Below, piece by piece: positions 1-57,343 of a stretch of 57,343 bases of DNA (positions within the stretch are counted from its first letter, which is position 1; the number at the start of each line of letters is the position of its first letter). The DNA is taken from NCBI GenBank assembly GCA_013001285.1, contig JABDMU010000074.1, forward strand, positions 1 through 57,343, given 5' to 3'. The DNA comes from Flavobacteriaceae bacterium. Lineage in GTDB: Bacteria > Bacteroidota > Bacteroidia > Flavobacteriales > Flavobacteriaceae. The position numbers were made by a program, and so were the translations under genes. The notes beneath the pieces are model-generated. The model was given only the letters and a program-made list of their open reading frames with translations. It was not told the origin of the DNA and made no database searches.

Positions 1-72
1 AGGATGATTGTTCAAATAGATTTTGGACGGAGTCCACCGAAGCCCTTGTTCCTCGCAATGAATGCATCCGTA

Positions 73-123
73 AAAAATAAAAAGCCCTACTTCGCTTCTC
101 GTAAACTCGAAGCTTCGTAGGGC
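73..123 (-). terminator. Rho-independent terminator of tmRNA
   Basis: On the minus strand, GCCCTAC (117-123) and GTAGGGC (84-90) pair around an imperfect GAAGC/CTTC-rich stem. A T-rich run follows (complement of 72-83). It lies directly downstream of the tmRNA 3' end, so it probably ends that transcript. The stem resembles the GAAGC-rich palindrome at 552-577. Confidence 0.75.
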
Positions 124-126
124 GTA

Positions 127-520
127 GGTGGAGCCGGAGAGAATCGAACTCTCGTCCAAACAAGCTACTAACAAGCTTTCTACACGTTTAGTTCTTATTT
201 AATTTTCGATCATAAGCTCACTAAGAACCGCATACTTATAACTTAGCTTCTTTAGTTTCAAATAGATAGCGAAGCAATACCTATTCTATGTTAACTTTTA
301 CGATGTCCCGAACAGAATGCCGTTAACCAAGGCCTTCAAGAGACATAAAGCTTTCCTACCTAGTAGGACGAGGCTTAAATCTTACTATAATTCAGATTAA
401 GCAGCTAAAGCGTAGTTATTCTCGCCGTTTAAAGTTTGACCTAGCCTTTTACGTGTATCAATGTCATTACACGACGTGCTTACCAATCAGTTCAACTTGC
501 TGTCAAAACCAGTCGACCCC
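127..520 (-). ncRNA. ssrA: transfer-messenger RNA (tmRNA)
   Basis: This RNA rescues stalled ribosomes by acting first as alanyl-tRNA and then as a short mRNA that tags the nascent protein for proteolysis. The 5' end GGGGTCG (520 downward) pairs with CGGCTCC at the 3' end. That gives a seven-pair acceptor stem including the G3-U70 pair recognised by alanyl-tRNA synthetase. The T-arm GAGAGTTCGATTCTC is present. The resume frame reads GENNYALAA followed by TAA (397-426), the standard flavobacterial tag. The length of 394 nt is normal. The genome encodes only ACC and then T at the 3' end, so the terminal A of CCA must be added after transcription. A hairpin terminator follows. A TACTTTG sequence at 534-540 could be a degenerate -7 box. 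Confidence 0.97.
397..426 (-). other. tmRNA proteolysis-tag reading frame (GENNYALAA)
   Basis: The codons GGC GAG AAT AAC TAC GCT TTA GCT GCT TAA lie inside the tmRNA. They encode G-E-N-N-Y-A-L-A-A, whose C-terminal ALAA is the degron read by ClpXP-type proteases. Confidence 0.95.
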
Positions 521-551
521 ATTAGTTTTATTTCAAAGTACTTATGGCGTT

Positions 552-577
552 CCCTCCTTCGCTAAAGCTTTGGAGGG
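552..577. repeat. GC-rich palindromic element upstream of tmRNA
   Basis: CCCTCC (552-557) and GGAGGG (572-577) enclose an AAGC/GCTT-rich centre. The same style of core (GAAGCTT, GCGAAG) occurs in the tmRNA terminator stem at 84-123. It may be a copy of a dispersed intergenic palindrome. The rest of 521-687 holds nothing else I can support. Confidence 0.4.
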
Positions 578-687
578 CCGCGCTTTCAGCCGTCGCTCTT
601 TTCAAGGAGCTTCACATAGGCTTCAATCGCTAACGCGTTCTCAAGGTCACTAAAGTGACATTGAGCAAATGCAAAGTTATCAATTTC

Positions 688-719
688 TTTGCAAATTGGC
701 TTTAATCCGCTTATTTTCG
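688..719 (+). promoter_or_regulatory. Bacteroidota-type promoter
   Basis: TTTG at 688-691 is separated by 20 bp from TATTTTCG at 712-719, which matches TAnnTTTG except for one base. Transcription would start near 725. This rules out the upstream ATG at 689 and supports the start at 746 for the oxidoreductase. Confidence 0.6.
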
Positions 720-745
720 TGCAAAATTTATACCAACTTTTTTAT

Positions 746-1948
746 ATGAAGTTCGCCCTTATTAAAGAACGTAAAAACCCGCCAGATCGCCGTGTTGTGC
801 TTTCACCAGAAGCCTGTCAAAAGGTCATTTCAAAATTTCCAGACGCCGAAATTCTTGTAGAACCTTCAAACATTCGTGTTTTTAAAGACGAACATTATAT
901 AAAACTGGGATTGGATGTGCAAGAAGATATTTCAGATGCCGACGTGATGCTTGGTGTAAAAGAAGTACCTGTTGATGCACTCATTCCAAATAAAAAATAC
1001 TTTTTCTTTAGCCATACTATTAAAAAGCAACTCTATAATCGCAAATTACTCCAGGCCATGCTCACTAAAAATATCGATTTTTATGATCATGAAACCATCG
1101 TCAATTCTGAAGGTTTTCGCCTCATCGGTTTCGGATATTATGCTGGATTAGTTGGGGCCTATAATGGATTTCGAGCCCTAGGTTTGCGTGATGATCTTTT
1201 TGAATTGCCCAAAGTAGAGACCCTTGCAAATTTGGATGCCGTAAAGCTAGAGTTAGATAAAATTGAAATACCTAAGATGAATATCCTATTGTCAGGCACT
1301 GGTAAAGTTGCTCGTGGCGCAAAGGAGATCCTCGACCATTTAAAAATTAAGGAAGTCAACGACGCGCTTTACCTTACTTCAAATTTTAATGAGCCTGTTT
1401 ATTGTATTGTTGATGTCATGGAATACAACAAACGGATGGATGGACAGGTCGGTAATAAATATGAGTTTTATAAAGATCCTTCAGGCTATGAAAGTAATTT
1501 TATGCCTTATGCCAAGCAAACTGATATGTTTATAACAGGTCATTTTTATGGTACTGGTGCTCCCTATTTATTTACACGTGAAGATGCCAAACACCCTGAT
1601 TTTAAAATAAATTTAATTGCCGATATCAGTTGCGATATCGATGGACCCATAGCGTCGACGCTAAGAGCATCAACCATTGCCCACCCTTTTTACGGCTATG
1701 ATCCAAAAACCGAAAAAGAAGTCGCCTTTAATGCTCCAGGTGCTATTACTGTTATGGCTGTCGATAATTTGCCTTGTGAACTACCGGATAATGCAAGTCG
1801 CGGATTCGGATATATGTTTCTGGAACATGTTATTCCTGCTTTTTTTAATGGGGATAAAGATGGTGTTTTAGAACGTGCGAAGATCACTGAAAATGGCAAA
1901 CTGACAGAACGGTTCGCGTATTTACAAGATTATGTTGAAGGTAAATAA
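746..1948 (+). CDS. NAD(P)-dependent oxidoreductase, alanine dehydrogenase/PNT family (saccharopine dehydrogenase-like)
   Basis: The 400-residue protein begins MKFALIKERKNPPDRRV, the N-terminal signature of the AlaDH/PNT/saccharopine dehydrogenase (lysine-forming) superfamily. A nucleotide-binding loop with GTGKVARG sits near residue 182, so it should bind NAD(P). The substrate cannot be read from the sequence; saccharopine or another amino-acid-derived imine is plausible from family membership. The frame is open upstream to an ATG at 689, but a promoter at 688-719 and the conserved start of the family favour 746. It is cytoplasmic, monocistronic in appearance, and converges on the VOC gene with only 3 bp between stop codons. 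Confidence 0.8.
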   Translation: MKFALIKERKNPPDRRVVLSPEACQKVISKFPDAEILVEPSNIRVFKDEHYIKLGLDVQEDISDADVMLGVKEVPVDALIPNKKYFFFSHTIKKQLYNRKLLQAMLTKNIDFYDHETIVNSEGFRLIGFGYYAGLVGAYNGFRALGLRDDLFELPKVETLANLDAVKLELDKIEIPKMNILLSGTGKVARGAKEILDHLKIKEVNDALYLTSNFNEPVYCIVDVMEYNKRMDGQVGNKYEFYKDPSGYESNFMPYAKQTDMFITGHFYGTGAPYLFTREDAKHPDFKINLIADISCDIDGPIASTLRASTIAHPFYGYDPKTEKEVAFNAPGAITVMAVDNLPCELPDNASRGFGYMFLEHVIPAFFNGDKDGVLERAKITENGKLTERFAYLQDYVEGK

Positions 1949-1951
1949 TGA

Positions 1952-2317
1952 TCAGTCGACGTCAGTAACAAAAAAAATAGCATTCTTATTTAGATCATAA
2001 AGTCCAAATTCATGGGTTCCCCAAGGGGTATTCATAATAAGTTTTTCCTTAGAAATAGAACCCCGATCGAGCATTTCTTCAAAAATGTGCTGAATATCAT
2101 CAACAACTATTTTAATAACAGATCCGCCTAAAAGAGGATCGTCTTTGGTGTTTGCGTGCCATTGTAGGTGAATCCACTGATTGTCGCGATGCAGAACCGC
2201 ATAAGCTTCTTGTCCCATATTATATTTGAATCCTAGGTATTTCTCGTACCATGCGATATCTCTTTTGATATCATTGGAAGGGAGAACTGGTGTAAGATGT
2301 TTTAGTTGAGTTGACAT
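1952..2317 (-). CDS. VOC superfamily (glyoxalase/bleomycin-resistance-like) protein
   Basis: The 121-residue protein is the length of a single vicinal-oxygen-chelate domain. It begins with LTPVLPSNDIKRDIAWYEKYLGFK, the usual first beta-strand and helix with the WY..LGF motif. It continues with a second half containing VDDI and ends in FGLYDLNKNAIFF, the D.(N)....F motif that closes the metal-site half. Metal-ligand candidates are His/Glu residues such as the Glu of HEFGLYD. The substrate is unknown: such proteins include lyases, dioxygenases and drug-binding proteins. It heads a leftward group of small genes. Confidence 0.8.
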   Translation of the reverse strand: MSTQLKHLTPVLPSNDIKRDIAWYEKYLGFKYNMGQEAYAVLHRDNQWIHLQWHANTKDDPLLGGSVIKIVVDDIQHIFEEMLDRGSISKEKLIMNTPWGTHEFGLYDLNKNAIFFVTDVD

Positions 2318-2320
2318 TCA

Positions 2321-2449
2321 CTAGAGTTCTTCATTAGAATTGTCTTCCTTATTTTCTTTTTTCATTTTGATATACCCTGTGACGAGTCGCACGCCTAATC
2401 TTGCAAAAAGGATAATGGCAATAACCATGACAATATCAAAACCGTTCAT
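2321..2449 (-). CDS. Small single-pass membrane protein (42 aa)
   Basis: The reading frame starts at the ATG complementary to 2447-2449 and encodes 42 residues. A hydrophobic helix (FDIVMVIAIILFARLGV) covers residues 4-20, followed by a charged Lys/Glu/Asn tail. The A-rich GAAGAAG just upstream of the ATG is a plausible initiation context. It lies 16 bp downstream of the coiled-coil gene at 2466 and 3 bp before the VOC gene, so the three may be co-transcribed. I recognise no family; the membrane segment and tight spacing suggest a real gene rather than a chance ORF. Confidence 0.5.
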   Translation of the reverse strand: MNGFDIVMVIAIILFARLGVRLVTGYIKMKKENKEDNSNEEL

Positions 2450-2465
2450 TTCTTCTTCAAATTAA

Positions 2466-2657
2466 TTATCCCATCTTACCGTCACCATCAATATCTTTCT
2501 CCAAATGCATTTCTAGAGCGACTAATGTTTTTTTTAATAGGTTTCTTGTCTTTTGTAGTTCGGTTTCGAGTATTTTCACCCGATCTTCAAGGCTATTCGC
2601 TTGTTCTTGTTGCTTGTCTAATTCGTCTTGCTGTAATAAATCCCAAAATATGCCCAT
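2466..2657 (-). CDS. Small coiled-coil protein with a C-terminal EF-hand-like loop (63 aa)
   Basis: The protein begins MGIFWDLLQQDELDKQQEQ, continues as a heptad-rich helix (LEDRVKILETELQKTRNLLK) and ends DIDGDGKMG, which resembles half of a calcium-binding EF-hand loop (DxDxDG). No signal peptide or membrane segment is visible, so it is probably cytoplasmic. It is upstream of the 42-residue membrane protein in the same direction. Function is unknown; a scaffold or adaptor would fit, but that is a guess from shape alone. Confidence 0.6.
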   Translation of the reverse strand: MGIFWDLLQQDELDKQQEQANSLEDRVKILETELQKTRNLLKKTLVALEMHLEKDIDGDGKMG

Positions 2658-2702
2658 AATTATTGATTTTATACTGTATTAGTCAGAATATGTGAAGCTT
2701 TG

Positions 2703-3077
2703 TTACTTGGGTTCAACAATAAGATACACCGAAGTGCTATCCCCAATATTTTCTACCTGATGCCATTTAATAGACTCATTATAAAATGAAAATCCTGTAG
2801 GAATATCGACTTCTCTAACGCCCTCGTCGTCTTCAATCTTCATTTTCCCTCCAACTAAGGTATATCCAAAATGCCGAGGATGGAAATGTTTTTCATGACC
2901 CACACCAGGAGGGAAGGTACATTTTAAAACCCGCACATGTTCATTTTCTTCTAAAACTTCACATACTTTTTTACCTTCCCATCCGGCTTCAAGCGGATCG
3001 GGAAGTTTATTTTTTGGTCCACATCCAAACAAAATAACGACGAGGGTAGCAAAAATGAAATAATAAATAGACTTCAT
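2703..3077 (-). CDS. Cupin-domain lipoprotein
   Basis: The 124-residue protein has a lipoprotein signal peptide ending LFGC (Cys19), so it should be anchored in the cell envelope. The rest is a single cupin barrel with the first metal motif in HEKHFHPRHFGYTLVGG (His-x-His-type ligands) and the second in the segment ending IKWHQVEN. Such proteins bind a metal and a small ligand and may be enzymes or sensors. A degenerate -7 element (TATTTTCG on the minus strand) lies about 20 bp before the ATG. It appears to be monocistronic. Confidence 0.75.
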   Translation of the reverse strand: MKSIYYFIFATLVVILFGCGPKNKLPDPLEAGWEGKKVCEVLEENEHVRVLKCTFPPGVGHEKHFHPRHFGYTLVGGKMKIEDDEGVREVDIPTGFSFYNESIKWHQVENIGDSTSVYLIVEPK

Positions 3078-3128
3078 AAGAGTTGTACTTTAAGATACGA
3101 AAATACTGGTATATAAATTAATTCGTTG

Positions 3129-4544
3129 TTAAAATTGAAAATAGATAAATTGTTCACCACTTCCCTGAGAAATACAGATCAAAAAGAACATCATTGCCCA
3201 AAGTAGGCCTAAGACATAAGGCGATACATGGTTTGCCTTTTCTTTCATTGATGAATCTCTCATGTACCAATGGCAAAGAAATGTAAGTGTAATTACCACA
3301 AGCACTTTAATTATATCAAAGTTGTCTAATATTTTTTGTCCTTCAGGATTTAAAAACAGCATTGATTTGATCATGTTCCAAGCATCGGTAAAGCTTGTGG
3401 CCCGAAAAAACACCCAGGTAATGTTCACGCAAGTATAGGTTAATAATGCTAGGAAAATCCCATTTTTAGCATTGATTTCAAATGGCAAATATTTGCGTTG
3501 CAGTCTTTCTAGTATGAGATAAGTGCCATGCAATCCACCCCATACAACGAAGGTCCATGCCGCACCATGCCAAAGTCCACCCAAAAGCATGGTTAGCATT
3601 AATGCAACATACATTCTTGTGATGCCATGACGATTTCCACCAAGAGGAATATATAAATAGTCTTTTAACCAGCTTGACAACGATATATGCCAGCGTTTCC
3701 AAAGATCGGAAAAGCCAAGTGAAGCATAAGGGTATCTGAAGTTATCGGGTAAGATTATACCCAGCATCAAGGCAATTCCTATGGCGCAAGTTGAGTATCC
3801 TGCAAAATCAAAGAAAATCTGCCCTGAAAATGCCAAGGTCCCTGTCCATGAGTCCAGGACATGCATGATCTTACCAGAATCAAATATATCGTCTGAAGTA
3901 GATGCAAGTAAAGTATCGGCCAAAACCACTTTTTGGAACAATCCTGCAGTCAAAAGAAACGTCCCCCAAATGAATTGATTAAGAGTGGCCTTTTTGGGTT
4001 CGTAAAATTGGCTGATGAGTTCCTTTGCCCGAACAATTGGTCCAGCAACCAATTGTGGAAAGAATGTCACATATAATGCAAAATCTAAAAAGGTGTTTGC
4101 TGGTTTTATTTTTCGCCTGTAAATGTCAATGGTATATGACATGGTCTGAAACGTGTAAAATGATATTCCCATCGGCAAAATGATATCCATGGGCTGGGCT
4201 TGAAATTCTACACCAATTGAATTCATCAAAGCGGTAAAATTTTCTAATAGAAAATCACCATATTTAAAAAAGGCCAGAAATCCGAGATTGACAAACAAAC
4301 TCAGTAATAACCACATTTTTCGCTGGCGTTCTCCTTGGACTTCCATTAATTTTTTTCCAGCAGTCCAATCGACAATGGTTGAGATCCATAATAAAATAAC
4401 AAGGGGCGGATTCCAGAGCCCATAAAAAACATAACTAGCAAAAAGGAGCATCCTTTTTTTATTGGTCCAGTTAAAAATTTTGCTGTAATAAAGAATTAAT
4501 ACAACGGCCAAAAAAACGACAAAACTTAGCGAATTAAATAACAT
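3129..4544 (-). CDS. MBOAT-family O-acyltransferase (AlgI/DltB-like)
   Basis: The 471-residue polytopic membrane protein matches the AlgI/DltB branch of membrane-bound O-acyltransferases. Diagnostic stretches are PMGISFYTFQTMSY, FFPQLVAGPIVR, the LWKRWHIS motif (His286) and GLWHGAAWTFVVWGGLHG with the catalytic-type His326. These proteins carry acyl groups across the inner membrane to modify exported polysaccharides such as alginate or teichoic acid. The gene is 2 bp downstream of an SGNH-like gene, the usual partner in such systems. The acceptor glycan is not identifiable here. Confidence 0.9.
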   Translation of the reverse strand: MLFNSLSFVVFLAVVLILYYSKIFNWTNKKRMLLFASYVFYGLWNPPLVILLWISTIVDWTAGKKLMEVQGERQRKMWLLLSLFVNLGFLAFFKYGDFLLENFTALMNSIGVEFQAQPMDIILPMGISFYTFQTMSYTIDIYRRKIKPANTFLDFALYVTFFPQLVAGPIVRAKELISQFYEPKKATLNQFIWGTFLLTAGLFQKVVLADTLLASTSDDIFDSGKIMHVLDSWTGTLAFSGQIFFDFAGYSTCAIGIALMLGIILPDNFRYPYASLGFSDLWKRWHISLSSWLKDYLYIPLGGNRHGITRMYVALMLTMLLGGLWHGAAWTFVVWGGLHGTYLILERLQRKYLPFEINAKNGIFLALLTYTCVNITWVFFRATSFTDAWNMIKSMLFLNPEGQKILDNFDIIKVLVVITLTFLCHWYMRDSSMKEKANHVSPYVLGLLWAMMFFLICISQGSGEQFIYFQF

Positions 4545-4546
4545 AT

Positions 4547-5584
4547 CTAGTTGGTTTTTTTGTTAGGAATTGCGTTATCCTTTAGGATTATATTTACAAA
4601 GTCTTTGGTAAATCTATCAGCATCAGACGCAGATAAATGGGACCATTCAGGACAATTATAACCCGTCAATTGTTCGTAATCTTGAAAATGATAGGCATGA
4701 GCTTTCGCCGAATCGGCGAGGACATCAAATAGAGTTGCTCTTGGCAGAAATTTGGTTTCACCATCTAAAACACCACCACTTGAAGGGCATCGTAGAAGAA
4801 TCAAGTTGCCCCCACGTTCCTGAAATTTCTTGGCGTCTTTGAGGAAATAGCCCATAGTGCCTTTTACATCGGGTGGAGGCCCACCACTAGACATGATAAA
4901 AACCCATGCCCGAATTATGGTATTGGCGAAAGCTGTATCGGTCTCTGTTCGCTTTAGCATTCTCATGTTTCTATCGATATCAATCTCACCAAATTGATAA
5001 AATGGCGGATAGCCTTTTGGAATACGGTCACTAATTTGAACATTTTCCAATAAGGTTTTAAGATCCTTATCATCATCAGTCGATTCCTCTTCAGCAGAAA
5101 TAAAAACCAGATTTTTTTGTAATGGTAAGGAGATCCTGTGATTCAGCTTTTCAGCATAAGTTTGATCATAATAATGATCGACCTTAGATTGAGGCCGTTT
5201 CCAAGGATCGGCTTCAGGAAACAATGTTGAAAAAAATAATCCAGGTGTAACGCCAACTAGAATTGTTCCGCTAAAGTCAGTGTTTTCAACCAGATCATGG
5301 AATATTGGAAGCGGAGAGGATCCGACAGATGCCAATTGGATTGGTCGAATACCTGTTAAGCCTTCCCAAACATCCAATTGGATATCAAATAATACTCGTG
5401 ATGATCCAGTAAGGATCACGTCTTGATCTGTTAATGTATTGACTTTATGTCTTTGTACAACCCAAAGATCTTTATTGTCATCAATACTTGGAGCGTAGCC
5501 TTTTGATCGCCAGTTTGTTTCCCAAACAATTAGGCTTATTACAGAGATTAGAACTGCTGTAAACAGTGATATTTTTAGTTTCAT
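4547..5584 (-). CDS. Membrane-anchored SGNH-hydrolase-like partner of the O-acyltransferase
   Basis: The 345-residue protein has one N-terminal hydrophobic segment (residues 4-20) and a presumably periplasmic domain. ILTGSSRVLFD (residues 57-67) resembles the GDS-type nucleophile block of SGNH hydrolases, and PEWSHLSASDADRF near the C terminus resembles the His-containing block (the HLS of AlgX/DltD-type proteins). I infer that it completes acyl transfer to a polysaccharide on the outer side of the membrane together with the MBOAT gene 2 bp downstream. Sequence similarity to known members is weak, so the assignment rests on motif order and context. Confidence 0.6.
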   Translation of the reverse strand: MKLKISLFTAVLISVISLIVWETNWRSKGYAPSIDDNKDLWVVQRHKVNTLTDQDVILTGSSRVLFDIQLDVWEGLTGIRPIQLASVGSSPLPIFHDLVENTDFSGTILVGVTPGLFFSTLFPEADPWKRPQSKVDHYYDQTYAEKLNHRISLPLQKNLVFISAEEESTDDDKDLKTLLENVQISDRIPKGYPPFYQFGEIDIDRNMRMLKRTETDTAFANTIIRAWVFIMSSGGPPPDVKGTMGYFLKDAKKFQERGGNLILLRCPSSGGVLDGETKFLPRATLFDVLADSAKAHAYHFQDYEQLTGYNCPEWSHLSASDADRFTKDFVNIILKDNAIPNKKTN

Positions 5585-5906
5585 TTATTGAATTATGGTT
5601 GGTTCGCAAGATTGTAATTGAATAAATATTCATTCTAAAAAATTAGCTTGAATTAGGAATAATTATTGAAATAGGATATTTAGAAATCGAAGTAGTATCT
5701 AAAAAAGGAATACATTCCATGTTTTTTTTGCCTTAAATGATTAATTATTATAGATAAGACTTAGGGAAATGTTGATAACAATATAAGAAATATATTAATA
5801 ATTATATCGGAGAAATAGGACATGATTTAAAAATTGAACCTTGACTTGCACGCTAATTATTTAGAATTTAGTAGTTAATTGATTTTATAATACTTTCAAA
5901 CAAATA
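5585..5906. other. AT-rich intergenic region
   Basis: This 322-bp gap between two leftward genes is extremely AT-rich. I see no ORF, RNA or clear TAnnTTTG box. Only a short GGAAT-AC-ATTCC inverted repeat near 5711-5722, flanked by A and T runs, could serve as a weak terminator. Confidence 0.4.
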
Positions 5907-6419
5907 TTACATATTTACAAAAACATAACCTGCTAATTCATTACCTCTTAAATCAATTTCCTTTTCATTCAATAGGATGCCATGTTCTACATAAGCTTTT
6001 AAATTAGTCAACCAAAAAGTCCAGCCGTTACTACAGCCAAAATGAAGTTTGAATTTATGTTCCTCATCTTCTGGAATATCATATTGGATTAACTTTACCA
6101 GGACGACTTCCCCTCGCTCTTCTAAACTAACGGATACTTTGGATACATCGAAAGTAAAGACAATATAATCCTTTCCATTTGCCTCGAGGATAGATCCATT
6201 TTCGGCATGATCCCAATTATGCCAACCCCAGGTATATGTATCTCCTTTTTGGAAGCCCTCGTTCTGTTCTCTTTTTTCATTTTGAGAATTATAAAATTCA
6301 GCTTTCTTTAAGAACCAGGAAGTGAGTCCATTTTCTGTTGACCAAAGTTTATAAAGATGACCTAATTCACCATGAATATAAATTTGCCTTTCAAAACAAT
6401 GCCATTGCAATTCTTTCAT
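5907..6419 (-). CDS. START-like/SRPBCC-domain protein
   Basis: The 170-residue protein has the helix-grip pattern of the START/SRPBCC superfamily: an N-terminal strand, the helix region LYKLWSTENGLTSWFLKKAE, a W-rich GDTYTWGWHNWDH strand and a C-terminal long helix with FGCSNGWTFWLTNLKAYVEHG. Members bind hydrophobic ligands or act as AHA1-like factors. Its start codon abuts the stop of the upstream Rieske oxygenase gene, so the two are almost surely translated from one mRNA. It may handle a lipid-like substrate or product of that oxygenase, which is inference from position. Confidence 0.75.
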   Translation of the reverse strand: MKELQWHCFERQIYIHGELGHLYKLWSTENGLTSWFLKKAEFYNSQNEKREQNEGFQKGDTYTWGWHNWDHAENGSILEANGKDYIVFTFDVSKVSVSLEERGEVVLVKLIQYDIPEDEEHKFKLHFGCSNGWTFWLTNLKAYVEHGILLNEKEIDLRGNELAGYVFVNM

Positions 6420-7505
6420 TTATTTTAAATACTTAGCAAGCAATCCGTGAAAATGATGCACCCCTTTTTCTCGTGTAGGGGAGAAACGACCTGTATTATA
6501 AAATCGAGATTGCACCCCTTTATGCACGCCTTCAACAACAAATTCATCTTCCCGTTCAACTTTATCTAAAAGCGCACCAGCACCTTTTCCCAATTTGGTC
6601 TCATCATGGATATATGTCAGGAATGACACCTTGGTTTTATTTAAACTTATAGGTTTAACAACATTAATAGATAATCCCCATGGATAAAAATTAAACATCA
6701 TATTTGGAAACACCCAGTAGTAATAGGCACCAATATTTTTGCCATGATCAATATGATATTCAGGTAGATCGAAAACTTCCTCCCCATCATTTGCATAGCC
6801 AATTTGTAAGGATGCATGTTCATAGAGCTCAGTGGAATAATTGCCATAATCTAAGACGCTATTCAGATCTTGATGTACAAATGGAATGTGAAATCCCTCT
6901 AGATAGTTATCACAATAAAGGGCCCAATGACAATTTACCAAATAGTCCTTACTTAAACTATCGCTATACTTAAACTGATGCATAGGTAAAAATCCAATGC
7001 GTTCAGTCATGACACTTAAGACCTCATCAAAATCGAATGCAGGATTTAATCCTACAAAAACCAAGGGTCCTAAAACTCGAACCACAAACTCCCGTAGATC
7101 ATCACAAGGTCGAGGAAAATTTTTAGCCTCCTCAAATTCAGGCATCGATTTAAAAGCGCCATTTAGTCCGTAACGCCTTCCGTGATACATGCACACTAAA
7201 TTTTTTGCAGGACCTGGATTATTAACAACTATATTTCCCCGATGTGTGCAAACATTGCTAAAACATCTTATGGTATCGTCCTTATCACGGCTTAAAACCA
7301 AAGGTTCTGTCACGTAATCATCAAGCAAAATAAATGGGTGAACCGTTTCGGTGAAGGGCACCAAGTTTTCGTCGCCAATCCATTGCCAAGTACGTAAAAA
7401 GACCTTTTCTTTAATGTCCTGAAAGACTTCTTCGCTTCTGTAAAATTCTGCGGGAAGTGTTTCAGCTTCTCTTATATCTGGATTGATCTCAAATTTTTTA
7501 CTCAT
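6420..7505 (-). CDS. Rieske non-heme iron oxygenase, alpha subunit
   Basis: The 361-residue protein has a Rieske [2Fe-2S] motif C-T-H (86-88) and C-M-Y-H (105-108). A mononuclear iron motif follows: D-N-Y-L-E-G-F-H-I-P-F-V-H with His206 and His211 and Asp199 as the usual bridging acid. This is the full aromatic-ring-hydroxylating or choline-monooxygenase-like alpha subunit, which uses O2 and electrons from a reductase. No beta subunit, ferredoxin or reductase lies nearby, which fits the single-subunit branch that acts on quaternary amines or lipids. It is co-transcribed with the START-like gene. The substrate is unknown. Confidence 0.88.
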   Translation of the reverse strand: MSKKFEINPDIREAETLPAEFYRSEEVFQDIKEKVFLRTWQWIGDENLVPFTETVHPFILLDDYVTEPLVLSRDKDDTIRCFSNVCTHRGNIVVNNPGPAKNLVCMYHGRRYGLNGAFKSMPEFEEAKNFPRPCDDLREFVVRVLGPLVFVGLNPAFDFDEVLSVMTERIGFLPMHQFKYSDSLSKDYLVNCHWALYCDNYLEGFHIPFVHQDLNSVLDYGNYSTELYEHASLQIGYANDGEEVFDLPEYHIDHGKNIGAYYYWVFPNMMFNFYPWGLSINVVKPISLNKTKVSFLTYIHDETKLGKGAGALLDKVEREDEFVVEGVHKGVQSRFYNTGRFSPTREKGVHHFHGLLAKYLK

Positions 7506-7586
7506 TGATGGTTTTTTATAAAGTTAAAAATTACGTCAATTACTCCAAATCTACAAATAGCTTTAGTCTTAACTTGTTGAAACAAA

Positions 7587-8726
7587 TTATCTATCTATCA
7601 AAATCCTATGGATCTCACGACCCAATTCGGCTAGAAATGGCAAACCAATGCTATCGTATTCATAAACATCATCATTATAAATTTCATCAGCATTCACGTG
7701 AATTGTAGCTGACAAAATAAATTCGATATTGTTTTTTGAATCCTTGATATAGGCACAATCGGTTAAATACCCATAGGCATAACCAACTTTATTATAGATT
7801 TTAATATGATTAGGAATTTTTTCTGTTGTATCACCATATATAAAGAACTTACCATAACCATCAAAATATACAATAGGATCATAACCTACGTCACGTGGTA
7901 GAATCGACATAGTTTCAATTAAAAATTTATGCTGAGTCTCCGATAGATCAAAACCTTGTTCTTCTGGAAAGTATTCAGCAAAAAAGACACGTTTCATCAT
8001 GTTGTGAATGGTTGAGATGGGTAAATAATTCTTTTCCGAAAAATCCATAGGTTCGTTAATCAATCGACCATTCCTATAAAACCCTTTGCCTTTCGTTAGG
8101 CTATTCAGATTTAAAGGATCGAGAGGCTTATTAATTATGGGGTCAGTGGTGATCAATGACGAATCATTTTCAATAAAAACCAGTGGCTTAGTCGTAAGTT
8201 CATCTGCATTTGTCGTCTCTAATCGATGCGATATCTGTGAAGGAATGAGACCTTTATCTCTAAATTTTTTATTGATATAATCCTGACCTAAGAATTCAAA
8301 AAGTCGGTTATAGGTATCATTGCTACTCACGGCAAAAATATCTCGAATTTCATTTCTGAATGTTGTTGTCACAGAATCCCCTTCAACAAAAAATGGCGTA
8401 TCTAAATCATAAAGGTTTTCCTCATTTAATTTTTCCAAAGTCAATACGGCAACGGGAAACTTCACAGTACTGGCAGGGTAAAAGTAGTTTCTATTATCCA
8501 CCTTAAAATTGAAATCCTTGAAAATTGCAGAGTCTTTTTGTTTTGAAATTGTGGTTAATTTTATTTGAACTTCATGAGATTCAAGGTTTTGAACAACACT
8601 TTGAATTTTTGGCGACTGCGATGTTAAGGCTTGAATAATAGGGTTCTCTACCCGGTCAAGAGCACAACTGCTTAACAGAAAAATTAATAGAATGCACGTG
8701 CATCTCATGATGATGGTGTTGGTCAT
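7587..8726 (-). CDS. Serine hydrolase lipoprotein with class A beta-lactamase fold
   Basis: The 379-residue protein carries a lipoprotein signal ending LLSSC (Cys21), so it is envelope-anchored. Three active-site elements of the penicillin-recognising fold appear in order: S86-T-V-K89 in PASTVKFPVAVL, an S-S-N (134-136) equivalent of SDN in AVSSNDTYN, and K-V-G in YNKVGYAYG in place of KTG. The long insertions and altered SDN/KTG motifs make a true antibiotic-degrading enzyme uncertain; a peptidase or esterase role is equally possible. An alternative start is the ATG six codons in. Confidence 0.8.
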   Translation of the reverse strand: MTNTIIMRCTCILLIFLLSSCALDRVENPIIQALTSQSPKIQSVVQNLESHEVQIKLTTISKQKDSAIFKDFNFKVDNRNYFYPASTVKFPVAVLTLEKLNEENLYDLDTPFFVEGDSVTTTFRNEIRDIFAVSSNDTYNRLFEFLGQDYINKKFRDKGLIPSQISHRLETTNADELTTKPLVFIENDSSLITTDPIINKPLDPLNLNSLTKGKGFYRNGRLINEPMDFSEKNYLPISTIHNMMKRVFFAEYFPEEQGFDLSETQHKFLIETMSILPRDVGYDPIVYFDGYGKFFIYGDTTEKIPNHIKIYNKVGYAYGYLTDCAYIKDSKNNIEFILSATIHVNADEIYNDDVYEYDSIGLPFLAELGREIHRILIDR

Positions 8727-8773
8727 CTATAAAGATAAAAAATCTTCGGTTTGACAGCCATCATTTATTTGAT

Positions 8774-9979
8774 CTAAAGATCTACTATGATCTGATGCTT
8801 TATGAGGTCATCAAAATTTTCGCGCTCACGAATTAAATGTGCTTTGTTGTTATACCATAAGATTTCAGCTGGTCGATAGCGAGAATTGTAATTGCTGGCC
8901 ATCATATAACAATAAGCGCCAGCATTTTTAAATGCCAGGATATCACCTTCCGTGATTTCCTTTATCCTGCGATTATTTGCGAAGGTATCTGTTTCACAGA
9001 TATAACCTACAACTGAATAAAAGCGTTCTTTTCCTTCAGGATTAGATAGGTTAACGATGGTGTGCTGCGATCCATATAGCATTGGACGAATAAGATGATT
9101 GAAACCAGAATCTACTTGCGCAAATACGGTTGAGGTCGTTTGCTTAATCGCATTGACTGTAGTTAAAAAATAGCCCGCCTCACTCACCAAAAATTTTCCT
9201 GGTTCAAAAGCCAAGGTGACTTCCTTGCCATATTTAGAGCAAAATTCCTTAAACCTTAAACTCAAGCGCTCACCAAATTCTTCAATATCGGTTTCAATAT
9301 CACCTTCGTTGTAAGGTACCTTAAATCCAGATCCAAAATCCATAAATTTTAAATCCTTAAAATTGTGAGCAGTTTCAAACAAGATTTCACTAGCATATAA
9401 AAACACATCAATATCTAGTATATCACTTCCAGTATGCATGTGTATGCCATTGATCGTCATACCAGTATTCTCAACAATACGCAGTATATGCGGAATTTGA
9501 TGAATAGAAATCCCAAATTTACTATCTATATGACCTACTGAAATGTTGGTGTTACCTCCAGCCATAACATGTGGATTGATACGAATACAAACAGGAATTT
9601 CAGGATGGTTTGTCCCAAATTGTTCAAGAATTGAAAGATTGTCAATATTGATCTGAACCCCTAATTTTGCCACTTTTTCAATTTCATCTAAGGCTACTCC
9701 GTTGGGCGTATAAATAATATCTTTTGGATCATATCCAGCAGTTAAGCCAAGTTTTACTTCTTGAATAGAAACAGTATCGATCCCTGAACCTAATTCTTTC
9801 AGAAATTTAAGCACGGAAATATTCGACAATGCCTTTACAGCATAATTTATTTTAAGGGAATTCACATTTTTAAAGGCAGAAGTAAGCCTTTTGTATTGAG
9901 ATTCAATTTTATGAGCGTCATAAACGTAAACGGGGCATCCATATGTGTTGGCAATCGCCAAGAGATCAGTATTCTGCAT
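8774..9979 (-). CDS. lysA: Diaminopimelate decarboxylase
   Basis: This PLP enzyme converts meso-diaminopimelate to L-lysine, the last step of lysine synthesis. The 401-residue protein is of normal length for the family. Lys49 in NYAVKALSN is the PLP Schiff-base lysine. HMHTGSD, the glycine-rich FGSGF phosphate-binding loop and the CETDTF motif with the catalytic Cys are all present. It is transcribed leftward and divergently from sucC. A second lysine gene, dapD, lies elsewhere in the window at 35800. Confidence 0.93.
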   Translation of the reverse strand: MQNTDLLAIANTYGCPVYVYDAHKIESQYKRLTSAFKNVNSLKINYAVKALSNISVLKFLKELGSGIDTVSIQEVKLGLTAGYDPKDIIYTPNGVALDEIEKVAKLGVQINIDNLSILEQFGTNHPEIPVCIRINPHVMAGGNTNISVGHIDSKFGISIHQIPHILRIVENTGMTINGIHMHTGSDILDIDVFLYASEILFETAHNFKDLKFMDFGSGFKVPYNEGDIETDIEEFGERLSLRFKEFCSKYGKEVTLAFEPGKFLVSEAGYFLTTVNAIKQTTSTVFAQVDSGFNHLIRPMLYGSQHTIVNLSNPEGKERFYSVVGYICETDTFANNRRIKEITEGDILAFKNAGAYCYMMASNYNSRYRPAEILWYNNKAHLIRERENFDDLIKHQIIVDL

Positions 9980-10096
9980 CAGTCTTAAATGGTATAAACA
10001 ATTGTGTTGTAAAACTATGAACTTTTTTCATTATGAATAGCCTTTAAGGTCATGATTTTTAAAATTCATAGTGATGCTTGGTGGATTAAAAAAATG

Positions 10097-10127
10097 TTGG
10101 TTTAATGTTAAATGATGATTACATTTG
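10097..10127 (+). promoter_or_regulatory. Promoter of sucC
   Basis: TTG at 10097-10099 and TACATTTG at 10120-10127 (a perfect TAnnTTTG) are 20 bp apart. Transcription would start near 10133, before the ATG at 10150. This is one of the best promoter matches in the window. Confidence 0.65.
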
Positions 10128-10149
10128 CAATGCAAAAATAGACCTTCAC

Positions 10150-11343
10150 ATGAATTTACACGAATATCAAGGAAAAGAGATCTTAAGTAGTTTTGGAGTC
10201 AGAATTCAACGCGGACTTGTCGCCAGTAGTGCGAGTGAAGCTGTTAATGCTGCAAAGCAATTGACGGCCGAAACAGGAACAAGCTGGCATGTCATCAAAG
10301 CTCAAGTTCATGCAGGTGGCCGCGGAAAAGGTGGCGGTGTAAAATTGGCTAAGAATCTGAATGAAGTGGAAACCATAGCTGGGCAGATCATTGGAATGAA
10401 CTTGATCACGCCACAAACTTCTGCTGAAGGTAAAAAAGTACACCAGGTATTGATTGCTGAAGATGTATACTATCCAGGGGAAAGTGAGCCGGACGAATTT
10501 TATATGTCAGTGCTTTTGAACCGATCTACTGGAAGAAATATGATCATGTATTCTACAGAAGGCGGTATGGATATTGAAGCTGTTGCTGAAAAAACGCCAC
10601 ATTTAATTTTTAATGAAGAGGTCGATCCCTCAGTTGGTTTATTGCCGTTCCAGGCAAGACGCATTGCATTTAACTTGGGATTGTCCGGACAAGCTCATAA
10701 AGAGATGGTGAAATTTGTTATGGCCTTATATACGGCCTACTCAAAATCAGATTCATCGCTATTCGAAATAAATCCAGTGCTTAAAACCAGTGATAATAAG
10801 ATTTTGGCTGTTGATGCTAAGGTCACTATTGATGATAATTCGTTGTTTAGGCATAAAGATTATAAAGATCTGCGAGATCTAAGAGAAGAAAATCCAATTG
10901 AAGTTGAAGCTGGAGCTTTAGGATTGAACTATGTTGATCTTGATGGAAATGTTGGATGTATGGTGAATGGTGCCGGATTGGCTATGGCAACAATGGATCT
11001 CATCAAACAAGCTGGTGGCGAACCTGCAAATTTTCTCGATGTTGGAGGAACAGCCGATGCTGCAAGAGTGGAAGCTGCGTTTCGTATAATATTAAAAGAT
11101 CCTAATGTAAAAGCAATATTGATCAATATCTTTGGAGGCATTGTAAGATGTGATCGTGTGGCTCAAGGTATTGTTGATGCCTACAAAAATATGGGTGATG
11201 CCATTAAAGTACCGATCATTGTTAGGCTTCAAGGAACCAATGCAGATATTGCTAAAGAACTCATTGATAATTCTGGACTGGATGTACAAAGTGCCGTCTT
11301 ATTCCAAGAAGCAGCTGATAAAGTTCAGGCAGTACTTTCGTAA
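10150..11343 (+). CDS. sucC: Succinyl-CoA synthetase (ADP-forming) subunit beta
   Basis: The enzyme makes succinate and ATP from succinyl-CoA in the TCA cycle together with SucD, which is not in this window. The 397-residue protein begins [17 protein letters not shown], the classical N terminus with its ATP-grasp domain. It then shows [17 protein letters not shown] and a C-terminal CoA-ligase domain with [17 protein letters not shown] and [10 protein letters not shown]. The open frame extends 15 codons upstream, but the family start and the promoter at 10097-10127 fix the ATG at 10150. A hairpin terminator follows the stop, so it is monocistronic. Confidence 0.97.
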
Positions 11344-11365
11344 AAAAACAATAAAAAAAATATCG

Positions 11366-11396
11366 AAAAGGATGTGCATGGCACCTCCTTTTTTAT
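11366..11396 (+). terminator. Terminator of sucC
   Basis: AAAAGGA-T-GTGC pairs with GCAC-C-TCCTTTT around a short ATG loop, with one mismatch, and is followed by a T run (11389-11394). Confidence 0.75.
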
Positions 11397-11541
11397 TTGA
11401 TAACAATTAAAACATTCTACTTTTAGAATTGTTAACGCGATATAAATTTACGTTAAACAATAGTTAATTCACAATTCTTTGTGTAACAGTTACTCTTAAT
11501 TGCTCGTCCTTTATATAACAATCAATTTAAAACGAACAGTT

Positions 11542-11886
11542 ATGAAAACATTCAAATCAATTGTACTAGTTGCAGCCATTGCATTTAGTACTGTGTTAAC
11601 TGCGAACACAAATTCAACAGCCGAAGCAGACCCAACAGTCATTACAACTGAAGTAGGTAAACTTCTTAAAAATCCAAGTTTTTTAGTCGATCAGGACATT
11701 ACGGCAAATGTCACACTCACCATTAATAAGAACAACGAGATCGTTGTATTATCGGTAGATTCTGAAGATAGTTCAGTTGAAGACTACATTAAGGCAAGAT
11801 TAAATTACAATGCCTTACCATCATCCTTGCAAGAAAGAGGAAAAACATTTATTGTTCCGGTGAGGTTACACACTGAACTGGATTAG
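11542..11886 (+). CDS. Small exported protein of unknown function
   Basis: The 114-residue protein has a signal peptide (MKTFKSIVLVAAIAFSTVLTA) and should be periplasmic or secreted. The mature part pairs an amphipathic segment (TEVGKLLKNPSFL) with a beta-rich region (ANVTLTINKNNEIVVLSV...) resembling in outline the small TonB C-terminal-like fold found in many Bacteroidota proteins. That likeness is not strong enough to name a family. The frame extends 14 codons upstream but the signal peptide fixes the ATG at 11542. It has its own terminator. Confidence 0.7.
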   Translation: MKTFKSIVLVAAIAFSTVLTANTNSTAEADPTVITTEVGKLLKNPSFLVDQDITANVTLTINKNNEIVVLSVDSEDSSVEDYIKARLNYNALPSSLQERGKTFIVPVRLHTELD

Positions 11887-11910
11887 TATTTATTTGAATT
11901 AGTCTAAGGA

Positions 11911-11951
11911 ACTCCTAAAATTACGGTACTGTTGTTTTAGGAGTTTTTTTT
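11911..11951 (+). terminator. Rho-independent terminator
   Basis: ACTCCTAAAA (11911-11920) pairs perfectly with TTTTAGGAGT (11936-11945 region), followed by eight T. It ends the small exported-protein gene. Confidence 0.85.
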
Positions 11952-12219
11952 ATAAAATAATAAGAGCATCAGCAAAAATTGACAAGGCATGACTTCCATG
12001 ATGTCACTTATCGATTATGTATCTACTCATTTAAAAAAATGGAGTTTTTGTTTAAAAACGTAAAAAGCTGATAATCAATAATATATAAAAATAAATAGTC
12101 TTAATGTGAGAAAACACCGATGAAATCCCATTTATTTTTCGATAAGCTACAAATTACGACTGACAAGGAATGATACATTATTGCTAATTTTAATTTGTTA
12201 TTAATTAATCCCTTGAATT
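11952..12219. other. Intergenic region with a short direct repeat
   Basis: This AT-rich stretch contains no ORF I can support. TGACAAGGCATGA (11980-11992) recurs as TGACAAGGAATGA (12161-12173) with one difference. A TAATTTG close to a -7 box precedes the TerB-like gene. Confidence 0.3.
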
Positions 12220-12621
12220 ATGATAAATCGAGCTGAGAAATTGAGCTTATTGTCAGAGATGATAGCTTTTGCCCGAATTGATGATAGTCTAAAAGAAATT
12301 GAATACAACTTTTTGTTAGGTGTTGCCAAGCAACTTGAAATAACAAGGGATGATTTTGATTACTTACTCGAAAACCCTGTTACACACGTACATTTAAAAT
12401 CACATAGTGAACGTATCGTTCAGTTCCATAGATTGGTTCTTTTGATGAATGTCGATAGTTCAATGACTGGAAAGGAATTGGTGCGTCTTCATAATTTTGG
12501 TTTACGCATGGGATTGAGTCATGAATCCATCAATCGTGTTTTGGAACTTATGGAAAGTTTTCCCAATAAGATTATTCCACCAGATTTCTTGATAGATATT
12601 TTTAAAATACAATATAACTAA
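12220..12621 (+). CDS. TerB-like protein
   Basis: The 133-residue all-helical protein starts INRAEKLSLLSEMIAFARIDDSLKEIEYNFLLGVAKQLEI, the pattern of the TerB/DjlA N-terminal tellurite-resistance domain (a helix, an acidic turn with D, then E..FL..VA..L). Such domains are thought to bind metal or to act as protein-interaction modules. Related flavobacterial genes sit beside uvrB and are sometimes named after it, but nothing in the sequence supports nuclease activity. Its last 4 bp overlap the uvrB 3' end on the other strand. Confidence 0.6.
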   Translation: MINRAEKLSLLSEMIAFARIDDSLKEIEYNFLLGVAKQLEITRDDFDYLLENPVTHVHLKSHSERIVQFHRLVLLMNVDSSMTGKELVRLHNFGLRMGLSHESINRVLELMESFPNKIIPPDFLIDIFKIQYN

Positions 12622-14621
12622 ACCTTTAAAGCGTCTAATTTAGATTGGTAAGTTTGAATATCATCTCTGATCTTCGCAGCTTCCATAAAATCTAGCATTT
12701 TTGCAGCTTCCTCCATTTGCTTGCGTTTCTGACGAATTTTCTTTTCTAATTCTGACTTCGTTAGATATTCACTTTCTGCTTCGGCAGCTTTTCTAGCTTC
12801 CTGCTCGTAATAATAAGTACTCACGGAATTTTTAGTTAGGGCATTGTCCAAACTTTTCTTTATCGCGGTAGGTGTAATATTATTTTTAGTATTGTATTCA
12901 ATTTGTTTTGTCCTTCTGTAAGTCGTTTCATCAATAGTACGTTGCATACTTTTTGTGATCTTATCCGCATACATGATCGCTTTTCCGTTCAAATGCCTAG
13001 CGGCTCGTCCTACAGTTTGTGTTAATGATCTGGCTGAACGTAAGAATCCCTCCTTATCAGCATCTAAGATGGCCACTAATGAGACTTCTGGAAGATCCAG
13101 ACCTTCTCGTAATAAATTTACACCAACCAATACATCAAACAGCCCTTTACGCAAATCCTGCATGATCTCGACGCGTTCTAAAGTGTCAACATCACTATGA
13201 ATGTAGCGGCATCGAACTTGTATCCGTGTGAGATATTTAGTCAATTCTTCAGCCATACGTTTGGTTAAGGTAGTGACCAAGGTGCGTTCGTCTTTTTCAA
13301 CACGTTTCTGTATTTCTTCAATAAGATCATCTATTTGATTCAAACTTGGCCTTACCTCGATCTCTGGATCCAGTAATCCTGTTGGTCGAATAACTTGTTC
13401 AACATATACACCATCTGTTTTTTGAAGTTCATAATCTGCGGGTGTTGCGCTTACATAAATGACTTGGTTTTGGAGTGCCTCAAACTCCTCAAATTTTAAT
13501 GGCCGATTGTCCATAGCAGCCGGTAATCGGAAACCATATTCCACTAGATTTTCTTTTCTACTTCGGTCACCTCCGTACATGGCATGCACTTGAGAAATGG
13601 TCACATGACTTTCATCAACCACCATTAAATAATCATCAGGGAAATAGTCGAGTAGGCAGAAGGGTCTCGATCCAGCCTCACGACCATCCAAATAACGTGA
13701 GTAATTTTCAATGCCAGAGCAATAACCTAATTCCCGAATCATTTCCAGATCAAATTCTGTGCGTTCTTTTAATCGTTTTGCTTCGAGATGTTTGCCAATA
13801 TCTTTGAAGTAATCATATTGTTTCATCAGATCATCCTGAATCAAACTAATGGCATTCTGAAGTACATCAGGAGATGTTACAAACATATTTGCTGGATAAA
13901 TGGTTAGTCTATCATAATGTTCAATGACCTTATTGCTATTGATGTTAAAAGCTTCAATCGCTTCGATCTCATCACCAAAGAAATGAATTCGGAAGGCATT
14001 ATCATCATAACTTGGAAAGACATCAACGGTATCTCCTTTTATTCGAAAATTACCATGTTTAAATTCGCCTTCAGTACGCGAATACAAACTCTGAACAAGT
14101 TGATGCAATAATTTGGTTCTTGAGATCACTTGATCGCGCTCAACAGTGATCACGTTTTTTTGAAATTCTACTGGATTTCCAATACCATATAAACAGGATA
14201 CAGAAGCAACGACAAGTACATCACGTCTTCCTGACAACAAAGATGACGTTGTGCTCAGACGCATTTTCTCAATCTCTTCATTTATCGATAGGTCCTTTTC
14301 GATATAGGTTCCGGAAACAGGTAAATAAGCTTCGGGTTGATAATAATCGTAATAGGACACGAAATATTCCACAGCATTGTCCGGGAAAAATTGTTTAAAC
14401 TCCGAATACAATTGGGCCGCCAAGGTTTTATTATGCGCCAAAACCAGAGTTGGTTTTTGAACCTCTTCGATCACATTGGCTACTGTAAAGGTCTTTCCCG
14501 ACCCTGTTACTCCCAATAAAGTTTGATATTTTTCATTAGAAATTAGGCCTTGAGAAAGCTCTTTTATAGCTTCAGGTTGATCTCCTGTAGGTTTAAATTC
14601 TGATTTGATTTTGAATTGCAT
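12618..14621 (-). CDS. uvrB: Excinuclease ABC subunit B
   Basis: UvrB is the damage-verifying helicase-like subunit of nucleotide excision repair, acting with UvrA and UvrC. The 667-residue protein has Walker A GVTGSGKT (37-44) and the damage-probing beta-hairpin around YYDYYQPEAYLP. Further marks are a DESH box (VVDESHVT), helicase motifs VSATP, GVNLLREGLDLPEVSLV and QTVGRAARH, and a C-terminal UVR motif (EKKIRQKRKQMEEAAKMLDFMEAAKIRD region) for UvrC binding. A TAATTTTG box only 4 nt before the ATG predicts a leaderless mRNA. Confidence 0.97.
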   Translation of the reverse strand: MQFKIKSEFKPTGDQPEAIKELSQGLISNEKYQTLLGVTGSGKTFTVANVIEEVQKPTLVLAHNKTLAAQLYSEFKQFFPDNAVEYFVSYYDYYQPEAYLPVSGTYIEKDLSINEEIEKMRLSTTSSLLSGRRDVLVVASVSCLYGIGNPVEFQKNVITVERDQVISRTKLLHQLVQSLYSRTEGEFKHGNFRIKGDTVDVFPSYDDNAFRIHFFGDEIEAIEAFNINSNKVIEHYDRLTIYPANMFVTSPDVLQNAISLIQDDLMKQYDYFKDIGKHLEAKRLKERTEFDLEMIRELGYCSGIENYSRYLDGREAGSRPFCLLDYFPDDYLMVVDESHVTISQVHAMYGGDRSRKENLVEYGFRLPAAMDNRPLKFEEFEALQNQVIYVSATPADYELQKTDGVYVEQVIRPTGLLDPEIEVRPSLNQIDDLIEEIQKRVEKDERTLVTTLTKRMAEELTKYLTRIQVRCRYIHSDVDTLERVEIMQDLRKGLFDVLVGVNLLREGLDLPEVSLVAILDADKEGFLRSARSLTQTVGRAARHLNGKAIMYADKITKSMQRTIDETTYRRTKQIEYNTKNNITPTAIKKSLDNALTKNSVSTYYYEQEARKAAEAESEYLTKSELEKKIRQKRKQMEEAAKMLDFMEAAKIRDDIQTYQSKLDALKV

Positions 14622-14625
14622 TGTG

Positions 14626-14659
14626 CAAAATTACACAATATTTATCTTCTTAATGCAAA
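14626..14659 (-). promoter_or_regulatory. Promoter of uvrB, nearly abutting the ATG
   Basis: On the minus strand TAATTTTG (14626-14633) perfectly matches TAnnTTTG, and TTTG (14656-14659) lies 22 bp upstream. Only CACA separates the -7 box from the ATG, so the start of transcription should fall on or beside the first codon. The -33 element lies inside the 3' end of the T9SS gene. Confidence 0.55.
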
Positions 14660-17600
14660 ATGGCCTTGTATCTGAAATTGACGATCGCCTTGAACCACAT
14701 TTGCAACATACCAGTAATCATTTGCCGGCATCAATGCACCATTATAGGTGCCATCCCAACCTTGGGAAGTGGAAGTTAAAAAGGCCAGTTGTTTACCATA
14801 GCGATCGAAAATATTAATGGTGGTTCCTGCAAGAGTTTCGACTCCAACAATATGCCAGTAATCGAAGTAACCATCACCATTGGGTGTCATGAATTTAGGA
14901 GCATCAATAACCAAAACTTCAGTCGTCACCGAACCACAACCGTTCAAGTCAATGACTGTTATACTATGGTAACCAAGGGAAACATTTTCAAAAACATTAG
15001 ATTCTTGAGGCTCTCCATCATCTAAAATATATAAGTAGTTCCCGATTCCGCTAATGGTTATTGTAATATTATTCGGATCAGAGAAATCAATTGTTTCGGT
15101 GACCTCAATTGTTGCTGGTTCAGATTCAATAACCTCAAATTCCGATAGAGTTTCACAGCCGTCAAAACTTGTAACTGTAACAGAATAGCTGCCAATTTGA
15201 TCGATTTCAATTTCTGAGCTCGTCTCACCTGTTGACCATAAATAACTATCTGTTTCAATTTCAGTATCTGCATAAACTGTAAGCGGTAAATTATCTAAGC
15301 ATATAACTTGATCTTCAATAGCAACATTTGGTTTTCTATTGATGATCACCATAAACGAAGTGGTGTCGAAACAACCAGTGCTATTGTTTTCCAGTCTAAC
15401 AAATAGTTCTTGACCATCAAAGGCATTATAATTTAGATCCTGTATAGCGTTCGAAGCATTTTCAGCTTGTATCAAAGTCTCATAATAGGTCACGGTATGC
15501 GCGTTAGCACTTTGACCGCCTAAAACAAAAGGATCTTGTTGTGATAGATCAAAGATCAGTTCATAATCGAAATCATCATCACAGGCTTCCAGATCTGGAG
15601 GCGTATTGGCAATTGGATTAGGATTTACGACAAGATCAAAAGACTGAATTCTAAAGCAATTTGTGAGCGTATCATTGGCTCTTAAAAAAATGGTTTCGCC
15701 AGATCCTGAATAGCTGTAAGTGTCACCCAAGGGATCTTGTTCATTTTCGGCATCCAATAAAGAACTAAAGTAGGCATATTCAACATTTGTCAAAGTCTCT
15801 AAAAGAATGTCAGTCGCAAGATTGAGTTCAAATGTATTTGAGTCATTATCACAAATATGAATTTCAGGAATTGGATTGATCAATGGTGGTAAATTCACAT
15901 TGAGTTCTAAAGGTAGTTCGGCATAGCATCCCGATTGCGTATTTAAAACTTTTACGAAAACCGTTTGTGGATTACTGATATTGGTATAATTTGATGGGTT
16001 AGGAATCTGATTCGTATTCGTTTCAAGATCGTCCTCAGTTTCGTAATAACTCACTTCAATATCATCATTTCTAATATCTAGGATTTCGATCTCAGAAACG
16101 GTCAGGTCAAAGGAAGATAAACCGTCATAATCGTTATCGCAAGTTACCAAAGCTGAAGGCAAATTAACAGTCGGAACTTGAACTACATTTAATCCGAATT
16201 CCGCAATGGCATGACAATAATTCCCATTTTCAATACGCACATATATTTGCTGTGGATTTTCAACATTGGTATAGGTAAGATCGATCTCATTAACACTATT
16301 TTCAGCATCTTCTAATGAGGTATGGAAACTCAGAACCAAGTTGTCAGTACTACCTGAGGTGATCTCATCCACTTTTTCTGTGAGGTCAAACAGTTCAAAT
16401 CCGTCGTTGCTAATATCATCACAAAGCGTAAAATTTGTTGGGGCATTAAAAGTTGGAATGGCTCCTACTTCAATAATAAATGAAGATACCCCAAAGCAGT
16501 CAGGATCCGTGGTATTTTCAACACGACAATAAATAGTTTGTGGACTGGAGGTATTGTTATAAACAAGGTCTTTATCAATAATATTTACCCGATTAATGGC
16601 GTCATTCTCAGTTTCGAAATACAAGACTTCTTTCCCGGTTTGACCGTTTAATATTTCATCATCTTTTTCATTAAAAAGAAAATCAGCGATCTGATTACCA
16701 TCCGTTTCACAGTTTTGAAAATTAGAAATATCAATAAATGCAGGCTCGGTATTAATGATAACATTTACTTCTGAAATGGCATGGCAGGCAGTCATGGTGC
16801 TTTCAACACGAACATAAATAATTTGAGTACTCGCATTAAATGATGTCGTATTGGGAATAGCATTGATATCAGAATTAGCATCTGATAGGTTAGTGTGAAA
16901 AGTAATATTCAGATTGTTTGTGTTTGAAACAATTTCGGGAATTAAGGCATCAAGATCAATGATATAATACCCATCCTGGTCGTTATCACAAATAATAATG
17001 TCGGCTGGATCATTGACCTCTGGAGCTGCAATGACATTGACTTCAATAGGCATTCTATCGAAACAAGCCGTTACATCATGACTTACTCTCACATGAAAAG
17101 TTTGCGGATTTTCAGTATTGGTATAGAAAGGAGGCAATACATTTTCATTATTTTGGGCATCTGCAGCTGTCAAGAAATAAGTCGCCGTAACGTCGGTCAT
17201 CCCATTTAAAACAAAAGGATCTAATGACGCCATATCAATTGATGTAAAACCATCATCGTCATCATCACAGTAATCAATAGGCGGAATAGGTTCTAAAATT
17301 ATTGGAGGATTGATGATCAGATCTATAGTTACATCACGTTCACAACTAGGAACAGCTATATTAACATAAAGCGTTTGCGGACTTGAGTCAACAACATATG
17401 GAACAGTTTGGTCTAAGGCATTGGTCTCATTGTCGATATCGTCTTGAGTTTCGTAAAATGTGATAGTAATATCGTGGCCATTCGCAATCGTATCAGCAAT
17501 GCTTGCAAGGTCGAATTCGGCGATACCATCTCCCGAATCGTCATCACAGACTTGAAAATCTCTTACATTAGTCCCTGTTTCTAAAAGATTTGTATGAAGT

Positions 17601-19516
17601 GTTAAAGGAACAATTGTATAACAACCCGTTGTATCATCTTCTATTCTAACATATAAGGTTTGTACATTTTGAACCGTATTTTGGTAATTACTTTCATCTG
17701 CAATTGCATTTATACCTTCATTTGCATCGGATTCTGACTCATGAAAAGTCACAGTAACATTTGTTAACCCATCTAATATGTCTGGAATAACATCAATAAG
17801 ATTGAAGCTAGCAAATCCGTCGTCATCAGCCTCACAGGCATTAACAGCAGGAATACTATTTTCATCAACCACTGGACGATCAAGGATCTCAATGGTGAAG
17901 GAGGTGGTATTTGTACAACCGGTTTGTGTGTCTACAACGTGAACATAAAGTGTTTCATTGGGCAAGGTATTGACATAAGGATTTGGAATTGGATTCGCTC
18001 CAGTATCGGCGTCAGTTTGCGTATAATGGTATGTTACGACCAGATTAGGATTTCCCTGGGTGATACCGTCATCAAGAGCTGTCAGATCAATAGAGGTCGA
18101 ACCATCTGCACTTTCATCATCACAGTATTGCACATTATTTGGAGATAAAGGATCAGGTAAACGATTCACGATCAAATCGAAATTCGTAAATGCCAAACAC
18201 CCATTATCTATGTCTTCAATGCGAACAAAAATGATTTGTGGATTCGTCGAATTTTGAATAGGAGTTAAAATGGGATTGATATTATTTTGAGCATCAGCAA
18301 GGGTGTAATGATAGGATATGTTATAATTTGCTGGTGGAACTGCCGCAAGAGCATCATCGTCCATGGTTGAGAGGTCAAAGGTTTCCGTTTCATCCCCGCT
18401 TAGGTCGTCGCATAGTTCATAATCTGGGAGCGGTTCAGCGGTTTGTTCAGAATTTAGTGTAACGTTAATCGTATCTTCTATAATGCAATCTGATCCGTTT
18501 AAAGGAATTGTGATCACCACTTGAAATAACCCTGAAGAGGTGACCGTTAAGTTTGAATTGACCTCAGCCGGCATTAACGTACCATTTTCATACCAAGCAT
18601 AGGTAGCCAATGGATTTTCGATGTCAGCATCAATAAAATAGTCTAAGGCGCAAGTTGTCACATCTGGTCCGAGTTCAACAGTAGGATTAAAGCTATTTCC
18701 TTGAATGAAAACGGCCGAGTCATAATTTTGATCGGTTTGATCGGCAATGACCAGTTTGATATGATATTGCACATTTGGTGTAATGTTAGCTGAGGCTGAA
18801 AGCACCACCGTACGACCATTAAAATTAGTGTCACCCATGGTATAGCCATCAAAGTATTCTTCATTTTCAGCTGGACAGAATCCAACGATCTCATCATGAA
18901 TAGTATTTGTATTTACTGGTATTGCTGTTCCTGGCACTAGGGCAATGTTCGTATATGGATCTGAAGTTCCAGCTTCTCTTATTAAAAAGGCAAATCCATC
19001 GGAATATTCGCAAGGAAAATTACCGAAGTATTCTTCAGAGGCAAGAATATAATCGAATTGTATAAGGTTTGAGATCGAGGTGAAATCGAATTCTATTGTG
19101 GTGGCATTATAGGTATTTGTAATCCCGAGAGCCGCCTCCAGATCTGGATCTGTTCCCCAATTTAAATCACCATCGTTTAAGATGTTATCATTTGTGGTAT
19201 TACCTCCTGAGGCTGCATTCCCTGTAGATAGAACAATGCCATTTTCAAATGGAAAATTTGACATATCACGTTCAAAATATCCAAAACTTGAAAATCCGTT
19301 CACACTACCATTGATGGAAGACGAAATATTTGAGACTTCAACACAGCCTTCCACAAGATGATCTTCTATTAAAGATTGAGCAGATAGACTATTATCTATT
19401 GAAATTTTTTGACCGAATGTACTATTGGATAAGCTTAAGAAGATAGCAAGTATCAAATAAGCGTAGCAACCTCTATTCAGAACATTTGTAGCGAATTGCG
19501 AATACATTTTTAGCAA
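14642..19516 (-). CDS. Giant T9SS type B surface protein with choice-of-anchor L domain and 11 Asp-rich modules
   Basis: The 1624-residue protein has an N-terminal signal peptide (to about residue 35). A choice-of-anchor-L-type domain follows at roughly 40-270 (SNFPFENGIVLSTG, DYILASEEYFGNFPCEYSDGFAFL). Then come eleven ~94-residue modules between about 360 and 1405. Each module opens with C-D-D-x-x-x-D-G-x-x-x-F-D-L and closes with P-Q-x-I-Y-V-R-V-E-x-x-x-x-G-C. An Ig-like region (SYLWSTGETSSEIEI) precedes the gliding-motility-type C-terminal sorting domain (from about 1541: TPNGDGYFDYW ... GWDGTYNGALMPANDYWY). It should be exported by the type IX system and fixed to or released at the cell surface. 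Adhesion is a family-based inference. The Met at residue 4 is an alternative start. Confidence 0.9.
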   Translation of the reverse strand: MLKMYSQFATNVLNRGCYAYLILAIFLSLSNSTFGQKISIDNSLSAQSLIEDHLVEGCVEVSNISSSINGSVNGFSSFGYFERDMSNFPFENGIVLSTGNAASGGNTTNDNILNDGDLNWGTDPDLEAALGITNTYNATTIEFDFTSISNLIQFDYILASEEYFGNFPCEYSDGFAFLIREAGTSDPYTNIALVPGTAIPVNTNTIHDEIVGFCPAENEEYFDGYTMGDTNFNGRTVVLSASANITPNVQYHIKLVIADQTDQNYDSAVFIQGNSFNPTVELGPDVTTCALDYFIDADIENPLATYAWYENGTLMPAEVNSNLTVTSSGLFQVVITIPLNGSDCIIEDTINVTLNSEQTAEPLPDYELCDDLSGDETETFDLSTMDDDALAAVPPANYNISYHYTLADAQNNINPILTPIQNSTNPQIIFVRIEDIDNGCLAFTNFDLIVNRLPDPLSPNNVQYCDDESADGSTSIDLTALDDGITQGNPNLVVTYHYTQTDADTGANPIPNPYVNTLPNETLYVHVVDTQTGCTNTTSFTIEILDRPVVDENSIPAVNACEADDDGFASFNLIDVIPDILDGLTNVTVTFHESESDANEGINAIADESNYQNTVQNVQTLYVRIEDDTTGCYTIVPLTLHTNLLETGTNVRDFQVCDDDSGDGIAEFDLASIADTIANGHDITITFYETQDDIDNETNALDQTVPYVVDSSPQTLYVNIAVPSCERDVTIDLIINPPIILEPIPPIDYCDDDDDGFTSIDMASLDPFVLNGMTDVTATYFLTAADAQNNENVLPPFYTNTENPQTFHVRVSHDVTACFDRMPIEVNVIAAPEVNDPADIIICDNDQDGYYIIDLDALIPEIVSNTNNLNITFHTNLSDANSDINAIPNTTSFNASTQIIYVRVESTMTACHAISEVNVIINTEPAFIDISNFQNCETDGNQIADFLFNEKDDEILNGQTGKEVLYFETENDAINRVNIIDKDLVYNNTSSPQTIYCRVENTTDPDCFGVSSFIIEVGAIPTFNAPTNFTLCDDISNDGFELFDLTEKVDEITSGSTDNLVLSFHTSLEDAENSVNEIDLTYTNVENPQQIYVRIENGNYCHAIAEFGLNVVQVPTVNLPSALVTCDNDYDGLSSFDLTVSEIEILDIRNDDIEVSYYETEDDLETNTNQIPNPSNYTNISNPQTVFVKVLNTQSGCYAELPLELNVNLPPLINPIPEIHICDNDSNTFELNLATDILLETLTNVEYAYFSSLLDAENEQDPLGDTYSYSGSGETIFLRANDTLTNCFRIQSFDLVVNPNPIANTPPDLEACDDDFDYELIFDLSQQDPFVLGGQSANAHTVTYYETLIQAENASNAIQDLNYNAFDGQELFVRLENNSTGCFDTTSFMVIINRKPNVAIEDQVICLDNLPLTVYADTEIETDSYLWSTGETSSEIEIDQIGSYSVTVTSFDGCETLSEFEVIESEPATIEVTETIDFSDPNNITITISGIGNYLYILDDGEPQESNVFENVSLGYHSITVIDLNGCGSVTTEVLVIDAPKFMTPNGDGYFDYWHIVGVETLAGTTINIFDRYGKQLAFLTSTSQGWDGTYNGALMPANDYWYVANVVQGDRQFQIQGHFALRR

Positions 19517-19558
19517 TCAATGGATTAGACCTGGGTTTATGCGCATAAAAGTGCTAAA

Positions 19559-19593
19559 AAATCGATGAAATAACAAAATAAATCGATGAAATA
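19559..19593. repeat. Direct repeat upstream of the T9SS gene
   Basis: AAATCGATGAAATA occurs at 19559-19572 and again at 19580-19593, 21 bp apart (two helical turns). The site lies 43-77 bp before the start of the giant T9SS gene. It might bind a regulator. I see no ideal TAnnTTTG box in this 93-bp gap. Confidence 0.45.
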
Positions 19594-19609
19594 CACTATA
19601 TTTTAACAA

Positions 19610-21451
19610 CTAGTAATTTAAATAGACCCAACCTGCCAGTGATTCAAAATCCGGGTCATTCAAATGCAAGACATAAAAATATGTACCAACAGGCAATAAT
19701 TTACCCAGATCATTTAGGCCTTTATTAGATCTGCCTCTCCATTTAAGGCTATTATCTCCTTTAAAGATTAAGCTGCCGTATCTATTATAAATAAGCAGTT
19801 CGTGGTTCTCAAATATATCATACAGACCTTGGATATTGAACCAATCATTATAGCCGTCCTCATTAGGTGAAAAGCCTTGAGGAACAACTGGTGGACAATT
19901 CTCAACGTTCAATAAGAATTGGAATAGTTGGTAGCAAGGTAAAGACTCGACACGTATAAATATGATCTGAGGCTCAAGGGTATTTGTGAAGTTAGTGATC
20001 TGTATAATTTCATTGATTTGTTGTTGGGCATCCTCAACGCTCAGATAAAACTTTGCTGTACTAGTATCGAAGGACATATCGATGAGATCTAACTGAACAC
20101 TTAAATCAAACGCCGCAGAATTAAATCCTTGATCACATCCAAGAAGGTCATCTAATTCGATGATAGGCTCTGATGACAACAGACTGATATTTTCGATATA
20201 GGAATTATTAATTTCAACAATTTCGTTGACAGTGCCATTTCCAGTGCCATCATCATCAACAACTGCCAATAATTCAAATTCACCTTCAACAAATTCAGGA
20301 ATTGAAATGACCATCGAATTGGTTTCAGAGCTACCTATTTCAATAATGTTAAGGGTTGTATTTTGAGCAATTAAAATGCCATCGATATAAAATGCAATTG
20401 GTGTATTTGCGGGAAGGCTATCGGTACTGTTTAAATTTGAAACGGTATAGGTCAGTTCAAAATCGCTAGAATTACAACTGGCGTTTATGGGGTTAAATGC
20501 AATTGTGGCATCTGGTAATTGACTATTTAGAACGGTAATGATATTATTTAGAATTATTAGGTCAGCTCTGAACACACCGTTTTCATCGAAGTCACCAGTG
20601 GTTAACTTTATTGTTGCTGAGGTGTCACCAATAGCAATATTGTTTTGGATATCATAGACATCGAGATCGACATTGTAGAAATCACTAGAATTTGTAAACG
20701 TATTTGTCCCGTTAAAGGCATTATCGCTTAAATTCAATGGTGGGTTGGATAAGATATTGTCATTAATCGACAAGGATTCGCCGTAATTTAACGCATCATC
20801 ACCTTCCCAGGCCAAAAAACCGATCTTCGCGCCTTGATTATCTAAAACATTAATGTTTTCTAATAAAATGATCTTTTCTGTAACATTGGTATTTATGATC
20901 TCAAGACCTTGAAATAAGCTAACTTGATTGAGAGGTAAGGACAGATCTTCATAGATCACATAAATACTCCAACCAGCAAAATTCGTGCGATTACTGCAAT
21001 AGCCAGGATTAGAAAGTAATGCACCAGAAATGTCTAATTCCGAAAATTCATAAGTGCCATTTCCAGTTGAAACAATGACATCGGTTATATCGGTTACACA
21101 TGAGAAATATAGCAACTCACCAAAGGGTGAATTAAAAGTAACAGAATAATTGAGATCTGAGTTAATTGCTGACCCATTTAAATTTACCGTAGTATCGGCT
21201 TCACCGGAACCAGCCCAATAAAGATATGCTGCAATAACGGTTTGATCAGCCGTTAGGTTTAAGGTAGCTTGTGATGAGGGAAGAATTTCGCAAAAGGAAT
21301 CGTCCAAATTATTTTCAAAACTATTTAAGGTATTCCCAAAAGCTTTATAATCATATTTACCATTGAATTGTTGAAATAAAGAAATGTCTTGTCCATGACT
21401 AATTGCAGACATTATTAGGAGACCAATTAGTATGGGAAAATTGGTTTTCAT
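19610..21451 (-). CDS. T9SS type B sorting-domain protein with one Asp-rich module
   Basis: The 613-residue protein has a signal peptide (MKTNFPILIGLLIMSAISHG). A large beta-rich N-terminal half follows, with AAYLYWAGSGEADTTV and a CARDB-like region around residues 330-430 (SDFELTYTVSN ... EGEFELLAVVDDDG). Next is a single degenerate copy of the module repeated in its neighbours (GCDQGFNSAAFDL ... PQIIFIRVE). A gliding-motility-type C-terminal domain begins near 527 (FSPNEDGYNDWFNIQG). It is 33 bp downstream of the next T9SS gene and 93 bp upstream of the giant one. The three probably form one surface-protein locus. Confidence 0.88.
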   Translation of the reverse strand: MKTNFPILIGLLIMSAISHGQDISLFQQFNGKYDYKAFGNTLNSFENNLDDSFCEILPSSQATLNLTADQTVIAAYLYWAGSGEADTTVNLNGSAINSDLNYSVTFNSPFGELLYFSCVTDITDVIVSTGNGTYEFSELDISGALLSNPGYCSNRTNFAGWSIYVIYEDLSLPLNQVSLFQGLEIINTNVTEKIILLENINVLDNQGAKIGFLAWEGDDALNYGESLSINDNILSNPPLNLSDNAFNGTNTFTNSSDFYNVDLDVYDIQNNIAIGDTSATIKLTTGDFDENGVFRADLIILNNIITVLNSQLPDATIAFNPINASCNSSDFELTYTVSNLNSTDSLPANTPIAFYIDGILIAQNTTLNIIEIGSSETNSMVISIPEFVEGEFELLAVVDDDGTGNGTVNEIVEINNSYIENISLLSSEPIIELDDLLGCDQGFNSAAFDLSVQLDLIDMSFDTSTAKFYLSVEDAQQQINEIIQITNFTNTLEPQIIFIRVESLPCYQLFQFLLNVENCPPVVPQGFSPNEDGYNDWFNIQGLYDIFENHELLIYNRYGSLIFKGDNSLKWRGRSNKGLNDLGKLLPVGTYFYVLHLNDPDFESLAGWVYLNY

Positions 21452-21484
21452 TGACAGTTCATGACATCGATTAGAACAACTAAG

Positions 21485-24400
21485 TTAACGTTTTAAAGTA
21501 AAGTGACTGGTAAATACGCGACCATCTTGAAGGGTAACATGAAACCAGTAGTCATTCGTTGGCATAAGTTGACCATTAAAAGTCCCATCCCAACCGGGAC
21601 CACGAGGATCGATCTTTGCAAGTAACTTTCCAAAGCGATCATAAATATAGATCAAGCTATTTGCCTGAAAGTCATTATTAACACCGTAAACCTGCCAAGT
21701 GTCATGATAGGAATCATGATTCGGTGTAAAGAATTTTGGGAATCCAATAACAGATACCATTTGTTCGACAATGCCACATTCATTTTTATCTCGCACATAA
21801 ACCGTATGAATTCCAGGTTCAACATTTTCAAAGAAATTACTGTCTTGATAAGGCCCATTTATATCGTCTAAGGCATACTCATAATCGCCTTCTCCAGATA
21901 CATTTATGGTAATTGTATTGTTTGACGTTGCATCAATAACATCTATTGATTCTATGGTCGCGATATTTGAAGGAAGTACAGTTATAGTTCTCACCTTCGA
22001 ACAACCATCGGTATTAGTTACGGTAACCGTATAAATACCAGGTTGATTAACTTGTATTTCGGTAGTGGTTTGCCCTGTTGACCAATTATATAAATAGTTA
22101 TTTGGTAGGTCGCCAATTACGCCACCTGAAAGCGTAATTAGTTCTGGAAAGAAGTTGATACAATAGAGCAGTTCTTCTTCAACGTCAATATTTGGAAGTT
22201 CGAAAACCGTTAGTTGAACTTCATTAATGCCATAACAAGCGTTATCGTTCTCAACACGTACAAAAATCACTTGTGAATAAGCAACGGTATTGGTAAATGA
22301 ATTGCCGAGTGCACTCTGCTCGAGAAGGGCATCTTCATAAGTTTCATAATAATTTAAAGTTACCTCGTCAGGTAAGCCGCTGAGTACGGTTGCATTCGCA
22401 TCAGACAGATTAAAAACATGAAATCCATCTTCAGTGCCGTCATCATCACAGACTTCCAAAATGGCATCATTGGCATTTGTGGCACTGACCTCTAGCGTCA
22501 ATTCGGCGATTCCGAAGCATCCTGTTAGATCATCAATAACCTGAACATAAATTATTTGCGGGTTTTCCCAATTACTGAAGGCGTTGCCATCAATTTCATT
22601 ATCGCCAGATTGCGCATCGGCTAAGGTTGTAAAGAATTTTGTTGATCTGTTTGGAACTCCGCCTGTCAAGTCATCGTTGGCTTCGGTTAAATTGAAAAGT
22701 GTGAACCCTTCTGGGATACCATCTTCATCACATTGAAATAAGCTTGAATCATATGCTTCTGGAATCAAATTAACAATTAAGTTAAATGAAGTGGTACTAT
22801 AACAATCTGTTTTGGCGTTATTTTCTATTCGAACAAAGATCTGTTCCGATAAAGGCACAACATTATTATATTGTAATGGTAGCGCATTTATACCATTGTT
22901 GGCATCATCGGGATCACTGTGGTAGCTTACCGAATATAATGCAGGATCTTGAACACCAAGTACGAGTGGAGTCAAGGCACTGAGATCTGTGGTGACCTGA
23001 CCGTTCATATCATCGCCATCGGAAGCATCATCACAAACTTCGATATCTCCAATTGAATTGGCAATTGGTGTTAGAAACACGTCTACCATAAACGATGTGG
23101 TATCGAAGCAATCTGGAGAATTCACATTTTCTATCCGAACAAATATTTCTTGTGGATTTGTAATTGTTAGGTAAGGTAAAACCAACTCATTACTATTATT
23201 GACGGCATTATCTAAGCTGTTAAAATACTTTACTCTGAAGATACTTGCGTCTTGAGTTCCTAAGACTTCGGCATCCACAGAAGTGGAAAAATCAAAAGAG
23301 AAAAATCCATCATTATCATCATCACAAACCTCAATATTAGCAGGTTGATTTGCTAAAGGTGTTTCAAAAATGGTGATGGTTTTAGTAAAAGTTTTTATTT
23401 CATCTTCAGTGGTTAAGGTGGCTGTTACATCGTAGGTCCCAGGCTCATCATAAATGTGAGTTGGACTTGAATCGGTTGACGTATTCGTATCTCCAAAATC
23501 CCATAGGATACTTAAAAAAGTTTCTGAACTATCTATTGAAAATTGGGTAGTGTCGCCAAAACAGAAAAATTCAGCTTCAATTTTCGCAATTAAGAACGAC
23601 TGAATAAAAGGCGGTAGTCCCAAATTGGAAAAAGTCCCTGGTGCGAGGGCAATACCATCTTGTTGATAATCACATGCTGCACCTAATTCCTCAGGGCTAT
23701 TGATAACGTCTAGGGTTGTGTTGTTAGACGTGTTACACACATAAATTCTGCCATCTGGCCCTAATTGTACTGCTGCTAAAAAGGTGCCACTTTGAGAATA
23801 AACTATAAACTGTGAAGCGGGAATATCAGCCGCTTCAAGATCGAATTGAGAAATGATACTGCCGTTTGGGACATATAATTTTTTCGAATCTGCCGAAAAA
23901 TCAACCCCATAAGTTTGTGTGGCGGCCTGGAGATTCAATGGATTACTCACTGTACCTGTTGCATTATCGAAGTCGTATAGCCATAAACTTCCAGTGTTAC
24001 CTGAAGAAGTTGTACTACTTGGCGTATTTAAATTTTGAGCATGGCATATCGCCAATTTGCTTCCATCTGGGGATGATTTTAAATAACCAATACCATTTCT
24101 GCGGTAGCCCTGAGTTGTAATGAACGGATTTACCTGTGAAGTCACTGGTGTGGTATTTACGCCATCACTATCTACTCTAAAGGCATAAAACGTATCTACA
24201 AATTGGGTAATCACCCAATATGAATTCCCATCGGCATGTTCGACAGCGGTTATTTTTTCGGCACATTTTAAGGGGACATGGCTTTGATCATTCTCATCAT
24301 AGGTGACCAAATGAATATTTTTTTCAGTTGGAACCACATCACCTAAACCACCATTGAGTGTGAGATCTACCAACGAATAATTAAAACCGTTATTAAAACC

Positions 24401-24898
24401 GTCATCTATGGCAGAGGAGACCGCTTGATCACCGAAAGTCTCTTGGTATACATTTATTGGATTTCCGTTGATATCGGCGGGACCTTGATCGGGATAGGCC
24501 CATGCATTGTTATGATGAGGTTCATCTACTGTAAATACATAATATTGATCTGCATTTCCCGGTCTGGGAACAATAACTGCAGATGAGGTGCTTGAAGGAT
24601 CACCTAAAAGACCTGAGCCTGCACCATAATTAGCATTCGGCATAATTTGATAATTCCGATTCCATACGGTACGTCCATCGGTGTAAAAAAGAAGATTTCC
24701 ATTAGGATCAGAAATTGAAGAGCAACCTTCATTGGTATTAATAGTTCCAATTGCCGAACCATCAGCCGTAACAGTGCCATTATCCACATCAAAAATCAAT
24801 CCGGCGCCATTACCAAAATACCAATGTGAAGCTTCGCCTTGAGCAAAACCTAGCTGCACACAAATGAGTGTGGTGAGGGATAGCAGTAATTTTTTCAT
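21485..24898 (-). CDS. T9SS type B surface protein with beta-propeller, PKD domain and 4 Asp-rich modules
   Basis: The 1137-residue protein starts with a signal peptide (to about residue 19). The next ~400 residues resemble a propeller (ASHWYFGNGAGLIFD, then repeated YVFTVDEP, YWVITQFVD, LYVPNGSIISQFDL and GPDGRIYVCN strands). A PKD domain lies near 450-500 (ILWDFGDTNTSTD). Four Asp-rich modules span about 520-880 (ICDD/EVCDDDNDGFFSF type). An Ig-like YNWSTGQTTTEI region and a type B sorting domain from about 1053 complete it. Only 27 bp separate it from the ABC permease upstream, so it may be read through from that operon. It should be a surface-exposed or secreted protein; the ligand is unknown. 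Confidence 0.9.
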   Translation of the reverse strand: MKKLLLSLTTLICVQLGFAQGEASHWYFGNGAGLIFDVDNGTVTADGSAIGTINTNEGCSSISDPNGNLLFYTDGRTVWNRNYQIMPNANYGAGSGLLGDPSSTSSAVIVPRPGNADQYYVFTVDEPHHNNAWAYPDQGPADINGNPINVYQETFGDQAVSSAIDDGFNNGFNYSLVDLTLNGGLGDVVPTEKNIHLVTYDENDQSHVPLKCAEKITAVEHADGNSYWVITQFVDTFYAFRVDSDGVNTTPVTSQVNPFITTQGYRRNGIGYLKSSPDGSKLAICHAQNLNTPSSTTSSGNTGSLWLYDFDNATGTVSNPLNLQAATQTYGVDFSADSKKLYVPNGSIISQFDLEAADIPASQFIVYSQSGTFLAAVQLGPDGRIYVCNTSNNTTLDVINSPEELGAACDYQQDGIALAPGTFSNLGLPPFIQSFLIAKIEAEFFCFGDTTQFSIDSSETFLSILWDFGDTNTSTDSSPTHIYDEPGTYDVTATLTTEDEIKTFTKTITIFETPLANQPANIEVCDDDNDGFFSFDFSTSVDAEVLGTQDASIFRVKYFNSLDNAVNNSNELVLPYLTITNPQEIFVRIENVNSPDCFDTTSFMVDVFLTPIANSIGDIEVCDDASDGDDMNGQVTTDLSALTPLVLGVQDPALYSVSYHSDPDDANNGINALPLQYNNVVPLSEQIFVRIENNAKTDCYSTTSFNLIVNLIPEAYDSSLFQCDEDGIPEGFTLFNLTEANDDLTGGVPNRSTKFFTTLADAQSGDNEIDGNAFSNWENPQIIYVQVIDDLTGCFGIAELTLEVSATNANDAILEVCDDDGTEDGFHVFNLSDANATVLSGLPDEVTLNYYETYEDALLEQSALGNSFTNTVAYSQVIFVRVENDNACYGINEVQLTVFELPNIDVEEELLYCINFFPELITLSGGVIGDLPNNYLYNWSTGQTTTEIQVNQPGIYTVTVTNTDGCSKVRTITVLPSNIATIESIDVIDATSNNTITINVSGEGDYEYALDDINGPYQDSNFFENVEPGIHTVYVRDKNECGIVEQMVSVIGFPKFFTPNHDSYHDTWQVYGVNNDFQANSLIYIYDRFGKLLAKIDPRGPGWDGTFNGQLMPTNDYWFHVTLQDGRVFTSHFTLKR

Positions 24899-24925
24899 TT
24901 ATAAGCAATGTGGCTTATAAAGATA

Positions 24926-25750
24926 TTACAAATCTCTCTTTTTTAATAATCTATACGATAAAAAGATGAATATGGCAGTCCAGACCAATACAATGGCAAT
25001 TTCATACCAATGAACCGCGTAATCATAGGCTATTTCTGTTTTGTCCGGAAATTTGGTCATGACTATTCGTCTAAAGGGTTCATCGATAAGTCTGTACATC
25101 GAGTCCAAAGGAAAGAAAGCCTGTATTTTAGCTGCCAATGCATAATCTGCTTGCCAGAAAATTAATAATACCAAGAGCCATTCGACTACATAGAGGATAA
25201 ACAGAAATGCCAATGCAAATGCAGAACGTTTTAATAGCATTCCAAAGAACAAACAGAGGCTAAAGAAGCCAATAAGTTTAACGAAGTAGGCTAGTAGGAA
25301 TTCGGTTCCAGTTACAATAATATTAAACTCGGTGTAGCTTGAATAATATAGGCCAATTAATAAAGATGCCAGTCCCATAAGCAAGGTCGCTGCCAATGAG
25401 AAAAATACGATGGTATAAAATTTTGAAAGAATGAATTCCTTTTTGCTTAGGCCATCTATGAGATTTTGTTTTAAGGTTTTGTTACTGTATTCGTTACCTA
25501 TCATACTAACTACGACAATGGCAAAGAAGAATTTAAATTGCGATGCAAAAAAGGTCGTAATATGCCAAATAATTGGAAAATTGAATATACCCAGTTCTCC
25601 TAATTCAAGAGTAAAAAAGCCAAAAAAGTTAATTTTAATCGACGATAATACCAACACTGTAAATGGTAGAATGAAAGACACGAAGATCAAGATCTTACTA
25701 GTTCTGTTCAGCCATAATTTTTGCAATTCTAATTTTAATAAACGTAACAT
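24926..25750 (-). CDS. ABC transporter permease (ABC-2 type)
   Basis: The 274-residue protein has about six hydrophobic segments, beginning LLKLELQKLWLNRTSKILIFVSFILPF. It contains the ABC-2-type stretch VVSMIGNEYSNKTLKQNLIDGLSKKEFILSKF, typical of NosY/CcmB-like permeases. It lies 13 bp downstream of its ATP-binding partner. The cargo cannot be read from the sequence. A 6-bp inverted repeat ATAAGC/GCTTAT at 24902-24919 separates it from the T9SS gene. Confidence 0.88.
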   Translation of the reverse strand: MLRLLKLELQKLWLNRTSKILIFVSFILPFTVLVLSSIKINFFGFFTLELGELGIFNFPIIWHITTFFASQFKFFFAIVVVSMIGNEYSNKTLKQNLIDGLSKKEFILSKFYTIVFFSLAATLLMGLASLLIGLYYSSYTEFNIIVTGTEFLLAYFVKLIGFFSLCLFFGMLLKRSAFALAFLFILYVVEWLLVLLIFWQADYALAAKIQAFFPLDSMYRLIDEPFRRIVMTKFPDKTEIAYDYAVHWYEIAIVLVWTAIFIFLSYRLLKKRDL

Positions 25751-25763
25751 AGTAAAGGCTTGG

Positions 25764-26666
25764 TTAATTGTTGGATTTATCAGTTAATTGCAAAAATTGT
25801 TCTTCTAAACTTTCTTTTCGTTTTACAAGATGAGACAAGGTTATTCCTTGTTCAAACATCAATTTATTAAAGGTTGATGCGTCCATGGGTTCGCTTAAAA
25901 AAGCTGTGATCAAGCCTTCATTTTCCTTTATTTTTCCAAATGAATCATGTCCCTTTAATAGGTTTAGTAGTGCTTCATTTTGATCGCTTTTAAGTTCGAA
26001 AAAACCATGGCTAGAGATCATTTCATCAACACGACCTGAATATAATTTTTCGCCTTTTCGGAGTACAACCACATGACTACAAACTTTTTCAACTTCATCT
26101 AAAAGATGAGAAGCTAACAAAATGGTTGTTCCATTTTTGGCTATATCTTTTATGATCTCTCTAATTTGATGGATCCCTTGTGGATCAAGTCCGTTCGTGG
26201 GCTCATCAAGAATCAGAATTTCAGGATCGTTAAGTAGGGCAGAGGCAATGGCTAACCTTTGTTTCATACCCAGAGAAAATGTTCGGAATTTGCTGTCCTT
26301 TCTTTCAAGCAGACCAACGACTTCTAATTTTTCATCGATCTTTTCAGGATCAACACCTTTTATTTTGCACACCAGATTTAAATTTTGATGTGCTGTCATA
26401 TACGGATAAAAATTAGGGCGCTCAATGATGGCACCTACTTTTTTCAAAGCATCATGAGTGGAAACGTTTCCATCAAACCAGCTAAAGTCTCCTGCGGTTT
26501 TATTAACGACATTAAGAACAATTCCAAGGGTTGTGGATTTACCGCTGCCATTTGGGCCTAAAATCCCATAGACGTTGCCTTTATTAATAGTGAAGGTCAG
26601 ATCTTTAACTGCGGTGAGAAAGCCAAACTTTTTTGTAAGATTGTTGATTGTGAGAATAGACTCCAA
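25764..26666 (-). CDS. ABC transporter ATP-binding protein
   Basis: The 300-residue cytoplasmic ATPase has Walker A GPNGSGKST (37-45), a Q-loop region, the signature FSLGMKQRLAIASALL, Walker B with LILDEPTNGLDP and the switch His in LLASHLLDEVEKVCSH. It belongs to the CcmA/NosF/bacitracin-exporter-like branch paired with ABC-2 permeases, and the permease gene follows 13 bp later. About 75 residues after the nucleotide-binding domain form a small C-terminal extension common in this branch. No clear -7 box was found in the 84 bp upstream. Confidence 0.93.
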   Translation of the reverse strand: MESILTINNLTKKFGFLTAVKDLTFTINKGNVYGILGPNGSGKSTTLGIVLNVVNKTAGDFSWFDGNVSTHDALKKVGAIIERPNFYPYMTAHQNLNLVCKIKGVDPEKIDEKLEVVGLLERKDSKFRTFSLGMKQRLAIASALLNDPEILILDEPTNGLDPQGIHQIREIIKDIAKNGTTILLASHLLDEVEKVCSHVVVLRKGEKLYSGRVDEMISSHGFFELKSDQNEALLNLLKGHDSFGKIKENEGLITAFLSEPMDASTFNKLMFEQGITLSHLVKRKESLEEQFLQLTDKSNN

Positions 26667-26750
26667 ATGCTACATTTTTTGATTGGTTATAAAAGTAAGA
26701 CGACCATGTAAAAAAATTGTTACAAGGCTAGTATACAAATAGGGTATTGA

Positions 26751-27269
26751 TTAATTCCAGTTTTCGTCGAAATCGAGGTGATTGTAATCGTCAAGATCAT
26801 AATCATCTTCAAATTCATTATCATCCTTATCCATATCTTCAGCTTCGAAAGCTTTTTCTGGTGCCTCGGTTGGAATTTGACCATGAACGTACATTAAATT
26901 TGGGTAATCTAAGCCTTGAGCTTCTTCAACTATTTCGGCTAACTCCACAAAAAATGTCCACATATTTAGAAAGTCATAAACATAGATAAGATTGCGATGA
27001 TCCTTATCCATAATATCTTCCAATATGGTTTCGTTCATCAGTTTTACAGCGTTAACGCCTTCACTCATATCAAATAAGGAGATCTCTTCACCTTGATTCC
27101 ATTCGTCATCACTAACATAAAATGAGGCCATTTCAGTACCGTCAAACCCAAAAGATTGCGTGATGACATTATGAAAATCTTCTAAAGTATCAGTTTTTCG
27201 AATTTCAATATCACGGAAAATATCCTCCTCGGTATCGTTATCTAATATGATTCTAAATCTGTATATCAT
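26751..27269 (-). CDS. pRiA4b ORF-3-like protein (IS1096 passenger TnpR family name)
   Basis: The 172-residue protein shows the pRiA4b ORF-3-like domain: YRFRIILDNDTEEDIFRDIEI, TLEDFHNVITQSFGFDG, MASFYVSDDEWNQGEEI, then YVYDFLNMWTFFVELAEI. The C terminus is an extremely acidic tail with about twenty Asp/Glu. The family name refers to a plasmid and a transposon passenger, but no transposase or terminal repeats lie nearby and the gene looks chromosomal and stable. Function is unknown. A TATTTTTG box on the minus strand (27275-27282) is only 5 nt before the ATG. Confidence 0.75.
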   Translation of the reverse strand: MIYRFRIILDNDTEEDIFRDIEIRKTDTLEDFHNVITQSFGFDGTEMASFYVSDDEWNQGEEISLFDMSEGVNAVKLMNETILEDIMDKDHRNLIYVYDFLNMWTFFVELAEIVEEAQGLDYPNLMYVHGQIPTEAPEKAFEAEDMDKDDNEFEDDYDLDDYNHLDFDENWN

Positions 27270-27274
27270 GGGTA

Positions 27275-27282
27275 CAAAAATA
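27275..27282 (-). promoter_or_regulatory. -7 box five nt before the pRiA4b-like gene
   Basis: TATTTTTG matches TAnnTTTG exactly. TACCC and then the ATG follow, so the transcript would have almost no leader. Confidence 0.45.
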
Positions 27283-27289
27283 TCAAAAA

Positions 27290-28306
27290 TTATTTGCTAA
27301 ATCTATGCAATGTGAAGGTCATTGCGCTTAAAAGGAAAAAAGCGCCAACCTGATGTGCTACACCTAACCAGACCGGAACTTGCAAAAGAATGGTCATTAC
27401 GCCTAATATAAACTGCAAACCAACCATGATAAGCATCGCATTAATCCCTTTTATTTGTAAGAGACTGAGTTGTTTTTTTCGGGCGCGATTCCAGATAACA
27501 ATAACTAAAAGTACGACCACATAAGCTAGGATACGATGGACGAATTGAACACCACTTTTGCCTTCGATGAAATTCTTGTATAGCGGATCTTGTTCTGAAT
27601 ATACAGTATGATGCATGAATTGACCTTCGCTCATCATTGGCCAATGGTTATGAATAAATCCTGCATCAAGTCCAGCAACAAAAGCACCATAAATTATTTG
27701 AAGTAATAAGATACCTAAACCAAATCGAATGAGATTCCGGAGTTTTTTATCGATTTCTTTTTTATCAGGGAATACAAGATCAAGAGCGACCCAAAAGGTG
27801 TAGGCAAAGGTGATAAATGCAGTTGTTAAATGCGCTGCAAGACGATAATGACTAACATCAGGTCGGTCTATCAATCCACTTTTTACCATGTACCATCCTA
27901 AGAATCCTTGGAAACCACCAAGTATAAGCAGTATGACCGATTTTTTTATGGTGGGTTTTGAGAGTCGCTTTTTAATCAAGAAATAAATAAATGGGATGAT
28001 AAAAACTAGGCCTATGAGCCTTCCTATTACACGATGTAACCATTCCCAGAAATAAATCGATTTAAAATCCTCCAGGGTAAAAGACGAATTCAATTTCTGA
28101 TATTCAGGATATTGTTTATATAAATCGAAGGCCTCTTGCCATTCAACCTCATTTAAAGGAGGAATTGTTCCAGAGATCAACTTATAGTTCGAGATCGATA
28201 AGCCAGAATGCGTCAGCCTAGTAATGCCTCCAACTACAACCATAACAAATATGAGGAAGCAACCTATAAGTAGCCAATAGATAACGGGTTTACTGTCTTT
28301 TTTCAT
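27290..28306 (-). CDS. ctaA: Heme A synthase (COX15/CtaA)
   Basis: This membrane enzyme oxidises the C8 methyl of heme O to make heme A for cytochrome c oxidase. The 338-residue protein has about eight transmembrane helices. Family motifs are [13 protein letters not shown] near the N terminus (residues 26-38), [23 protein letters not shown], a central [19 protein letters not shown] and [12 protein letters not shown], which together supply the four heme-binding His residues. The start overlaps the 3' end of the CCA-enzyme gene by 17 bp, so it is probably translated from the same mRNA. Confidence 0.93.
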
Positions 28307-29717
28307 TTGCCTTTAAACCTAGTTTTTTGCCTTCTTTAAGCATTAGCGCGAATGCGGCATCAAAATTATTCGGTATGTCACCTTCTAAAATGGCTTCCTT
28401 TATAACCTCTTTTATTAAACCGATTTCTTTCGATGGTTTTAAATTGAAGGTTTTCATGATATCTTCTCCAGTTACAGGAGGTTGAAAATTCCGAATATGA
28501 TCGCGTTCTTCAACTTCAACAATCTTTTGCCTGACGATCTTAAAGTTGTTATGATATTTATTGAATTTATTCGGATTCTTGGTTGTAATATCCGCTTCAC
28601 ATAAGGTCATCAGATCCTCAACATAATCACCAGCATCAAATACCAATCTTCGAACGGCAGAATCAGTTACAGTCTCTTCCGAAAGTACTATTGGACGCGA
28701 ACTCATTAGAACTAATTTTTGAACATACTTCATTTTTTCATTCAATGGCATTTTCAATCGTTTGAACAATTGGTATACCATTTTTGATCCTTCAAATTCA
28801 TGCCCATGGAAGGTCCATCCAATTTTTTTATTGAATTTCTTAGTTGGTGCTTTGCCAATATCATGAAGTAGTGCTGCCCAGCGTAACCATCGGTTGTTGG
28901 TATGTTTTGAAATATTATCAAGGACCTCAAGGGTATGATAAAAATTGTCTTTGTGACGTTGCCCTTCAAGTTCATCAATGCCTTTTAAAGCTGTAAGTTC
29001 TGGAAGGATGTGCTGCAACAATCCAGTTTTTTCTAAAAGTAAAAAGCCAGTCGATGGCTTAGGGCATTCTATGATCTTATGTAATTCGGTTACAATTCGC
29101 TCCTTTGTGATGATCTGAATACGCTGGTGATTTTTAGAAATCGATTTTAAAGAATCTTCATAAATCTCGAAATCAAGTTGTGTTGCAAATCGAATGGCGC
29201 GCAACATACGTAACGGGTCATCGCTATAGGTGATATCAGGATCTAGTGGAGTTCTAATGACCTTGTTCTTTAAATCTTCAATGCCATTAAACGGATCAAG
29301 AAGATCGCCAAAATCGGCTGGATTTAATCTAAGTGCAAGTGCATTAATGGTAAAGTCACGTCTATTCTGATCATCTTCAAGTGTGCCATTTTCAACTATT
29401 GGGTTTCTGCTATCCTTCTGATAAGATTCTTTTCGAGCCCCAACGAATTCTATTTCAAGATCTCCGTAATTGATCATGGCGGTGCCATAGGTTTTAAATA
29501 CAGTTACCTTAGGCTGATCTGGTAGAAGTTCTGACACTTTTTGTGCAAGGTCAATTCCGCTTCCAACAGCAACAATATCGATATCTTTATGAGTGCCACG
29601 ACCTAGAATATGATCACGAACAAAGCCACCAATAACGAATGCCTCAATATTCAATTTTTCAGCTGCGTTTGATATGATCTTGAAAATGTTATGTTGAAGT
29701 GCCGCGTTGTAATTCAT
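28290..29717 (-). CDS. CCA tRNA nucleotidyltransferase / poly(A) polymerase family with HD domain
   Basis: This enzyme adds or repairs the 3'-CCA of tRNAs. The 475-residue protein has the nucleotidyltransferase head with [14 protein letters not shown] (GGFVRD at 30-35) and catalytic Asp pair in D-I-D (45-47). It then has the [10 protein letters not shown] motif, the [14 protein letters not shown] neck and an HD-type phosphohydrolase region ([15 protein letters not shown]). The tmRNA in this window lacks the terminal A of CCA, which fits a need for this enzyme. The 3' end overlaps ctaA by 17 bp; Sua5 lies 37 bp upstream. Confidence 0.93.
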
Positions 29718-29754
29718 TTATGACCGATGGTAATCCAGTGAAACATCACTGCAT

Positions 29755-30315
29755 TTATGCTCTAATAATTTTAACAAGGCCGTCATTACTTAATTTTAGT
29801 ATTGATGACGGATTAGGCGATGTTTTATCGCGATGCAAATTTACGACATAGTCAACACCTTTTAAAATGTCAACATGTATTTCTTTAAAAGAATTTGGCG
29901 TTGGAAATCCGCTCTTATTTGCCGAAGTTGAAACCAAAGGCGCTTTAAGTTTTTTAATAAGTTCTTGGCAGAATTCGTCTTGTACAATTCTAATGGCTAA
30001 GGTCTGATCGTCTGAGATCAGATTTTCAGCAATTCCATAAGGCTTATCGTAAATAATAGTAGTAGGTTTCTCAGCTAATTTTAAAATATCTAGAGCGGCT
30101 TCAGGTACCTGTTCGATGTGATGTTCGAGCATTTTTATATCATTTACCAAACAGATCATGCTTTTAGACTCGCTACGTTCTTTTAAATCATAAATGCGCT
30201 GTACGGCTTCAGCATTCGTGGCATCGCAACCTATTCCCCAGACCGTATCTGTTGGATATACTATGATCCCGCCTTTTTTTAGGATCTCAAAAGCAGAATG
30301 AATTTCTTTTGTCAT
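29755..30315 (-). CDS. L-threonylcarbamoyladenylate synthase (Sua5/YrdC/YwlC family)
   Basis: The enzyme uses threonine, bicarbonate and ATP to make the precursor of the t6A modification at position 37 of ANN-decoding tRNAs. The 186-residue protein is a single YrdC domain. It shows GGIIVYPTDTVWGIGCDATN (15-34), the KERSESKSMICLV basic patch (residues 46-58), and the STSANKSG motif near the C terminus. No Sua5-type C-terminal extension is present. The start overlaps the glycosyltransferase-like gene upstream by 4 bp. Confidence 0.93.
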   Translation of the reverse strand: MTKEIHSAFEILKKGGIIVYPTDTVWGIGCDATNAEAVQRIYDLKERSESKSMICLVNDIKMLEHHIEQVPEAALDILKLAEKPTTIIYDKPYGIAENLISDDQTLAIRIVQDEFCQELIKKLKAPLVSTSANKSGFPTPNSFKEIHVDILKGVDYVVNLHRDKTSPNPSSILKLSNDGLVKIIRA

Positions 30316-31157
30316 TTTATTTTATAAACACCTATTTTCTTTTTAAAACTTTTGAAATAGAAATTCCAGTATGAGCGGCGTATGTTTTTTAAACTTAAGC
30401 CACGCCATTCAGTAACTGGAATAGCTTTAGCTTTGATATCTGCTTCAATGGACGGATCGCATTTAAAATCTTTAAAAAACGCGTCGGCATCAACATGACC
30501 ATAACCTCCAAAACCATTGATCTTATTTTCTGCATGGATCACGGAAGCCCAAATACGAATATCACGAACCTGGGTGATCTTAGATTCTCGTTTCCAATGT
30601 GAATGTCGAATGCTCCAAACCGATTTAGGATCGTCATTTTTTTCAATTAAGGAGATGAAGGGATTGAATTGATCCAGACGTTTGCCTAATTTAAATTCAG
30701 GTTGGATTTGAAGGGTATAACCATCAACAAAATCGATGGCCATAAAATCTTGAGCATCAAACCTTTTCTGAACTTCTTCAATATAGTGTTTGCTTAAGCA
30801 GTCGTCATTGTCAATTCTACTGGTAATTAAATACGGTTCATTTAATGAAGCAATATGCGATTTTATAGAAGGTACAAATAAGTTCATTCCATCAACAAAG
30901 ATGGGTTTAAAACAGTCAAGTTCAAGGTCAAGCTCGGCTATTAGCCGCTTAAATTTATCTGGTGTGGTGACATCAAAGTAAACCAGCCATTCAAAATTTG
31001 TATTGGTTTGAGCTGCAACACTCGAAAAACAAAAATCTCTAAAGATCTTAAATCGATTTTCATGCCATTGTTCGGTCAAGACCTCTACATTTTTTTTGTC
31101 TGTGGTCCAATTTGAGTTTCTTAAATTGAATCTCGTTATTAAAAGGTGTTTAAACAT
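30312..31157 (-). CDS. Putative rhamnosyltransferase-family glycosyltransferase
   Basis: The 281-residue protein begins FKHLLITRFNLR and contains NFEWLVYFDVTTP and SRIDNDDCLSKHYIEE. The IDNDD is a DxD-like nucleotide-sugar motif, so the fold is GT-A. This matches the putative rhamnosyl transferase family of Bacteroidota and alphaproteobacteria, where function is inferred only. It is 7 bp downstream of the pyruvyltransferase gene and overlaps Sua5 by 4 bp. The envelope-sugar context fits surface polysaccharide decoration. Confidence 0.75.
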   Translation of the reverse strand: MFKHLLITRFNLRNSNWTTDKKNVEVLTEQWHENRFKIFRDFCFSSVAAQTNTNFEWLVYFDVTTPDKFKRLIAELDLELDCFKPIFVDGMNLFVPSIKSHIASLNEPYLITSRIDNDDCLSKHYIEEVQKRFDAQDFMAIDFVDGYTLQIQPEFKLGKRLDQFNPFISLIEKNDDPKSVWSIRHSHWKRESKITQVRDIRIWASVIHAENKINGFGGYGHVDADAFFKDFKCDPSIEADIKAKAIPVTEWRGLSLKNIRRSYWNFYFKSFKKKIGVYKIK

Positions 31158-31164
31158 GATCCTG

Positions 31165-32085
31165 CTAAATATTTAGATAATCGAAAACGCGATCGGCAAA
31201 TTTAACATTTACTTCTCTACATTCCTCTAAAACTCCAGAATAAGATTGAGTTTTGCTCAGGTCATTTTGAAAATTCTCGAAGGATGAGATCACTGGTTTG
31301 TACTTGAAGTCGAAGAATTTAGATGAATTTGGAACGGCAACAACTTTCTTTCCTAATAAAATTGACCAATACATCGCATGATAACTATCGGTGACCACGG
31401 TTTGAGAGCTGCCAATAAAGGAGATCATGTCCTCAATGTTGGTTGTATTGGAAGTTGAAGGAAAGGCACTCAGTTCTTTTAAAAGCTGTTTATTTTTAAT
31501 GGTTTTTTTATGGAAAATGATGCCTAGTTCTTGTTGTTCTTCGAAAGATTTGTCAAAGATGGGATGCATACAACTCACACAGGGTACCCAGGATTCATTC
31601 ATACTAAAATCACGAACCCCAACCAGACCAAATTTATCGGTATCAATATTATAATTATTCACTTTACCGAAAGATGAAGACTTCTTTTCGTTGTGACCAA
31701 CACCCCAAAGCACTGTTTTTTTAGCTTTTGCCGATAAGGCTTCAAACAATTTCATTTGCATTTCGAAGCTACCTCGATTTAAAAGGCCACCACCTCCAAT
31801 TATTAAGGCGTTATGAGAAACTTTATCGATCCAATTATCGCTAAGCTTTTTGTCCGAACTTTTAAAATCAAAAATATCGAGTTGCGTATCCTTTAATTTG
31901 TCAAAATAAAGGTGAGGTGCACAATAATAGTCACCAACATTCCCTTTATCAATGCGATGTAAATTGATAACCCCTTCATTTTTCTGATCGCTCGCCAAAA
32001 CAGTGTTCAGAACTTGTTTTTTTTGTCTGGCACGGCTAAAAGAACTTAAATTTCGTTGAATAAATTTTGAAATGCTCATACGCAC
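31165..32085 (-). CDS. Polysaccharide pyruvyl transferase family protein
   Basis: The 306-residue protein shows the CsaB/WcaK-type pattern: GNVGDYYCAPHLYFDKL near residue 50, HNALIIGGGGLLNRGSF (the glycine-rich loop), TVLWGVGHNEKK and, near the C terminus, VTDSYHAMYWSILLGKKVVAV. Family members transfer pyruvate ketals to sugars of surface polysaccharides, or modify related substrates. It starts a leftward operon with the rhamnosyltransferase-like gene and Sua5. It is divergent from the Kdo-kinase-like gene across a 68-bp gap. MRM gives two possible start codons six bases apart. Confidence 0.85.
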   Translation of the reverse strand: MRMSISKFIQRNLSSFSRARQKKQVLNTVLASDQKNEGVINLHRIDKGNVGDYYCAPHLYFDKLKDTQLDIFDFKSSDKKLSDNWIDKVSHNALIIGGGGLLNRGSFEMQMKLFEALSAKAKKTVLWGVGHNEKKSSSFGKVNNYNIDTDKFGLVGVRDFSMNESWVPCVSCMHPIFDKSFEEQQELGIIFHKKTIKNKQLLKELSAFPSTSNTTNIEDMISFIGSSQTVVTDSYHAMYWSILLGKKVVAVPNSSKFFDFKYKPVISSFENFQNDLSKTQSYSGVLEECREVNVKFADRVFDYLNI

Positions 32086-32141
32086 AATTCGAATTAGATT
32101 ACAAAGTAATTAAAAACTTAAAGCCTCAAGAAGAAAAATTG

Positions 32142-32149
32142 TAATATTG
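32142..32149 (+). promoter_or_regulatory. -7 box four nt before the kinase-like gene
   Basis: TAATATTG (one mismatch to TAnnTTTG) is followed by CGTC and then the ATG at 32154, predicting a leaderless mRNA. No good -33 element is visible. Confidence 0.4.
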
Positions 32150-32153
32150 CGTC

Positions 32154-32909
32154 ATGAACTGTGTTTTTCATAAGGATTTTAAAGCATACAAAGCGCAATT
32201 AGATGCCATTATTGAGAACTTTTCTCAGTCGGGAGATCAACTAGGGAAGGGTGAACGAAATGTCATTAAGTTGTTTGACCTGGACGAAAAAAAAATCAAT
32301 GTAAAATCGTTTAAGATCCCTAATCTGGTGAACAAGATCATGTACAGGTTTTTCAGAAAAGGCAAGGCTCAACGTTCATTTGAGTTTGCTAATAAAATCT
32401 CTGAAATGGGTATAGGAACACCACAACCCATTGCCTATTACGAATTTCCACAGGCACTTTTTTTCAGAAGAAGTTATTATATCAGTGAACACTTGGATTA
32501 TGACCTTACATTTCGGCAATTAACTCATGATCTTAACTACCCAGATCATGAGGTCATTTTACGTGCTTTTACAAGATTCACCTATAAACTTCATGAATTG
32601 AACATCAATTTTCTTGACCATTCTCCAGGAAACACATTGATCAAGAAATCAAATAACACTTATGAGTTTTTCTTAGTTGATCTTAATCGAATGGAATTCG
32701 AACCGATGCCTTTCGAGAAGCGCATTCGAAATTTTGAGCGTCTTACTATTCATAAATCGATGATTGAGACCATGAGTGATGAATATGCTAAATGCTCAGG
32801 AGAAAATTTCGATACCATATTTAATTTAATGTGGACCTCTACACAAAAATTTCAGGATATATTTCACAGAAAAAAAAGAATAAAGAAACGCCTTAAATTT
32901 TGGAAGTAA
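32154..32909 (+). CDS. Lipopolysaccharide (Kdo) kinase-like protein, InaA/WaaP family
   Basis: The 251-residue protein has a protein-kinase-like fold. NVIKLFDLDEKKINVKSFKIPNLVNK gives the nucleotide-lobe lysines, YISEHLDYDLTFRQL the hinge region, and FLDHSPGNTLI with VDLNRM the catalytic-loop Asp/Asn and the metal-binding Asp. Members phosphorylate sugars of the LPS inner core. It converges with the GT2 gene with no base between stop codons (32909/32910). That GT2 resembles WaaE-type core transferases, which supports a core-modification role. Confidence 0.8.
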   Translation: MNCVFHKDFKAYKAQLDAIIENFSQSGDQLGKGERNVIKLFDLDEKKINVKSFKIPNLVNKIMYRFFRKGKAQRSFEFANKISEMGIGTPQPIAYYEFPQALFFRRSYYISEHLDYDLTFRQLTHDLNYPDHEVILRAFTRFTYKLHELNINFLDHSPGNTLIKKSNNTYEFFLVDLNRMEFEPMPFEKRIRNFERLTIHKSMIETMSDEYAKCSGENFDTIFNLMWTSTQKFQDIFHRKKRIKKRLKFWK

Positions 32910-33662
32910 TTACGCTTTCTTCTGGCGCAATAACCACAATTTAGCATAACGCATGAAGACCACATAAGCCTGAATATAGCCTATGGTCAATCCAACAACA
33001 CCATCTCGAAAGCCACTTTGAACGATATAGTGCTTAAAAAATCCCCAGAAAGGCTTTATTATAAAATGGTAAGGTGTGAGCATACCAGTTTTTTTATCAT
33101 AATCAATAGCCTGCCAAGAGGCATAACGATTCATTTTTATGATATAGGCATCTAAGCTTGTGTAAGTATTATGATATAATTTGTTTTTAAGGTTCCCTAC
33201 AGGTCCATTAGCGATTATTTCAGCATGAACCGTTTTGTCTTCGTAGGAACAATGATCACGTTTAAATAAGCGTATCACTTTATCATTTCGCCAGCCGCTA
33301 TAATGCACTCGTTTACCCATAAAATGATTCATTCTGCCAATCCAATAGGCTACCTTGTCTTCTGGTTGCTTTAAGATTTCAAGTATTTCAGAACGCAATT
33401 CAGGGGTCACACGTTCATCAGCATCAACCAAAAGTATCCATTCGTGTGTTGCTTGAGGGATGGCCCAATTTTTTTGAGAAGCCGAATATTCATACTCACG
33501 TCTTATAACTTTCGTTGCCAGTTCAAGGGCCTTGTCATAAGTGCCATCAGTGCTAAAACTGTCTACTACCAAAATCTCATCAGCAAAATCAACAGAAGCA
33601 ATAACGTCTTCAATATTATGAATCTCGTTTCCAGTAGGAATTATTGCGGTTAGTTTATGCAT
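32910..33662 (-). CDS. Glycosyltransferase family 2 (WaaE/KdtX-like)
   Basis: The 250-residue GT-A enzyme begins KLTAIIPTGNEIHNIEDVI, then EILVVDSFSTDGTYD and WILLVDADERV (the DAD metal motif). The SASQKNWAIPQATHEW and RYASWQAIDY segments resemble the WaaE/KdtX group that adds a sugar to LPS core heptose. A hydrophobic segment near the C terminus may associate it with the membrane. It overlaps the upstream gene by 1 bp and ends the dapD-GT9-transferase-GT2 operon. Confidence 0.88.
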   Translation of the reverse strand: MHKLTAIIPTGNEIHNIEDVIASVDFADEILVVDSFSTDGTYDKALELATKVIRREYEYSASQKNWAIPQATHEWILLVDADERVTPELRSEILEILKQPEDKVAYWIGRMNHFMGKRVHYSGWRNDKVIRLFKRDHCSYEDKTVHAEIIANGPVGNLKNKLYHNTYTSLDAYIIKMNRYASWQAIDYDKKTGMLTPYHFIIKPFWGFFKHYIVQSGFRDGVVGLTIGYIQAYVVFMRYAKLWLLRQKKA

Positions 33663-34747
33663 TAAGAAGGGTCTTTAATAGTAAATGGCCGGTTAAAACT
33701 TTTTAACGTAAAATAGTTGAGTCGTTTTCTAATTTTGTACTTACGCATCAAATTTAAAGGTTTCGACTTTAAATGTTGCTTTTCTGCATGTAAAAATGAT
33801 ATGGACGCCTTTATAATGCGTTCGCTTGAATGTCCATCGTAATAGGGGTGGAGTTCCTTAATGAACTCTTTTATATTTTGAATAATGTCTGTGGGACAGG
33901 TCAAGGCCAATTTCAAAGAAGCTTCAATAGTTTCCACAGTATTTACGTGTATCAGGTACTTATGAGGAAACGTATGATTGTAGGCCACAACTGGTTTTTC
34001 CTGAAGGATAAATTCTTGAATGGCTGAGGTGGTGTCGGAGAACATAATATCTGCATTTTCAAATAAAGGAATGAGGTTCGTGGTTTCGAAAAATGAAAAC
34101 TTTTCACTTTCAAGACTTTTCCATTTTTGAACCGTTGATCGTTCTATTTTGGGATGAAGCACCATACTGAATTGAAACTCACCTTTTTCAGAAAGTCGTT
34201 TAATTTCTTCAAATACAGAGTCATTGTAAGCTAAACTCAATCGCTCTGTAAAGGTGGAAGCTATGAAGATCATTGGGTATTCATTGACTGGTTTTACACT
34301 TAATGGGAAAAGCGGATCTACCTTACTCCAGCCGGTTTCAATAACCTCAAAATGCGGATGTTCTTTTTGCTTGGCTAAGAATCCTTTTGTAGTACTTGGG
34401 CCTTGAGTACAATACAGGTCGAAAAACCCTCTGATCCTGAAATGGCTGAACGTATGTTTTTTTGATGGACGTTTCTGCGCGTTGAATCCATGAAACACCT
34501 GAACGCGTAAGGCTGGAATAAAATCAGGAACGCTATCTGTTGCAGCAAGAACGATATGAGGTTTATAATCAAGAACCGCATTGATGCTTTTAAGGGCGTT
34601 TTTTTTATTGGAAATCGCAGCGTTTCCTTCGGGAAGATCGGCAAACCATTTAACGTCGTAACCCTGCCTAAGAATTTCTTTTTCAAGAGGATCTCCAATT
34701 GGAATAGCATAACTATAAGATATGTATATCAGAAATTTATAGGTCAT
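33662..34747 (-). CDS. CDP-glycerol glycerophosphotransferase-like GT-B protein
   Basis: The 361-residue protein starts YKFLIYISYSYAIPIGDPLE and has QVFHGFNAQKRPSKKHTF, the HG.....K motif of the CDP-glycerol glycerophosphotransferase/TagF family. It also has FSMVLHPKIE and IMFSDTTSAIQEFILQEKPVV, the DxTS donor-binding motif. Such enzymes polymerise or add glycerol- or ribitol-phosphate-like groups, though many Bacteroidota members have unknown donors. It overlaps the GT9 gene upstream by 4 bp and the GT2 gene downstream by 1 bp. Confidence 0.72.
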   Translation of the reverse strand: MTYKFLIYISYSYAIPIGDPLEKEILRQGYDVKWFADLPEGNAAISNKKNALKSINAVLDYKPHIVLAATDSVPDFIPALRVQVFHGFNAQKRPSKKHTFSHFRIRGFFDLYCTQGPSTTKGFLAKQKEHPHFEVIETGWSKVDPLFPLSVKPVNEYPMIFIASTFTERLSLAYNDSVFEEIKRLSEKGEFQFSMVLHPKIERSTVQKWKSLESEKFSFFETTNLIPLFENADIMFSDTTSAIQEFILQEKPVVAYNHTFPHKYLIHVNTVETIEASLKLALTCPTDIIQNIKEFIKELHPYYDGHSSERIIKASISFLHAEKQHLKSKPLNLMRKYKIRKRLNYFTLKSFNRPFTIKDPS

Positions 34748-35799
34748 GATACCAAGGTACTTAGAAAGTTTTTGAGATCAGGAATAATTAATTCTGGTTT
34801 AAGTTTTAAGTAAAAGGTTTGTGGGTCTTTCTTAGCATTAACTTTATCTGTTGCCGAATAATCAATATAATCACTCAAATGTACCGCAACATTATTTCCT
34901 TTTTCTGATTCGCTAAACCAGTTTTGTTTGTTCAGGTAAGGTGAAAAAATTGTGAACGTCGGGATATTAAGGGCTTTGGCCATATTATTGGCGCCGCCTT
35001 CATTACCTATTAAGGCTGTACAATGTGATGTTATGGCTAAAAATGATCTTAAACTTTTTCCATAAACATCAAAAAAGATGTGTTTCTGTGTTACCGAATT
35101 ACAATGATTATAAATGGTTTTTGCATCTTCTTCTTGTTTTGGGATATAGTTAAAAAGGATTTGCCCCCGTGTTACAGATACAATTTCATCTAGTAAGCGG
35201 GCCATATAGTCAAAAGGATAGGTTTTGGATCTATCGCTTCCAAGAACGCTAATCATATATAAATCTTTATTCAAATCAATGTTAGACGATTCAAGGAACT
35301 GTTTCGACACTTCAATTTCATTTGATTTCAAGTAAATTTTCGGTGAATAGTTCTTAAATGGAATGTTAAGAGGTTCGAGTAACTTCAATCTGTTTTCAAT
35401 AGCTAAGCTCGCGTGATGCTGAGGTTGTTTAAGCCGTTTAATGGTATGTGTAAAAAAAGCTGACGTATGACTTTTATGATAGCTAACTTTAATCTTACTC
35501 TTCGCAAATATTGATATCAATAAACTGCCCAGTTTTCCATAGACATCAATAACTGCATCATATTTTTCCTTTCGAATGTCTTTAAGAAAATTGAAAAACT
35601 TTAGGCGACTTTTTTCGATCTCAGGGGTGACCTCAATAATCTTATCTAAGTAAGGATTATTAATAACGACTGGAAGTGTGTTGGAATTGATCACATAATG
35701 TAGCTCAGCATTTGGATATGATGATTTAAGTGCTTCCAATAAAATGCTTGATGTAAGTACATCGCCAATCATCTTTTGTTGTATGATCAGTATCTTCAT
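34744..35799 (-). CDS. Glycosyltransferase family 9 (heptosyltransferase-like)
   Basis: The 351-residue GT-B enzyme begins MKILIIQQKMIGDVLTSSIL and contains the PNAELHYVINS strand. It also has the central VLGSDRSKTYPFDYMARLLD and the C-terminal GNEGGANNMAKALNIPTFTIF motif, where the family usually has DSG..H.A. GT9 enzymes add heptose or another sugar to the LPS inner core from an ADP-sugar. It follows dapD directly (stop 35800, start 35799) and overlaps the next gene by 4 bp. Confidence 0.88.
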   Translation of the reverse strand: MKILIIQQKMIGDVLTSSILLEALKSSYPNAELHYVINSNTLPVVINNPYLDKIIEVTPEIEKSRLKFFNFLKDIRKEKYDAVIDVYGKLGSLLISIFAKSKIKVSYHKSHTSAFFTHTIKRLKQPQHHASLAIENRLKLLEPLNIPFKNYSPKIYLKSNEIEVSKQFLESSNIDLNKDLYMISVLGSDRSKTYPFDYMARLLDEIVSVTRGQILFNYIPKQEEDAKTIYNHCNSVTQKHIFFDVYGKSLRSFLAITSHCTALIGNEGGANNMAKALNIPTFTIFSPYLNKQNWFSESEKGNNVAVHLSDYIDYSATDKVNAKKDPQTFYLKLKPELIIPDLKNFLSTLVS

Positions 35800-36615
35800 T
35801 TAAACCGCAACATCATATTCCCTTAATGCATCATTAAGAGACGTTTTTTTATTGGTACTTTCTTTTCTTTTCCCAATGATCAATGCACAGGGTACATTAT
35901 AGTCTCCAGCAGGAAACTTCTTGCTATAACTGCCAGGAATAACCACAGACCTTCCAGGAACACGACCTTTCATTTCAACAGGCTGATCACCAGTAACATC
36001 AATGATCTTTGTAGATCCAGTTAACACTACATTTGCACCTAAAACGGCCTCGCTTTCAATCCGAACACCTTCAACAACAATTGATCTCGAACCAATAAAG
36101 GCATTATCTTCAATAATAACTGGTGCAGCTTGAAGAGGTTCTAAGACACCCCCAATACCAACACCGCCAGAAAGATGAACGTTTTTTCCTATTTGAGCAC
36201 AGCTACCTACAGTTGCCCAAGTATCTACCATCGTTCCTTCATCAACATAGGCGCCAATATTTACGTAACTTGGCATAAGAATGGTTCCTTTTGATATATA
36301 AGCACCATAGCGCGCTACAGCATGTGGAACAACCCGAATACCCCGCTCTGCATAATTTGTTTTTAAGGGGATTTTATCATGAAATTCCAATGCACCCACT
36401 TCGATAGTTTCCATTTTTTGAATCGGAAAATAAAGAACAACAGCTTTTTTTACCCATTCATTCACCTGCCAACCATCTTGAATAGGTTCGGCAACCCGTA
36501 GGTCGCCTAAGTCCAATAAGTCGATAACTTTTCGAATAGCTTGAATCACATGTGATTGCTTTAACAATTCTCGGTCATTCCATGCTAATTCAATGGTTTT
36601 TCTTAATTCGGTCAT
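35800..36615 (-). CDS. dapD: Tetrahydrodipicolinate N-succinyltransferase
   Basis: The enzyme succinylates L-2,3,4,5-tetrahydrodipicolinate in the diaminopimelate/lysine pathway, which also feeds peptidoglycan synthesis. The 271-residue protein has an N-terminal alpha domain and then a left-handed beta helix of hexapeptide repeats (VNIGAYVDEGTMVDTWATVG, IEDNAFIGSRSIVVEG, VLGANVVLTG), the normal length and order for DapD. A TATCTTTG -7 box on the minus strand (36639-36646) lies 23 bp upstream. It heads an operon with three envelope-glycan transferases. Confidence 0.95.
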   Translation of the reverse strand: MTELRKTIELAWNDRELLKQSHVIQAIRKVIDLLDLGDLRVAEPIQDGWQVNEWVKKAVVLYFPIQKMETIEVGALEFHDKIPLKTNYAERGIRVVPHAVARYGAYISKGTILMPSYVNIGAYVDEGTMVDTWATVGSCAQIGKNVHLSGGVGIGGVLEPLQAAPVIIEDNAFIGSRSIVVEGVRIESEAVLGANVVLTGSTKIIDVTGDQPVEMKGRVPGRSVVIPGSYSKKFPAGDYNVPCALIIGKRKESTNKKTSLNDALREYDVAV

Positions 36616-36638
36616 AAAATGTTACAGTTTGAATACTG

Positions 36639-36646
36639 CAAAGATA
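36639..36646 (-). promoter_or_regulatory. -7 box of dapD operon
   Basis: On the minus strand TATCTTTG matches TAnnTTTG exactly, 23 bp before the dapD ATG. A good -33 partner was not found. Confidence 0.5.
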
Positions 36647-36700
36647 TATTTATAATTCATTATGCTTAAGTATTCAAAACTTATTGTTCCCACAAAAGAA

Positions 36701-36726
36701 TGTGACCTTTTAATAATCTTTGTGTC
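36701..36726 (+). promoter_or_regulatory. Unit 1 bipartite motif TGTGAC-N14-TGTGTC
   Basis: TGTGACC starts at 36701 and TGTGTCTTAAT at 36721. It does not match the housekeeping TAnnTTTG promoter well. It may be an alternative promoter or a two-half-site operator. Confidence 0.55.
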
Positions 36727-36730
36727 TTAA

Positions 36731-36859
36731 TTGTAGATGTGCATAACATTAACCTTAGATTGATTGATATTTATATATGGAAGCCTACTTGATTTGATTG
36801 ATGGAAACGATTGATAGCTCCATTAAAAAACTCTCATTTTTAAAATGAGAGTTTTTTTT
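36731..36859 (+). ncRNA. Candidate small RNA, unit 1
   Basis: This is a predicted transcript of about 125 nt; the 5' end is only estimated, from the motif at 36701-36726. It includes ATAACATTAAC (36743-36753) and ATTGATAGCTC (36810-36820, shared with unit 2). It ends in a perfect 14-bp inverted repeat with T run. A 15-codon ATG frame at 36801 runs through the terminator stem, but it is not conserved with an ATG in the other units. Confidence 0.6.
36827..36859 (+). terminator. Terminator of unit 1
   Basis: AAAACTCTCATTTT (36827-36840) and AAAATGAGAGTTTT (36842-36855) form a hairpin followed by T residues to 36859. Confidence 0.85.
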
Positions 36860-36874
36860 GTTTTAATAATTTAT

Positions 36875-36900
36875 TGTGACCTTTTCAACAGTACTGTGTC
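36875..36900 (+). promoter_or_regulatory. Unit 2 bipartite motif TGTGAC-N14-TGTGTC
   Basis: TGTGACCTTTT starts at 36875 and TGTGTCTTAATAAT at 36895, with the same 20-bp step as in the other units. Confidence 0.55.
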
Positions 36901-36904
36901 TTAA

Positions 36905-37027
36905 TAATTGTTAAGCATAACATTAACCATAGACTAAAGCATTAGTTGAAAGGCTATTAGAGCGTATTGATAGCTCAATTAATAGTTTTAACTCAGAAAC
37001 TCTCTTATTCGTTTAAGAGAGTTTTTT
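36905..37027 (+). ncRNA. Candidate small RNA, unit 2
   Basis: This is a predicted transcript of about 120 nt (5' end estimated). It carries GCATAACATTAACC (36915-36928), identical to unit 1 and at the same distance from the second element. It also has ATTGATAGCTCAATTAA (from 36966), nearly identical to unit 1. It ends in an 11-bp hairpin. The frame around the shared segment lacks any ATG, GTG or TTG start, so conservation here is likely at RNA level. Confidence 0.6.
36997..37027 (+). terminator. Terminator of unit 2
   Basis: AAACTCTCTTA (36997-37007) pairs with TAAGAGAGTTT (37014-37024) around TTCGTT, followed by a T run. Confidence 0.85.
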
Positions 37028-37034
37028 GTTCATA

Positions 37035-37060
37035 TGTGACTAATAAATAATTTATGTGTC
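37035..37060 (+). promoter_or_regulatory. Unit 3 bipartite motif TGTGAC-N14-TGTGTC
   Basis: TGTGAC at 37035 and TGTGTC at 37055 keep the 20-bp step. The flanks differ most from the other units (TGTGACT rather than TGTGACC, and TCTAAAT rather than TCTTAAT). Confidence 0.5.
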
Positions 37061-37064
37061 TAAA

Positions 37065-37194
37065 TATATGAAGCCCTGCAGTACTGAGCTTTAAATGGAT
37101 CTTATTTGGATTAATAGCATTGTTCAAATTTAAACTCCTAAACTTTTTGTCCCAATTTAAAATGAACCCTCTCAGGTTATGGCAGAGGGTTTTT
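37065..37194 (+). ncRNA. Candidate small RNA, unit 3
   Basis: This is a predicted transcript of about 130 nt (5' end estimated) and the most divergent unit. It lacks ATAACATTAAC and instead begins with a GC-rich segment GAAGCCCTGCAGTACTGAGC near 37070-37089. It ends in an 8-bp hairpin with T run. It may be a diverged or specialised copy. Confidence 0.5.
37165..37194 (+). terminator. Terminator of unit 3
   Basis: AACCCTCT (37165-37172) pairs with AGAGGGTT (37184-37191), followed by TTTT. Confidence 0.75.
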
Positions 37195-37220
37195 CATTTC
37201 ATAAAAAAAATAATAAAAAT

Positions 37221-37246
37221 TGTGACCTATTTATTTTTCCTGTGTC
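37221..37246 (+). promoter_or_regulatory. Unit 4 bipartite motif TGTGAC-N14-TGTGTC
   Basis: TGTGACC starts at 37221 and TGTGTCTTAATAAT at 37241, with the same step and flanks as units 1 and 2. Confidence 0.55.
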
Positions 37247-37249
37247 TTA

Positions 37250-37407
37250 ATAATAGAATGTGAATAACATTAACTTATAATTGATTGAAATTATTTGGTT
37301 GGTTGGTAAGTTAGTTAGTTAAGAATGTTTATGAGGACAACTTAATTGCAATGGTTATAACTAACTTCCACTTGAGCTCTCTTGCGTTTGCAAGAGAGCT
37401 TTTTTTT
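37250..37407 (+). ncRNA. Candidate small RNA, unit 4
   Basis: This is a predicted transcript of about 155 nt (5' end estimated). It carries ATAACATTAAC (37264-37274). An internal 9-bp perfect stem joins AAGTTAGTT (37308-37316) and AACTAACTT (37359-37367), upstream of an 11-bp terminator hairpin. Its terminator T run borders the presumed -33 region of ruvX, so RNA 4 and ruvX expression may interfere. Confidence 0.6.
37375..37407 (+). terminator. Terminator of unit 4
   Basis: AGCTCTCTTGC (37375-37385) pairs perfectly with GCAAGAGAGCT (37390-37400) around GTTT, followed by seven or more T. Confidence 0.9.
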
Positions 37408-37424
37408 ATACTGGTTTTAAATAG

Positions 37425-37432
37425 TATTTTTG
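37425..37432 (+). promoter_or_regulatory. -7 box four nt before ruvX
   Basis: TATTTTTG matches TAnnTTTG exactly and is followed by CAGG and then the ATG at 37437. Transcription should start at or beside the start codon. Confidence 0.5.
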
Positions 37433-37436
37433 CAGG

Positions 37437-37847
37437 ATGGGAAGAATAGTAGCAATAGATTTTGGAGTTAAAAGGACTGGAATTGCTGTTACCGATGAAC
37501 TCCAGATCATTGCATCCGGATTGACAACGGTTAAAACCGCAGAGTTGATGACGTTTCTAAAGACTTATACAAGTAATGAATCAGTTGAACTATTCATAGT
37601 TGGATTACCGAAGCAGTTAAATAATGATCCTTCCGAAAGTGAGGCCTTGATCCTTCCGTTTATCGAAAGTCTTACACAAAACTTCCCAAATATCCCAATA
37701 GAACGCGTTGATGAGCGATTTACCTCTAAAATTGCCTTTCAAACAATGATAGATAGCGGTTTAAGTAAGAAAAAAAGACGCGATAAAGGCTTGATAGACG
37801 AAATTAGCGCGACCATTATTTTACAGAGCTATTTGTATTCCAAATAG
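37437..37847 (+). CDS. ruvX: Putative Holliday junction resolvase / pre-16S rRNA nuclease (YqgF family)
   Basis: The 136-residue protein is a single RNase H-like domain. It begins GRIVAIDFGVKRTGIAVTD with the first catalytic Asp (Asp7 region). It then has VELFIVGLPKQLNND, IPIERVDERFTSKIA with the second acidic pair and a C-terminal D-x-I-SATIILQ segment. YqgF proteins mature the 5' end of 16S rRNA and were earlier annotated as resolvases. The AGG between the -7 box and ATG is the only Shine-Dalgarno-like trace. The gene follows the small RNA array. Confidence 0.92.
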   Translation: MGRIVAIDFGVKRTGIAVTDELQIIASGLTTVKTAELMTFLKTYTSNESVELFIVGLPKQLNNDPSESEALILPFIESLTQNFPNIPIERVDERFTSKIAFQTMIDSGLSKKKRRDKGLIDEISATIILQSYLYSK

Positions 37848-37985
37848 ATAAAAGATTACCCTTTATCGGTGTTTTATACCCTTTCTTTCAATTAATCGAT
37901 AAAACGCAGCTTTTCAACTAATAATTTAAAAACCAGTGAGTTAGAGCTTTATATTTGTAGTGTTTAAATGTAAAACCCCCAAATC

Positions 37986-38579
37986 ATGAAAAACAACTAC
38001 ACATTATTGTGGCTATTGTCACTTCTTTCATTTTCATTTATTGATGCACAAGTATGTCCTGAAACATTGGGTAATTCTTCGACGTCAACATTAGTTCATT
38101 TTAAAATTGTATCAAACTCATGCATTGATTATCCATCAACGATTTCAATAGCAGGAAGTACATTTGATAAATCGAGCTGTAATGGAACCAATCTAAAGTA
38201 TGAACTTTCAACTGGAGACCCTTTGTCTTCTGAAGACACTTTTTCTGTCGATTTCGGATCTGGAATGGTCTGTGATTATTTGAACGGTGAATTGCGAAGA
38301 GAAACACTTTCTATTGATCAATTTTCAAATGACGTAGAATCTGTTAAGGTATTTCCAAACCCTATAACAACAAACTCAGAATTGAATTTACATTTTAGTA
38401 CATCAATTAGTGCTAAAATATTTATTTATGACCTTATTGGTAAAGTTGTTTTAGATGATGAAATCTCCAATGATTCCACTAAACTTTTGAACGTTTCAAA
38501 CTTAAATAACGGTATATATATGTTGCAGATCGTAACAGATACTATGTCCACTACTAGAAAAATTGTGGTAATGAAATAA
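37986..38579 (+). CDS. Small T9SS type A sorting-domain protein
   Basis: The 197-residue protein has a signal peptide (MKNNYTLLWLLSLLSFSFIDA). A short Cys-containing beta-rich domain of about 95 residues has no recognised family. A type A C-terminal sorting domain begins at KVFPNP (121-126) and continues IFIYDLIGKVV ... GIYMLQIVT ... RKIVVMK. It should cross the outer membrane by the type IX system. Four or more Cys in the central domain may form disulfides. It sits alone, with a terminator just after its stop. Confidence 0.88.
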   Translation: MKNNYTLLWLLSLLSFSFIDAQVCPETLGNSSTSTLVHFKIVSNSCIDYPSTISIAGSTFDKSSCNGTNLKYELSTGDPLSSEDTFSVDFGSGMVCDYLNGELRRETLSIDQFSNDVESVKVFPNPITTNSELNLHFSTSISAKIFIYDLIGKVVLDDEISNDSTKLLNVSNLNNGIYMLQIVTDTMSTTRKIVVMK

Positions 38580-38599
38580 CGCTATTAATACCACTTTTT

Positions 38600-38632
38600 A
38601 AAAAACGCCTTTCCCTAAGGGCGTTTTTTTTA
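38600..38632 (+). terminator. Rho-independent terminator
   Basis: AAAAAACGCC pairs with GGCGTTTTTT and is followed by further T residues. It ends the T9SS type A gene. Confidence 0.85.
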
Positions 38633-38663
38633 TGGTCTATGAGGTAAAAAATATAAAGAGTTG

Positions 38664-38671
38664 TATTTTTG
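38664..38671 (+). promoter_or_regulatory. -7 box of def
   Basis: TATTTTTG matches TAnnTTTG exactly, 18 bp before the def ATG. No -33 TTTG was found at the usual distance. Confidence 0.5.
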
Positions 38672-38689
38672 TGACCTCAAAAAAATTAA

Positions 38690-39280
38690 ATGATATTACC
38701 TATTTTAGCATATGGCGATCCTGTTCTTCGAAAAAAGTGCGTAGAAATCAAACCTGACTATCCAAACTTGAAGGAACTTATTCAGAATATGTTTGAGACC
38801 ATGAATGGTGCTTTTGGTGTTGGATTGGCTGCTCCTCAAATAGGATTGGCCATACGGCTTTTTATAGTAGATACAGCTCCGTTTGCTGAGGATGAGAATT
38901 TTTCAAAAGAAGAACAAGAAGAATTAAAAGCATTTAATCGCGTATTCATCAATGCCAAGATCACTGAAGAATCAGGTGATGATTGGGCATTTAATGAAGG
39001 CTGCTTAAGCATTCCTTATATTCGTGAAGATGTATTCAGACAACCAAAGATCAAGATCGAATATCAAGATGAAAATTTCAAACCTCAAGTTGAAGAATTC
39101 GACGGTTTGATCGCTAGAGTCATTCAACATGAATATGATCATATTGAAGGTATATTATTCACTGATAAAATTTCAAGCTTTAAAAAACGCTTGATCAAAA
39201 GTAAACTGGTAAATATTTCAAAAGGAAATATCGAAATAGATTATAAAATGAAGTTTCCGATTTTAAAAAAGAAACGATAA
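38690..39280 (+). CDS. def: Peptide deformylase
   Basis: The enzyme removes the formyl group from the N-terminal methionine of new proteins. All three metal/active-site motifs are present: GVGLAAPQIG (43-52), EGCLS (103-107, metal ligand Cys105) and QHEYDH (146-151, His147 and His151 as ligands with Glu148 as base). The 196 residues include an insertion around 66-85 (DENFSKEEQEELKAFN), typical for Bacteroidota. It is 11 bp upstream of the DUF5606 gene and probably co-transcribed. Confidence 0.96.
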   Translation: MILPILAYGDPVLRKKCVEIKPDYPNLKELIQNMFETMNGAFGVGLAAPQIGLAIRLFIVDTAPFAEDENFSKEEQEELKAFNRVFINAKITEESGDDWAFNEGCLSIPYIREDVFRQPKIKIEYQDENFKPQVEEFDGLIARVIQHEYDHIEGILFTDKISSFKKRLIKSKLVNISKGNIEIDYKMKFPILKKKR

Positions 39281-39291
39281 AAATTATTTAA

Positions 39292-39705
39292 ATGAGCTTA
39301 GATAAAGTATTGGCCATTTCTGAAAAACCAGGATTATATAAGTTAATTACCCAAACACGTTCAGGTTTGGTTGCTGAATCTTTGGTTGATGGAAAACGCA
39401 TTGCGGTAAATCTTAGAAATAACATTAGTTTGTTAAGTGAAATTGCCATCTATACGCTAACTGAAGAAGTTCCATTATCTCAAGTCTTGCAGAAGATCAA
39501 TAAAAAAGAAGATGGAAAGCCAACACGTGTAGGATATAAGGAAAGTAAAGATAAACTGGAAGAATATTTTTTCGAGGTCTTACCTGATTATGATGAAGAT
39601 CGCGTGTACGTAAGCGATATAAAAAAAGTGATCAGATGGTATAATATTTTACAACAAAATGAAATGTTGAATTTATTAAGTGCCTCATCAGACGAAGAGG
39701 AATAA
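39292..39705 (+). CDS. DUF5606-family protein
   Basis: The 137-residue protein begins SLDKVLAISEKPGLYKLI and has a small SH3-like beta domain (RSGLVAESLVDGKRIAV), then helical segments and an acidic C terminus (SASSDEEE). This conserved Bacteroidota family has no known function. Its close coupling to def, 11 bp upstream, suggests a translation-linked role; that is inference. An inverted repeat follows the gene. Confidence 0.8.
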   Translation: MSLDKVLAISEKPGLYKLITQTRSGLVAESLVDGKRIAVNLRNNISLLSEIAIYTLTEEVPLSQVLQKINKKEDGKPTRVGYKESKDKLEEYFFEVLPDYDEDRVYVSDIKKVIRWYNILQQNEMLNLLSASSDEEE

Positions 39706-39727
39706 ATTCCAAAACTTAGTTGTATTT

Positions 39728-39765
39728 GAAAAGGGGAATCATAAAGATTCCCCTTTTCTCGTTTC
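39728..39765 (+). terminator. Terminator after the def operon
   Basis: GAAAAGGGGAATC pairs with GATTCCCCTTTTC around ATAAA. The T tract after it is interrupted (TTTTCTCGTTT), so it could act in either direction or weakly. Confidence 0.65.
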
Positions 39766-39832
39766 GAAACTTTTCGCAAAGTATAATTTTAAAATCCCTC
39801 TAAAAATATGAAGAAAAAAGTTTCTTAGTATT

Positions 39833-39871
39833 AAGTGACCGCCTTCAAGGTTGAAGGGCATGAGGACACTT
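39833..39871. other. Strong asymmetric hairpin in an intergenic gap
   Basis: AAGTGACC (39833-39840) pairs with GGACACTT (39864-39871, one mismatch). The inner GCC-TTCA pairs with TGAA-GGGC around an AGGT loop with a one-base bulge, and ATGA bulges on the 3' side. No T run follows on either strand, so it is not an ordinary terminator. The rest of 39706-40015 is AT-rich without an ORF. Confidence 0.4.
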
Positions 39872-39967
39872 ACAATGTTAAAGATATAAATTTAAAATTT
39901 AGCGCCGTTTTAATCAAGATTTATTGACTTTTTTATTAACAATTTCGCTGAATTTCCATTTTTCCTG

Positions 39968-39996
39968 TTGAGTTAAAGAGCCAAAGGTTAACTTTG
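39968..39996 (+). promoter_or_regulatory. Promoter of the MATE gene
   Basis: TTG at 39968-39970 and TAACTTTG at 39989-39996 (exact TAnnTTTG) are separated by 18 bp. Transcription would start about 14 nt before the TTG codon at 40016. Confidence 0.5.
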
Positions 39997-40015
39997 CGCA
40001 TTAAAATTTACTTTT

Positions 40016-41398
40016 TTGCTAGCCAAGTACACGAAAGAATTTAACTACAATCTCAAATTAGCCACGCCTGTCATGCTTGGCATGCTTGGGCATACTTTCG
40101 TTAGTTTGATAGATAATATCATGGTTGGCCAGTTAGGTTCGGCCGAATTGGCAGCAGTTTCACTGGGAAATAGTTTTATTTTTATCGCCATGTCCCTGGG
40201 TATTGGATTTTCTACAGCTATAACGCCATTGGTAGCTGAAGCTGATTCTGAATCGAATTTTAAAAAGGGAAAATCATCATTTAAGCATGGACTGTTTTTA
40301 TGTACTGTGCTCAGCATTATTTTATTCCTTTTAATTCTTTTGGCGAAGCCGTTAATGCATCTAATGAAACAACCAGAGGAAGTGGTTGTTCTTGCCAAGC
40401 CTTATCTTGATCTGGTGGCATTTTCTTTGATCCCTCTAATTATTTTTCAAGGGTTCAAACAATTCAGTGACGGCTTGTCCATGACCAAATATCCTATGTA
40501 TGCCACTTTGGTTGCGAATATTGTTAATGTTGTCCTGAATTATGTATTGATTTTTGGAAAATTAGGATTTCCAAAAATGGGTATTGTTGGTGCTGCTTTG
40601 GGTACCGTTGTAGCACGAATTATCATGTTATTTTTTCTTTGGTTTCTATTGACAAAACATGAAAAGTCGAAAGCCTATGTGACTAAAATCAAGTTTTTTC
40701 TTTTGAATAAATTAATGTTAAAAAAGATCATGAATCTTGCATTTCCTAGTGCCATGCAGATGTTTTTTGAAGTCGCCATTTTCACTGCAGCAATTTGGCT
40801 CAGCGGACTTCTCGGAAAGAACGCACAAGCGGCGAATCAGATTGCTCTTAATTTGTCATCCATGACCTTTATGGTAGCTATTGGCCTTAGCGTTGCAGCA
40901 ATGGTTAGAGTAGGGAACCAAAAAGGACTCCAAAATTTTAAAGAACTCCGACGTATTGCATTTTCAATATTTCTACTCGGTTTATTTCTTGCCACGGCGT
41001 TTGCCTTAATGTTCTTTATCTTTCATGATCATTTACCAAGAATATATGTTGATTTAGATGATCCTGCCAATTTTAATGATGTCTCAGAAGTGGTTAGTAT
41101 AGCCTCTAAATTATTAATAGCCGCTGCAATATTTCAATTAAGTGACAGTATTCAAGTTATGGTACTTGGCGCCTTAAGAGGCTTACAAGATGTTAAGATT
41201 CCAACCCTAATTACCTTTGTGGCCTATTGGATGATCGGGTTTCCGATGAGTTTTTTCCTTGGCAAAAAGGAGGCTTTGGGTAGCTTTGGAATATGGCTGG
41301 GATTGCTTGTTGGATTAACTTCTGCGGGAATTTTACTCTTTCTAAGGTTTAATTATCTGACAAAACGTTTAATTTCGCAGAAACAAATAATTGACTAA
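40016..41398 (+). CDS. MATE-family efflux transporter
   Basis: The 460-residue polytopic protein has twelve predicted membrane segments arranged as two similar halves. It begins LAKYTKEFNYNLKLATPVMLGMLGHTF with the MATE stretch VSLIDNIMVGQLGSAELAAVSLGNS. The family exports drugs or metabolites against Na+ or H+. No ATG exists upstream of conserved sequence: the frame is closed by TAA at 39989. TTG at 40016 is therefore the most likely start, with ATG 40073 as a less likely alternative that would lose conserved residues. It overlaps the next gene by 1 bp (TAATG). Confidence 0.9.
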   Translation: MLAKYTKEFNYNLKLATPVMLGMLGHTFVSLIDNIMVGQLGSAELAAVSLGNSFIFIAMSLGIGFSTAITPLVAEADSESNFKKGKSSFKHGLFLCTVLSIILFLLILLAKPLMHLMKQPEEVVVLAKPYLDLVAFSLIPLIIFQGFKQFSDGLSMTKYPMYATLVANIVNVVLNYVLIFGKLGFPKMGIVGAALGTVVARIIMLFFLWFLLTKHEKSKAYVTKIKFFLLNKLMLKKIMNLAFPSAMQMFFEVAIFTAAIWLSGLLGKNAQAANQIALNLSSMTFMVAIGLSVAAMVRVGNQKGLQNFKELRRIAFSIFLLGLFLATAFALMFFIFHDHLPRIYVDLDDPANFNDVSEVVSIASKLLIAAAIFQLSDSIQVMVLGALRGLQDVKIPTLITFVAYWMIGFPMSFFLGKKEALGSFGIWLGLLVGLTSAGILLFLRFNYLTKRLISQKQIID

Positions 41399-41625
41399 TG
41401 GAGTTTCCAAAATTCATTCTTGGCGATAATACAGATTATCCTGATGCCATATTCGTGATCCATACTGAATTCCCACGATTTATTATTAATCTCGAAAATG
41501 ACGAGGTAGAATGGCTCGAAGATTTTGATGATCATGATGAAAAAGAATTACAGAACGAAACAGAAAAATTAATAGAAGAAGCCTCAAATTTTTATGATCG
41601 TGAGGTTTCAAGATATGATGATTGA
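41398..41625 (+). CDS. Small acidic protein of unknown function (75 aa)
   Basis: The protein begins MEFPKFILGDNTDYPDAIFVIHTEFPRFIINLENDEVEWLEDFD and ends in an acidic helix. It has no signal or membrane segment. The ATG shares a base with the stop of the MATE gene, and the PAP2 gene starts 5 bp after its stop, so all three should be on one mRNA. It looks like a conserved flavobacterial cytoplasmic protein, but I cannot assign a function. Confidence 0.75.
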   Translation: MEFPKFILGDNTDYPDAIFVIHTEFPRFIINLENDEVEWLEDFDDHDEKELQNETEKLIEEASNFYDREVSRYDD

Positions 41626-41630
41626 TCACA

Positions 41631-42197
41631 ATGCTGGAACAAATATTACAATACGATACCGACCTTTTTCTCCTCCTAAATAACTTAGGAACGCCATCTT
41701 GGGACCGATTTTGGCTCATTGTAACAGATGAATTCACTTTTGTACCACTATATGCCATACTTTTATTTCTGATCTATAAGAAATTAGGATGGAAGGTATT
41801 GTTATTGCTTGTTTTTGTGATTGCTGCCATGATCACATTTACAGATCAGATTACCAATTTGTTTAAAGACGGATTTGAAAGAAAACGACCGTGTCGAGCG
41901 GATGACATTATAGATCAAGTTAGATTTATTGCCGTGCGCTGTGGTAAATATGGCTTTTTCTCTGGCCACTCATCAAATTCAATGGCGGCAGCAGTTTTTG
42001 CCGGATTACTATTGAAGCCTTATTTTAAATATTTGATCTTTATTCTTTTGTTCTGGAGCGCCATAGTAGCCTATAGTCGAATTTATGTCGGGGTGCATTA
42101 TCCATTAGATATTTTCTTCGGAATGACCTTTGGAGCCTTAGCAGGATTTATGTTTTATAAACTCCAAATACTATTGAGAAAACGCTTTATTTCTTAG
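41631..42197 (+). CDS. PAP2-family membrane phosphatase
   Basis: The 188-residue membrane protein has the three phosphatase motifs: K-x6-R-P in KDGFERKRPCR, the FSGHS variant of PSGH in GFFSGHSSNSMAAA, and S-R-x-Y-x-G-V-H-Y-P-x-D in YSRIYVGVHYPLDI. Members dephosphorylate lipid phosphates such as undecaprenyl pyrophosphate, phosphatidic acid or lipid A. An ATG at 41631 is preferred over an in-frame TTG at 41622 that overlaps the previous gene. It converges with an ArnT-like gene, overlapping by 11 bp, and may serve the same lipid-linked sugar pathway. Confidence 0.9.
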   Translation: MLEQILQYDTDLFLLLNNLGTPSWDRFWLIVTDEFTFVPLYAILLFLIYKKLGWKVLLLLVFVIAAMITFTDQITNLFKDGFERKRPCRADDIIDQVRFIAVRCGKYGFFSGHSSNSMAAAVFAGLLLKPYFKYLIFILLFWSAIVAYSRIYVGVHYPLDIFFGMTFGALAGFMFYKLQILLRKRFIS

Positions 42198-43818
42198 TCA
42201 GTAAATAGAAATTATTTCTTAATCGCGAACGATGGCCACTAGCTTCTGGAGCACGTTGATTGAGATCATAAACACCTATAGAATCAAGAGTAAATTTTTT
42301 TGAAAGTAGTGATCGTTCTTGTGCAGATAAGGTCTTCGATAATAGACCAAATCTTGATCCTGTGTAATTTTTTATAGAATCTAAAGTGCTAATTGAAGGA
42401 ATTTTATCGCCAAAATACCAAATAAATTCGGGCGACACTGTTTCAAGGGCATACACCTCGTATCCTTCTGCCAATGCTTGTGATTTTAAATTGGAAAGGG
42501 ACTCTTGTCCTTCGGTTTTCGATTCAAAATTATTTAGAGGTATAATTAAGGCAACAGCACTGATATAGAAGACAACTGTAAAGTAAAACACCTTTTTCAA
42601 ATTCTTTTTTTTCAGTTGCCAGAAAATACCTATACCGCATAAGAGTAATACCAGTGCAGCAAAAGCATATAGTTTTAAATTAACAACCAATAATAACATG
42701 CCAAAAAATGGCCACAGAAAAGCAAATCCTACTGCGATCAAACCAATAATAATAAAATTGAAGTATACTGGAATTTTTTCTAATTTATTTATGGATTTAA
42801 AATTCCTAACTAAATAATCTATATAAAAGCCAGTATTTATAGCCAACGGAATTAAGACTGGCATCAGATATCTGGATTTTTTTTCAGGGATGACAGATAA
42901 TAAAATAACAGTCATGATCACCCACCAAAAACTCAATTTGTAGGCCTTTAAATGTTTAACCCTTGTCTTCATATAAGGATAAACCAGTGCTACGACTGCA
43001 GGAATGGTCCACAAGCCGCTCTGAACAAAAAAGCTCCAGTAATAATAAAATGGTCTTACGTTGTAACTAGACCAATTTCCAGTTTCCTTTGCTGCAATGG
43101 CTAAAAATGTTTCTGGATCTACAAGTCGAACGTATAAATACCACCAACCTCCTAAAATAAGAGCTATTATCAAAACTGAAAAAACCGAAAATGCCTTCGC
43201 TTTAAACATGGTATACTTATAGGATATGCCGTAGGCAATTAGAAAAGGAACTAATAAGACATAAATAGAAATTGGACCTTTACACATAATGGAAAGACCT
43301 ATAAATAAACCTGCAAGCAGGGTGTGCTTCCAATAGCCTTTTGATTTTTTAAAAAGCTGATAAAGATGGTAGATTCCAAGAAACATGAACCCATGGGTAA
43401 AAATGTCCCAAGGTGCTTCAATGACAATGGCAACAACATAAAAAGAAGTGATCGTTATTAGGGCATTTATCAAAGCATGTGCTTTTTTTAATTGAAGCTT
43501 AAGGCTAAATAAATAACTGGATACACCTAGCACAGCAACCATAAGAATTCCTGGTAGTCGTAAAGCGATAACATTTTTAATACCGAAGAGGAGTCCTGAT
43601 AAAGCTGCCAACCAAGTAGGTAACGGTGGTTTTTGATAACGCGGTTCACCGTTCATAGTGGTTAGTAACCAGTTGCCATCGGTGATCATTTCTCTAGCAG
43701 TTATAAAATTTCTCGCTTCCATTATGGTGACATCCAAGTAATGCACGCCGAAGCTAAACATAACGAGTACAGAAAAAATGATGGATAATATGGGATATCT
43801 TTCTATGACCCTAATCAT
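42187..43818 (-). CDS. ArnT-like lipid-linked sugar transferase (GT39/GT83-type membrane glycosyltransferase)
   Basis: The 543-residue protein has about twelve membrane helices. The first periplasmic loop resembles the catalytic acidic loop of ArnT/PMT enzymes: LDVTIMEARNFITAREMI, then RYQKPPLPTWLAALSGLLFG and VIALRLPGILMV. These enzymes take a sugar from polyprenyl phosphate and add it to lipid A, protein or glycan on the outer face of the inner membrane. Its start overlaps the LAB_N gene by 8 bp. It is last in the leftward GT2-LAB_N-transferase operon, which could supply its donor. Confidence 0.87.
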   Translation of the reverse strand: MIRVIERYPILSIIFSVLVMFSFGVHYLDVTIMEARNFITAREMITDGNWLLTTMNGEPRYQKPPLPTWLAALSGLLFGIKNVIALRLPGILMVAVLGVSSYLFSLKLQLKKAHALINALITITSFYVVAIVIEAPWDIFTHGFMFLGIYHLYQLFKKSKGYWKHTLLAGLFIGLSIMCKGPISIYVLLVPFLIAYGISYKYTMFKAKAFSVFSVLIIALILGGWWYLYVRLVDPETFLAIAAKETGNWSSYNVRPFYYYWSFFVQSGLWTIPAVVALVYPYMKTRVKHLKAYKLSFWWVIMTVILLSVIPEKKSRYLMPVLIPLAINTGFYIDYLVRNFKSINKLEKIPVYFNFIIIGLIAVGFAFLWPFFGMLLLVVNLKLYAFAALVLLLCGIGIFWQLKKKNLKKVFYFTVVFYISAVALIIPLNNFESKTEGQESLSNLKSQALAEGYEVYALETVSPEFIWYFGDKIPSISTLDSIKNYTGSRFGLLSKTLSAQERSLLSKKFTLDSIGVYDLNQRAPEASGHRSRLRNNFYLLTKK

Positions 43819-44434
43819 GCTGTTTATGAAGTAAAATTAGATTTCTAATGTAGATAATAGAACCTAAAAGATGTCCAACAAATAAAACAGGATCTTGTCT
43901 GTTGATAGCATATATCAGGATCAGGATGGATCCAACTAAGCTCAATAGCCAAAAACCGAGAGGCAAGGCTGAGGTTTTTTTAAATTCGGAATACATCCAT
44001 TGATAAACAAATCGCAGTGTGAACACCACCTGCGATACGATCCCCAACCACAATAACCACTGTGGAATGGCTGCGTTCTTAAATAATAAGTCCTTATCGA
44101 TAACATTATTATTGAAATAATAAATAACAATTAGTGTTGGAATGAGATATAGCATTAATCGCAAAGACCAATGAAATTTCTCCCATTCTTTTTGCAATTG
44201 AAGATTCCTTATATAAATGAAATAGGTGAGTGTTTGCCCAAGCATAATTGCAAAATCATTTCTCAAATAGCCATAAATAAATAATAAAAATGAAGCGATT
44301 AAGCTTAAGGTCCAAAATAATGTTGGTGTAACAACCTTTTGATGTTTTTCAGAAGTGATCCATTGTACAATGAGTCGCGAGGAAAATAAAATTTGAGCAA
44401 GAAACCCAATACTATATATGATCCAGTCACTCAT
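43811..44434 (-). CDS. Tandem LAB_N-domain membrane protein
   Basis: The 207-residue protein is an internal duplication of the lipid-A-disaccharide synthase N-terminal (LAB_N) membrane domain. GFLAQILFSSRLIVQWITSE in the first half matches GIVSQVVFTLRFVYQWMYSE in the second, and each half ends IYIRNL (residues ~73-78 and ~197-202). No LpxB catalytic domain is attached. It lies between a polyprenyl-phosphate GT2 and an ArnT-like transferase with overlaps at both ends. A small flippase-like or accessory role is plausible from position but unproven. Confidence 0.83.
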   Translation of the reverse strand: MSDWIIYSIGFLAQILFSSRLIVQWITSEKHQKVVTPTLFWTLSLIASFLLFIYGYLRNDFAIMLGQTLTYFIYIRNLQLQKEWEKFHWSLRLMLYLIPTLIVIYYFNNNVIDKDLLFKNAAIPQWLLWLGIVSQVVFTLRFVYQWMYSEFKKTSALPLGFWLLSLVGSILILIYAINRQDPVLFVGHLLGSIIYIRNLILLHKQHD

Positions 44435-45147
44435 TAACCTTGTTTAGAAATGTCGTAATTAATGTATTTCCTTTTCATCCAAAGGTATGCGAAACAGTCA
44501 CTCAAAGGCCCAAGTAGCCTATTCCACAGTCCAAATTTGGCTTGCCCTGCAATTCTTGGAAAATGTTGTACAGGAATTTGGATTATTTTTCCGTTTTGAA
44601 GTAAGATCATAGCGGGTAAAAATCGATGCAAGCCTTTAAACATTGGTATGCGTTTGGCATATTCAGTTTTAATAACTTTTAATGGGCAGCCCGTATCATC
44701 CATACCATCATGTGTAAAGGAGCGTCTGATGCCATTGGCGATTTTAGAGGACATATTCTTGATGAAGGAATCCTTTCTGTTAGCTCTAACACCAGTAACC
44801 AGATCGTAAGCATCTATATGATCTAATAATAAATTGAAATCCTCTGGTGCCGTTTGAAGGTCGGCATCAATATAACCAACTAATTCGGTTGCTGTATGAT
44901 CAAATCCAGCTTTAATAGCTGCACTCAATCCTCGATTTTCTTTAAATGAAATAAAATTAAAATTGGGTTGACGGTTACAAATGGTCTCGATCAATTCTTG
45001 ACTTTTATCTTTTGAACCGTCATTTACAAATAAGATACAAGTTGATCGTTTCGCAATTTTTGAATAGGCAAGAAGCTCTTTTTCAACACGTTCTAAATTG
45101 TCCTCTTCATTATAAACAGGTACGATAATGGTTAATTCGTAATGCAT
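44434..45147 (-). CDS. Family 2 glycosyltransferase (polyprenyl-phosphate sugar synthase type)
   Basis: The 237-residue GT-A enzyme begins MHYELTIIVPVYNEEDNLERVE and contains CILFVNDGSKDKSQELIE, LVGYIDADLQTAPEDF (the DAD metal motif) and HDGMDDTGCPLKVIKTEYA. This is the ArnC/dolichol-phosphate mannose synthase pattern, without C-terminal membrane helices. It should load a sugar onto polyprenyl phosphate for the ArnT-like enzyme in the same operon. An upstream in-frame TTG three codons earlier is a weaker start. A TACTTTTG -7 box (45168-45175, minus) precedes it. Confidence 0.87.
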   Translation of the reverse strand: MHYELTIIVPVYNEEDNLERVEKELLAYSKIAKRSTCILFVNDGSKDKSQELIETICNRQPNFNFISFKENRGLSAAIKAGFDHTATELVGYIDADLQTAPEDFNLLLDHIDAYDLVTGVRANRKDSFIKNMSSKIANGIRRSFTHDGMDDTGCPLKVIKTEYAKRIPMFKGLHRFLPAMILLQNGKIIQIPVQHFPRIAGQAKFGLWNRLLGPLSDCFAYLWMKRKYINYDISKQG

Positions 45148-45167
45148 GGTTGGCAAATTAATCTGTA

Positions 45168-45175
45168 CAAAAGTA
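45168..45175 (-). promoter_or_regulatory. -7 box of the GT2-LAB_N-ArnT-like operon
   Basis: On the minus strand TACTTTTG matches TAnnTTTG exactly, 20 bp before the ATG at 45147. Confidence 0.45.
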
Positions 45176-45279
45176 TTCTTTTTTATGGAATAGCATCAGG
45201 ATTGTTAAATTTCAATGTAGACCGATTAGTTTCGCATTAAATTAAAAAAGTTGGTAAATTGCGAACGAAATTAAATATT

Positions 45280-46224
45280 ATGAAAATATTGGTCACTGGG
45301 GTTGCTGGTTTTATTGGGTCACATACTGCAGAACGTTTGCTTGATATGGGACATGAAGTAACTGGAGTCGATAATTTTAGCGACTATTATGATGTCAACC
45401 TGAAACAACTTAATGCTAAGGCCGTCAAAAATAAAGGAGGCACAATTGAAACCTTAGATCTTCGAATTGATGAATTATCTAAAAAAATAGGGAATGACTT
45501 CGATTATATTTTTCATTTTGCAGCTCAGCCTGGGATTTCATCCACCTCAACCTTTGAAGATTATTTTTCTAATAATGTCTTAGCGACTAAATATGTGATC
45601 GATTTTGCACTGAAGTGTGCTTCATTACAATTATTCGTCAATATTGCTACGTCTTCAATTTATGGTTTAGAAGCCACATTTCCTGAAGATAGAGCGCCCG
45701 AACCTGCCTCTCATTATGGCGTTACAAAATTAGCGGCTGAACAATTGGTGCTTCAAAAAAGTAGAGAACTGCAGATGAAAGCCTGTTCATTAAGATTGTA
45801 TTCGGTTATTGGACCACGTGAGCGTCCTGAGAAGATGTATACGAAACTTATAGCTTGCGGATTCAACGATACTGAATTTCCACTTTTTGAAGGCAGTCAG
45901 AGCCACCTAAGAAGTTTTACTTATGTTGGCGATATTGTTGATGGTATCGTAAGTGTCATTGGAAAGGAGACCTTAGTAGATGGAGAAGTTATTAATTTGG
46001 GAACTGAGATTGAGCATACCACTCAAGAGGGTATCGAAGCGGTTGAAACCGTGTTAGGTAAATCCATCAACATGAATGTGATCCCAAAACGTGCAGGTGA
46101 TCAACTGCGAACAAAAGCAAATATTGATAAGGCTCGGAAACTCTTAAATTATGATCCGCAGACCACATTATTAGAGGGTGTTCGTCATCAGGTTAACTGG
46201 TATAAGAAAAATTTTATTGATTGA
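45280..46224 (+). CDS. NAD-dependent sugar epimerase/dehydratase (UDP-glucuronate epimerase-like)
   Basis: The 314-residue short-chain dehydrogenase-like protein begins MKILVTGVAGFIGSHTAERLL with the GxxGxxG NAD-binding loop. It then has VDNFSDYYDVNLK, SSIYG and the catalytic S-Y-x3-K in SHYGVTKLAAE. The DNFSDYYD segment is typical of UDP-glucuronate 4-epimerase-type enzymes. It may make a nucleotide sugar for the nearby lipid-linked glycosylation genes. The frame is open from a TTG at 45259, but ATG 45280 matches the family start. It is divergent from the GT2 operon and converges on a second ArnT-like gene. Confidence 0.88.
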   Translation: MKILVTGVAGFIGSHTAERLLDMGHEVTGVDNFSDYYDVNLKQLNAKAVKNKGGTIETLDLRIDELSKKIGNDFDYIFHFAAQPGISSTSTFEDYFSNNVLATKYVIDFALKCASLQLFVNIATSSIYGLEATFPEDRAPEPASHYGVTKLAAEQLVLQKSRELQMKACSLRLYSVIGPRERPEKMYTKLIACGFNDTEFPLFEGSQSHLRSFTYVGDIVDGIVSVIGKETLVDGEVINLGTEIEHTTQEGIEAVETVLGKSINMNVIPKRAGDQLRTKANIDKARKLLNYDPQTTLLEGVRHQVNWYKKNFID

Positions 46225-46232
46225 AGTTTAAC

Positions 46233-47663
46233 CTAAGGCAAAAGCTCTATTTTGTCAAAGCGATATAATGAGCTTTTATAATTTGAATCTTGCAACTTCA
46301 TTTTATCGAAATATGCCTTAGGAATTTCTTTTCTTTTTTTGTTTAAAACAAGCATATAAGGTTGATCATGAATCTGTAATAAAGAATCTAATTGAGATTC
46401 ATCAGCAACTAATTGTGCATTTCCGTTCGAATAAAACTCACCAGAATAGGAGCGTTGTTTCCAAAAATAGATTGGAGCATGTTCAACATCAACCGCCTGT
46501 AATAAATATTTGTTAGTGTTTAAATTTGGTTCCCATTTATCAGTAAACCGAAGTCCAACATAAAACAGCAATGCAGCAATTGGAAAAATTGAGGCAACTA
46601 TTATACTCGTCTTTTTAAGCTTAATTTCTTGCCAAAAATGTACAATGATCAGGGCCAATGGGATGGTACTTGGTAAAATGTAAGTATGCAAAATGTTCTT
46701 CGAGATGGTAAAAAATAATGGTGTCCATAACATCCAAAGTACGAGGTAGGTCAGCCATGGGTCTTTTAATACTTTGCGTCTGGATTTCCATAATTTATAA
46801 ATTGCAATTTGTAACCAAGGAAAGGTGAAAATGAATAGAAATACCCAAATCATTCCTAAGGCCTGAGATTTTGGACCGCCATAAAGATCGCCTGACCATT
46901 TGGGTTCTAGAAACCGTTTAAAGTGTTCACCAACTATGAAGTAGTCTATAAATCCTTCTGAGCGCATTTCGGTAAGAATGTACCAGGGCACTGCAATGAC
47001 AACTGTTATTAATAGCCCTATGAGCCACGGTAGATTTTTAAAAAGCGCTTTAATTTTCACCCGTTTGAGGATCAGCCAAACAAAAATAGGTGGACCCGTT
47101 AGCACCACGACAAGCGGTCCTTTTGACAATAATCCTAGCGCAACACCAACAAAGAACAAATATTTCCAATACCATGCACCATCTTTATTAATGGCCTTCC
47201 AAAAGGAGATCATAATAATAGAAATTGAAAAACACAAAGCAGTATCCGTCGAAACAACACCAGTATGTAATAAAAATTCAGGCATTGTAAGTAAAATGAA
47301 GCCTACTAAGAGCAACTTCTTTTTGTCTTTTAGAACAAATTTCGACAGAATAAAAATGAGGAATAAATTAAGCAAATAAGAAGGTAATCGTGCAGCAAAT
47401 GCGTTAACCCCAAAACTTTTAAAGCTTATAGCAGAGAGCCAAGTTGATAGTGGCGGTTTCGCCCAAAATGGTTGGTCATAGTCAATTTGAAGCACAACCC
47501 ATTCATTGGTTTCATTCATGATCCTCGCAATTTCGCTATATCGTGATTCAGTTTTATCAAGTAAAGGCACATCAGCGATCAGGACTAATCGGAATAAGAT
47601 AACTCCAATTAGAAAGATCATTAAATATTTTGTAGGTTCGTTAAGTTGAGATATGCTATTCAT
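46233..47663 (-). CDS. Second ArnT-like membrane glycosyltransferase
   Basis: The 476-residue polytopic protein has the ArnT/PMT first loop in VPLLDKTESRYSEIARIM. It continues with YDQPFWAKPPLSTWLSAISFKSFGVNAFAARLPSYLL, which aligns by eye with the gene at 42187. Substrate and donor are unknown. It lies 2 bp downstream of a GT2 gene of the dolichyl-phosphate-glucosyltransferase type that could supply its lipid-linked sugar. With the operon at 42187-45147, the region has two complete-looking synthase/transferase pairs. Confidence 0.86.
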   Translation of the reverse strand: MNSISQLNEPTKYLMIFLIGVILFRLVLIADVPLLDKTESRYSEIARIMNETNEWVVLQIDYDQPFWAKPPLSTWLSAISFKSFGVNAFAARLPSYLLNLFLIFILSKFVLKDKKKLLLVGFILLTMPEFLLHTGVVSTDTALCFSISIIMISFWKAINKDGAWYWKYLFFVGVALGLLSKGPLVVVLTGPPIFVWLILKRVKIKALFKNLPWLIGLLITVVIAVPWYILTEMRSEGFIDYFIVGEHFKRFLEPKWSGDLYGGPKSQALGMIWVFLFIFTFPWLQIAIYKLWKSRRKVLKDPWLTYLVLWMLWTPLFFTISKNILHTYILPSTIPLALIIVHFWQEIKLKKTSIIVASIFPIAALLFYVGLRFTDKWEPNLNTNKYLLQAVDVEHAPIYFWKQRSYSGEFYSNGNAQLVADESQLDSLLQIHDQPYMLVLNKKRKEIPKAYFDKMKLQDSNYKSSLYRFDKIELLP

Positions 47664-47665
47664 TG

Positions 47666-48415
47666 CTAATGATTTTCTGATTTAGTTTTTGAATTGTAAG
47701 CGCGATTGATCTGGAATAAATCCCACCACATTCTAAAGAAATAGGTCATATTTACTTTAGATTCTCCCTTGTCTATCCATGACTTTAAAGGAACTTCGAG
47801 CATTTTTTTCTGTGCTTCTTCGTGGCCATACATTAGGACATAACGCTTAAATAGTTCGACATCAAATAGCCATGTTGACAAAAATGACTCTTTAAACAAG
47901 GTATGCGAAACGTCTTTCGTGAAAATCTTACAACCGCATTGGGTATCATAAACTTTCAAATTTAAAATATTTGATATGACCGTCGCAATCATTCTTCCAA
48001 CTAAAAACCTGAATTTGCCACGCTCTATCTTCGAACCGATCTTTAAAATCCTTGACCCAAATACAAACTGGATTTCGGGAGTGATGAAAGCCATCAAACG
48101 GTTACATTCTTCTAAGGTAGTAGCGAGATCGGCGTCTAAATAAGCGATGAGCTCATGATCAAAATGCTGATTACAAAATTGAACTCCTTGTCGGACAGCC
48201 TCAGCTTTCCCTTGATTATTTCGAAGATCTAAGACATTGATCTTTTCAGGGAAAAGTGATTTAAGTTCATTCAATACGATTAATGTCTTATCTGAAGAGC
48301 CATCGTTAACAAAGCAAATCCTGGTGTCATGCTGTGTTTCCAAAAAGGATTTATATTCCTCTTGTGGTAGTCGGGTTTCTTCGTTATAGCACGGAATGAC
48401 TATACATTTTATCAT
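47666..48415 (-). CDS. Family 2 glycosyltransferase (dolichyl-phosphate glucosyltransferase-like)
   Basis: The 249-residue GT-A enzyme begins MIKCIVIPCYNEETRLPQEEY and has RICFVNDGSSDKTLIVL and LIAYLDADLATTLEECNRL (DAD motif). It also has the TQCGCKIFTKDVSHTLF and TWLFDVELFKR segments typical of the dolichyl-phosphate beta-glucosyltransferase subgroup. It should transfer a sugar to polyprenyl phosphate. The ATG at 48415 is chosen over a TTG six codons upstream. The membrane transferase gene follows 2 bp later. Confidence 0.88.
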   Translation of the reverse strand: MIKCIVIPCYNEETRLPQEEYKSFLETQHDTRICFVNDGSSDKTLIVLNELKSLFPEKINVLDLRNNQGKAEAVRQGVQFCNQHFDHELIAYLDADLATTLEECNRLMAFITPEIQFVFGSRILKIGSKIERGKFRFLVGRMIATVISNILNLKVYDTQCGCKIFTKDVSHTLFKESFLSTWLFDVELFKRYVLMYGHEEAQKKMLEVPLKSWIDKGESKVNMTYFFRMWWDLFQINRAYNSKTKSENH

Positions 48416-48458
48416 AGGTTGGTTGATTTGCAAAATCTAAGAGTCATTTTATAACATG

Positions 48459-49538
48459 TTAATTAAGGCCAAGTAAATATTCTGCTGCAGCAAAAGGGGT
48501 GGTTTTATGCGCCTCAATAAGTTGAATCTGCTCTTGCATTTCTTTTTTTACGTCTTTCCGATTAAAAAAATCATTTTTCAGTCTATCTTCTATGGTTTGG
48601 ATCAGCCAGAATTTATTTTGTTCATGCCGATGGGATTCAAAGACGCCATTTTTCTTAGTTAATTTTACAAATTCTTCAACCATGTTCCAAACTTCAATTA
48701 TACCTTCATTATGAAGCGCACTACACAGCGATACTTTTGGTTGCCATTTCGATTGTTTTTCGGGATAAAGATGTAATGCTCTGTTGAATTCTACTTTAGC
48801 TAATTTGGCTGGCTTGATATTTTCACCATCTGCTTTATTGATGACAATGGCATCTGCCATTTCAATAATACCTCTTTTTATACCTTGTAATTCGTCGCCA
48901 GCTCCTGCCAATTTTAGGAGAAGAAAAAAATCAACCATACTATGTACAGCTGTTTCGCTTTGTCCCACACCTACAGTTTCAATTAAGATTGTATCAAACC
49001 CTGTAGCTTCACATAAAATAATGGTTTCTCGTGTTTTTCTTGCGACTCCACCAAGCGAATTTCCTGAGGGCGAAGGTCTAATAAAGGCATTAGGATCTTT
49101 AACCAGCTCTTCCATTCTGGTTTTATCGCCTAAAATACTGCCTTTAGAAATAGAACTGCTAGGGTCTACAGCTAATACCGCAACCTTTTTACCGCCGTTG
49201 GTTAAATGCTTACCAAAGGCTTCAATAAAGGTGCTTTTACCAACCCCCGGAACGCCTGTGATACCAATTCGAACCGATGCATTTGCTTTTGGTAAACATG
49301 CCCGAATGATCTCATTGGCTTGCTTTGAATGCTCAATTTGTTGACTTTCAATAAGGGTAATCGCACGGCTTAGGGATGCCATATCACCATTAAAAATACC
49401 TTGAATTAAGGCGTCTGTTGACGGTTGAACTCTACGCTTTTTTTGGATCTTCGAAATGGCATGTTGGTCGGTATGCTCAGGTGGTGTAACACCCTCTTTT
49501 TCTTGTAAAGCCGATTTGTATTTTTTTGGTTCTTTCAA
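48459..49538 (-). CDS. meaB: Methylmalonyl-CoA mutase-associated GTPase MeaB
   Basis: MeaB is a G-protein chaperone that protects and reloads adenosylcobalamin-dependent methylmalonyl-CoA mutase. The 359-residue protein has Walker A GVPGVGKST (95-103), the VDPSSSISKGSILGDKTRM switch region, TVGVGQSETAVHSMVDFF and the NKADGEN guanine-specificity motif, with N- and C-terminal dimerisation helices. The mutase genes are not in this window. It is 2 bp downstream of the DUF2911 gene, so the two are likely co-transcribed. Confidence 0.94.
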   Translation of the reverse strand: MKEPKKYKSALQEKEGVTPPEHTDQHAISKIQKKRRVQPSTDALIQGIFNGDMASLSRAITLIESQQIEHSKQANEIIRACLPKANASVRIGITGVPGVGKSTFIEAFGKHLTNGGKKVAVLAVDPSSSISKGSILGDKTRMEELVKDPNAFIRPSPSGNSLGGVARKTRETIILCEATGFDTILIETVGVGQSETAVHSMVDFFLLLKLAGAGDELQGIKRGIIEMADAIVINKADGENIKPAKLAKVEFNRALHLYPEKQSKWQPKVSLCSALHNEGIIEVWNMVEEFVKLTKKNGVFESHRHEQNKFWLIQTIEDRLKNDFFNRKDVKKEMQEQIQLIEAHKTTPFAAAEYLLGLN

Positions 49539-49540
49539 TG

Positions 49541-50095
49541 TTATTTCAAGGGTACAGATATTTTAGTTCGGTCCCAAGCCATTGTTAAAGATAAGTTATC
49601 TGTAGAATTATCAAAAGCAATTGTAAATTGTTCTACAGGATTTGGCAGTTCTTGAACGGGAACCTCAATTGATAAGACATCAAATTCGGGCTCTCGCATG
49701 GGTTGCATGGTGTCATCAACACCCCATGGATATTGTTTTGAATTAAAGATGACTAACCAGTTCTTTTCGTCTGGAATAGTCCAAAGGGTATACTTTCCTT
49801 TTGGTAGAGAATCTAATCCAATTCTAAGATCTTTGTTGGTTTCAAAAGTCGTGGCTTCGTTTGCACCAGTACGCCAGATTTGTTTGTATGGAACAAGGCC
49901 GCCAAAAATATTACGATCACGTTTAGACGGACGATTGTAAAAAACTTCAAGTTTTAGATCGTTCAGTTTGAATTCGACCGTGTCCTTTGGACTTAAAGGT
50001 TTTTTAAGAATATCTCCATTGATATAAGCATATAAAAATAGACCCGCGGCAACAACCATCAAAAGAAAAATAGTACCCTTTAAAATACGGTTCAT
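49541..50095 (-). CDS. DUF2911-family membrane-anchored protein
   Basis: The 184-residue protein has one N-terminal hydrophobic helix (residues 6-26) and a beta-rich outer domain. That domain carries the DUF2911 hallmarks: VEVFYNRPSKRDR-like LEVFYNRPSKRDRNIFGGLV, IWRTGANEATTFET, LPKGKYTLWTIPDEKNW and the PWGVDD segment. Function is unknown; the fold is probably exposed to the periplasm. A TATCTTTG -7 box (50115-50122, minus) precedes it by 19 bp. It forms an operon with meaB. Confidence 0.85.
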   Translation of the reverse strand: MNRILKGTIFLLMVVAAGLFLYAYINGDILKKPLSPKDTVEFKLNDLKLEVFYNRPSKRDRNIFGGLVPYKQIWRTGANEATTFETNKDLRIGLDSLPKGKYTLWTIPDEKNWLVIFNSKQYPWGVDDTMQPMREPEFDVLSIEVPVQELPNPVEQFTIAFDNSTDNLSLTMAWDRTKISVPLK

Positions 50096-50114
50096 AAGTT
50101 GAAATTTAGGATTG

Positions 50115-50122
50115 CAAAGATA
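50115..50122 (-). promoter_or_regulatory. -7 box of the DUF2911-meaB operon
   Basis: On the minus strand TATCTTTG matches TAnnTTTG exactly, 19 bp before the ATG. Confidence 0.45.
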
Positions 50123-50236
50123 AATAAATTGAAGACCATTATTTTAAAGAAACGTTAATTTATAGACCATTGTTATAGGAACCTTAAAAAAAATTTTACC
50201 TTTTTGCAACATCTATATTTATTCATCGTCTTTAAA

Positions 50237-50263
50237 ATGAAGTCTAACCAAAACCAAAAGTGA
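50237..50263 (+). CDS. Nine-codon upstream ORF overlapping the sigma-factor start
   Basis: ATG AAG TCT AAC CAA AAC CAA AAG TGA encodes MKSNQNQK. Its stop overlaps the GTG start of the sigma gene (GTGA). Ribosomes finishing this leader would be placed at the GTG, so it may couple or limit sigma translation. It is too short to prove as a gene, and peptide composition is simple. Confidence 0.35.
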   Translation: MKSNQNQK

Positions 50264-50817
50264 ATTTGTTAGCATTAGACCTAGTAGAACAATGTAAAAA
50301 CAATGATCGCAAAGCACAGCTGCAGCTGTATAATAAGTATTGTGATGGAATGTTTATTGTAGCCATGAGATTTCTTAAGGATACCATGGAGGCAGAGGAT
50401 GTTGTACAGGAGGCTTTTATAAAAGCATTTTTAAAACTTCATCAATTTCAAGGTGAGGTAACTTTTGGAGCTTGGTTAAAACGTATCGTAATCAATAAAT
50501 GTATCGATACCTTAAAATCGAAAAAACAGCATTTTGCTGAATTAGATGAGGTGCACCTCAAGGTGGTCGATACAGAATATGAGAACGAATGGTTAGTAGA
50601 TGATGCAATAACTATAGACGAAGTTAAAAATGCAATCAACAATTTACCAGACAAGTACAAATACGTCGTGATGTTGTATTTAATTGAAGGCTATGATCAT
50701 AAAGAAATATCTGAAATATTGAAAATTTCAGAAGTAGCATCAAGAACACAATTGTCACGAGGAAAATCAAAATTGAAGGAGGTATTAAAATTAGCACAGA
50801 ATGGCACAAGATCTTAA
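50260..50817 (+). CDS. ECF-type RNA polymerase sigma factor
   Basis: The 185-residue protein has sigma region 2 (YCDGMFIVAMRFLKDTMEAEDVVQEAFIKAF ... FGAWLKRIVINKCIDTLKSKK) and region 4 (LPDKYKYVVMLYLIEGYDHKEISEILKIS ... RTQLSRGKSKLKEVL). It should direct RNA polymerase to a specific promoter set. The start appears to be GTG at 50260, because the upstream ATG at 50237 terminates in another frame and no in-frame ATG is suitable. A TACC-TTTTTG sequence at 50197-50206 resembles an expanded -7 box. The putative anti-sigma gene overlaps its 3' end by 17 bp. Confidence 0.93.
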   Translation: MNLLALDLVEQCKNNDRKAQLQLYNKYCDGMFIVAMRFLKDTMEAEDVVQEAFIKAFLKLHQFQGEVTFGAWLKRIVINKCIDTLKSKKQHFAELDEVHLKVVDTEYENEWLVDDAITIDEVKNAINNLPDKYKYVVMLYLIEGYDHKEISEILKISEVASRTQLSRGKSKLKEVLKLAQNGTRS

Positions 50818-51361
50818 GAAATTATTCGAAAACGAGCAGAAAATGTCAAATGATAAAATGCCAGAAGGGCACGAGCTCAGATTTATCAATAAACTGGATC
50901 AAGCACTTCCGGAAAGGCCTGGCAAGAGATGGTTCACATTATTTAATGTTGCCGCTAGTATTGTGGTACTCATAGGATTGACCTTTGGAGCCTTTCAAAT
51001 GATGGATGATCCTAATGTCAAACCCATAGATAATGTTGCAAATACATCTTCTCTAGGTGAGATTTCACCACAGCTTAAAAAAGTTGAAGACTACTACTTG
51101 GCTAATATTAATTTAGAGTTATCTAAACTTGAATATTCCCCTGAGAATAAAGAACTTTTTGATGGTTATGTTAGCCGTTTGGGTGAATTGAGCACAGCCT
51201 ATGAACAGTTGTCACAGGAGCTTTTAAATAATGGTCCGAATGAACAAACCGTAACTGCTTTGATTGATAATTTGAAAATGCGTTTAAACTTACTGTATCG
51301 TTTAAAAGAAAAATTAAATGAACTTAATGACGATTCTAGTTTTGAAGAAATTAAAAGCTAG
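50801..51361 (+). CDS. Putative anti-sigma factor (single-pass membrane protein)
   Basis: The 186-residue protein has a short cytoplasmic N-terminal helical part (LKKLFENEQKMSNDKMPEGHELRFINKL). One membrane helix (WFTLFNVAASIVVLIGLTFG, about residues 44-63) and a helical periplasmic part of ~120 residues follow. The overlap with the ECF gene and this topology suggest an anti-sigma factor, though no zinc-binding HxxxCxxC motif is present. The next gene encodes an exported protein that could be its partner or target. Confidence 0.7.
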   Translation: MAQDLKKLFENEQKMSNDKMPEGHELRFINKLDQALPERPGKRWFTLFNVAASIVVLIGLTFGAFQMMDDPNVKPIDNVANTSSLGEISPQLKKVEDYYLANINLELSKLEYSPENKELFDGYVSRLGELSTAYEQLSQELLNNGPNEQTVTALIDNLKMRLNLLYRLKEKLNELNDDSSFEEIKS

Positions 51362-51377
51362 ACTAAAACTAAAAACA

Positions 51378-52976
51378 ATGAAACGAAATACATTATATCT
51401 GATTACTGCACTTTTTTCAGTACTTACCATAAATGGTCAGCAAAAACTTGAGAAAACTACAAAATCACTAAACGTTAATAAAGATGTTACCATAGATCTT
51501 AATACAAGTTATACCAATATCCAAATTGATACTTGGGACAAGAATAAGGTTGAAGTAGTGGCTTTTATTGAAAGTGATGTGCTTAGCAAAAAGGAGCTTG
51601 AAGAGGCACTGAAAAACTGGGATGTAAAGATAGAAGGAGGTGGAGCTAATATGAGTATTAAAACCGGAGGAAATTATAACTTTAATTGGAATTTTGATTT
51701 TGCGGATGAGGAAGCAATAGATGCTTTAAAGGCAATAAAATTTGAGATGGCTGACCTCCCAGAAATGCCTGAGATGCCTGAGATGCCAGAGATGCCACCA
51801 ATGCCAGCCATGCCAGATATGCCGGACATGCCTGAAATGCCAGAATTGCCTGAACTACCCGAATTGCCTGAAGGTGTGCATTCGGTGAATTTTGACTCGA
51901 AAGCCTATGAAAAAGAAGGCGAAGCCTATTTAGAACGTTGGAGCAAGGAGTATGAACTGAAATATGGAAAGGAGTACAAGGACAAAATGAAGGCCTGGGC
52001 CAAAGAATTTTCAAAGATAGACTTCGATTCGTACTCTGCAAAAATGGAAGCCTGGGGCAAAAAGTTTGGTGAAAAATTCGGTAAGGATTATGAGCGAGAT
52101 ATGGAGAAATGGGGCGAAGAATTTTCTAAGCGCTTCGATGATAAATGGGCGAAGGAAATGGAAGCCTGGGGCGACAAGTTTGGTGAGCAATTTGGAGAAG
52201 CGTTTGAAAAACGTATGGAAGAAAGAGCTGCCGATCTAGAAAAGCGCATGAAAGAACGTGAAGCGAGAATTGAAGAGCGAACCGAAGATCGAAATGAACG
52301 ACTTGAAGAACGCTCAAAAGAGTTAGAAGCACGTATGAAAGAACGAGAAGCGAAAAGAGATGAAATAAGAATGCAGCTTGAAAATACTAGAAAAGGAAAG
52401 GTAAAAAGAACCTTGATCATTAAAATGCCAAAAGATGCTAAATTGAAATTAGATGTTCGGCATGGCGAGCTTAAATTCAGCTCGGTTATTCGTGATCTGA
52501 AAGCTAACTTATCGTATACAAAACTAGCAGCACACAGCATTGATGGAAGTAACACTTCCATCATTGCTTCTTATTCTCCAATTTCAATAAATTCTTGGAA
52601 TGATGGCGCTCTTGAAATTAGGTACGTTGAAGATGCACGAATTCAAGATGTACGCTCTATGAGTTTGACATCAAACTCATCTAATGTAAGTATAGAACGG
52701 CTTAATGGAAATGCCATCATAAATGGCAGTTTTGGAGATCTTACGATTCGGAATATTAGTGAACGCTTTAATAACCTGAATATCATCTTAGAAAATAGCG
52801 ATGCTTTGATAAATTTGCCTAAATCTAATTTCAACCTTGTCTTTAAAGGCAACAGATCACGTTTCAATAACGAATCAACAACGAGTAAGAACATAAAAAA
52901 TTACCCGAGTGGCTCCACAACTAATTATCCTACGATCTTAGTGAATGCAAAATTCAGTAATATCATTGCTCAATAG
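51378..52976 (+). CDS. Exported repetitive protein with putative-adhesin C-terminal region, ECF-sigma operon
   Basis: The 532-residue protein starts with a signal peptide (MKRNTLYLITALFSVLTINGQ). An N-terminal beta-rich part (SLNVNKDVTIDLNTSYTNIQI) is typical of DUF4097-like adhesin domains. Thirteen (M/L)P(E/D/A/P) triplets (residues 127-165) follow, then a highly charged helical insert. That insert has four exact-length 19-residue units (M-x-x-W-G/A-x-x-F-G/S) leading into an Arg/Glu-rich coil. The beta-rich part then resumes (LIIKMPKDAKLKLDVRHGELKF) to the end. The open frame extends 20 codons upstream but the signal peptide fixes ATG 51378. The last 14 bp overlap a convergent gene. Confidence 0.8.
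   Translation: MKRNTLYLITALFSVLTINGQQKLEKTTKSLNVNKDVTIDLNTSYTNIQIDTWDKNKVEVVAFIESDVLSKKELEEALKNWDVKIEGGGANMSIKTGGNYNFNWNFDFADEEAIDALKAIKFEMADLPEMPEMPEMPEMPPMPAMPDMPDMPEMPELPELPELPEGVHSVNFDSKAYEKEGEAYLERWSKEYELKYGKEYKDKMKAWAKEFSKIDFDSYSAKMEAWGKKFGEKFGKDYERDMEKWGEEFSKRFDDKWAKEMEAWGDKFGEQFGEAFEKRMEERAADLEKRMKEREARIEERTEDRNERLEERSKELEARMKEREAKRDEIRMQLENTRKGKVKRTLIIKMPKDAKLKLDVRHGELKFSSVIRDLKANLSYTKLAAHSIDGSNTSIIASYSPISINSWNDGALEIRYVEDARIQDVRSMSLTSNSSNVSIERLNGNAIINGSFGDLTIRNISERFNNLNIILENSDALINLPKSNFNLVFKGNRSRFNNESTTSKNIKNYPSGSTTNYPTILVNAKFSNIIAQ
51756..51872 (+). repeat. Thirteen tandem (M/L)P(E/D/A/P) codon triplets
   Basis: A 9-bp unit repeats 13 times in frame within the exported repetitive protein. 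Sequence varies at third positions and at the acidic residue (LPE, MPE x3, MPP, MPA, MPD x2, MPE x2, LPE x3). The synonymous variation means selection on the protein rather than a very recent slippage event. Confidence 0.9.
51987..52217 (+). repeat. 57-bp / 19-residue tandem repeat
   Basis: Met codons opening each unit lie at 51987, 52044, 52101, 52158 and 52215, exactly 57 bp apart. The consensus is M-E-A-W-G-x-K-F-G-E-x-F-G-x-x-x-E-x-x. After the fifth Met the pattern changes into a Glu/Arg-rich helix. Confidence 0.9.
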
Positions 52977-53388
52977 CTTGTTTATCGCTTTTATTTAACT
53001 TCTTCGCAGCTACCGATTTTCCAATACAAATACCAACAAGCACACCTAGAATATCTACAACCATAAACCAAGTAGGATGTGGTATCATAACTAAATTTGC
53101 GATAGTTCCTGCCAACATCAAAACACCAACGATATAAGCCGGTATTAAGCTTGTTCTTGAAATAAGTCCCGCCACCAACATACCGATTACAATGCCAATA
53201 AAATGAGCAAAAGCAACTAAAATCATTGCTCCAGTTGGAATGAGATCGATGTTGTTTTTTAACCATTCCATGTTTGTTGGATCGGCACCATCAGGAAGCG
53301 GGAAGATGCTACTACTTAATGATTCAATTCCAAAGGTAATTATGGCTGCTACCATAAGACCTGCTAGTGTTGCAATTACATTTTTCAT
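52963..53388 (-). CDS. Small polytopic membrane protein
   Basis: The 141-residue protein has four hydrophobic segments (about residues 5-22, 52-75, 82-100 and 108-125), a loop with PLPDGADPTN between the first two, and a basic C-terminal tail. I recognise no named family. Its 3' end overlaps the repetitive exported gene by 14 bp on the opposite strand, so the two transcripts are antisense at their ends. The promoter is unclear; the secA terminator region lies immediately upstream. Confidence 0.7.
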   Translation of the reverse strand: MKNVIATLAGLMVAAIITFGIESLSSSIFPLPDGADPTNMEWLKNNIDLIPTGAMILVAFAHFIGIVIGMLVAGLISRTSLIPAYIVGVLMLAGTIANLVMIPHPTWFMVVDILGVLVGICIGKSVAAKKLNKSDKQAIEQ

Positions 53389-53420
53389 GACCCTTTATGG
53401 TTTAATTTGTAGGTTAAAAA

Positions 53421-53450
53421 TAAAAAATCCCAAAGAATAAACTTTGGGAT
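53421..53450 (-). terminator. Terminator of secA
   Basis: On the minus strand ATCCCAAAG and CTTTGGGAT form a 9-bp perfect stem around TTTATT, followed by a T run (complement of 53421-53426). It lies 27 bp after the secA stop. Confidence 0.85.
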
Positions 53451-53476
53451 CTCTTCATTATTATATATAGATTCTA

Positions 53477-56400
53477 CTAATCATCAATTAAAACCCATTC
53501 GCCTTTGGCAATTAGGGGTTCGGCTTGTTTGTACTTTAAAGTCTTATTTTCTCCACTCATGACATGCTTGATGGTAACACGATCATTCCTTCCAATTTTA
53601 GGCTTATCTCGTACAATAGTTTCAACAACTTGTTGCTGACGTTGCGTGTTTCCTCCAGCAGCTCTTGACTGAGCTGAGCGCTCATCCATATTTGGAATTT
53701 CGTCTTTTTGAGTTTGCAGATTTTCACGTTTTCTAGCACGTGCCTCTTGAATGGTATTTGCAGTCTCCTGTGGAATTTCGCCTTTAAACAAGAAGGAGAT
53801 CACATCTTTATTCACCTGATCTATCATAGATTTGAACAATTCAAAGGATTCAAATTTGTAGATCAATAATGGATCTTTCTGTTCGTGAACCGCCAATTGA
53901 ACCGACTGCTTTAATTCATCCATTTTTCTTAGATGCGTTTTCCAGGCGTCATCAATTATGGCCAATGAAATGTTCTTTTCAAAATCGGTGATCAATTGTT
54001 TACCATTGGTTTCAAAGGCCTTTTGAAGATCAGTAACAACCTGTAAGGTTTTGATGCCATCAGTAAAAGGAACTACAATACGTTTAAATTTGTCACCTTG
54101 AGTTTCATATACATTTTTAATTACTGGAAAAGCAAGATCTGCATTGCGTTCCATTTTTTCCATATAGTGTTCAAATGCAGCTTTATAGATCTTCTGCGAG
54201 ATATCCTGAGCGGTCATGTTGTTGAATTCCGACTGAGAAATTGGAGAGCTCATTGAAAAATAACGAATCAATTCAAATTCGAAATTCTTAAAATCGTTGG
54301 CATCTTTATTTGTTTCTGAAATGATCTCAGATGTATCAAAGATCATATTGGCCAAATCAACACGAAGGCGTTCTCCAAAGAGTGCATGATAACGTCTTTT
54401 ATAAACAACTTCACGTTGGGCGTTCATAACATCATCATATTCAAGAAGACGTTTACGTACACCAAAATTGTTTTCTTCAACTTTCTTTTGAGCACGTTCA
54501 ATAGATTTAGAGATCATAGAATGCTGAATAACTTCACCTTCTTTTAGACCCATTCTATCCATCATTTTTGCAATGCGTTCACTACCAAAAAGGCGCATTA
54601 AATTATCTTCTAGAGATACATAGAATTGTGAACTACCAGGATCCCCTTGTCGACCGGCACGACCTCGAAGCTGTCTATCAACGCGTCTGGAATCGTGACG
54701 TTCAGTACCAACAATAGCCAATCCGCCTGCTTCTTTTACTTCGTCGGTGAGTTTAATATCTGTCCCACGACCAGCCATGTTTGTGGCAATGGTTACCTGT
54801 CCCGGTTGGCCTGCTTCGGCTACAATATCTGCTTCTTTCTTATGAAGTTTTGCATTCAATACATTATGAGGTACTTTTCTAATGGAAAGCATGCGACCTA
54901 AAAGCTCACTGATCTCAACATTTGTTGTACCGATCAAAACAGGACGTCCTTGCTGAGACAAATTGGTCACCTCATCGATTACCGCATTATATTTTTCACG
55001 CTTCGTTTTAAAAACTAAGTCTTCGCGGTCATCACGTGCAATTGGACGATTGGTTGGTATTTCAACCACGTCTAATTTATAGATCTCCCAAAATTCGCCA
55101 GCTTCCGTTACCGCAGTTCCTGTCATACCAGATAATTTACGATACATTCTGAAGTAATTCTGAAGTGTAACCGTTGCAAAGGTTTGGGTAGCCGCTTCAA
55201 TTTTCACATTTTCCTTGGCCTCAATAGCTTGATGCAATCCATCACTATAACGACGACCATCCATGATACGACCCGTTTGTTCATCAACGATCATTACCTT
55301 ATTCTCCATGACCACATATTGAACATCCTTTTCAAAAAGCGCATAGGCCTTTAGCAATTGGTTCATGGTATGGATTCGTTCTGATTTTATACCGAAATCC
55401 CTAAATAATTCTTCCTTAAGATTGGCTTCCTCTTCAGCACTTAATCCTTGAGCTTCAATTTTTGCAATTTCAGTACCGATCTCAGGCATGATGAAAAAAT
55501 CTGGATCATCTTTTCCAGATAAATAATCAACACCTTTATCGGATAATTCGATTTGATTGTTTTTCTCATCAATGACATAATAAAGATCTGCATCAATTTT
55601 TGGCATTTCTCTATTATTGTCTTGCATGTAAAAATTCTCGGTTTTCTGAAGTAATTGCTTAACACCTTCCTCACTCAAGAATTTGATCAAGGCTTTATTC
55701 TTTGGAATGCCTCGATACACTTGAAGTAATTTGAATCCACCTTCTTTTTCATCGCCTTCGGCAATTAGTTTTTTAGCTTCGGCTAAAACACCAGTTAATA
55801 ATTGACGTTGTACACTTACAAGATCATCGATCTTTGGTTTTAACTCATTGAATTCATGTTTATCGCCTTGCGGAATTGGCCCTGAAATTATGAGCGGTGT
55901 TCTTGCATCATCGATTAAAACCGAATCGACCTCATCTACAATCGCGAAGTGGTGTGGACGCTGAACGAGGTCATCGGGTGAATGCGCCATATTGTCCCGC
56001 AAATAGTCAAATCCGAATTCGTTATTTGTACCATAGGTAATGTCGGCGTTATACGCCTTTCTACGACCTTCTGAATTAGGTTTATGATAATCGATACAAT
56101 CTACAGATAAGCCATGAAATTGAAATATTGGAGCCATCCATGCACTATCCCTTTTGGCAAGGTAATCGTTCACTGTTACCAGGTGAACTCCTTTTCCTGA
56201 AAGGGCATTTAAATACATAGGAAGTGTTGCAACCAATGTTTTACCTTCACCTGTCTGCATTTCAGCAATCTTACCTTGATGCATGGCAATACCTCCTATA
56301 AGTTGTACATCATAGTGGATCATATCCCAAGTGATGGCTTTTCCAGCGGCATCCCATGAATTGGACCAAATAGCGTTGTCACCTTCTAGGGTCACGTAAT

Positions 56401-56833
56401 CATGCTCTCCAGATAATTCTCTATCGTAGGTTGATGCCTGGACTTTTATGGATGTATTATTTACAAAGCGTTTCGCCGTTTCTTTTACAACAGCAAAGGC
56501 CTCGGGTAGGATATCATTCAATACCTTTTGAGTGACTTCATAAGAATCGTCTTTTAGGCTATCAATTTGTTGGTAGATGTCTTCTTTTCTATCTATATCT
56601 TCACTGGATTCGGCTTCTTGTGAAAGATCTTCAATTTCTTCTTCAATAGATTTTCTTGCTTCCGAAATTTGCGCTTTAAACGTTTCCGTTTTTGAACGCA
56701 GTTCGTCGTGACTTAAGTTCTCCAGTGAAGATTCAAAGGATTTAACCTTTTCTACCAAAGGCAAGGTAGCCTTGACATCTTGTTTGGATTTGTCTCCTAC
56801 AAAAACTTTAATGACTGAATTTAAAAAACTCAT
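53477..56833 (-). CDS. secA: Preprotein translocase subunit SecA
   Basis: SecA is the ATPase motor that drives unfolded proteins through SecYEG. The 1118-residue protein has Walker A in MQTGEGKTLVATLPMYLN (near residue 192), the DEVDSVLIDDARTPLIISG motif, TNNEFGFDYLRDNMA, the second ATPase half with ATNMAGRGTDIKL and RQLRGRAGRQGDPG, and the long helical scaffold. Insertions of about 200 residues over the E. coli protein are normal in Bacteroidota. The C terminus ends WVLIDD and lacks the Cys-rich zinc tail. A TATCTTTG -7 box (56871-56878, minus) lies 37 bp upstream. Confidence 0.97.
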   Translation of the reverse strand: MSFLNSVIKVFVGDKSKQDVKATLPLVEKVKSFESSLENLSHDELRSKTETFKAQISEARKSIEEEIEDLSQEAESSEDIDRKEDIYQQIDSLKDDSYEVTQKVLNDILPEAFAVVKETAKRFVNNTSIKVQASTYDRELSGEHDYVTLEGDNAIWSNSWDAAGKAITWDMIHYDVQLIGGIAMHQGKIAEMQTGEGKTLVATLPMYLNALSGKGVHLVTVNDYLAKRDSAWMAPIFQFHGLSVDCIDYHKPNSEGRRKAYNADITYGTNNEFGFDYLRDNMAHSPDDLVQRPHHFAIVDEVDSVLIDDARTPLIISGPIPQGDKHEFNELKPKIDDLVSVQRQLLTGVLAEAKKLIAEGDEKEGGFKLLQVYRGIPKNKALIKFLSEEGVKQLLQKTENFYMQDNNREMPKIDADLYYVIDEKNNQIELSDKGVDYLSGKDDPDFFIMPEIGTEIAKIEAQGLSAEEEANLKEELFRDFGIKSERIHTMNQLLKAYALFEKDVQYVVMENKVMIVDEQTGRIMDGRRYSDGLHQAIEAKENVKIEAATQTFATVTLQNYFRMYRKLSGMTGTAVTEAGEFWEIYKLDVVEIPTNRPIARDDREDLVFKTKREKYNAVIDEVTNLSQQGRPVLIGTTNVEISELLGRMLSIRKVPHNVLNAKLHKKEADIVAEAGQPGQVTIATNMAGRGTDIKLTDEVKEAGGLAIVGTERHDSRRVDRQLRGRAGRQGDPGSSQFYVSLEDNLMRLFGSERIAKMMDRMGLKEGEVIQHSMISKSIERAQKKVEENNFGVRKRLLEYDDVMNAQREVVYKRRYHALFGERLRVDLANMIFDTSEIISETNKDANDFKNFEFELIRYFSMSSPISQSEFNNMTAQDISQKIYKAAFEHYMEKMERNADLAFPVIKNVYETQGDKFKRIVVPFTDGIKTLQVVTDLQKAFETNGKQLITDFEKNISLAIIDDAWKTHLRKMDELKQSVQLAVHEQKDPLLIYKFESFELFKSMIDQVNKDVISFLFKGEIPQETANTIQEARARKRENLQTQKDEIPNMDERSAQSRAAGGNTQRQQQVVETIVRDKPKIGRNDRVTIKHVMSGENKTLKYKQAEPLIAKGEWVLIDD

Positions 56834-56870
56834 TTAATTATTTCTTTTTATACCATTGACTCTAGGCAGT

Positions 56871-56878
56871 CAAAGATA
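56871..56878 (-). promoter_or_regulatory. -7 box of secA
   Basis: On the minus strand TATCTTTG matches TAnnTTTG exactly, 37 bp before the ATG. Confidence 0.45.
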
Positions 56879-56912
56879 AGGTTTGTTGATTTCTTTATTG
56901 ATGAATTACTGC

Positions 56913-56940
56913 AAAAAAAAAGTCTCATGAAGAGACTTTT
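56913..56940 (-). terminator. Terminator of the DUF2795 gene
   Basis: On the minus strand AAAGTCTC pairs with GAGACTTT around a TTCAT loop, followed by a long T run (complement of 56913-56920). Confidence 0.85.
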
Positions 56941-56963
56941 AACTATTTTTTAAGGGTTTATTT

Positions 56964-57185
56964 TTAATATTCATCCTCATTCCAAAGGTAATCTTCGTCG
57001 GTGGGATAATCAGGCCATATTTCTTGAATAGATTCATAGGAATCACCTTCATCCTCTATAGACTGAAGATTCTCTACAACTTCAAGTGGAGCTCCGGTTC
57101 GAATTGAATAATCGATCAATTCATCTTTGGTGGCTGGCCATGGTGCATCACTTAAATAGGATGCTAATTCTAATGTCCAATACAT
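56964..57185 (-). CDS. DUF2795-family small acidic protein
   Basis: The 73-residue protein begins MYWTLELASYLSDAPWPATKDELIDYSIRTGAPLEVVENLQ, the DUF2795 pattern of a winged-helix-like fold. It ends in an acidic Trp/Tyr-rich tail (IWPDYPTDEDYLWNEDEY). It is cytoplasmic and of unknown function; it is well conserved in Bacteroidota. A TATTTTTG -7 box (57209-57216, minus) and a downstream terminator make it a monocistronic unit. Confidence 0.85.
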   Translation of the reverse strand: MYWTLELASYLSDAPWPATKDELIDYSIRTGAPLEVVENLQSIEDEGDSYESIQEIWPDYPTDEDYLWNEDEY

Positions 57186-57208
57186 TTGTAAGCAGTTTTA
57201 ATATTTTG

Positions 57209-57216
57209 CAAAAATA
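57209..57216 (-). promoter_or_regulatory. -7 box of the DUF2795 gene
   Basis: On the minus strand TATTTTTG matches TAnnTTTG exactly, 23 bp before the ATG. Confidence 0.45.
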
Positions 57217-57343
57217 AATTTTTAGTTGAATAAGCCAAGTAAAAAAGCAAATATTTCATCATTATTTTTAAGAACGTGTTTGAAAATATTTTAAAACATT
57301 GATAATCAACATTTTAAATATTTCTACAATTTACTCTGAAAAA

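Follow-up and report, generated by a model that had tools for sequence, protein, structure and literature searches.

Four predicted small RNA genes in tandem between dapD and ruvX as the probable RNA arm of an autoregulated ECF sigma regulon in a member of the Flavobacteriaceae

MicA, RybB and MicL are small RNAs (sRNAs) produced from the promoters of an envelope-stress ECF sigma factor, and they represent the repression arm of RpoE (PMC8103513). In Pseudomonas aeruginosa, the cfrX-cmpX genes are located beside sigX and depend on SigX, and their products are suspected regulators of this sigma factor (PMC7641640, PMC10965496); no SigX-driven sRNA is named in the accessible text of these two papers. 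Among Bacteroidota, multicopy sRNAs are represented by FopS/GibS of Bacteroides thetaiotaomicron, which repress SusC mRNAs near their start codons (PMC11697453), while SigP of Porphyromonas gingivalis is an ECF sigma factor with a defined regulon (PMC4800418). In Flavobacterium psychrophilum, the sRNA Rfp11 is listed among the genes with the predicted ECF-sigma promoter SM6 (PMC9723704). A tandem array of ECF-driven sRNA genes in Bacteroidota was not found in the accessible part of the open-access literature.

The window analysed here is a stretch of 57,343 nucleotides from a Flavobacteriaceae genome of 2.88 Mb. We suppose with good confidence, on the basis of comparative sequence analysis, that the four tandem sRNA genes predicted in its dapD-ruvX gap belong, as its RNA arm, to an autoregulated ECF regulon for envelope stress, a scheme similar to that of RpoE with MicA/RybB. 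The parts of this best explanation that are supported by comparison are the motif, its link to one sigma factor, the putative autoregulation, the terminators, the conserved place and the variable copy number; transcription, signal, pairing, targets and repression are the five steps that we infer.

The exact motif TGTGAC-N14-TGTGTC occurs at positions 36701, 36875, 37035 and 37221 of the plus strand, as the first-pass annotation of this DNA had claimed, with no fifth exact copy in the window and none in 100 dinucleotide shuffles of it. When three mismatches are tolerated, the motif does not stand out from the background (40 found versus 32 expected in the window), so it is the exactness that carries the signal. 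The whole genome has seven exact copies, four of which are in this gap. The names given earlier to the flanking genes were confirmed, since dapD (35800-36615, minus strand) matches NF008808 above the cut-off, with the dapD model TIGR00965 below its own, and ruvX (37437-37847, plus strand) matches TIGR00250 above the cut-off. The gene following ruvX (37986-38579, plus strand) encodes a protein with a T9SS sorting domain; in genome G076 (L129), the ECF motif is found about 55 nt upstream of the start of a similar protein.

In unit 1, the ECF-sigma-type promoter GTGAC-N15-GTGTC (36702-36726; exact motif, associated with the sigma factor described below) precedes a predicted sRNA of about 132 nt (36733-36864), which contains the 5' element ATAACATTAACCTTAGA and has its terminator at 36825-36857. 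The other three units, all on the plus strand and all with the exact motif as promoter, are arranged similarly: promoter 36876-36900 and a predicted sRNA of about 124 nt (36907-37030; terminator 36996-37025) in unit 2, promoter 37036-37060 and about 130 nt (37067-37196; terminator near 37165-37191) in unit 3, and promoter 37222-37246 and about 156 nt (37253-37408; terminator 37374-37401) in unit 4. These lengths rest on 5' ends deduced from the promoter positions. The earlier description of units that begin with the motif stands in that the motif heads each of them, but, as a promoter, the motif would precede the probable 5' end of the RNA and would not itself be the RNA start.

The terminator-like hairpins of units 1 and 4 came from a simple scan and those of units 2 and 3 only from a separate stem search; for all four, the score exceeds those of the 40 shuffles made from the respective stretch, in agreement with the claim that every unit has its own hairpin and T run. 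Their stems share CTCT/AGAG, as had been noticed, with the version CCCTCT/AGAGGG in unit 3. The sequence ATAACATTAAC said to recur at a fixed distance is indeed present in units 1, 2 and 4, its ACATTAAC portion being located 43–44 nt past the G of GTGAC. The longest start-to-stop reading across the four predicted transcripts has 17 codons, so the gap is rightly described as lacking a convincing ORF.

The fold z values of whole RNAs 1 to 4 are -2.6, -4.9, 0.4 and -4.9 (unit 4 computed on 150 nt). Bodies alone give 0.6, -2.3, 0.6 and -1.8, and therefore much of the fold signal belongs to the terminator. Unit 3, the body of which is unlike those of units 1, 2 and 4, shares little beyond the promoter and terminator, and its whole fold (z 0.4) is no better than that of shuffles. 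An overlap with the flavo-1 motif, which had been considered possible, was not confirmed: the Rfam search of the window gave only tmRNA above the gathering cut-off, outside the array, and the best score inside the array region was that of PyrR (29.4 versus a cut-off of 54 bits), so membership in flavo-1 or another Rfam family was rejected. The tmRNA gene occupies positions 126-520 of the minus strand (RF00023, 147.5 bits).

The most plausible interpretation of the motif is that of a promoter used by a single ECF sigma factor, the gene of which (P0001, C64:26355-26921) lies elsewhere in the genome than the array. Among the 18 Sigma70_r2 loci of the genome, scanned over 600 bp on each strand (L032 being cut by a contig end), only the ECF gene at L010 has a motif match of at least 10 letters out of 12. 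A second, different sigma gene is present in the window itself (50329-50526, plus strand; Sigma70_r2 in a 189-aa frame) and has no upstream motif.

Sigma orthologs (E up to 1e-30) were detected in 56 of the 149 genomes of the family. In the best 30 matches of these sigma-positive genomes, GTGAC-N14/15-GTGTC stands just upstream of the sigma gene at 29 loci (10/10 letters at 27 loci and 9/10 at two; a spacer of 15 in 28 of the 29 and of 14 in one), the sole exception being L077. Searched through all 149 genomes, GTGAC-N15-GTGTCTTA is found in 49 of the 56 sigma-positive and in none of the 93 sigma-negative ones (Fisher p 3e-32, relatedness ignored), with a total of 120 sites; the control pattern, read backwards, gave three matches in the same genomes. 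The sigma-positive genomes without a site are G014, G017, G084, G116, G133, G144 and G149. The 12-letter TGTGAC-N14-TGTGTC was found in 10 of 40 genomes, seven of which are sigma-positive; the other three have one site each, namely G024, which is sigma-negative, and two members of other families, G028 and G037. The motif both precedes the sigma gene and co-occurs with it, as expected for a promoter under autoregulation. Its spacer is T-rich and then A-rich (52 of the 120 sites were tabulated), as in other ECF promoters, and the AC-N17-GTC spacing fits the ECF promoter consensus. By comparative genomics, the units appear to possess the promoter that sRNAs of an ECF sigma regulon should have. 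This supports the initial proposal of tandem sRNA genes under shared control, the control being most likely a promoter that a single ECF sigma factor recognises.

In its composition (sigma factor, a protein of about 60 aa and a channel-type gene), the sigma operon resembles that of SigX. A 56–66-aa ORF (NPF...PLK.VP.ELK.KVM) is located downstream of the sigma gene in 29 of the 30 loci, and a 268–276-aa ORF comes next in 29 of 30, neither being seen at L060. The channel-type protein matches PF05552 (mechanosensitive-channel helix) above the cut-off in the source genome, the one genome in which this family was tested. Among the NCBIfam models, the sigma factor matches SigX (NF007222) best, with 107.2 bits, which is below the cut-off of 194, and the small protein has no match in Pfam or NCBIfam. 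At L010, this conserved protein (720-911, minus strand) is encoded between sigma and channel, overlapping or near the sigma stop codon, and may be a regulator of sigma. In both G152:C23 and G172:C17 (Algibacter), a pair of sigma matches is separated by no more than about 5 kb.

The other exact sites of the source genome precede a micro-ORF with a hairpin (L005), a DUF2059 protein (L006) and a thioredoxin-like protein (L007). Four sites have one mismatch; L008 precedes a DUF3078 protein and L010 an ECF sigma gene, while L009 and L011 were left out of further analysis. At L005 (C28, 68291-68316, minus strand) and at L240 (G005), the promoter precedes the micro-ORF MKHKV.P...RISKKKHY, which is common to two genera and partly repeated in the source genome. 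The survey of genes downstream of the motif covered 30 loci and reported those fitting the search pattern; the motif-preceded proteins include LysM-BON, M48 peptidase lipoprotein, DUF2853, DUF1508, DUF3078, DUF2059 and thioredoxin-like proteins, some of them with lipoprotein or signal-peptide-like starts. Such a set, taken with the channel operon, suggests an envelope or osmotic stress response.

Among the 56 sigma-positive genomes, we examined the dapD-ruvX gap of 27, the source genome included (G018, G099 and G135 of the thirty best sigma matches were left out), and in a sample of 20 out of 93 sigma-negative genomes, 17 of which had dapD and 16 could be parsed. Units are present in 13 of the 27 versus none of the 16 (Fisher p 0.0006). 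Their number is four in the source genome, three at L095, two each at L086, L087, L094 and L100, and one in seven genomes, where the unit lies directly before ruvX. The motif upstream of terminators therefore recurs in the same gap of other genera, where, as had been stated for the window, the bodies have diverged and the start motif and terminators are kept. Among the 14 sigma-positive genomes without a gap unit, one has a gap of 95 bp, and 13 (L088, L090, L091, L093, L096-L099, L101-L105) have instead a small ORF of the type MKTNFYILLxLLLSFSxGNAQ with a signal-peptide-like start. The regulon can therefore do without the array, as it does in 14 of 27 sigma-positive genomes.

In the named genomes, units were found at two of the best 80 dapD loci among the matches listed, both from Winogradskyella (L165, L173) and both in genomes that carry the sigma gene. 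This gene is present in 8 of 22 named genomes, namely in two Winogradskyella and in one each of Lacinutrix, Mariniflexile, Mangrovimonas, Algibacter, Allomuricauda and Maribacter, and no ortholog was found in the four Flavobacterium genomes searched. The assignment of the source genome to the Flavobacteriaceae is based on its dapD matches and on G042, a genome of this family in which the sigma match has the coordinates and score of that in Mangrovimonas spongiae. At least three noncoding promoter-terminator units stand before ruvX at L238 (G099), and single noncoding units occur at other places in G063 (L239) and G075 (L243).

The combined set of 25 units, picked by the presence of the motif, comprises 4 from the window, 18 from 12 other genera and 3 from the two Winogradskyella. 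The distance from motif to T run is 130–195 nt. In 24 of the 25 units, none of the 40 shuffles reaches the terminator score (that of L086_u2 is matched by 4 of 40), and a score of at least 20 is reached in 23 units versus 0.5% of all shuffles. Their own terminators and the lack of an ORF agree with what is expected for sRNAs of an ECF regulon. The 5' element AACATTAACCTTA (at most three mismatches) was detected in 9 of 25 units (shuffle mean 1.4, maximum 4), the 3' element TTAATAGCTAATT in 13 (mean 2.8, maximum 7) and a third word, TTAGAGGGTAAAT, in 5 (mean 1.1, maximum 5), which does not exceed the best shuffle; these counts are only descriptive because we selected the words once the units had been read. 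Two rough groups can be outlined: one, comprising units 1, 2 and 4 of the window and six others, carries AACATTAACCTTA-like letters at a distance of 42–45 nt from the beginning of the motif, and the other often carries TTAATAGCTAATT near the terminator. Unit 4 aligns along its full length with L095_u3 from another genus, and the 5' part of unit 1 is common to both, while no clear relative of unit 3 was found among the units aligned. The RNAalifold consensus for the two unit groups contains the terminator stem only. A small UAGC-loop hairpin spotted by eye at the 3' element was dropped, being broken in several units.

As lone units lie directly before ruvX in the one-unit genomes, one could regard them as leaders or attenuators of ruvX or dapD and not as free RNAs. 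This is scarcely credible because both genes have boxes of their own: TAnnTTTG, the -7 box of the primary sigma factor in flavobacteria (PMC9723704), is found between the last terminator and the ATG of ruvX in 15 of 15 loci, and its reverse complement on the dapD side likewise in 15 of 15. In the window, the probable sigma-A -7 boxes are TATTTTTG of ruvX (37425-37432, plus strand), beyond the last terminator, and TATCTTTG of the divergent dapD (36639-36646, minus strand). Up to four complete promoter-terminator units in tandem also speak against this role, and for ruvX the leader or attenuator was rejected. It is very unlikely, too, that the TGTG half-sites are a binding site of an activator and not a promoter core, which would make the units sRNAs of another regulator. 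TGTGAC and TGTGTC do resemble a direct repeat 20 bp apart, about two helical turns, and a TAnnTTTG box follows within 60 nt in 2 of 19 recognised sigma promoters. However, the motif tracks one ECF sigma gene over 149 genomes and precedes this gene itself, and the 80 nt scanned contained a TAnnTTTG box in only one of 25 units, which leaves the other 24 with no other visible core promoter; the spacing of the motif and its two-part spacer, moreover, fit ECF promoters as generally known.

That the units encode very small proteins is an extremely improbable alternative, which draws on the L005 site with its micro-ORF shared by a second genus and on L085_u1, readable for 36 codons from TTG. The longest readings differ among the 25 units, and no recurrent peptide was seen by reading them, except for that of unit 4 and L095_u3 (13 and 14 codons); this, with the 17-codon limit in units 1 to 4, argues against it. 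Micro-ORFs were rejected for the dapD-ruvX units and not for the L005 site. We give equally little weight to a decay scenario, in which the units are functionless remnants of a tandem-duplicated promoter-terminator cassette: a copy number from 0 to 4 and diverging bodies would suit it, but promoter and terminator are retained together while most of the intervening sequence changes (in units picked by the motif), unit 4 has its full-length counterpart in another genus, and two internal elements are kept across genera.

We thus return to the sRNA arm of an ECF regulon, for which the following sequence of events can be proposed. Each unit would be transcribed from its own promoter (-35 GTGAC, -10 GTGTC, 15 bp between them) by the ECF sigma factor P0001, which would also transcribe its own operon of sigma, the ~60-aa protein and the MscS-type channel. 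An envelope or osmotic signal may release the sigma factor, which would switch on protective genes directly and produce RNAs of ~125–155 nt, each stopped at its own terminator. These RNAs would pair with mRNAs, most likely those of outer-membrane or secreted proteins, and repress them, as MicA, RybB and MicL do for RpoE. As activation is all that a sigma factor can do, the task of repression would fall to the RNAs. The kept 5' element is the natural candidate for a seed because FopS represses SusC mRNAs through a 5' seed. A crude search with one 12-nt pattern revealed no enrichment: 37 near-complements of the 5' element in the source genome versus 68 matches for the reversed control; three of the 37 are the units' own other strand, and one of the 28 readable sites lies by a start codon. 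No match to Hfq and no RRM_1 protein were found in the source genome.

If this scheme is true, it represents a Bacteroidota counterpart of RpoE with MicA and RybB, built on a different sigma factor in a genome without detectable Hfq or RRM_1. Our analysis provides a promoter sequence, a named regulator gene and a list of candidate regulon genes, and Winogradskyella thalassocola DSM 15363 is a carrier of one such unit available from a strain collection. Ranging from a single copy in some genera to four in the source genome, the array offers a natural series for the duplication and divergence of sRNA genes under one promoter. A broader idea, which in our opinion has an even chance of being correct, is that an envelope-stress system of the SigX-small protein-MscS type in a Bacteroidota genome with no detectable Hfq possesses its own tandem, copy-number-variable sRNA array at a fixed place, where the copies keep the sigma promoter and the bodies evolve freely, breeding new specificities inside one ECF regulon.

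Compared with the known systems, the array shares with the RpoE sRNAs a predicted origin from ECF-sigma-type promoters and differs from them in its sequences, its sigma factor, its tandem copies and a genome without an Hfq match; MicA, RybB and MicL are not known to occur in tandem, and they depend on Hfq. As in the SigX-CfrX-CmpX system of Pseudomonas aeruginosa, an ECF sigma gene adjoins genes for a small protein and an MscS-type channel. However, cfrX-cmpX is upstream of sigX, whereas here the small ORF and the channel gene follow sigma, and CfrX has 84 aa versus 56–66 aa of our small protein, its putative counterpart.

Like FopS/GibS, as far as the accessible text describes them, the array would be a multicopy sRNA family of Bacteroidota in which a 5' stretch is conserved and a terminator is present. 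FopS has sigma-ABfr promoters, binds RbpB and is ~65–70 nt long, whereas the array units are longer and have an ECF-type motif; a sigma-A-type promoter was seen in only one of 25 units (TAnnTTTG in 80 nt), and no RRM_1 protein was found in the array genome. For SigP, the accessible text suggests an A/T-rich motif, unlike GTGAC-N15-GTGTC, and the targets described are T9SS genes (PMC4800418). SM6 of F. psychrophilum is described by a CGT box, T9SS genes and an ECF/anti-sigma pair, while the readable array-motif sites precede other genes; an ortholog of the sigma factor linked to the array is absent from all four Flavobacterium genomes searched, a sample that does not include F. psychrophilum itself. 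Compared by its description, Rfp11 of F. psychrophilum under an ECF-type promoter motif (PMC9723704) is the nearest known case to the dapD-ruvX array.
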